A stretch of DNA of 34,155 bases, from the NCBI GenBank assembly GCA_002868905.1, contig PKUA01000048.1, forward strand, positions 48,795-82,949. Direction: 5' to 3'. Below, one piece after another: positions 1 through 34,155 of this stretch. This DNA comes from Desulfuromonas sp. Its GTDB lineage: Bacteria; Desulfobacterota; Desulfuromonadia; Desulfuromonadales; Geothermobacteraceae. The notes under the pieces were generated by a model, which worked only from the letters and a program-made list of their open reading frames with translations, did not search any database and was not told where the DNA came from. A program made the translations under genes and the position numbers. How positions within the stretch are numbered: position 1 is the first letter of the stretch; each line of letters begins with the position of its first letter.

Positions 1-110
1 TTGAAATCGGTCCCGGCAAGGTTCTGGCCGGTCTTGTCAAGCGGATGGCGCGAGGGACCAACGTGGGTAATGTCGGTACTGCCGCGGATCTTGCAACCTT
101 CCGCGATTAG
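1..110 (+). CDS. fabD: malonyl-CoA:ACP transacylase, C-terminal end (partial)
   Basis: The window opens inside a gene. The frame from base 3 gives 35 residues beginning EIGPGKVLAGLVKRM and ends at TAG 108-110. The EIGPGKVLxGLVKR pattern is the usual C-terminal end of FabD, which moves malonyl groups from CoA to acyl carrier protein to start chain elongation. The active-site part lies upstream of the window. Its position just before fabG, acpP and fabF is the classic fab cluster order and supports the call. Confidence 0.85.
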   Translation, partial: EIGPGKVLAGLVKRMARGTNVGNVGTAADLATFRD

Positions 111-162
111 ATATTTATTTATTTAATTCTGCTATTCTCTGAATGCTGCTAGTGGTTTATTG

Positions 163-169
163 AAGGAGG
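163..169 (+). promoter_or_regulatory. Shine-Dalgarno sequence that fixes the fabG start
   Basis: AAGGAGG lies 5 bases before ATG 175. An upstream in-frame TTG at 160 overlaps this site and would add five residues that do not belong to the family N terminus, so ATG 175 is preferred. Confidence 0.8.
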
Positions 170-174
170 CGCTG

Positions 175-912
175 ATGTTGACAGGAAAAGTCGCACTCGT
201 AACCGGAGCGTCACGTGGCATAGGACGTGCCATTTGCAAAACCTTGGCGGGACATGGCGCCAAAGTGGTTGCCGTCAGTCAGAACCAGGCTTTATTGGAT
301 AGTTTGGTCGATGAAATCACCGCCTCTGGTGGCGATGCCTTTGCCGTTGTCGCCAATGTCGTGGAGGCTGATGAGGTCGGGGCCGCGGTCGATAAAGCAC
401 TGGAAAAATTCGGCAGGATTGATATTCTGATCAACAATGCCGGTATCACCCGGGACGGTCTGCTGCTCCGTATGAAGGACGGGGACTGGAATGACGTCAT
501 CGACACCAACCTCAAAGGTGCGTTCCTGTTTACCCGGGCGGTTGCCAAGGGGATGTCGAAGCAACGGCATGGGCGAATTATCAATATCACGTCGGTCGTC
601 GGTGAAATGGGCAATCCCGGCCAGGCCAATTACTGTGCGAGCAAGGCAGGTATGATCGGCCTGACCAAGTCAAACGCCAGGGAATTGGCGCGTCGCCAGG
701 TGACGGTCAACGCCATCGCACCGGGATTTATCGTGACCGACATGACTGACGACCTCGACGATAAAACGCGGGAGGCGTTGGTTTCTCAGATTCCTCTCGG
801 CCGACTCGGGTCAGCCGATGACGTTGCCGCGAGCGTCGTGTTCCTGGCGTCGGATGCTGCAAGTTATATCACTGGCCAGGTGATTGGTATCAACGGCGGC
901 ATGCATATGTGA
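175..912 (+). CDS. fabG: 3-oxoacyl-[acyl-carrier-protein] reductase FabG
   Basis: This enzyme reduces beta-ketoacyl-ACP to beta-hydroxyacyl-ACP with NADPH in the cytosolic type II fatty acid cycle. The 245-residue protein has the normal length and the full classical short-chain dehydrogenase set: the nucleotide-binding TGASRGIG near residues 10-17, NNAG in the middle, and the catalytic Ser140, Tyr153 and Lys157 (the last two in YCASK). The start at ATG 175 is chosen because of the AAGGAGG immediately before it. It lies 64 bases after fabD and 94 bases before acpP. The short-chain dehydrogenase family is broad, but the fab context makes the ACP substrate very likely. Confidence 0.96.
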
Positions 913-918
913 CATCAT

Positions 919-933
919 CCTGAATTCATCAGG
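919..933. promoter_or_regulatory. small dyad upstream of acpP, possible operator
   Basis: CCTGA and TCAGG form a 5-bp inverted repeat separated by five bases. It covers the place where a -35 box would fall for the -10-like CATAAT at 952-957. The position suggests an operator or the edge of an acpP promoter, but the arms are short and no regulator is identified. Confidence 0.3.
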
Positions 934-1006
934 TTTGTACCAACAAAAATGCATAATTGCAGGGTCTCAACGTAGACCGAACTACCTAAATGAGGAGGTA
1001 ACACAC

Positions 1007-1240
1007 ATGGCTTCAATTGAAGAAAGAGTCAAGCAGATCGTTGCGGAGCAACTCGGGGTTGACGAGGCACAGGTTACGGCCGAAGCGGCTTTCATGGACG
1101 ACCTTGGTGCGGACTCCCTGGATACCGTCGAACTGGTGATGGCCCTCGAAGAAGAGTTCGATATCGAAATCTCCGATGAGGATGCCGAAAAGATCCAGAA
1201 AGTTCAGGACGCGATTTCTTACATCAACGAAAATTCCTGA
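1007..1240 (+). CDS. acpP: acyl carrier protein
   Basis: This is the small acidic carrier of growing acyl chains in fatty acid synthesis. The 77-residue protein has the standard length and the phosphopantetheine attachment motif GADSLD, with Ser37 as the modified residue, followed by the acidic recognition helix ([15 protein letters not shown]). ATG 1007 is chosen because GAGGAGGT ends 6 bases upstream; the frame stays open further upstream to about 884 but that part overlaps fabG and has no family resemblance. The gene sits between fabG and fabF as in many proteobacteria. Highly expressed acpP genes often have their own promoter, and the 94-base gap upstream leaves room for one. Confidence 0.97.
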
Positions 1241-1282
1241 TATGAACGGGGAGGAACCTCGGTTTCTCCCCGGCCCTTATCC

Positions 1283-1316
1283 GGCTGCTGTGTCCGTTTT
1301 TACGGACGACAGCACC
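1283..1316 (+). promoter_or_regulatory. strong stem-loop in the acpP-fabF gap
   Basis: A stem of about 14 bp, with a one-base bulge on each side and a TTTT loop (1298-1301), fills the space just before the fabF Shine-Dalgarno sequence GGAGGAA (1322-1328). No T-tract follows, so it is not an ordinary intrinsic terminator. A shorter CGGGGAG/CTCCCCG stem lies before it. It could stabilise or process the acpP message, which needs much higher expression than fabF. Confidence 0.6.
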
Positions 1317-1337
1317 GTATGGGAGGAAGAATAAGTT

Positions 1338-2570
1338 ATGCGCAGAGTTGTGGTCACGGGAATCGGCATTGTTTCGCCGCTCGGAACGGGTTTGGAACAG
1401 AACTGGGATGCGTTGATGGCCGGTCGTTCCGGTATCGGTCCCATTACCAAGTTCGACGCGTCTGATTTGCCGACGCAAATCGCCGGAGAAGTCAAAGACT
1501 TCGAGGCGACCGATTACATCGAAAAAAAAGAGATCAAGAAAATGGATCTCTTTATTCAATATTCAGTTGCTGCGGCCGATATGGCAATGGCCGATTCGGG
1601 TCTCGTCATCGATGACGAGAACGCTGAACGGGTCGGTGTCCTGGTCGGCGCCGGCCTTGGTGGATTGCCGACTATCGAGAGATACCATGAGGCCATGCAG
1701 AAGGGGGGATACAAGAAGATTTCCCCGTTCTTTATCCCGATGCTGATCATCAACCTGGCGCCGGGGCATATCTCGATGAAACATGGGGCCAAGGGGCCAA
1801 ACCTTTCATCCGTATCGGCCTGCGCCACCGGAACCCATTCTATTGGCGACGCCTTCAGGATGATTCAACGTGGTGACGCCGATGCAATGATTGCTGGTGG
1901 TACCGAGTCGACCATCACCCCCCTCGGTATTGCCGGCTTCAACGTGATGAAAGCGCTTTCCACCCGGAACGATGATCCGACCGCTGCCAGTCGTCCTTTT
2001 GAGAAAGGTCGTGACGGTTTCATCATGGCGGAAGGTGCCGGCATCGTTGTGCTCGAAGAGTACGAATCCGCCAAGAAACGGGGCGCCAAGATTTACGCCG
2101 AGGTCTCCGGTTACGGCCTGACGGGGGATGCGTATCATTTAACCGCTCCGGCGCCTGGAGGCGAAGGGGCCGCCCGCTGCATGAAGATGGCGATGAGCAC
2201 GGCAGGCGTCAATACCGACGAAGTTGATTACATCAACGCTCACGGTACCTCGACGCATTTCAATGACCTCTATGAGACCATGGCAATCAAGAGCGTGTTC
2301 GGAGAACAGGCAAAACAGCTGATGGTCAGCTCGACCAAGAGTATGACCGGTCATGCCCTCGGTGCCGCTGGTGGGCTGGAGGCGGTCTTTGTCCTGCTCA
2401 GCATGCAGAACGGTGCCGTGGCTCCGACCATCAACTATGATGAGCCGGACCCGGAGTGCGACCTCGATTACGTACCGAACGAAGCCCGTCAGGCTGACGT
2501 CAAGGTGGCCCTTTCGAACTCCTTCGGTTTCGGCGGTACCAACGCCACGCTGTTGTTCAGAAAGGTCTGA
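1338..2570 (+). CDS. fabF: 3-oxoacyl-[acyl-carrier-protein] synthase II FabF
   Basis: This condensing enzyme extends acyl-ACP with malonyl-ACP and in proteobacteria helps set the unsaturated chain length at low temperature. The 410-residue protein has the normal length and the Cys-His-His triad of KAS I/II: Cys162 in SACATGTH, His302 in [11 protein letters not shown] and His339 in [12 protein letters not shown]. The glycine-rich tail [15 protein letters not shown] is also present. ATG 1338 has GGAGGAA nine bases upstream. rpiB starts 5 bases after its stop, so the two are cotranscribed. Confidence 0.97.
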
Positions 2571-2575
2571 TCTCG

Positions 2576-3034
2576 ATGCTGCTGCATATCGCGAGTGATC
2601 ACGGTGGGCTTGAATTGAAAGAGTTCATCAGGCAGCATCTGCTGGACCGGAGTGTCGAGGTCAAGGACTGCGGAACTATCAATACGGACTCAGTCGATTA
2701 TCCCGATTTTGGGGAAAAAGTAGCCGGAGCGGTGTCTGACGGCAGCGCCGATCTGGGGGTTCTGATCTGCGGAACCGGGATCGGCATGTCGATCGTGGCC
2801 AACAAGTTCCCCGGCGTCCGTGCCGCCCTGGCCCATGACAAGTTCACGGCGCAGATGGCGAAGGAGCACAATAACGCTAACGTCCTGGTGCTGGGAGGGA
2901 GAATCCTGACAGCCGCCGAGGCTGAGGTGTTGATTGACACCTGGCTCGATTCTGCCTTTGAGGCAGGGCGACACCAGAGACGTCTTGATAAAATTGCCGA
3001 GTTGGAACAGCGGCTCTGCAAAGCGAAAAGCTGA
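2576..3034 (+). CDS. rpiB: ribose-5-phosphate isomerase B
   Basis: This enzyme interconverts ribose 5-phosphate and ribulose 5-phosphate in the non-oxidative pentose phosphate pathway. The 152-residue protein shows the LacAB/RpiB fold signature: ASDHGG near the N terminus, the Cys65-containing [13 protein letters not shown] loop, and His98 in KEHNNANVL. Cys65 and His98 coincide with the catalytic positions of E. coli RpiB. It starts 5 bases after fabF with only a weak ribosome site, so translation is probably coupled. Ribulose 5-phosphate is also a substrate of ribBA further down the same strand. A galactose-6-phosphate isomerase subunit would be the alternative, but there is no lac context. 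Confidence 0.93.
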
Positions 3035-3040
3035 AATCCA

Positions 3041-3063
3041 GGGCAGGCAGCCGACGCCTGCCC
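3041..3063 (+). terminator. possible weak terminator or spacer hairpin after rpiB
   Basis: A perfect 8-bp stem (GGGCAGGC / GCCTGCCC) with a 7-base loop is followed by a poor T-run (GATTTGTTTCT). It may attenuate transcription between rpiB and glyA rather than stop it fully. Confidence 0.45.
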
Positions 3064-3111
3064 GATTTGTTTCTAAGAGGAACAAACGATATTTTTTGGA
3101 GGCGAATCCAT

Positions 3112-4362
3112 ATGTCCGACCAGTTGAAAAACTTCGACCCCGCCATCGCGGAGGCCATCCGTCACGAAACCGAGCGCCAGGAATACAGCCTGGAGTTTAT
3201 CGCATCCGAAAACTTTGTCAGTGAACTGGTTCTCGAGGCGCAGGGTTCGGTTCTCACCAACAAGTACGCCGAGGGATACCCGAGCAAGCGTTATTACGGT
3301 GGTTGCGAATTTGTCGATGAGGCCGAGCAACTTGCTATCGACCGTGCCAAGGAGTTGTTCGGTGCCGAACACGCGAACGTTCAGCCGCACTCCGGCTCTC
3401 AGGCCAATATGGCCGTCTATATGGCGGTTTGCCAACCGGGAGACACGGTCCTGGGTATGAACCTGGCTCACGGTGGTCACCTAACGCACGGGTCGCCGGT
3501 CAATTTTTCGGGCAAGCTTTACAATATCGTCCCTTACGGCGTGAAGGCCGAAACCGGGACGATCGATTACGAAGAGGTCGAAAAACTCGCCGTCGAGCAC
3601 AAGCCGAAACTGATCGTCGTTGGTGCGAGTGCTTATCCGCGGGTGCTCGATTTTGAAGCGTTCCGTCGTATTGCCGACAAGGTCGGTGCTGTTGTTATGG
3701 TCGATATGGCCCATATCGCAGGACTGGTGGCTGCCGGCGTTCATCCGAACCCGGTCCCCTATGCCGAGTTCGTTACAACGACCACGCACAAGACCTTGCG
3801 TGGACCCCGCGGTGGAATGATCCTTTGTACTGAGGAGTGGAGTAAAAAACTCAACAGCAACATCTTCCCCGGAATTCAGGGGGGACCGCTGATGCACGTG
3901 ATCGCCGCCAAGGCAGTGGCCTTCAAGGAAGCACTGTTGCCTGAGTTCAAGGATTACGCCCGACAGGTCGTCAAAAATGCTCAGGCTCTCGCCGAAGGTC
4001 TTGTCGGGGAGGGCTTCAAGCTGGTCTCCGGTGGTACCGATAACCACTTGATGCTGCTCGACTTCACCGGGACCGAGTTGACCGGAAAAGTTGCCGAAGC
4101 GACGCTGGAGAAGGCCGGCCTGACCGTCAACAAGAACGCGGTGCCGTTCGATACCCGTTCCCCTTTCGTAACCAGCGGCATCCGCATCGGCACACCTGCC
4201 ACGACGACGCGCGGTCTGAAAGAGGATGACATGCGGCAGGTTGCCGGATGGATCGCCCGGGCGCTGGCTAATATCGAAAACGAGGCGGTGCTTGCCGAAA
4301 TCCGGTCCGAAGTCAAAGCGCTGTGCCAACGTTATCCCCTTTATGCCCATCGCCTGAAATGA
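3112..4362 (+). CDS. glyA: serine hydroxymethyltransferase
   Basis: This PLP enzyme converts serine and tetrahydrofolate to glycine and 5,10-methylene-THF, the main one-carbon source for thymidylate and purines. The 416-residue protein has the family length. The PLP lysine is Lys227 in [14 protein letters not shown], and the SGSQAN and VDMAHIAGL cofactor motifs are present. The frame is open from 3067, but ATG 3112 is chosen because GGAGG lies nine bases before it and the family starts near SDQLKNFDP. Its TGA overlaps the next ATG (ATGA at 4359-4362), coupling it to the dCMP deaminase. Confidence 0.97.
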
Positions 4363-4832
4363 AAGAGCGCCCGTCCTGGGATCAGTATTTCATGGAAATC
4401 ACCCGCCTGGTGGCGAGCAGGTCAACCTGCCTTCGTCGCCAGGTGGGAGCCGTTCTGGTGAAAGATAAACACATCCTTGCCACCGGTTACAATGGCACTC
4501 CCGCCGGGATTTCGCATTGTGAACAGACCGGCTGTCTGCGGGAAAAACTCCAGGTTCCTTCGGGCGAACGACATGAGCTGTGCCGTGGGTTGCATGCCGA
4601 GCAGAACGCGATCATCCAGGCCGCCAAACACGGCGTCGATATCAGCACTTCAACGCTTTACTGTACCGACTCCCCCTGTATCATCTGCTCAAAAATGCTG
4701 ATCAATGCCGGAATTGAGCAGATCATTTACCTGCGCGGCTACCCCGATCAACTGTCGCGTGATATGTTGCTGGAAGCGGGCACGCTCGTCAGGCATTTTT
4801 CGGTTGAAGCGGAAGGAGATGCGCCAAAATGA
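4359..4832 (+). CDS. dCMP deaminase (zinc-dependent, ComEB-like)
   Basis: This protein probably deaminates dCMP to dUMP, the substrate of thymidylate synthase. The 157-residue protein carries the zinc site of the cytidine/deoxycytidylate deaminase family: His79 and Glu81 in HAEQNAI, and Cys107 and Cys110 in PCIIC. The extra Cys/His residues between residues 53 and 74 (HCEQTGC, HELC) fit the second metal region of dCMP deaminases. ATG 4359 overlaps the glyA stop as ATGA; an in-frame ATG at 4323 lies inside glyA and is less likely. Neighbours glyA and nrdR both act in deoxynucleotide supply. The exact substrate is inferred from family resemblance. Confidence 0.9.
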
Positions 4833-5302
4833 AATGTCCATTCTGCAGTTTTGCCGACACCAAGGTGATCGACTCGCGGCTCGGACGTGAAGGGAACAAT
4901 ATTCGACGTCGCCGTGAATGCTCTGGCTGCGCCAAACGATTCACCACCTATGAACGGGTTGAAGAGACGCTTCCGCTGGTGATCAAAAAGGATGGCCGTC
5001 GGGAGCCGTTTGACCGGCTCAAAATTATTGCTGGCATGCAGCGGGCTTGCGAAAAACGTCCTGTATCGATCTCGACTATTGAAAAATTTATCGATGGTCT
5101 GGAAGTGACTCTGCAGGAGAGTGGCGAGAAGGAACTCGATGCCAGCCGTATCGGACAGGCGGTTATGGAGGCCCTGCACAATATCGATGAAGTGGCCTAT
5201 GTCCGTTTTGCCTCCGTCTACCGGCAATTCAAGGACATTAACGAGTTCATGACCGAACTGCAGGACCTCCTTTCCGAGCATAAAGCGATTGAAAAACAAT
5301 AA
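4829..5302 (+). CDS. nrdR: transcriptional repressor NrdR
   Basis: NrdR represses ribonucleotide reductase genes when dATP is high. The 157-residue protein has a zinc ribbon made by Cys3, Cys6, Cys31 and Cys34, followed by an ATP-cone domain from about residue 49 to 139 ([17 protein letters not shown] onward), which is the complete NrdR architecture. Its ATG overlaps the end of the dCMP deaminase gene (ATGA, 4829-4832), so the two are translationally coupled. No ribonucleotide reductase gene is in the window, so its targets lie elsewhere. The placement ahead of rib genes and nusB is common among proteobacteria. Confidence 0.97.
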
Positions 5303-5333
5303 TTTAAACCTGTAAGCCCAGGGTAGATTCGAG

Positions 5334-5363
5334 GCCGGTCCTGCGGATAGGATTTTGACCGGC
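5334..5363 (+). promoter_or_regulatory. hairpin in the nrdR-ribD gap
   Basis: GCCGGTC (5334-5340) pairs with GACCGGC (5357-5363), with CCT/AGG able to pair inside the loop. It lies in the 81-base gap before ribD. The gap is too short and lacks the conserved segments for an FMN riboswitch. No T-run follows the stem, so termination is unlikely. Confidence 0.45.
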
Positions 5364-5383
5364 AGACTGGCCCACGAGGAAGC

Positions 5384-6499
5384 ATGGAAGTCCAGCAGCG
5401 GTTGATGAACCAGGCGCTTGAACTCGCGCGGCAGGGGGAGGGTCGGACCCGCCCCAATCCACCCGTCGGTGCGCTCCTGGTGAAAAATGGTGAGATCGTC
5501 GGACAGGGATATCATCCTGCAGCCGGTGAACCCCATGCAGAAGTTTTTGCCCTGCGAGATGCCGGAAACGAGGCCGAGGGTTCGGACCTGTATGTTACCC
5601 TGGAACCGTGCAATCACCATGGTCGAACCGGTCCCTGCACCGAGGCGATCATCAATGCCGGTGTTAAACGGGTCTTTGTCGGATGCGCCGATCCGAATCC
5701 CCAAGTCTCTGGCGGTGGTTGCGCCGCGCTGCAACAGCACGGTATTGAGGTCTCCTGCGGCATTCTCGAAGACGAGTGCCGGCGGCTGATCGCTCCTTTC
5801 GCCAAACTCGCCGCTACAGGACTCCCCTTTATTACTCTCAAGTCCGCCACGACGTTGGATGGCAACACGGCGACATCGACCGGCGAATCCCAATGGATCT
5901 CCAGCCCTGAAAGTCGCGAACGGGTCCATCAGCTGCGGCACCGGGTCGACGGAATCATGGTCGGCGTTGGAACCCTGTTGCGTGATAACCCCCGCCTGAC
6001 GACCCGCCTTCCGGGTGAGGAAGGGGTCGATCCATGTCGGGTCATTATTGATTCGAACCTCCGCACCCCGCCGGATGCATCTATTTTTCATCAAGATTCC
6101 CTTGCTTCGACCCTGATCGCTACTACGCCGCAGGCATCGAGTGCCAGGCGGTCGGAATTGGAACGGGCCGGGGCCGAGGTGCTGGTGTGCGATGCCATCG
6201 AGGGCGAGGGGGTCGACCTGCGCGACCTGATGCGGCAACTCGGCAAACGGCAGTTGATGCACCTGTTGGTCGAAGGTGGGGCGATCCTCAATCACTCCCT
6301 GCTGGAGAACGGTCTGGTTGACCGCATCATGCTGTTCGTTGCACCTTTGCTGTTGGGGGGCAGTGATGGCAAGGGAGTGTTTTCCGGACATGGCTGCAGT
6401 ATTCTCGCGGCGGCGCACCGGGTGACCAATCTACGTTCCACCATGTCCGGACCTGATCTTCTCATCGAAGGGGAATTGAGACAATGTTCACCGGATTGA
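5384..6499 (+). CDS. ribD: bifunctional riboflavin deaminase/reductase RibD
   Basis: RibD performs the second and third steps of riboflavin synthesis: deamination of the pyrimidine intermediate and then reduction of its ribosyl side chain. Residues 1-145 form the zinc deaminase, with His51 and Glu53 in HAEVFAL and Cys76 and Cys85 in PCNHHGRTGPC. Residues 146-371 form the NADPH-dependent reductase (TLKSATTLDG, VGVGTLLRDNPRLT, LLVEGGAILN). The length of 371 is typical. ATG 5384 gives the usual N terminus; the GAGGA before it is closer than ideal. Its 3' end overlaps ribE by 16 bases. Confidence 0.96.
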   Translation: MEVQQRLMNQALELARQGEGRTRPNPPVGALLVKNGEIVGQGYHPAAGEPHAEVFALRDAGNEAEGSDLYVTLEPCNHHGRTGPCTEAIINAGVKRVFVGCADPNPQVSGGGCAALQQHGIEVSCGILEDECRRLIAPFAKLAATGLPFITLKSATTLDGNTATSTGESQWISSPESRERVHQLRHRVDGIMVGVGTLLRDNPRLTTRLPGEEGVDPCRVIIDSNLRTPPDASIFHQDSLASTLIATTPQASSARRSELERAGAEVLVCDAIEGEGVDLRDLMRQLGKRQLMHLLVEGGAILNHSLLENGLVDRIMLFVAPLLLGGSDGKGVFSGHGCSILAAAHRVTNLRSTMSGPDLLIEGELRQCSPD

Positions 6500-7125
6500 T
6501 TCAGGATGTCGGGACGGTGGCCGACGTACGTCGTTCCGGGCGCGGCATGCAGCTCGGAGTGACGACCGCTTTCCCGATTGAAGAGCTGGAGCTCGGCGAA
6601 AGTATTGCCGTGAACGGTGTCTGCCTGACCGTGGTCGAGCTTGGCCAGGGCCGTTTCGATGTCGATGTCTCTCCTGAAACCGTCGAACGGAGTACCATCG
6701 GAGCCTTGCACCACGGCGACCGGGTGAATCTTGAACGGGCTCTCAGGCTTTGCGACCGCCTCGGGGGGCACCTGGTCAGCGGTCACATCGACGGAACCGG
6801 GCAAGTGTCCGATCGGCGCAGTGACGGTAATGCCGAGAGGTTTACCATTACGGTGCCCCCGTCATTGCTCAGATACATGGTCGACAAAGGCTCGGTGGCG
6901 CTGGATGGCATCAGTCTCACGGTCAACAAGGTTGATACAGACTCCTTCTCGGTCGCCATTATTCCCCATTCGCTGGCCCATACCACGTTGAACAATCTTT
7001 CGGTCGGGAGTCGGATTAATATCGAAGCCGACCTGCTGGCCAAGTATGTTGAAAAGCTACTGAAACCGGGAGATCAAACCGATGGCGTGGACCTGGAGAT
7101 GCTTGCCAAGCACGGGTTTCTGTGA
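6484..7125 (+). CDS. ribE: riboflavin synthase, alpha chain
   Basis: This enzyme dismutates two molecules of 6,7-dimethyl-8-ribityllumazine to riboflavin, the last step of the pathway. The 213-residue protein begins with the diagnostic MFTGLIQ and contains two tandem lumazine-binding repeats (about residues 1-97 and 98-195), each with a GDRVN / DGISLTV-type core. ATG 6484 lies inside the end of ribD and uses AAGGGG in ribD as its ribosome site, so ribD and ribE are translationally coupled. It is named ribE here; some naming schemes call it ribC. Confidence 0.96.
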   Translation: MFTGLIQDVGTVADVRRSGRGMQLGVTTAFPIEELELGESIAVNGVCLTVVELGQGRFDVDVSPETVERSTIGALHHGDRVNLERALRLCDRLGGHLVSGHIDGTGQVSDRRSDGNAERFTITVPPSLLRYMVDKGSVALDGISLTVNKVDTDSFSVAIIPHSLAHTTLNNLSVGSRINIEADLLAKYVEKLLKPGDQTDGVDLEMLAKHGFL

Positions 7126-7152
7126 GATAGTTCCGCTTTTCAGGAGTATTGA

Positions 7153-8358
7153 ATGCCGATAAGTAAAGTTGAAGCAGCACTCGAAGATATCCGTAACGGT
7201 AAAATGGTAATCCTGGTTGATGACGAGGACCGGGAGAATGAGGGAGACCTCGCCATGGCCGCGGAAATGATCACCCCCGAAGCGATCAATTTCATGGCGA
7301 TGCATGGCCGTGGCCTGATCTGCCTCTCATTGACCGAGGATCGGGCCGATTATCTCGATTTACCGTTGATGGTCCAGGACAATACATCCTCCTTCGGGAC
7401 CGCTTTCACCATCTCCATCGAGGCACGCAAAGGCGTGACGACCGGTATCTCTGCCGCCGATCGCGCCCAGACCGTCCGCGTGGCGATTGCCGATGAAACG
7501 ACCGCGCACGATCTGGCTCGGCCGGGGCATATTTTTCCGCTGCGGGCCAAGCGGGGTGGCGTGATGGTCAGGGCAGGGCAGACCGAAGGATCGGTCGACC
7601 TGGCACGCCTGGCCGGATTGAAACCGGCCGGCGTCATCTGCGAGATCATGAATGATGACGGGACCATGGCCCGCATGCCGCAATTGCGGGAGTTTTCCGA
7701 ACAGCACGATTTGAAAATCGTAACGATCGAGGACCTGGTCGCTTACCGTATGCGCAAGGAGTTGCTGGTTCACCGCGCCGCCGAAACCTCCCTTCCGACT
7801 CAGTACGGCGGAGAGTTCAGGGCCATCGCGTACGATAACGATGTCGACAACCAGAACCACCTCGCCCTGGTTTTCGGTGAGATCGATCCCGAAAAGCCGC
7901 TTCTGGTCAGGGTGCATTCCGAATGCCTGACGGGTGACGTGTTCGGGTCACAGCGCTGCGATTGCGGAGACCAACTGCATTCGGCCATGGCCCAGATTCA
8001 GCGTGAAGGGCAGGGGGTTATCCTTTATATGCGTCAGGAAGGTCGGGGTATCGGCCTGATCAACAAGCTGAAAGCGTACGCTCTGCAGGATGAAGGCTGC
8101 GATACAGTCGAGGCCAACGAAATGCTCGGCTTCAAGGCCGACCTGAGGGACTATGGCATCGGAGCGCAGATCCTCTCCGAGCTCGGTGTCAGGCAGATTC
8201 GCCTGATGACCAATAATCCAAAAAAAATCGTTGGCCTTGAAGGGTATGGATTGACAATCGTCGAACGTGTCCCCATCGAGGTCGAAGCCACCGGAGAAAA
8301 TTTGAAATACCTGAAGGCAAAGCGGGAAAAGATGGGACACCTGCTGGAAAATCTTTAA
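7153..8358 (+). CDS. ribBA: bifunctional DHBP synthase / GTP cyclohydrolase II
   Basis: This fused protein feeds both arms of riboflavin synthesis: the N-terminal half makes 3,4-dihydroxy-2-butanone 4-phosphate from ribulose 5-phosphate and the C-terminal half opens the GTP ring. The 401 residues match the usual fusion length. The first domain (about 1-200) shows [11 protein letters not shown] at 23-33, [10 protein letters not shown] and [12 protein letters not shown]. The second (about 205-401) has the zinc cysteines Cys258, Cys269 and Cys271 in [17 protein letters not shown] and the RQEGRGIGL and DYGIGAQIL motifs. Both halves keep their key residues, so both should be active. It lies between ribE and ribH. 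Confidence 0.96.
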
Positions 8359-8378
8359 CCCGTCACAGGGAGACTGCC

Positions 8379-8843
8379 ATGAGCCAAATTATAGAAGGGA
8401 AACTCGACGCCACAGGGTTGAAGGTCGCCATCGTGGTGAGCCGCTTCAATTCATTTATCGGCGACCGGTTGACGGAGGGAGCCAAAGACGCCCTGGTCCG
8501 GCACGGTGCCGATCTTGCCGATATCGTCGAGGTGAAAGTTCCTGGAGCGTTTGAAATTCCCCTCGCCGCCAAAAAGGTTGTGTCGAGTGGAAAGTATGAT
8601 GCCGTTGTCTGTCTCGGCGCGGTTATTCGAGGCTCCACCCCGCATTTCGATTATGTCAGCTCCGAGGTGTCCAAGGGGATCTCTTCGGTCAGCCTCGACA
8701 GCGGAGTCCCACTTACGTTCGGGGTTCTGACGACGGACACTCTTGAGCAGGCGATCGAGCGTGCCGGTTCCAAGGCCGGTAACAAGGGAGCTGAAGCAGC
8801 TGTCGGCGCCATTGAGATGGCCAACCTCCTGCGTCAACTTTAA
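8379..8843 (+). CDS. ribH: 6,7-dimethyl-8-ribityllumazine synthase
   Basis: Lumazine synthase condenses the butanone phosphate and the ribitylaminouracil made by the two RibBA arms and RibD. It usually assembles as pentamers or 60-mer capsids. The 154-residue protein has the family length and the motifs [38 protein letters not shown] (with the catalytic His) and [12 protein letters not shown]. The start at ATG 8379 has AGGGAGA upstream. It lies 20 bases after ribBA and is followed by nusB. Confidence 0.97.
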
Positions 8844-8862
8844 ACGGGACAGGTTTATCATC

Positions 8863-9351
8863 ATGGCCAATGGCAGCAGGCGGCAGGGGCGAGAACTCGC
8901 CCTGAAGGCTATTTACGCCTTGCAGAAGAAAGACACGGTCGATCCGCAGGCTCTCATGCGTCTTTTCTGGGACAACTTCAGGTTCCAGGGTGGTCCTCTC
9001 GGCGAAGTGGAAGAAGACGGGGGCGAACTCCCTCCCGTTCAGGCCAGGTTGTTCACCGAAGAACTCGTGCAAGGGATCATCGGTCACCTGGAGACGATTG
9101 ATTCGATCATTGCCAAATACGCCAAGAACTGGTCGCTCGAGAGAATGGCCAAGGTGGACCTGGCGTTGCTGAGGCTCGCTGCGTATGAGTTGCTTTTCCG
9201 CCAGGAGACACCGATCGGTGTCATCATAAACGAAGCGGTGGAACTCGGGAAACGCTTCGGCACCAAGGAGACCGCCGCTTTCCTCAACGGAATTCTTGAC
9301 AAGATTGGCAAGAACGAACGAAACGGTGCGCCTGTCGCATCAGGACATTGA
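8863..9351 (+). CDS. nusB: transcription antitermination factor NusB
   Basis: NusB, together with NusE (ribosomal protein S10), binds boxA RNA and supports rRNA antitermination. The 162-residue all-helical protein has the usual RRQGRELALKAIYAL opening, the SLERMAKVDLALLRLAAYEL helix region and the closing GTKETAAFLNGILDKI motif. The frame is open from 8743, but ATG 8863 is chosen because the upstream part overlaps ribH and the family begins at this point. The ribH-nusB pair is widely conserved. The C-terminal tail (about 12 residues after GILDKIG) is poorly conserved and may be disordered. Confidence 0.95.
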   Translation: MANGSRRQGRELALKAIYALQKKDTVDPQALMRLFWDNFRFQGGPLGEVEEDGGELPPVQARLFTEELVQGIIGHLETIDSIIAKYAKNWSLERMAKVDLALLRLAAYELLFRQETPIGVIINEAVELGKRFGTKETAAFLNGILDKIGKNERNGAPVASGH

Positions 9352-9358
9352 GGTAGAT

Positions 9359-10672
9359 ATGAAACCAGTGATTAATGTCGGCCTTCTCGGTTTCGGTACC
9401 ATCGGGACCGGGGTTGTCAAACTTTTACAGAACAATGGAAACCTGATTGAACGGCGGCTTGGTGCAAAATTGCAGCTCAAGCGGATTGCCGATCTCGATA
9501 TTACGACCGACCGGGGAGTGCAGGTCGACCCCGCTCTGTTGACCACCGATGCGGCCCAGGTGCTGGATGCCCCGGATATCGATCTCGTGATCGAATTGAT
9601 CGGTGGCTACGAACCGGCCCGGAGTTTCGTTCTCCGTGCCATTGGCAACGGCAAACATATCGTGACAGCCAACAAGGCGTTACTTGCTCTGCACGGCGAG
9701 GAGATCTTCGCAGCCGCAGCTAAAAACGGGGTGGAGGTGATGTTCGAGGCCGCTGTCGGTGGCGGCATCCCGATCATCTCGAGCATCAAAGAGAATCTCT
9801 GTGCCAATAATTTTCACAATATCTTCGGTATCCTTAACGGGACCTGTAATTACATCCTGACCCGGATGACGAATGAAGGCCTTGATTTTGCAGAGGTACT
9901 CAAGGCGGCCCAGGACGCAGGTTATGCCGAGGCCGATCCGACCTTCGATATTGAAGGGGTCGACACGGCCCACAAATTAGCCCTGTTGATCTCTCTTTGC
10001 TTCGGGACCAAGGTGCCGTTTGACCAGGTTTACACCGAGGGAATCAGCAAGGTTTCCAGCCTCGATATTCAATACGCCCGCCAGTTCGGTTTCCAGATCA
10101 AGCTGCTCGCCATCAGTAAATTGACCAATGGTGCTATTGAAGCCCGTGTTCACCCGACCATGATCCCGGAACATTATCCGTTGGCCGATGTGGCGGGTGC
10201 GTTCAATGCCGTCAGGGTCACAGGTGATTTCGTCGGGCCCGTCATGCTGTACGGTCTTGGGGCCGGCATGGAGGCGACCGCCTCGGCCGTCGTTGGTGAC
10301 TGCATCGCCCTGGCGCGCAACATTAATAGTGGAACTTCCCCGCGTACGCCAGGAATGGCCTATCAGCCGGAAGCGATCGAGACCCTGCCGATCAAGTCGA
10401 TGGACGAGGTCGTCTCTCAGTATTACATGCGGTTCACGACGGTCGATCAGCCAGGGGTCCTGGCCAAAATTTCCGGCGTCCTTGGAGCCCATCAGATCAG
10501 TATCGCCTCGATGGTCCAGCCCGAAAGTCATGATGTCGGTTCCGTTCCGATTGTCATCATGACGCATGTCTCTCAGGAGAAAAATGTTCGCGCTGCCTTG
10601 GCCGAAGTCGATCAGCTCGACGTTGTGCTCGAGCCGACCCACCTGATCCGGATCGAGAACGATCTCGATTGA
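9359..10672 (+). CDS. hom: homoserine dehydrogenase
   Basis: This enzyme reduces aspartate semialdehyde to homoserine, the branch point to threonine, methionine and isoleucine. The 437-residue protein has an N-terminal Rossmann domain (GFGTIG at 11-16), the NKALLA and GTCNYILTRM segments, the catalytic-domain signature around YAEADPTFDIEGVDTAHK, and a C-terminal ACT domain from about residue 360 (YMRFTTVDQPGVLAKI) that usually mediates threonine feedback. ATG 9359 is chosen over the upstream frame from 9296, which overlaps nusB. It starts 7 bases after the nusB stop. There is no fused aspartokinase. Confidence 0.96.
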   Translation: MKPVINVGLLGFGTIGTGVVKLLQNNGNLIERRLGAKLQLKRIADLDITTDRGVQVDPALLTTDAAQVLDAPDIDLVIELIGGYEPARSFVLRAIGNGKHIVTANKALLALHGEEIFAAAAKNGVEVMFEAAVGGGIPIISSIKENLCANNFHNIFGILNGTCNYILTRMTNEGLDFAEVLKAAQDAGYAEADPTFDIEGVDTAHKLALLISLCFGTKVPFDQVYTEGISKVSSLDIQYARQFGFQIKLLAISKLTNGAIEARVHPTMIPEHYPLADVAGAFNAVRVTGDFVGPVMLYGLGAGMEATASAVVGDCIALARNINSGTSPRTPGMAYQPEAIETLPIKSMDEVVSQYYMRFTTVDQPGVLAKISGVLGAHQISIASMVQPESHDVGSVPIVIMTHVSQEKNVRAALAEVDQLDVVLEPTHLIRIENDLD

Positions 10673-10697
10673 TGGTTCAGCTATATGTCCTGCATTC

Positions 10698-10723
10698 AAA
10701 GGCGCCCATCGGGCGCCTTTTTT
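10698..10723 (+). terminator. intrinsic terminator after hom
   Basis: AAAGGCGCCC pairs perfectly with GGGCGCCTTT around an ATC loop, and the T-run continues to 10723. This is a textbook rho-independent terminator that closes the long fab-to-hom + strand run. Confidence 0.95.
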
Positions 10724-10827
10724 GTTGGGGTAGTCGTCTGTTGTTTTGTATGAATTGGGAAGTTTCGATTGGGATTTCCGAAAAAGCCTCTGTTTGAGTC
10801 ACGGAGACGAACCCGAAACTATGGAGG

Positions 10828-10867
10828 AAAAAACAAAAAAAGGGTTACGCAAGTTGCGTAACCCTTT
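10828..10867 (-). terminator. intrinsic terminator of tRNA-Ala (possibly bidirectional)
   Basis: A 12-bp perfect stem (AAAGGGTTACGC / GCGTAACCCTTT) with an AAGTT loop lies at 10839-10867. On the - strand it is followed by a long T-rich tract (A-rich 10828-10840 on the + strand), ending the tRNA-Ala transcript. The + strand side also carries GATTTTTT, so it could stop transcription from both directions. Confidence 0.88.
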
Positions 10868-10874
10868 GATTTTT

Positions 10875-10950
<76 letters not shown>

Positions 10951-10963
10951 TTAACGGATGCTT

Positions 10964-10992
10964 TTTATAACAAAGCGCCCTGATGGTGTCAA
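10964..10992 (-). promoter_or_regulatory. promoter of tRNA-Ala
   Basis: On the - strand a perfect -35 TTGACA (10987-10992) and -10 TATAAA (10964-10969) are separated by 17 bases. The start point would fall a few bases before the mature tRNA 5' end. The leader contains ATCCGTTA (10952-10959 reverse), which is also found before tRNA-Leu. Confidence 0.88.
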
Positions 10993-11029
10993 CTTGTTTT
11001 TTGTGAATTGGGTAAAGAATTCAGCTTCT

Positions 11030-12316
11030 TCAGACAACAAGGCTGATGGCGGAAAACAGGGCTGCTGCCAACAGGAACGGGTCACATTCGGATATTTTGC
11101 CGATGGCGATTTTGATCAGGACGTAGGAGAGAAATCCGAAGGCGAGGCCGGTGGCGATCGAGTAGGTCAACGGCATCATGATAAAGGTCAGAAAGGCCGG
11201 TGCCGCCTCCTCGAAATTATAGAAATCGATCTGGCTGGCGCCGCGCATCATGAAGATGCCGACCAGGATCAGGGCCGGGGCGGTTGCATAACCGGGCACG
11301 GCGGAAATGATCGGGGTGAAGAGGGTGGCGGCCAGAAACAGCAGGCCGGTGACCACGCTGGTCAAGCCTGTTCTTCCCCCTTCGGCGACACCACTGGCCG
11401 ATTCGATGTAGGTCGTGGTGGTGCTGGTGCCGAGCAGGGCGCCACCGACGGTTGCGACGGCGTCGGCCTGCAGCATGGAATGGAGGTCGTCAATTTTCCC
11501 CTCTTTGTCGCTCAGCCCGGCTTCGCGGCACACGGCGAGAATCGTTCCCAGGGAATCAAAAAGGTCGACAAACATGAAAGAGAAGATGCTCGACCAGAGG
11601 CTGATCTGCAAGGCGCCGACAATGTCGAGTTGGAACGCGATCGGTGCCATCGACGGTGGCAGGGCAACGACTCCTCCAGGGAAGTCTGAGAGGCCGCATA
11701 CCATGCCGAGGGCTGAAGTCCCGAGGATGGCAATCAGGATCGCACCCCGCACGCGTCGTATTTCCAGGATGATTGCAAGCAACAGACCGATGAGACCGAA
11801 CAGAACCTGGGGACTGAAGGAGCCAAGCCCGACCAGGACAGCATCATGGTTGACGATAAGGCCGAGATTCTGCAAGCCGATAAAGGCGATAAACAGGCCG
11901 ATGCCGACACTGGTGGCGATCCTCAGGGAGGCAGGGATTGCTTGCATCAGGCGCTCCCTGAAACCACACCAGGTCAAAATCAGAAAGACGACGCCGGAAA
12001 TGAAGACGACACCGAGGGCAGTTTGCCAGGGGATCCCTTGCCCCAGTACCAGCGAGTAGGTGAAGAAGGCGTTCAGGCCCATGCCGGGAGCCATCATCAG
12101 CGGAGCATTGGCCCACAGGGCCATGAGAATCGTAGCTAAGCCGGCGACCAGGCAGGTGACTGTGGTCAGGGCGCCTTGATCCATGCCGGTTGCACCGAGG
12201 ATAGAGGGGTGGACGAAAATGATGTAGGCCGCCGTGAGGAAGGTGGTGCAGCCGGCGATGATTTCGTGTCGGACCGTGGTGGCTCTCTTGTGGAGGTGAA
12301 ACATCTTCTCGAGCAT
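11030..12316 (-). CDS. NCS2 family purine permease (AzgA/PbuG type)
   Basis: This inner-membrane protein probably imports adenine, guanine or hypoxanthine by proton symport. The 428-residue protein is very hydrophobic, with about 12-14 membrane segments. It has the AzgA/PbuG hallmarks: APGMGLNAFF at 76-85, DLFDSLGT at 251-258 and TSTTTTYIES at 297-306. These mark the COG2252 branch rather than the xanthine/uracil branch of NCS2. It lies 49 bases downstream of the TPR lipoprotein gene on the same strand and close to purC, which fits a purine supply role. No purine riboswitch is visible before it. Which base it transports cannot be read from the sequence. Confidence 0.9.
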   Translation of the reverse strand: MLEKMFHLHKRATTVRHEIIAGCTTFLTAAYIIFVHPSILGATGMDQGALTTVTCLVAGLATILMALWANAPLMMAPGMGLNAFFTYSLVLGQGIPWQTALGVVFISGVVFLILTWCGFRERLMQAIPASLRIATSVGIGLFIAFIGLQNLGLIVNHDAVLVGLGSFSPQVLFGLIGLLLAIILEIRRVRGAILIAILGTSALGMVCGLSDFPGGVVALPPSMAPIAFQLDIVGALQISLWSSIFSFMFVDLFDSLGTILAVCREAGLSDKEGKIDDLHSMLQADAVATVGGALLGTSTTTTYIESASGVAEGGRTGLTSVVTGLLFLAATLFTPIISAVPGYATAPALILVGIFMMRGASQIDFYNFEEAAPAFLTFIMMPLTYSIATGLAFGFLSYVLIKIAIGKISECDPFLLAAALFSAISLVV

Positions 12317-12365
12317 GATTCAATCCTTTGGACGGTCAAGGGAGCGTGAAAAAAGATGGTGTGTG

Positions 12366-13043
12366 CTATTGAGTCCCGCCGCCGATTTCGAACCAGAAAT
12401 CGGCAATCATTCGGGAAAGACCGAGATGTTCGCTGTATGTGACGGCCTGAAACAGCGCCTTGTAAAGGTTCTCTTCCTGGCCTAGCTGGTGATAGGCCAA
12501 GGCTGAATGGAAATCGATGCGGGCTGCCGCTGCCGTTGTGTCGACAAGCTGGCTTGCCTGGTACAGGAGCTTCAGAGCGCCGCGGGGGTCGTTGCGAAGT
12601 GCGGCGAATACGGCCTGCAGGTCGAGTCTGTCGAGTTGTCGATCGGCAGGGATCAGGTCGAGCAGCCTTTCCGCTTTATCCACCTCTTGCAGAGGGATGG
12701 CGTAGGTCAGGGCGAGGTCTCGGGCAATGTCCGGTATGCGAGGGTCGGATGCAGGGAAATGCTTCAGAGCGTTACGGTAAGTATCGACGCTCTCGTCCCA
12801 GCGGCTGGCGGCCGAGAGGATTTCACCGTGGCGCCGATAGCGATCCGGGTTGTCAGGTTCAAGTCTGACGATGTGTGCGTAAATGTCCGCAGCGTTGGAA
12901 AAGTTTTCGTTGTCGAGTTCGGCCTCGACCAGGTTGTCGAGTTCCGCGACGCTGAGCTGCGCATAAGGGTCCGGCGCCTGCGGGGTGCAGGCGCCGGTCA
13001 AAGTGATCAGACAGAGAAGAATGACGAGGCTTCGCACCGGCAT
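12366..13043 (-). CDS. TPR-repeat lipoprotein of unknown function
   Basis: The 225-residue protein begins with a lipoprotein signal, ending in LTGAC with Cys19 as the probable lipidated residue. The mature part is helical, with TPR-like repeats at about residues 46-105 (FSNAADIYAHIVRLEP, WDESVDTYRNALKHFP) and further helix pairs to the C terminus. TPR lipoproteins usually act as adaptors in envelope complexes. It starts 6 bases after the purC stop and precedes the purine permease, so it is in one transcript with both. No specific family was recognised. Confidence 0.8.
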   Translation of the reverse strand: MPVRSLVILLCLITLTGACTPQAPDPYAQLSVAELDNLVEAELDNENFSNAADIYAHIVRLEPDNPDRYRRHGEILSAASRWDESVDTYRNALKHFPASDPRIPDIARDLALTYAIPLQEVDKAERLLDLIPADRQLDRLDLQAVFAALRNDPRGALKLLYQASQLVDTTAAAARIDFHSALAYHQLGQEENLYKALFQAVTYSEHLGLSRMIADFWFEIGGGTQ

Positions 13044-13049
13044 CTGTCT

Positions 13050-13940
13050 CTAGAGCGTGATTCCGGTCAGTCGTTCCAGGGCCTCACGGTATTTCTCGCT
13101 GGTCTGGCGGACGATATCCTCCGGCAGCTTGGGCGGTGGCGCGACCTTCCCCCAGTCGAGTGTTTCGAGGTAGTCACGCAGGAATTGCTTGTCAAAACTC
13201 GGCTGCGGGCCGCCCGGCTGGTAAAGGTCTTTCGGCCAGAAGCGCGATGAATCGGGACTCAGCGCCTCATCGATCCAGATCAGCTCATCATTGAAGATGC
13301 CGAACTCGAACTTGGTGTCGGCGATGATGATCCCCTTGGTGTCGGCCAGGTCCCGGGCCCTGGAATAGATTTGCAGGGTCAGGTCCCGTATCTGTTCGGC
13401 CGTGTCCCGGCCGCAAAGCTCAATCGCTTTTTCGAAGGGGATGTTTTCGTCGTGTTCACCGATGTCCGCCTTGGTGGAGGGGGTGAAAATCGGCTCCGGC
13501 AGCCGACTGCTCTCCTGCAGGCCTTCCGGGAGCTTGATACCACAGATGGCACCGGTCCTCTGGTAGTCCTTCCAGCCCGAACCGGAGACGTACCCGCGAG
13601 CGATACATTCGACCGGCAACGGCTTGGCTTTACGCACCAACATGCTGCGCCCCTCAAGCTGTTCCCGGTACGGATGGGTGGCGGCGGGGAAGTCGTTCAC
13701 ATCGGTGGCGATAATATGATTCGGTATCATCCCGCTCATCTGTTCAAACCAGAACAGGGAGATGCAATTGAGGACTTGCCCCTTGAGCGGGATGCCTTCG
13801 TCCATGATGACGTCGAAGGCTGAAATCCTGTCGGATGTTACGATCAGGAGATGTTCGCCGAGGTCATAGATGTCGCGTACCTTGCCCCTATTAACGAGGT
13901 TGAGCTTAGGGCAGTCTGATTGCAGGAGAACTTTTTCCAC
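13050..13940 (-). CDS. purC: phosphoribosylaminoimidazole-succinocarboxamide synthase
   Basis: PurC joins CAIR and aspartate with ATP to make SAICAR in purine synthesis. The 296-residue protein matches the longer SAICAR synthetase form. It shows [22 protein letters not shown], the signature segment [27 protein letters not shown] and [12 protein letters not shown]. The start is GTG 13940, because AGGAAGGG lies just upstream inside the end of the ppiD-like gene and the frame upstream is an overlap without family similarity. It begins 4 bases after the upstream stop, so the genes are cotranscribed. Confidence 0.95.
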
Positions 13941-13944
13941 GTTG

Positions 13945-15885
13945 TTACCCTTCCTTGAGGAAATTCTGCAGTTGCGGTGAGACCAAAATTTCAGCACTCG
14001 CCTTCAAGGTTTCGACCTCTTTCTCAAGCAGTTCGTCCTGCTGCTTGGCGAGGAGCGATTCACGCAACTCGGCCCGCTTGTCATCGGTCAGGTCGGCAGG
14101 ATCGGCAGGCTGCTGTTCCTTGAGTCGGACCACAACGTTTTTGCCGCTGACCGCGAAAACCGAATCGGGGAGGGGGGATTCCGGCGTCAATTTGAAAGCG
14201 GCCTCAGCCAGTTCTTCACTGCTGCCGATTTTCGGAATGAAGGCGCCGAACGATTTCGGGAATGGGTCCGTTTCCCCGATTTTTACCCCGACTGTCTGTT
14301 TCACAACCGATTTGAGGCTGGCTCCCTCCTGCAGGGAGCTGAGAGCTTCTGCAGCCGCCTCTTTGGCCAGCCGATCTGCTTCAGCGGTCCGGTAGGCTTT
14401 TTCGACTTCGCCGCGCACGGCCGAGAGCTCCGGAATATGGCTCGGTTCGATCTGCGCGACCTTGATCAGATAAATACCAGAGGGGAGGGTCACGGGTCGA
14501 CTGAGCTTCGCTTCTTCCAAACTGAATGCAGCCGCGACCAGAGGTTGGGAATCGTCGATACCTGGAACTTCACTGTTTCGCGAGAAAAGATCCGTTGTTT
14601 GAATCTCAAGCTCGTTGGCGGATGCCGCGGCCTGCAGGTCACCGGTTTTGCGATTGATATTGAAGGCATCAATCGCTTTCTCGTAGGCGATTTGCTGAGC
14701 TTTCTCGCGCATCGCGCCGGTTTTTACTTCGTCGATAACATCCGCCAGTGGTTTGACCCCGGCTTCGATGTAGCCTTCCCCCTTGATGATATGGAACCCG
14801 AACGGGGTTTCAACTACATCGCTGAAGTCCCCCGGTTGCAGGGTGAAGGCAGCCTGTTCAAACGCGGCGACCATGGTGCCGTGTCCGAAGTACCCCAGAG
14901 AACCGCCTTTTTCGGCGGTGCCGGCATCATCGGAGAGTGTCCTGGCCATTTCGGCGAAATCTTTTCCAGCCTTGGCATCGGCAAGGATTTTCTCAGCCAG
15001 AGCTCTCTTCTGCTCGCGGGTGGCATCGTCCGCGTCCGACGGAACCCGGATCAGGATATGGGACGCCTTGACCTGCTCTGCGACATCGTAATCGGCCATG
15101 TGCCGGTCGTAATAGCGCTGGATTTCCTCGTCGGTCAGGCTGGCACTGTCGCTGCCGGCGCTCGGATCGAATTTGATGTAACTGATGGAACGCTGATCAG
15201 GGATTTCGAAGTTGTTCTGGTTCTGCTGGAAAAAGGTTGCCAGTCCCTCTTCGGTGACTTCAACCTTGTCCTTGAACAGGGACGGGGCGAAGGTCAGGAA
15301 CGACAGAACGATTTTGTCGTTGGTCGCCTTGAACTCCTGTTCGATTTCGGCCTCGGTGACGCTCGCCCTGGAGCGAATTTGCTCCCGAACTTTTTCGACG
15401 AGAAGATCCCTCTCCTGCATGACTTCGAACTGCTCAGGAGACAAGCGCTGATAGGTGAGGACCTGGAGATAACGGTTTTTGTCGAACACGCCATTTTCCT
15501 GGAATGCAGGAACTTCGGCAATCGACTTGACCAGTTCATCACGACTGACGCTGATTCCCTGTTGCTCGGCTTGTTCGAGCAACAGGATCTGGTTGGTCAG
15601 GTTATCAAAGGCCTGTTGGCGCAGCCCGAGCTGTTTTTCCATGGCAGGGGTGAACCTGTCGCCATAGAGATTCTGGTAGATACGATAAAGATTGCTGTAG
15701 GAGCGCTGCACTTCGTCGTAAGGAATTTCGACCCCGTTGACGACGGCAGCCGCTTGCTGGTTGGTGTCACTGTCGGAGCCTCGGCCCCAGACCAGGAAAA
15801 TGGTACCGACAAAGGCGGCAATGATGGCCCAGAAAACGACCTGGACCATAAACGATTTTTGTTTGGTGCGGAGTACGGTCAACAT
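13945..15885 (-). CDS. PpiD-like membrane-anchored periplasmic chaperone / PPIase
   Basis: The 646-residue protein probably helps fold outer-membrane and periplasmic proteins as they leave the Sec translocon. Order of parts: a short cytosolic start, one membrane segment at about residues 13-33, a SurA/PpiD-type N-terminal chaperone region (about 40-260), a parvulin rotamase domain at about 271-370 ([32 protein letters not shown]), and a second half to residue 646 that resembles a degenerate second parvulin unit plus helices. This is the PpiD layout. It is the first gene of a - strand run with purC, the TPR lipoprotein and the purine permease, and is divergent from mreB. Confidence 0.9.
13948..13956 (-). 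promoter_or_regulatory. Shine-Dalgarno site that decides the purC GTG start
   Basis: AAGGAAGGG on the - strand lies 7 bases before GTG 13940, within the last codons of the upstream ppiD-like gene. It supports GTG 13940 over the longer overlapping frame. Confidence 0.75.
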
Positions 15886-15950
15886 GGAAAAAAACAGGCT
15901 CCTTTATCGAGTTTTCGAGTATGTTTCAAGGTTTGAGAAAACAGTCCAGC

Positions 15951-15979
15951 ATGGTAATCAATCACTCGATGAAATGCAA
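15951..15979 (-). promoter_or_regulatory. candidate promoter of the ppiD-like gene
   Basis: On the - strand TTGCAT (15974-15979) and TACCAT (15951-15956) are spaced by 17 bases. The hexamers are imperfect. The -35 coincides with one arm of a dyad shared with the mreB side. Confidence 0.35.
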
Positions 15980-15998
15980 TAAATTTTTCTTTTCCAGC

Positions 15999-16026
15999 TT
16001 GCATTGAAAAGAGGAATTTGTTAGTG
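15999..16026 (+). promoter_or_regulatory. candidate promoter of the mreB cluster
   Basis: TTGCAT (15999-16004) is followed 16 bases later by a weak -10, TTAGTG (16021-16026). The -35 arm is the mirror image of the one used in the opposite direction. The call is weak because the -10 is poor. Confidence 0.3.
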
Positions 16027-16029
16027 TGA

Positions 16030-17130
<1,101 letters not shown>

Positions 17131-17181
17131 TAAGGGCGACCGCGGTGAGTGGTCGGAACCTTTTCCCATCCGGGCTGTGGC

Positions 17182-18000
17182 ATGCGGTTAGCTCTGAAAA
17201 AATTCCGGACCATCGCCCTTTGCGCATGTCTGATGTTGGCGGCGCTGCTGCTCTATTCCGACCACTTGCGGCAGCGTCCGGCTACCAGCCTGTTCCACCG
17301 TGTGATCCTTCAACTCACTTCTCCCGTCCAGGGAGGGGTTCGAACTCTCGTTCATTCAACGGCAGACCTCTGGCAACATTATCTTTGGCTGGTTGATACT
17401 GCCACCGAGAATGAAATCCTCCGTAGAGACAACCGCCGGCTGCAGGCAAGTCTGCGTGAGTTTGATGAAATACGTTTTGAAAATCAAAGGTTGAAAAAAC
17501 TCCTCGATTTCAGGGAGGCGAGCAGTCTTAAGGCGTTGCCTGCCCGGGTTGTGGCCGAGGATGCGAGCAGCTGGTTTAGAACCATTTTGATCGATAAAGG
17601 AAGCAACGACGGTGTCGCTTCCGGTATGCCGGTTGTAACCGCCGAGGGGATTGTCGGTAGAACCTTCCAGATTTCAGATCATGAGTCGAGGGTGCTTTTG
17701 GTAACGGATGCTTCCTCCTCGATCGCGACGACCTTGCAACAAAGCCGCAGTCGCGGTATCGCACGTGGGCATGGCAGCGGCCTCCAGCTGAACTATGTCG
17801 AGCGGAATACGGAGGTAAGCGTCGGTGAGCTTGTCATAACCTCCGGGACCGGTGGGGTTTTTCCCAAAGGGCTTGCTGTTGGAACGGTCGACCAAGTGGA
17901 GCGTGAGGAGTTCGGCCTGTTCCAGAGGATCTCCATGCGCCCGACTGTTGATCTCACCCGCATTGAAGAAATCCTGGTTCTTTTGCGGAGTGAACCGTGA
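17182..18000 (+). CDS. mreC: rod shape-determining protein MreC
   Basis: MreC links MreB to the periplasmic wall-synthesis enzymes and activates PBP2. The 272-residue protein has one membrane segment at about residues 9-27, a coiled coil at about residues 72-107 (ENEILRRDNRRLQASL onward), and the paired beta-barrel periplasmic domain with DKGSNDGVASGMPV and GELVITSGTGGVFPKGL. The start is uncertain: ATG 17182 gives the usual short cytosolic lead, but GTG 17149 would add 11 residues and both have poor ribosome sites. Its TGA overlaps the mreD GTG. Confidence 0.93.
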   Translation: MRLALKKFRTIALCACLMLAALLLYSDHLRQRPATSLFHRVILQLTSPVQGGVRTLVHSTADLWQHYLWLVDTATENEILRRDNRRLQASLREFDEIRFENQRLKKLLDFREASSLKALPARVVAEDASSWFRTILIDKGSNDGVASGMPVVTAEGIVGRTFQISDHESRVLLVTDASSSIATTLQQSRSRGIARGHGSGLQLNYVERNTEVSVGELVITSGTGGVFPKGLAVGTVDQVEREEFGLFQRISMRPTVDLTRIEEILVLLRSEP

Positions 18001-18506
18001 AACGGGTCCTGCTGTTCTTCTTGACCTGCCTGATGGCCATCCTGATTCAGTCGGTGCTCTGGCCAGCCGTGGTCGGACTTGACGTGAAGCCTGATCTCGT
18101 ACTGTTGCTCACTGTCTGCCTGGCGATGGCCGAACGGTCTTTTCGTGGGAGCTTCGCTGCGTTCATGCTGGGGTCATGGTATGACATCGTGGCAGGAAGC
18201 CATCCCGGCCTGCATGGGGTTGTTCTGTTGACGGTCTATTGGGGGCTGCAACCGATCGCAACACGTTTCAATGTTGAAAGCACCGTGCTGCAGATGATCA
18301 TGGTCGGCGTCGGAACCTTACTGCACGCTTTCCTGGTGATCGGTGGCGGTTTTTTTGCGGAAGCCGGTGGATTGTGGCAATTCGTGCTGATGAATTTTCT
18401 GCAACAGCTGCTATTGAATCTCGTCTGCGCGGTTGTACTTGTCCTCTTGCTGCGACGGTTCGGATTGGAAAGATGGTTCTGTCTACCCCAGCTGGAGAAG
18501 GTTTGA
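17997..18506 (+). CDS. mreD: rod shape-determining protein MreD
   Basis: MreD is the small integral membrane partner of MreC in the elongasome. The 169-residue protein is strongly hydrophobic with about five membrane helices. It contains the usual early PDLVLLLTVCLAM and GSWYDIVAGSHPGLHG segments. It starts at GTG 17997, overlapping the mreC stop by four bases (GTGA), which couples the two. mrdA begins one base after its stop. MreD is poorly conserved in sequence, so the call relies equally on position and topology. Confidence 0.93.
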   Translation: MKRVLLFFLTCLMAILIQSVLWPAVVGLDVKPDLVLLLTVCLAMAERSFRGSFAAFMLGSWYDIVAGSHPGLHGVVLLTVYWGLQPIATRFNVESTVLQMIMVGVGTLLHAFLVIGGGFFAEAGGLWQFVLMNFLQQLLLNLVCAVVLVLLLRRFGLERWFCLPQLEKV

Positions 18507-18507
18507 T

Positions 18508-20382
18508 ATGGGCCTGCACAGCTCCTGGGAGACTGTCGACCCTCAGCGCCGCCGCCGATTGACCATCGTTGCGCTGGTCGCTCTCACGGTTTTTGTCCTG
18601 CTGCTAATGCGGCTCTGGTATTTGCAAGTAATCCGTTACGAATCTTATCGCACTCTCTCCGAAAAGAATCGTATTCGCTACCTTTCCATCATTGCCCCCC
18701 GGGGAGGGATTTTCGACCGGGACGGACGTCTGCTGGTCGACAATCGTCCCTCGTTTACCATCGCCGCACTTCGCAAGGAATTGACCGAACCCGACCTGGT
18801 GCTGGATCGGCTTGCCAAGCTCAGCGAGGTCGACAGTCAACTGCTGCAATCGCGGTGGAAGGCTGGTCGCAGCTATCCGCCGTACCGTCCGATACCGTTG
18901 CTCGATGATGTCCAACGTGATGTGCTGGATAAGGTCCAGGAGCAGGGACTTGAGCTCCCAGGTATTATCACCGTGACCAAGCCGATGCGCTATTACCCGC
19001 ATGGCGAGATGGCAGCACACCTGTTTGGTTATATCGGCGAGGTGAACGAAGCCGAGCTGAGCGCTGAAGAGGATATCGATGATTACCGTCCCGGCGATTT
19101 GATCGGGAAAAGCGGTCTGGAAAAATTATTCGAAACGAATCTGCGAGGAGTCGATGGGCAGAAATTGCTCGAAGTTGATGTGAGGGGTAAAGAACTGCGT
19201 ATTCTGCAGACGCGGGAACCGCTGACCGGCGGTAAAATTGAATTGACTATTGACAGTTCACTGCAGCAGACGGCCGAAGAGGCATTCGGTGAACAGGCCG
19301 GAGCCGCTGTGGTCATCGATGTGCGCACCGGGGAATTGCTCGCAATGGTCAATCGTCCGGCTTTCGATCCGGCCCAATTTGCACGTGGGATCAGCGGTGA
19401 TGAATGGATGGATCTTCTTAATAACCCGCGGCATCCTCTGCAGATCAAGGCTATAGCTGGCCAGTATCCACCGGGATCGACCTTTAAAATTGTCACGGCG
19501 TTGGCCGCTCTGAAGGCCGGTGTCGCAAATACTCACACTTCGGTCGATTGTACCGGCTCAATTGAGGTTGGCGGGAGGGAGTTCCGTTGCTGGAAAAAAA
19601 AAGGGCACGGACATACCGACCTGAAGAAGGCGTTGCGCGAATCGTGCGATGTCTGGTTTTACCAGGTCGCGCTTGAGGTCGGGATTGACCAGATCGCAAA
19701 AATGGCCAGATCACTCGGGCTGGGTGCGCGCCTCAATGTTCTGCTCGACGGAGAAAAATCGGGGCTGATCCCGGACATGGAGTGGAAGAAACGGCGCTAC
19801 AACGAACGTTGGTACAATGGTGAGACTGTCATCGCATCAATCGGGCAGGGGTTTGTTCTTGCGACACCGTTGCAGTTGGCGGTCATGACTGCCGCCGTTG
19901 CCAATGGGGGCGACGTCTGGGTACCGAGACTGATCCAACGCGTAGAAGACCGCGAAGGGGAGGTTGTGCAAGAGATGACCCCTGAATTGCTCAACCATGC
20001 CGAGCTTTCACCGGAGGATCTTTCCGCGGTCAGAAATGCGCTCGTGGCTGTTGTCAACGAAAACCACGGTACCGGCTGGGCAACCAGGCTGAAAGAGGTG
20101 ACCGTGGCCGGTAAGACAGGAACGTCACAGGTGATTCGACGAAAAAGCGATGAGGAGGAAGAACAGGACCCCGGAGATGAAACCCCTTACCGTTTTCGCG
20201 ATCACGCTCTTTTTGTTTCTTACGCGCCCGCCGATAACCCGGAGATTGCCATTTCCGTTGTGGTCGAGCATGGGCGGCATGGTTCGAGCGCGGCCGCGCC
20301 AATTGCCCGCGCCATTTACGAAAACTATTTCGGCCTGGAAAAGGAACAGCCTGAGACTCCTGCCGAAGCGATTGGAGACTGA
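18508..20382 (+). CDS. mrdA: penicillin-binding protein 2 (elongasome transpeptidase)
   Basis: PBP2 crosslinks new peptidoglycan during cell elongation together with RodA. The 624-residue protein has one N-terminal membrane segment (about residues 20-40), a pedestal domain with RGGIFDRDGRLL, and a transpeptidase domain. Catalytic motifs are Ser324-x-x-Lys327 (PGSTFKIV), Ser379-Cys-Asp381 in the place of SxN (E. coli PBP2 also has Asp there) and Lys536-Thr-Gly. After KTG there is an acidic stretch (DEEEEQDPGDE) longer than the corresponding E. coli loop. ATG 18508 is chosen over the frame open from 18433, which overlaps mreD. Confidence 0.96.
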   Translation: MGLHSSWETVDPQRRRRLTIVALVALTVFVLLLMRLWYLQVIRYESYRTLSEKNRIRYLSIIAPRGGIFDRDGRLLVDNRPSFTIAALRKELTEPDLVLDRLAKLSEVDSQLLQSRWKAGRSYPPYRPIPLLDDVQRDVLDKVQEQGLELPGIITVTKPMRYYPHGEMAAHLFGYIGEVNEAELSAEEDIDDYRPGDLIGKSGLEKLFETNLRGVDGQKLLEVDVRGKELRILQTREPLTGGKIELTIDSSLQQTAEEAFGEQAGAAVVIDVRTGELLAMVNRPAFDPAQFARGISGDEWMDLLNNPRHPLQIKAIAGQYPPGSTFKIVTALAALKAGVANTHTSVDCTGSIEVGGREFRCWKKKGHGHTDLKKALRESCDVWFYQVALEVGIDQIAKMARSLGLGARLNVLLDGEKSGLIPDMEWKKRRYNERWYNGETVIASIGQGFVLATPLQLAVMTAAVANGGDVWVPRLIQRVEDREGEVVQEMTPELLNHAELSPEDLSAVRNALVAVVNENHGTGWATRLKEVTVAGKTGTSQVIRRKSDEEEEQDPGDETPYRFRDHALFVSYAPADNPEIAISVVVEHGRHGSSAAAPIARAIYENYFGLEKEQPETPAEAIGD

Positions 20383-20392
20383 CCCCTGAACA

Positions 20393-21490
20393 ATGTTTGA
20401 TCGCCGATTGTTGACACATTTTGACTGGGTGTTGCTGGTCCTTGTGCTTGTGATTGCTGCCATTGGTATCGGCAACCTTTACAGTGCCACCTCTGCATGG
20501 CCGAGAACAGGCCTGACGATTTATTACAAGCAGGGAGTATGGGTTGGTTGCGGGCTATTGCTCGCTCTCGGAGTCTGTACTTTCGACTATCGCAAACTCG
20601 AATATCTCAGCCCTTTTCTTTACGCAGGCTGTCTCTTGCTGCTCGGAGCGGTTATCCTGTTCGGCAAGACAATCATGGGTGCCCAGCGCTGGATCGACCT
20701 CGGCTTTTTCAACTTGCAGCCGAGCGAAGTGATGAAAATCGTCATCATCCTGACGATGGCGACCTATTTCGCCAACCATGAAGAACCGCTCGGCTACGGC
20801 TTGAAAGCTCTTTTTCGGCCACTGGCGATGTTGATTCTGCCGGTTTTTCTTATCGCAAAACAACCCGATCTGGGTACAGCGTTGCTATTGCTTGCGATCG
20901 GAGGGACCATGGCCCTGTATGCAGGAATCCGCAGGCGCACCCTGATCTTGTTCGGTGGACTCGGCTTTGCCGCCTGTTGGGGAGGGTGGCACTTTCTGCA
21001 CGGGTACCAGCGGCAGAGGATTCTGACCTTTCTCAATCCGGAGAGTGATCCGCTCGGTGCCGGTTATCACATCATTCAGTCCAAGATCGCCGTTGGCAGC
21101 GGCGGATTCCTGGGGAAGGGGTATCTTGAAGGGACGCAATCGCAACTTGCTTTCCTGCCGGAAAGACATACGGATTTTGCTTTTAGTGTTTTTTCTGAAG
21201 AGTGGGGGTTTGCGGGTTGCCTGATCCTGCTGGGTCTTTATCTGTTGCTGATGCTCTGGGGGTTAAGAATTGCCGATAGGGCCGGGGACCGGTTCGGAAC
21301 TTTCGTCGCTCTCGGTGTGGTGGCTTTGATGTTCTGGCATGCGACGGTCAACCTCGGCATGGTCGTCGGCCTGTTGCCGGTCGTCGGTGTACCGCTGCCG
21401 CTTTTTTCCTACGGAGGGACCAGCATGGTCACCACTATGATCGGTGTCGGTCTGCTGTTCAATGTCAGCATGAGAAGGTTTGTGTTCTAG
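20393..21490 (+). CDS. rodA: peptidoglycan glycosyltransferase RodA
   Basis: RodA is the SEDS-family enzyme that polymerises lipid II into glycan strands in partnership with PBP2. The 365-residue protein is polytopic, with about ten membrane helices. It carries QPDLGTALLL and the conserved extracellular loop ERHTDFAFSVFSEEWG, where Asp261 aligns with the catalytic Asp of RodA proteins. The SYGGTSM motif lies near the C terminus. It starts 11 bases after mrdA, completing the elongasome set in one transcript. FtsW would be the alternative SEDS member, but the context decides for RodA. Confidence 0.96.
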   Translation: MFDRRLLTHFDWVLLVLVLVIAAIGIGNLYSATSAWPRTGLTIYYKQGVWVGCGLLLALGVCTFDYRKLEYLSPFLYAGCLLLLGAVILFGKTIMGAQRWIDLGFFNLQPSEVMKIVIILTMATYFANHEEPLGYGLKALFRPLAMLILPVFLIAKQPDLGTALLLLAIGGTMALYAGIRRRTLILFGGLGFAACWGGWHFLHGYQRQRILTFLNPESDPLGAGYHIIQSKIAVGSGGFLGKGYLEGTQSQLAFLPERHTDFAFSVFSEEWGFAGCLILLGLYLLLMLWGLRIADRAGDRFGTFVALGVVALMFWHATVNLGMVVGLLPVVGVPLPLFSYGGTSMVTTMIGVGLLFNVSMRRFVF

Positions 21491-21503
21491 GAGCCAGCCG
21501 ACT

Positions 21504-21512
21504 TGGTATACT
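21504..21512 (+). promoter_or_regulatory. extended -10 promoter before amrS
   Basis: TGG followed by TATACT forms an extended -10 element (TGnTATACT) in the short rodA-amrS gap. The -35 region (TTCTAG at 21485-21490) is weak, as is common with extended -10 promoters. It would let amrS be transcribed apart from the mre cluster. Confidence 0.45.
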
Positions 21513-21547
21513 TGTGTCGGTAACCCCAACCAAAGCCGGGAGACCAA

Positions 21548-22588
21548 ATGAGCGAAGCGCATGAAGCGATGTTCTGGAAACCGTTGGCCGACAACAGGGT
21601 TGAATGTGACCTTTGCCGGTTCCACTGCAGGATCGCTTCAGGGCAACGTGGGGTCTGCGGCGTTCGTGAGAACCGGGAGGGACAACTCGTCACCCTGGTC
21701 TACGGACTTTGTGTCGCCGACGGTGCCGATCCGATCGAGAAAAAACCCCTCTACCATGTCCTGCCCGGTTCCCGCAGTTATTCCATCGCCACGGTCGGAT
21801 GCAATTTCCGTTGTCTGCACTGCCAAAATCATCAGATCGCTCAATGGCCCAAGCAGGGGAGGGAACCGATCGGCTCCTATCTATCCCCGGAGGACGTGAT
21901 CCAACGCGCGCTGGCGAGCGACAGTCGGAGCATTGCATATACCTACACCGAGCCAACAATTTTTTTCGAATACGCCTACGATACGGCCCGTCTGGCGAAA
22001 GAGGCCGGACTGCTCAATCTTTTCGTAACAAATGGATACACGACAACCCAGGCCCTGACAGCCATTGCCCCCTATCTTGATGCCGCCAATGTTGACCTGA
22101 AAGGGTTTAACAGCAAGTTTTACCGTGAAGTGACGGGGGCTGAGCTATCCGAAGTCCTGGAGACCCTGCGCGATTATCGGCGACTCGGGATCTGGATCGA
22201 GGTGACCACCCTGTTAATCCCGGGACACAACGACGACGAAGGGGAACTGCGCGAGTTGGCGGCTTTTATCGCCTCCGATCTTGGTCCGCAAACTCCCTGG
22301 CATGTTACCGGTTTCTATCCGACCTACCGCATGCAGGACGTCTCGCCGACTCCGTTGCGCACCCTGCAGAGGGCGAGGCAGATCGGCTTGGAAGCCGGTC
22401 TGCACTATGTCTATACCGGGAATCGTCCCGACGACGAAGGGATGCAAACCTACTGCAGCGGGTGTGGTATGCCGGTCATTCGGCGGCAGGGATTCGAATT
22501 GTTGGGGCATTCCCTTTCCAATGGGGTGTGTCGGGAGTGTGGTGTGGCGGTCGCCGGGCTCGGCGTGGACCAGATCGGCCCTGCTTGA
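21548..22588 (+). CDS. amrS: AmmeMemoRadiSam-system radical SAM enzyme AmrS
   Basis: The 346-residue protein belongs to the AmrS group of pyruvate formate-lyase-activating-like radical SAM enzymes. The 4Fe-4S cluster motif is Cys85, Cys89 and Cys92 in CNFRCLHC. An N-terminal Cys set (20, 23, 27, 37 in CDLCRFHCRI and GVCGVREN) and a C-terminal CSGCG / CRECG pair give extra metal sites typical of this group. The substrate of this family is not firmly established to my knowledge. The partner proteins AmrA and AmrB are not in the window. ATG 21548 has CGGGAGA upstream. Confidence 0.9.
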   Translation: MSEAHEAMFWKPLADNRVECDLCRFHCRIASGQRGVCGVRENREGQLVTLVYGLCVADGADPIEKKPLYHVLPGSRSYSIATVGCNFRCLHCQNHQIAQWPKQGREPIGSYLSPEDVIQRALASDSRSIAYTYTEPTIFFEYAYDTARLAKEAGLLNLFVTNGYTTTQALTAIAPYLDAANVDLKGFNSKFYREVTGAELSEVLETLRDYRRLGIWIEVTTLLIPGHNDDEGELRELAAFIASDLGPQTPWHVTGFYPTYRMQDVSPTPLRTLQRARQIGLEAGLHYVYTGNRPDDEGMQTYCSGCGMPVIRRQGFELLGHSLSNGVCRECGVAVAGLGVDQIGPA

Positions 22589-22603
22589 AAAGAATCCCCC
22601 CCC

Positions 22604-22630
22604 GTTGATAAGATCAACCCGTTATCTTTT
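22604..22630 (+). terminator. weak terminator-like structure after amrS
   Basis: GTTGAT and ATCAAC form a 6-bp stem (22604-22618); alternatively GATAA pairs with TTATC directly before TTTT (22627-22630). Either is too weak for confidence, but it lies 16-40 bases after the amrS stop, where a terminator is expected. Confidence 0.3.
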
Positions 22631-22656
22631 GCCAGGATGCTGGACAAGACTTCTCT

Positions 22657-22685
22657 TTGACCTGCCTGAATAATTGATTTACATT
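22657..22685 (+). promoter_or_regulatory. sigma-70 type promoter of the small lipoprotein gene
   Basis: TTGACC (22657-22662, 5 of 6 matches) and TACATT (22680-22685, 4 of 6) are separated by exactly 17 bases. The gene start is about 50 bases downstream with a GGAGG ribosome site. Confidence 0.6.
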
Positions 22686-22735
22686 AGCCTTTCCTGTTTT
22701 TGTCATAAATTTGCCCGTTCAGATTGGAGGCACAT

Positions 22736-23143
22736 GTGAACATGAAATTTGCTTTCGGTGGATTGTTGGCTGCCGGCGTCCTGCTGTCTGGTTGTGCAGG
22801 CATAACCGGCAAGGATATCGGCCAAAATGACGTACAGATTTGCAAGGCCGGCATCTCGACTGTCATGAAACGCAAACCGGCCCATTTGGCTGTGAAAGAC
22901 CAAGATAAACAAGCTGTTTACCTTGCCATTGTTGAGAACGGAGTTGAACAGAAGTGGGGGTACAAATGCCGAGTCGAAGGGGACAGGGTTGTCTGGGGCG
23001 CCGAGAACGGGCGGTGGATGACCGACCGAAAGGATGCCACTGTAACTTATAAGGTCGAGGGGGATACTTTGACTGTCATGCAGATGTTTTACCAGGGAGG
23101 GCGACGGGTGAAAACTTTTTCTCTGGAAGGCTTGGGGAAGTGA
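22736..23143 (+). CDS. small lipoprotein of unknown function
   Basis: The 135-residue product has a clear lipoprotein signal: a short basic start, a hydrophobic stretch and LLSGC with Cys20 as the lipidated residue. The mature 116 residues contain a conserved-looking Cys pair (ICKAG and YKCRVEG), which could form a disulfide, and a beta-rich C-terminal half (GDRVVWGAENGRWMTD, VTYKVEGDTLTVMQ). No enzyme motif is visible. GTG 22736 is preferred because GGAGG ends 5 bases before it; ATG 22742 would shorten it by two residues. It has its own promoter and stands alone between amrS and the AT-rich acyltransferase. I do not recognise the family. Confidence 0.75.
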   Translation: MNMKFAFGGLLAAGVLLSGCAGITGKDIGQNDVQICKAGISTVMKRKPAHLAVKDQDKQAVYLAIVENGVEQKWGYKCRVEGDRVVWGAENGRWMTDRKDATVTYKVEGDTLTVMQMFYQGGRRVKTFSLEGLGK

Positions 23144-23351
23144 GGAGAGATGTTTCCGTAAAGCAGCATTGATTATTTTTTAGTTGCAAAAGTAAGTTTG
23201 AGGGAAAACCAGGAAATCTTTCACGGTAAATTGATGAGTTCAGATGGCCTAGACGTTCAAGCATACAATTAATATCTTGGCGATCAATAAATTCAAGACA
23301 CCATATTTTATCATGGAACTGTAAGAAGTAAAAAGTAGGATTCTTATATTG

Positions 23352-25433
23352 CTAGCGATATAGTATCGTGGGATCAAATCTTTTAGAAAACCTGAGCTCT
23401 CCTGAGCTTGAAAAATGATCTCCGTCCGACCAGTATTTGTCTTCACAAGTCATAAAGTCTTCTGGAAAACTAAAGTTAAATAATTTGTTTTGTGAGATAA
23501 AATCAAAATTTTTCTCTTTTACGCTGTTTAAAATGTAGTTGTCCAGTCTTTCAAAAACCTTTTTTTGATCTTTTCTTAGGTGGAAAGGGTAAGAACATTT
23601 GTGTTTCAAAATGGTACTTTCAAGAATGTGTGGCTCTAATCTTGGGCCAAACCATATAACGTTCGTGTAATTACTTAAATCGTTAAGATATTCAACGACT
23701 GAATTTACGTGGTCAACATCCGTTTTTATGCCTTGAACATTGTCCAGGTAAGGAATTTCTGTAAACATTTTACGTGATCCTTTTTGACCACTATTCTTCA
23801 TTAATAAAAATAGCCCTGCCTGCTCATAAATGACAGAGGAGAAAATGGATTTGTTTTCAGCAATGAAATCCCTAAACCTTTCGTAGTGACATTTAGGGTT
23901 AGGGGTGTGCGGACGACAGTGGCCTTGGGCCACTCCTACAATAAAGGGCGCATCAACCCTGTGTATTACAATGCTGTAAAGGTCGATGGCGTGACTGTCA
24001 CCAATGACTGCAAGACCCGGCCCGAAATTTTCATAGCATGTTTTTATTCTTTTTTCGATATTTGGGTCGAGATTCGTTATGTTAAAGCGACAAATTCCAT
24101 TATCCTGTCCTCCGTTTATGTCAATTCCGTATCGAGTCGACTTGATCAGGTTGTAGGTTTTAACAAGTTCGTTATCTTCATTTTTTAACCAATATTTTTC
24201 AAAACCATCAGTAAAATGACCCGCCAGACCTAGTGAGGCAAAGAATATTGAAAACGTAAAGGATAAATAGAATATTCGTTTTCTTGAAAATAGATTTTTG
24301 TTTCTGAAAGGGTTTTCAATAAATTTCCAACTTAAATAACCGCAAAGAATTGATACGATTGAGAGCAATAATAATAAATTTGTTCCAGTTTCCGGGAAAA
24401 AACGATGCCTTGCAAAGGCAAAAACAGACTGATGCCACAAGTAGGTGCTGTAACTGATTAGACCCATGCCCACTAGTGGTTTGAGGCCAAGGAGTCGACC
24501 GACAATTGTTTCGGATGTCGAGAACAGTATTATAAGGCCGGTTCCGACGGTCGGGATCAGTGCATACAGGCTCGGGAAAGGTGTGTTTTCATCAAACGTT
24601 ATAATTGAATATGTAATCAGCAACAACCCGATTATCCCAAACAGTTCACTTATGGTTTTCCGCGTTTTGATCAGTTCGGCATGGTCCTGCATGTAGAGAA
24701 AGTAAAAAGCGATAAGAGCGCCAATTACGAGTTCCCAACCACGTGTTGGCAGCAGGAAAAAGGTTGCATAAGGCTCTTCGTACGCGCCCCAATGAGCCAT
24801 GGCTAGGCTGACAGCACCAATAAGCAGTAAAGAATACAAAGTCCAACGTTTGCGGAATCCCCCAAGCATCATTAAAAACAGGGGGAACAAAAGGTAATAT
24901 TGCTCTTCAACCGCCAAGCTCCATGTGTGGATGAGCGGTTTCAATTCTGACGTGACACCAAAATATCCGCTCTCACGCCAAAACAGAAAATTTGAAGAGA
25001 ATACCGATACGGCCGCGAGGCTCTCGCTGAAGTCTTTGATGTGGGTTGGAAGCAACCAGATCCAGGCAAAGGGGAGGCAGCACAACATGACAAAGAAGAG
25101 CGCCGGCAAAATACGTCGTGCTCTTCTTTCATAAAATTCCAGTATAGAGAACTTCTGGTTGTTCATGTCGGTGAGAATTATGGTGGTAATCAGGTAGCCG
25201 CTGATTACGAAAAATACATCCACGCCGATGAATCCACCCTTGAATTGTTCAAATCCAGCATGGAAAAAAATAACAGGCAGAACAGCAACTGCACGAAGCC
25301 CATCAATTTCTCTGCGATACTTCAATGGTTTCTCCCAATCAATTCGGTAGGGGGTAAGGCGTTTTGGGGACATCTTCATTGCACAAAGCAGTGGGTTCCA
25401 TCCCAAGCCGAACCCCATGGAGGAAATTAGCAT
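23352..25433 (-). CDS. O-acyltransferase with C-terminal SGNH domain (OafA/OatA-like)
   Basis: This membrane enzyme probably acetylates or otherwise acylates a cell-surface sugar such as O-antigen, exopolysaccharide or peptidoglycan. The 693-residue protein has an acyltransferase-3 domain (about residues 38-395, ten or so membrane helices) with the RxxxxxxxxxxH element ending at His58 in LRAVAVLPVIFFHAG and SWSLAVEEQYY-type segments. The C-terminal SGNH esterase-like domain has nucleophile Ser480 in VIGDSHA and the Asp670-x-x-His673 pair in DGDHF. The gene is much richer in A+T than its neighbours and stands alone, suggesting acquisition. The start is uncertain: no good ribosome site precedes ATG 25433, 25418, 25379 or 25373. 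The acceptor sugar is unknown. Confidence 0.88.
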   Translation of the reverse strand: MLISSMGFGLGWNPLLCAMKMSPKRLTPYRIDWEKPLKYRREIDGLRAVAVLPVIFFHAGFEQFKGGFIGVDVFFVISGYLITTIILTDMNNQKFSILEFYERRARRILPALFFVMLCCLPFAWIWLLPTHIKDFSESLAAVSVFSSNFLFWRESGYFGVTSELKPLIHTWSLAVEEQYYLLFPLFLMMLGGFRKRWTLYSLLLIGAVSLAMAHWGAYEEPYATFFLLPTRGWELVIGALIAFYFLYMQDHAELIKTRKTISELFGIIGLLLITYSIITFDENTPFPSLYALIPTVGTGLIILFSTSETIVGRLLGLKPLVGMGLISYSTYLWHQSVFAFARHRFFPETGTNLLLLLSIVSILCGYLSWKFIENPFRNKNLFSRKRIFYLSFTFSIFFASLGLAGHFTDGFEKYWLKNEDNELVKTYNLIKSTRYGIDINGGQDNGICRFNITNLDPNIEKRIKTCYENFGPGLAVIGDSHAIDLYSIVIHRVDAPFIVGVAQGHCRPHTPNPKCHYERFRDFIAENKSIFSSVIYEQAGLFLLMKNSGQKGSRKMFTEIPYLDNVQGIKTDVDHVNSVVEYLNDLSNYTNVIWFGPRLEPHILESTILKHKCSYPFHLRKDQKKVFERLDNYILNSVKEKNFDFISQNKLFNFSFPEDFMTCEDKYWSDGDHFSSSGELRFSKRFDPTILYR

Positions 25434-25499
25434 CCATCAAATTGAGACTCAAGGGAGTTATGTAAGGGGGATGTTTCAGATAAATATTTTAACAGCGCT

Positions 25500-25524
25500 T
25501 TTGAATTGCCGAATTCAATTCAAA
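25500..25524. repeat. 9-bp inverted repeat upstream of the acyltransferase
   Basis: TTTGAATTG and CAATTCAAA are perfect inverted arms around a 7-base spacer. The dyad covers the -35 position for the - strand TAAAAT -10, so it could be a regulator binding site. Related ATTCAATT words follow at 25530-25570. Confidence 0.5.
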
Positions 25525-25616
25525 GAATATTCAATTTGGAGGGTGTTGGGAAAGCATTGAAAATTGAATGAGGGTTTGGCTTGAAGGGTATAAAATACGA
25601 GAGTCCCAAACACATA

Positions 25617-25636
25617 GGGGTCAGGTCTCAACAATC
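25617..25636 (+). repeat. sequence resembling a REP-associated transposase boundary (remnant)
   Basis: GGGGTCAGGTCTCAACAATC resembles the word commonly seen at the ends of REP-associated tyrosine transposase (IS200-like) genes in proteobacteria. No transposase gene is present here, so at most this is a remnant. The resemblance is from memory and is not verified by a search. Confidence 0.35.
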
Positions 25637-25835
25637 AACGAAATGAGTCGAATGATTCACTGATTTCATTGGGGGGGAGATGGCGCGAAGTGTGGATGTC
25701 AATGAACGGTAATCGACGCTTATGGACTAACGAAGGGGGGTCTTTCGTTGGCATTTTGTAAGTTGTGAGGTGCTTAAGGGCAGTATTGTAGAGGGTTTAT
25801 GGAATTTTTTGTACGCTACTGGACGGTATTAGACA

Positions 25836-25865
25836 TAAAAAAAGCCCCCGAAAAATCGGAAGCTT
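25836..25865 (-). terminator. intrinsic terminator of tRNA-Leu
   Basis: On the - strand AAGCTTCCGA pairs with TCGGGGGCTT (two T-G wobbles) around a TTTT loop, followed by seven T residues. It lies 11 bases after the tRNA CCA end. Confidence 0.9.
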
Positions 25866-25875
25866 TCTTATCAAA

Positions 25876-25962
25876 TGGTGCCGAAGGCGAGACTCGAACT
25901 CGCACGTCCTTTCGAACACACGCCCCTCAAGCGTGCGTGTCTACCAATTCCACCACTTCGGC
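25876..25962 (-). tRNA. tRNA-Leu (anticodon GAG)
   Basis: The reverse complement is an 87-nt type II tRNA with a long variable arm and encoded CCA. The acceptor stem GCCGAAG / CTTCGGC pairs perfectly, the anticodon stem CACGC/GCGTG encloses TTGAGGG (anticodon GAG), and the T arm carries GAGTTCGAGTC. The discriminator base is A, as required for leucine. It reads CUC and CUU codons. It has its own promoter and terminator, so it need not depend on the glycolytic operon upstream. Confidence 0.97.
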
Positions 25963-25974
25963 TAACGGATTGTC

Positions 25975-26003
25975 TTTATACTGATTTCCCTCTCGGGTGT
26001 CAA
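25975..26003 (-). promoter_or_regulatory. promoter of tRNA-Leu
   Basis: On the - strand a perfect -35 TTGACA (25998-26003) and -10 TATAAA (25975-25980) are separated by 17 bases. The leader carries ATCCGTTA directly before the mature 5' end, the same word as before tRNA-Ala. Confidence 0.88.
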
Positions 26004-26030
26004 CTCTCTTTGGAACAAATTTTAACCGAT

Positions 26031-26345
26031 TTATTTGTCCGTGGCCGGGGCGGTCGGTGCTACGGGTGCTGCGGCAGGCGCAACGCTGTCCGGCATCACG
26101 CTGTCGCCGCCGGGAATGCCGTGGAAATAGGCGAGAATCAGGCTGGTCAGCATGAAGATGACCGCTGCGCCGGTGGTCAGTTTCTGGACCAGGGTACGGC
26201 CGCCGGTGGCACCGAATACGGTCTGGCTTCCGCCGGCACCAAATGATGCACCCATTTCGGCTCCCTTGGAACCTCCCTGCAATAGAACGATACCGATCAG
26301 GGCGAGGCAGACGATGACGTGGATGATGATCAAAAAAGTAACCAT
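26031..26345 (-). CDS. secG: preprotein translocase subunit SecG
   Basis: SecG is the small third subunit of the SecYEG protein-conducting channel. The 104-residue protein has two membrane helices (about residues 3-20 and 58-78) joined by a glycine-rich loop with the family's LLQGGSKGAEMGASFGAGGSQTVFG pattern split across residues 21-46. The C-terminal tail after residue 80 is rich in Ala and Pro (APAAAPVAPTAP), common in this group. It follows tpiA on the same strand with a 113-base gap, the widespread tpiA-secG order. AGGAG lies 11 bases before ATG 26345, slightly far. Confidence 0.95.
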   Translation of the reverse strand: MVTFLIIIHVIVCLALIGIVLLQGGSKGAEMGASFGAGGSQTVFGATGGRTLVQKLTTGAAVIFMLTSLILAYFHGIPGGDSVMPDSVAPAAAPVAPTAPATDK

Positions 26346-26458
26346 GATACGAACGACTCCTAAAACTTAATTTTGTATTTTCGCTCCGAACGAGGCTGGG
26401 TGCCCGATTCCGGAACGCCGAACCCTATCATAAAAGCAGGGAACGGCAAAGAGGAAAA

Positions 26459-27217
26459 TTACTCCTGCACGAAACCGATGATACGGGAGAAATCTTCGGC
26501 CTTGAGGCTGGCTCCTCCGACCAGGGCTCCATCGACATTCTGTTGCGCGAGAAGTTCATCGACGTTGCCGGGTTTGACGCTGCCGCCGTAGAGAATGCGA
26601 ACCGCTTCGGAGATCGGCTTGTCGAATTGACCGGCAATCAGGCCGCGCACAAAGGAGTGTGCCTCCTCGGCCTGATCGGTCGTGGCGGTTACGCCGGTGC
26701 CGATGGCCCAGACAGGCTCGTAGGCAATGATGATATCCTCCATCTGACCGGCTCCGATGCCGGAGAGCCCCTCGGCGACCTGGGTGGTGAGGATATCGTA
26801 CATCGATCCGGATTCACGTTCCTGCAGGGTCTCACCGATGCAGAGGATTACTTTAAGACCGGCAGTCAATGTCGCTTTGACCTTGGCGTTGATCAGGCTG
26901 TTGTCTTCACCGAAAATCTGTCTCCGTTCAGAATGGCCGAGGATGACGTGGCTGCACCCGGCATCCTTGAGAAGGGTCGGGGAGACCTCTCCGGTGAAAG
27001 CCCCCTGGTTTTCAAAGTAACAATTCTGGGCAGAAAGTTGAATCGGGCTCTCTTTGAGAGCCGCTGCGACCGCGGTCAGGGCGGTGAAGACCGGGGCAAC
27101 GATGACCTCTCGATCAGGATGTTCTTTCGCGGCCGTTTTCAATCCCTCGACCAAGGTGATCGATTCCTCAATTGTGTTATGCAGTTTCCAGTTTCCGGCT
27201 ATTACAGGTGTACGCAT
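26459..27217 (-). CDS. tpiA: triosephosphate isomerase
   Basis: This enzyme interconverts dihydroxyacetone phosphate and glyceraldehyde 3-phosphate in glycolysis. The 252-residue TIM barrel has the normal length and all catalytic residues: Lys11 in AGNWKLH, His95 in ILGHSERR and Glu167 in AYEPVWAIGTG, with the phosphate-gripping ILYGGSVKPGN loop. The frame is open upstream to 27325, but ATG 27217 is chosen because the family starts at MRTPVIAGNWK and an AAGGA site precedes it. It is the third gene of the gap-pgk-tpiA run, 28 bases after pgk. Confidence 0.97.
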   Translation of the reverse strand: MRTPVIAGNWKLHNTIEESITLVEGLKTAAKEHPDREVIVAPVFTALTAVAAALKESPIQLSAQNCYFENQGAFTGEVSPTLLKDAGCSHVILGHSERRQIFGEDNSLINAKVKATLTAGLKVILCIGETLQERESGSMYDILTTQVAEGLSGIGAGQMEDIIIAYEPVWAIGTGVTATTDQAEEAHSFVRGLIAGQFDKPISEAVRILYGGSVKPGNVDELLAQQNVDGALVGGASLKAEDFSRIIGFVQE

Positions 27218-27245
27218 GGCGTCTGTCCTTGAAGGTGTTTTCGAT

Positions 27246-28445
27246 TCAGTTATTCGGTTTGTCGTTAAGCGCGACCACGCCCGGCAGCTCTTTCCCTTCG
27301 AGAAATTCGAGCGAGGCGCCGCCACCGGTCGAGATGTGGGTCATTTGATCCTGCAATCCCGATTGGTTGACGGCCGCAACGGAATCGCCGCCACCGATAA
27401 TTGAAAGTGCCTCTGATTCTGCAAGAGCCTCGGCAACGGCCAGGGTGCCGGTTGCGAAAGCGGGAAATTCGAAGACACCCATCGGGCCGTTCCAGAGGAC
27501 GGTCTTTGCATCGGAGATGACCTGCTTGTAATGTGTGCATGTCTGCGGACCGATATCGAGCCCCATGGCGTCGGCTGGAATCTGGTCGACGCCGCAGGTG
27601 CTCGGTTCCGCGTCTTCCTTGAATTCAGTAGCGACGACATGATCTTCAGGCAGGAGCAGGGTGACTCCCTTTTCCTTGGCGAGTTTGAGCAGACTGCCGG
27701 CAAGCTCGATCTTGTCCTCTTCGACAAGCGACTTGCCGACCGGGATGCCTTGGGCTTTCAGGAAGGTGTAGGCCATTCCACCTCCGATCATCAGGGTGTC
27801 GACTTTGGCCAGCAGGTTTTCGATCACGGTAATTTTGTCGGAAACCTTGGCGCCGCCAATGACGGCTACGAACGGTTTTTCCGGATCGGCGAGGGCCTGG
27901 CCCAGGTACTTCAGTTCTTTCTCCATCAGGTAGCCGGCGACGGAAGGACGAATCAGGTGGGCGACCCCTTCAGTGGAGGCATGGGCGCGGTGCGCCGTCC
28001 CGAAAGCGTCGTTGACAAAAATATCCATGTCATCGGCAAGCTCTCCGGCAAAGTTGGGGTCGTTTTCGGTTTCGCCAGCATGAAAACGGGTGTTTTCGAG
28101 CAGGAGCACATCTCTGTTGGAGAGTGCGTCGACAAGTCCGGCCACAGTTTCCCCGATGCAGTCCGGAGCCATGGCGACCGGTTGGCCGATCAACTCGGAA
28201 AGGCGACGGGCGGCCGGTGCGAGGCTGTAGCGTTTGTCGGGGCTCCCCTTGGGGCGGCCGAGATGACTCGCCAGAACGACACGAGCTCCTTGGCCGATCA
28301 ACTTCTGAATGGTCGGTAATGCAGCCCGAATCCGGGTGTCGTCAGTGATGATTCCAAGTTCGTTGAGGGGGACATTGAAGTCCACGCGGCAAAGGACCTT
28401 CTTGCCCTCAAATTCAAGATCGTCGATTGTCATTTTCTGAAGCAT
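27246..28445 (-). CDS. pgk: phosphoglycerate kinase
   Basis: This enzyme transfers the phosphate of 1,3-bisphosphoglycerate to ADP in glycolysis. The 399-residue two-domain protein has the normal length and signature segments: [14 protein letters not shown] near the N terminus, [38 protein letters not shown] and the nucleotide-binding [11 protein letters not shown] near the C terminus. The start is set at ATG 28445, which has GGGAG seven bases upstream; ATG 28433 is the alternative. It follows gap with a 72-base gap containing a stem-loop. Confidence 0.97.
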
Positions 28446-28470
28446 CGTCAGGCTCCCAGTAAACAGGAAA

Positions 28471-28493
28471 GGGCAGGAATCGAAGTTCTGCCC
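28471..28493 (-). promoter_or_regulatory. stem-loop in the gap-pgk spacer
   Basis: GGGCAG and CTGCCC form a 6-bp stem (extendable with a bulge to the neighbouring AA/TT). On the - strand it is followed only by TTTCC, so it is more likely a messenger-stability or processing element than a full terminator. Confidence 0.4.
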
Positions 28494-28517
28494 CTCCGGC
28501 AGCATGTGGTTAGGGTG

Positions 28518-29573
<1,056 letters not shown>

Positions 29574-29596
29574 TTAGCCATAATGGTCTGTCGGGG

Positions 29597-29625
29597 ATGA
29601 TAGCCCATCGTTATCAGGGGGTCAA
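29597..29625 (-). promoter_or_regulatory. promoter of the gap-pgk-tpiA operon
   Basis: On the - strand TTGACC (29620-29625, 5 of 6) and TATCAT (29597-29602, 5 of 6) are separated by 17 bases. The expected start is near 29590, giving a leader of about 70 bases. Confidence 0.75.
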
Positions 29626-29847
29626 GCTGTCACGACAGGTAACAAGCCCAAGAACAACGGTTGCCGCAAGGTAGATGATGTGGTAAAAGGAGCGAACTTA
29701 ATCCATGTAGGTTATTGTTGTATTGGAACGTCCCTGCTCGGGTATTGTTTCCATACTAAATTCATCCCCTGAAAACGGTAATATCAAATCTTTGGACACC
29801 TGAAGAGGAATGATTTTGCCGACCTATTTATGGCGCTTTAAGCTAAC
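29626..29847. other. noncoding gap between the gap promoter and the histidine kinase
   Basis: Together with the gap leader this makes a 328-base stretch without a gene. This part must hold the promoter of the kinase, but I find no pair of hexamers with good spacing. An isolated TAATAT lies near 29780. No ORF or stable hairpin stands out. Confidence 0.4.
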
Positions 29848-31908
29848 ATGAAAATCACCCTGCAGAAGCGCATTCTCTTGTTCTCGCTGCTGACTTTGAC
29901 GCTGACGATCGGTGTCAATACCGGTTTCGATATCGAAACTTTCCGGCGCGACTACCGTGACAGCATCATTCTGCGCTGCAAAACTCTTGCAGAGGGGTTA
30001 AAACTCTCCATCGAAAATGTCCTGGCCCTTGGCCTGCCTCTCCCCGGACTGGAGGGAGTCGACGAACGCTGTAAGGGGCTGGTCGCTACCGATCCCGAGA
30101 TCGCCTACTGCCTGGTTGAGGATTCCAAAGGGAAGCCTCTTTATGCGAGTAATCCCGAATACGCCTACAGTAACGTAATCGAACTTGTCACTTCTTTGAA
30201 CGAGTTGACGACGCTTGTCGTCTTTAAACCAAACCAGAGCGCATTTTACGACGTTGCCCTGAACCTCCATGCTGCCGACGGTCGCTTGGCTGGGCGTATT
30301 CATATCGGATTTTCAGAAGATGTCCTCAGCGGCAGAGTCACAGGGATCCTGCAACGATCTGTTCTGGTATTGATCATCGGCTTTTCCGTGGTTTTCGGTT
30401 TGATCTTTCTCTTTTCGAGACATTACCTGGTTTTGCCGATTAAACGACTTCAGGACATGGCACAGAAGATTGCCGAAGGTGAATTCCAGGTCGAGGTCCC
30501 GGAGCTCTCTTCTCGGGAGTTTTCCGAACTTGGCGGTGCCCTGCGGGAGATGGCGATCAGCCTTGAAGAGAGAGATCGGAAAATTAAGGAAGGATATCGC
30601 GATCTGAGACGGGCCAACGAGGAATTGCAGAGTTCCCACGTGGACCTGGAGAACATTGGTGGAGAGCTCGGTCGAAGCCGCGAGATGTACCGTTCTTTGA
30701 TGGAGGATGCGTCCGATGCGATTCTGGTTTCGGATGAAGAAGACCGAATCGTCTTGTTGAACAAGGTCTGCGAGCCCTTTTTCGGCATTGCCCGCGATGA
30801 AGTGGTCGGGAATAACCTGTTCAGTTTTTTCGAAAAGTTGCAGGTTGAAGAGATCGAATCCCTCTACGATCTCCACCAGGCTGTGTTGAAGGGGGAGTCC
30901 CAGGAGACCGAGTTCCGCTTTGTTCGGAAATCGGATGGCGTACCCACCATCGGCTGGTTGAGGGCATCAGCGGTCACCGGCGGTGACGGCAAGCGGAACG
31001 TTCAGTCGATTGTTCGCGATGTAACCCAGGAACACGAGGTTCTGGAAAATCTTGAGCAGAGCGCTCAGGAGTTGAAGCGTCTTAACCTGATGAAGGACAG
31101 CTTTCTCGGAGTTGCCTCCCATGAGCTCAAAACCCCGTTAACCGTTATTCTCGGCTATACCGAACTGTTGACGACCGAGTGGAACGATACTATCAGCCCG
31201 GAAATGGCCGGTATCGTCAAGCACATCTCTTCTTCCGCTGAGCGACTTTCCACGATTGTACGGGATATGGTCGACGTTTCGATGCTGGAGTACAAGCGTC
31301 TCCAGATGCAGAAAACTCCCGGCGATCTTAACTCTCTTGTTCATAACGCCATCGGTGAACTGCAATATTTTTTCCACAGGAGAAACCAGAAGATCTCGTT
31401 GCAACTGGAAGAGGGCCTCCCGCTGTTGTTATGTGACGGTGAACGGATTGAGCAGATCATTGGCAATCTGGTCGGCAACGCCGTCAAGTTTACGCCGGAC
31501 GGCGGCACTATCACCGTCACGACCCGATCACGCCGTTCCTGTCGGGTGCCGCATATCCCGAGTCACGACGGTCGGTCCGATCTGGAGCCGGTCGATACGG
31601 ATCAATATGGTTATGTGGAACTTGTTGTTGCAGACAACGGCATCGGAATCGATCCGGTCGACCAGCTGAATGTTTTCGACAAATTTTACGAGATCGGCAA
31701 TATCGAGGAACATTTTACCGGTAAATCCGCATTCAAGGGGAAGGGGACCGGTCTCGGCCTGACCATCGTCAGGGGAATTACCCAGATGCATGGAGGGGAG
31801 ATCTGGGTCGAGAGCCCGGGATTTAATCCCGCAGGCGGAACCGGCGCCAGTTTCCATGTCCTGCTGCCGGTCGATTTTGATGAGGCCGGGGAATTGAACA
31901 TCGTTTGA
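29848..31908 (+). CDS. membrane sensor histidine kinase (HAMP-PAS-HisKA-HATPase)
   Basis: The 686-residue protein is a two-component sensor. Order of parts: membrane helix at about 8-24, periplasmic sensor domain of about 145 residues, membrane helix at about 172-193, HAMP (about 196-248), PAS (about 276-390), HisKA with phospho-acceptor His425 in ASHELKTP, and HATPase with N box NLVGNAVKF (about 539), ADNGIGID (about 595) and GKGTGLGL (about 631). A charged insert (RRSCRVPHIPSHDGRSD) lies between the N box and the G1 box. No response regulator is in the window, so the partner is elsewhere. The ribosome site is weak. Signal unknown. Confidence 0.92.
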   Translation: MKITLQKRILLFSLLTLTLTIGVNTGFDIETFRRDYRDSIILRCKTLAEGLKLSIENVLALGLPLPGLEGVDERCKGLVATDPEIAYCLVEDSKGKPLYASNPEYAYSNVIELVTSLNELTTLVVFKPNQSAFYDVALNLHAADGRLAGRIHIGFSEDVLSGRVTGILQRSVLVLIIGFSVVFGLIFLFSRHYLVLPIKRLQDMAQKIAEGEFQVEVPELSSREFSELGGALREMAISLEERDRKIKEGYRDLRRANEELQSSHVDLENIGGELGRSREMYRSLMEDASDAILVSDEEDRIVLLNKVCEPFFGIARDEVVGNNLFSFFEKLQVEEIESLYDLHQAVLKGESQETEFRFVRKSDGVPTIGWLRASAVTGGDGKRNVQSIVRDVTQEHEVLENLEQSAQELKRLNLMKDSFLGVASHELKTPLTVILGYTELLTTEWNDTISPEMAGIVKHISSSAERLSTIVRDMVDVSMLEYKRLQMQKTPGDLNSLVHNAIGELQYFFHRRNQKISLQLEEGLPLLLCDGERIEQIIGNLVGNAVKFTPDGGTITVTTRSRRSCRVPHIPSHDGRSDLEPVDTDQYGYVELVVADNGIGIDPVDQLNVFDKFYEIGNIEEHFTGKSAFKGKGTGLGLTIVRGITQMHGGEIWVESPGFNPAGGTGASFHVLLPVDFDEAGELNIV

Positions 31909-32019
31909 CGAATACCTCGCGCGCGGCTTGGCTTATGATTCGGGGCCTTTGGGGTTTTCCCTTGCGGTTTCCGCCTGTTTTCGGTTATAAGGAGGCGCAT
32001 TCTTTCTGGGGAGTCTGTT

Positions 32020-32790
32020 GTGCGGGTCAGTCTGTTGGCAAGTGGAAGTAAAGGGAATTCCGTCTATGTCGAGACTCGAGAAACCCGCCTGCTGGTCGAC
32101 GCCGGGTTGTCCGCCCGGGAACTTACCGCACGTTTGAACCATATTGGTGTCGAGGCCGAGTCTCTTGACGCTATTCTTGTCAGTCATGAACATCAGGACC
32201 ATTGTCGAGGGCTCGGGCCGATGGCTCGTCGCTATTCCCTCCCCGTACATCTCCATGATGCAACCCGCCGGGAACTCCCTCGCCTTGGAAAAATTGACCG
32301 GATTCTTCCGTTCGATTCCGGCGGGTGCTTTCAGATCAGGGACGTTGAGGTGAATGCCGTTCCCTTGACTCATGATGCCGCTGCCCCCGTCGGTTTTACT
32401 CTGAAAACTCCTGAGGGGAAGATAGGCATTGCGACCGATCTCGGTATCGCCACCAGGCTTGTCAGTGATTCCTTAAGAGACTGCCGGGTCCTGGTTCTGG
32501 AAACCAATCACGATGAAGAGATGCTGCGGGATGGTCCGTACCCCTGGCATCTAAAGCAGCGGATACGGAGCAATCACGGTCACCTATCCAACAATACGGC
32601 TGCGGCGTTGTTGCAAGACCTCACCTGGGATGGACTGGAAGCCGTCTTTCTTGCCCATTTGAGCGAAACCAACAACACGCCGGAACTTGCACGTGCAGCT
32701 ATCGACACCATGCTGTGTGGGCAGAACGTCTGTCAACCGGATGTGACGGTTGGCCGTCAGGCTTACGTCTCTGACAGCTTTGTCTCATGA
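32020..32790 (+). CDS. metallo-beta-lactamase-fold hydrolase, WalJ/YycJ-like
   Basis: The 256-residue cytosolic protein has the metal-binding HxHxDH motif (His56, His58, Asp60, His61 in SHEHQDH) and the characteristic N terminus RVSLLASGSKGNSVYVE of the YycJ/WalJ group, which are thought to be nucleases or phosphodiesterases. Further metal ligands are likely in THDAAAPVG, ATDLG and AHLSETNN. The start is GTG 32020 with GGGGAG six bases upstream. It lies 111 bases after the histidine kinase and 51 bases before purB. The substrate is not known from the sequence. Confidence 0.88.
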   Translation: MRVSLLASGSKGNSVYVETRETRLLVDAGLSARELTARLNHIGVEAESLDAILVSHEHQDHCRGLGPMARRYSLPVHLHDATRRELPRLGKIDRILPFDSGGCFQIRDVEVNAVPLTHDAAAPVGFTLKTPEGKIGIATDLGIATRLVSDSLRDCRVLVLETNHDEEMLRDGPYPWHLKQRIRSNHGHLSNNTAAALLQDLTWDGLEAVFLAHLSETNNTPELARAAIDTMLCGQNVCQPDVTVGRQAYVSDSFVS

Positions 32791-32841
32791 CCGTTCAGCA
32801 TCTGAGTAAATATCACTGAAAGATCAAACAGGAGCAACAGC

Positions 32842-34140
32842 ATGATTCCACGTTACACGCGGCCGGAAATGGCCGCTATCTGGGAGCCGGAGAATCGATT
32901 TCGGATCTGGCTTGAAATCGAGACACTCGCTTGTGAGAAAATGGCTGATCTCGGCATCATTCCGGCCGATTCGGTTAAAATTATCCGCGAAAAAGGTGAT
33001 TTTGACGTCGAGCGGATTGATGAGATCGAAGCTGAGGTCAAACACGATGTAATCGCTTTTTTGACCTCGGTCGCGGAGTACGTCGGTCCGGAAGCGCGTT
33101 ACATCCATCAGGGGATGACCTCTTCCGACGTTCTCGATACCTGCCTGTCGGTTCAGCTGACCCAGGCAGCCGACCAGCTGCTGAACGATCTCGAAATGGT
33201 GCTCGAGTCGATCAAGGTTCGGGCCATGGAGCACAAGAACACGGTCTGCATGGGGCGCTCTCACGGTATCCATGCCGAGCCGGTCACCTTCGGTTTGAAA
33301 CTCGCTGGCTGGTATGCGGAAATGGACCGGAACCGGACCCGTCTACGGGCTGCCCGGGAAGGGATCGCCACCGGAGCCATTTCCGGCGCCGTCGGCACTT
33401 TCGCCAATATCGACCCGGTCGTCGAAGAGTACGTCTGTGAGAAGCTCGGACTCAAGCCTGAGCCGGTTTCGACCCAGGTTATACCGCGTGATCGGCATGC
33501 TGAATTTTTCTGCACCCTGGCTATTGTCGCCTCAAGCATTGAACGGATCTCGGTTGAAGTGCGGCATCTGCAGCGGACCGAAGTCCTCGAAGCGGAGGAA
33601 TATTTCTCCAAGGGGCAGAAAGGGTCTTCGGCTATGCCGCATAAACGAAACCCTATTCTCTCCGAAAACCTGACCGGCCTTGCCCGCCTGGTGCGCGGTT
33701 ACTGTGTACCGGCCCTGGAGAATGTCGCTCTCTGGCACGAAAGGGATATTTCCCATTCATCTGTCGAACGCAATATCGGCCCGGATGCCACTGTCACCCT
33801 CGATTTTGCCTTGCGCAGGTTGAACGGTCTGATCAAAAACCTGGTTGTGTATCCGGACAACATGCTGCGTAACCTCAACCAGATGGGTGGGCTGGTCTTC
33901 TCTCAGAAGATCCTGCTCGACCTGACCCAGGCCGGTGTCAGTCGGGAAGAGGCTTACAGCATGGTCCAACGCAACGCTATGAAGGTCTGGGAGCAAGGGA
34001 AGGATTTTCTGACCGAACTGCTGGCTGATGACGATGTCGTGGGGGCACTCGGCGAGGAGAAAATTCGCGAATCGTTCGACTTGAATTATCACCTGAAACA
34101 TGTCGACACCATATTCCGGCGGGTTTTCGACGCGGAGTGA
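32842..34140 (+). CDS. purB: adenylosuccinate lyase
   Basis: PurB acts twice in purine metabolism, splitting fumarate from SAICAR and from adenylosuccinate. The 432-residue protein has the normal length for the bacterial PurB type. It carries the fumarase/aspartase superfamily signature SSAMPHKRNP, with the catalytic Ser at 262 or 263, together with TSSDVLDT and GRSHGIHAEP, which contains a catalytic His. ATG 32842 has CAGGAG upstream. It uses the product of PurC, whose gene is in the same window on the other strand. Confidence 0.97.
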   Translation: MIPRYTRPEMAAIWEPENRFRIWLEIETLACEKMADLGIIPADSVKIIREKGDFDVERIDEIEAEVKHDVIAFLTSVAEYVGPEARYIHQGMTSSDVLDTCLSVQLTQAADQLLNDLEMVLESIKVRAMEHKNTVCMGRSHGIHAEPVTFGLKLAGWYAEMDRNRTRLRAAREGIATGAISGAVGTFANIDPVVEEYVCEKLGLKPEPVSTQVIPRDRHAEFFCTLAIVASSIERISVEVRHLQRTEVLEAEEYFSKGQKGSSAMPHKRNPILSENLTGLARLVRGYCVPALENVALWHERDISHSSVERNIGPDATVTLDFALRRLNGLIKNLVVYPDNMLRNLNQMGGLVFSQKILLDLTQAGVSREEAYSMVQRNAMKVWEQGKDFLTELLADDDVVGALGEEKIRESFDLNYHLKHVDTIFRRVFDAE

Positions 34141-34145
34141 CCTGG

Positions 34146-34151
34146 AAGGAG
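34146..34151 (+). promoter_or_regulatory. Shine-Dalgarno sequence of the next gene
   Basis: AAGGAG lies right after purB at the window edge, so another + strand gene starts within a few bases beyond the end. In related bacteria a pur gene would be a reasonable guess, but nothing of it is visible. Confidence 0.6.
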
Positions 34152-34155
34152 AACT

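Follow-up and report, generated by a model that had tools for sequence, protein, structure and literature searches.

A probably acquired AT3-SGNH acyltransferase gene with signs of composite ancestry in a Desulfuromonas genome

The window analysed here is the whole stretch of 34,155 nucleotides taken from the genome of Desulfuromonas sp., and it contains an AT-rich island at 23144-25875. With a probability that we put at roughly three in four, this island is a laterally acquired single-gene cargo, namely a gene for an AT3-SGNH surface-glycan O-acyltransferase whose ancestry appears composite, with a widespread membrane part joined to a rarer head from another lineage. We regard it as an acquired OafA-like surface-glycan O-acyltransferase that is ordinary in kind.

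The AT-rich island and its gene product

The original prediction of a sharp change in base composition at about 23150, with a return after 25870, agreed with the GC profile of the window, in which values of about 0.50-0.57 gave way to 0.33-0.47 between these positions and then rose again to 0.54-0.59. The G+C content of 23144-25875 was 40.6%, in comparison to 56.7% across a 373 kb sample of the genome to which it belongs. None of the 693 comparison windows was as AT-rich (1% quantile 48.7%), which should be read as a rank rather than a probability, since these windows overlap. They were 2732 bp each and came from 21 stretches of the genome totalling 373 kb, most of them the initial 20 kb of a contig, and from the rest of the window. 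The expected change in codon use was also present: the third-position GC content (GC3) of the acyltransferase gene was 0.41, whereas that of 21 other genes in the window was 0.56-0.74 and that of a further one, gap, was 0.676. The membrane proteins rodA, mrdA and mreD had GC3 values of 0.59-0.64 and were thus not AT-rich, which rules out the membrane nature of the enzyme as the cause of its AT-richness. A second, smaller GC dip (0.458) was seen at 29500-29999 of the window, between gap and a histidine kinase gene. The features of the island and its edge are as follows.

23144-23351, no strand: AT-rich left flank, 33.7% GC.
23352-25325, minus strand: AT3-SGNH O-acyltransferase gene of 657 amino acids from TTG 25325, assigned from PF01757, the starts of homologues and a GGGAG motif.
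23352-24209, minus strand: predicted periplasmic SGNH head, residues 373-657, with the triad S443/D633/H636, placed by alignment with 6se1; its best sequence match is a Roseibium plasmid protein.
24210-25325, minus strand: residues 1-372, the predicted membrane (AT3) part including the eleventh helix, which aligns with HGSNAT and shares 60-67% identity with six homologues from the order.
24432-24436, no strand: approximate GC3 break point at codon 298, from a permutation test.
25326-25875, no strand: AT-rich right flank in which a convincing gene is absent, from the list of open reading frames and GC.
25617-25628, plus strand: 12-base motif, in relatives often near Y1 (REP-associated) transposase genes, present as a single copy in this genome.
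25876-25962, minus strand: tRNA-Leu(GAG), long established beside secG, from the position of the tRNA and the loci of relatives.

The acyltransferase gene is the one long gene of the island, and the roughly 550 bp between it and the tRNA contain nothing that convincingly resembles a gene. Its open reading frame was listed as 23352-25433, beginning at ATG 25433. However, the true start is very probably TTG 25325, because the homologues start at the same residue and GGGAG is located six bases ahead of the TTG. Promoter- and terminator-like sites were no more numerous than in shuffled sequences.

Judged from sequence and a structure model, the protein is of the AT3-SGNH O-acyltransferase kind represented by OafA and OafB; this assignment relies on the PF01757 domain, the alignments to HGSNAT and the OafB head, and the conserved OafA positions. 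The PF01757 (Acyl_transf_3) membrane domain was recognised at E 1.5e-28 (100.3 bits, cut-off 31). Mutants of OafA have identified the essential AT3 residues as R/K-X10-H, GG-F/Y-XGV-D, RXXR and a Glu after TMH10, according to the part of PMC7448272 available to us. The corresponding positions of the window protein, matched by eye, were invariant or present (R10/H21, G29-G30-F-I-G33-V34-D35, R66/R69 and R67/R70, E336), and OafA-essential positions were retained in both of its domains. In the head, the Ser-Asp-His triad S443, D633 and H636 (numbered from the TTG) was invariant in all six aligned proteins. Of the surface-sugar O-acyltransferase with a complete SGNH triad that had been predicted, the sole long gene, its acyltransferase nature and the triad were borne out, whereas no Gly and Asn blocks like those of classical SGNH enzymes were spotted in the head by eye. 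OafA and OafB likewise lack these blocks, as far as extracts of the same source describe them (PMC7448272).

The predicted structure was of moderate confidence (mean pLDDT 65.3), and a Foldseek search with the model found nothing at or below E 0.001. When hits were realigned, the nine best rows were all HGSNAT, covering model residues 1-337 or so at Z 13.3-14.8, a range also attainable by chance for helical bundles. The tenth row was the OafB periplasmic domain 6se1 (residues 399-656, Z 11.7, rmsd 4.1, 207 residues aligned), the best among SGNH folds and ahead of many SGNH esterases at Z 9-11. Thus, the window protein shares its two-domain layout with the Salmonella O-antigen acetyltransferases OafA and OafB, and its essential positions with OafA. 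However, its head is different, and a sequence search against solved chains gave no match up to E 1. The membrane part would move an acyl group through the inner membrane, probably the acetyl group of cytoplasmic acetyl-CoA, and the head on the periplasmic side would use its triad to place the group onto an exported glycan, e.g., O-antigen or another surface polysaccharide.

Distribution and genomic setting

The acyltransferase protein was absent from all four genomes of the same family, one of which is 84% complete, and at E up to 1e-3 a match was found in only 18 of the 136 genomes of the order, its own included. Together with the composition, this distribution sustains the original prediction that a surface-sugar O-acyltransferase had been acquired, and we consider the lateral acquisition of the gene well supported. 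In the order, 11 of the 12 homologues measured had a lower GC content than their surroundings, with differences of 0.011 to 0.258, and one had not; for ten homologues outside the order the GC content was lower than around the gene in six, equal in one and higher in three. The six nearest homologues had differing neighbourhoods, which comprised a pair of genes for purine synthesis, genes for transport or for polysaccharides, or transposases (named by eye from the first residues). An AT-rich acyltransferase gene placed at differing locations is a recurrent theme in the order. One of these homologues, in genome G016, is interrupted (locus L090, 7010-8515): residues 9-68 match at 7010-7189 and the remainder from 8515 on, and the open reading frame between the halves (7332-8498) is transposase-like by eye.

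The same data bear on the possibility that this is an old gene of the lineage which was lost from the sampled family members and whose composition is unusual for functional reasons. The nearest membrane parts do occur in the same order, and most homologues of the order are also AT-rich. However, the gene is patchily distributed, the neighbourhoods differ among the loci looked at, the membrane proteins of the host are not AT-rich, and the head is unlike the heads of the order (see below), so that we consider an old lineage gene unlikely.

The DNA on the two sides of the island belongs to two conserved blocks. On the right, all 12 loci compared from relatives had the genes secG, tpiA, pgk and gap in one group, and in ten of these tRNA-Leu(GAG) adjoined secG; in one of the other two the contig ends near secG. 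The content downstream of the tRNA differed from relative to relative. On the left, a run of mre, mrdA and rodA genes followed by amrS was present in all three same-family loci, with a rodA-amrS spacing of about 3.3 kb in two of them. In all eight genomes where the best matches to amrS and secG lay on one contig, the two genes were more than 470 kb apart, which means that, of all genomes compared, this one alone has the junction holding the island. In the family genomes that lack the acyltransferase, amrS and secG are likewise unlinked. The acyltransferase gene lies where the mre-rodA-amrS block and the tRNA-Leu-secG-tpiA-pgk-gap block, far apart in relatives, adjoin. To the left of the island, at 22736-23143 of the window, lies a small lipoprotein-like open reading frame with an LSGC lipobox (by eye), which had no Pfam or NCBIfam match and matched only its own genome among 58.

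Such an adjacency of amrS and secG, seen only here, in an assembly of 84 contigs, could also indicate a chimeric contig or a contaminating stretch. We hold this to be extremely improbable, as the GC3 is host-like on both flanks, amrS and secG each have a single match in the genome, the contamination is given as 0.29% and the contig is 83 kb long.

One edge of the island is a tRNA gene, as had been predicted, and the AT-rich stretch starts right at the tRNA 3' end, as would be expected of an integrase element that inserted at the 3' end of tRNA-Leu and has since been reduced to one gene. However, the proposed use of the tRNA as an insertion site was not supported: the tRNA adjoins secG in 10 of 12 relatives' loci that carry no such island, the island contains no integrase, and a tRNA was found at none of eight homologue loci. 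A search of the window for the tRNA-Leu 3' end that tolerated up to 3 mismatches returned just the tRNA itself and no duplicate. We therefore reject integration at the tRNA as very unlikely, and on present evidence the tRNA at the island edge is coincidental. The repeats flanking the island, direct as well as inverted, were short, no further copies of the island were found in its own genome, and the flanking DNA gave one 32-base match to another locus, within the same genome (E 0.097). Arrival was probably by recombination or an unknown vehicle, rather than by an integrase at the tRNA.

The 12-base motif in the right flank was considered as a possible trace of such a vehicle. In 39 genomes the 12-mer was enriched (80 places, in comparison to 11 for the reversed pattern), and at least 23 of the 80 places had a Y1 transposase no more than 1.5 kb away, the 22 transposase places used for these distances having been chosen by eye as near the motif or in this genome. 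However, the motif is single in its own genome, the three Y1 genes of that genome are all on contigs other than that of the island, and related 9-mers were not enriched around eight homologue genes (5 versus 4 in controls). For these reasons, REP/RAYT mobilisation was rejected as a shared vehicle; the 12-mer is possibly the scar of a Y1 (REP-associated) element. As an after-the-fact observation, both of the Y1 matches found in genome G018 (C107:34590-34922 and C135:42581-42901) lie about 2.3 kb and 0.3 kb from AT3-SGNH genes, and the gene beside the C135 match has 30.4% GC in comparison to 56.1% around it.

Conflicting ancestry of the membrane part and the head

The two parts of the protein point to different relatives. 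Of 19 homologues collected, 14 were used for the GC3 tests (L100, L065, L072, L101 and L066 were left out); with four homologues added later, 18 and the window protein entered the block identities, the trees and the rankings of the separate halves. When the window protein was compared with five near relatives in blocks of 40 residues, identity was 0.45-0.88 up to residue 360 and 0.04-0.36 from residue 361, a drop that falls close to where the eleventh helix ends. In OafB, this helix ends at residue 367 and a structured extension begins at 377, as stated in the portion of PMC9833829 available to us. In OafA and OafB the structured extension is reported to confer acceptor specificity, in the portion of PMC7448272 likewise available.

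Ranked by the membrane part, six members of the order came first (60-67% identity), and the protein of the Roseibium aggregatum plasmid NZ_CP045621.1 was 12th of 18 (47%). Ranked by the head, the Roseibium protein came first (76.6 bits; 25.9% identity over most of the head, E 2e-11) and was the closest head found. The AT3-SGNH proteins of the six order members (G497, G437, G520, G016, G502 and G018) are AT-rich relative to their surroundings, but their heads reached at best 28.9 bits (G502), the others being at chance level. The G502 protein shows the same inversion, as its head gave 206 and 197 bits with Roseobacter plasmid proteins and at most 55.5 bits with members of the order. Heads and membrane parts did not always disagree: three pairs with similar membrane parts had similar heads (membrane/head identities 0.72/0.56, 0.74/0.75 and 0.71/0.44), whereas three others had dissimilar ones (0.71/0.21, 0.65/0.19 and 0.60/0.10).

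The head alone matched no other genome among the 395 sampled from the phylum; this sample included only seven other genomes of the same order (G010, G030, G017, G033, G412 and the family members aside), and the nearest order homologues were compared for the head only in the set of 18. Among plasmid records the head had one match, that in Roseibium. The comparison with phage records bears on the idea that the gene is the leftover of a temperate phage carrying a serotype-converting acetylase. Matches were found in 67 phage records, the best being Pseudomonas phages (44-49% identity over the membrane part), and the acetylase gene of phage PAJU2 is also AT-richer than its surroundings. However, the head matched none of 50,697 phage records at E up to 0.01, a scan of viral contigs revealed no relative (six short peptides only), and no adjacent phage gene was seen by eye, which makes a phage remnant quite unlikely.

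The trees displayed the same conflict. In the AT3 tree of 19 proteins, the seven order members, whose choice was based on membrane-part matches and preceded inspection of the head tree, formed one side of a branch (80/95.7, not starred). The head tree rejected this grouping (log-likelihood 90.8 lower, p-AU 8.8e-5) and paired the window protein with Roseibium (96/98), but the heads align poorly and several branches of this tree are long. The AT3 tree did not reject the pairing of the window protein with Roseibium (p 0.144) or that of G502 with Roseobacter (p 0.07). A head that is closer to a protein with a more distant membrane part is explained by exchange, but not by fast divergence of the head alone. 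Comparison of the sequences thus makes head exchange likely, although unproven, both for the group and for this gene, with a membrane part that groups with homologues of the same order and a head that would have come from another lineage. In the open-licence papers searched, we found no report of head exchange.

The composition inside the gene offers a further hint of heterogeneity. The GC3 fell from 0.50 to 0.34 at codon 298, a break that was first spotted by eye and was afterwards put to a permutation test that left its position free, with a count of 3 of 2000; taken over 25 genes, this result is modest. None of the 14 homologues and none of ten host genes gave a value under 0.01 in the same test (lowest 34/2000), and in three of the four added homologues the GC3 shifted in the same direction (direction only, without permutation). 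The break lies about 65-75 codons ahead of the identity drop and is thus not simply the join of the head; it may represent another exchange or partial amelioration.

Implications for surface-sugar modification

The acylation of surface sugars alters how a cell looks to phages and immune systems. In the part of PMC9558356 available to us, phage-borne O-antigen acetylation is stated to be able to block superinfection, and oafA and oafB are also located away from the O-antigen cluster. From what is known of relatives, the acyltransferase gene could plausibly affect antigenicity or sensitivity to phages.

What most deserves to be followed up is the modular ancestry. The odds seem to us even that the AT3-SGNH acyltransferases of this order are two-part machines, in which a conserved membrane engine recurrently receives new periplasmic heads, the join lying close to the eleventh helix's end and immediately in front of the extension with the reported role in acceptor specificity. 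If heads are indeed exchanged independently, the membrane domain, which is better conserved and dominates annotation, would not allow the acceptor to be predicted, and the natural head variants would be material from which to learn what sets acceptor choice. In that case, a lineage could alter which of its surface sugars is modified via the swap of half a gene.
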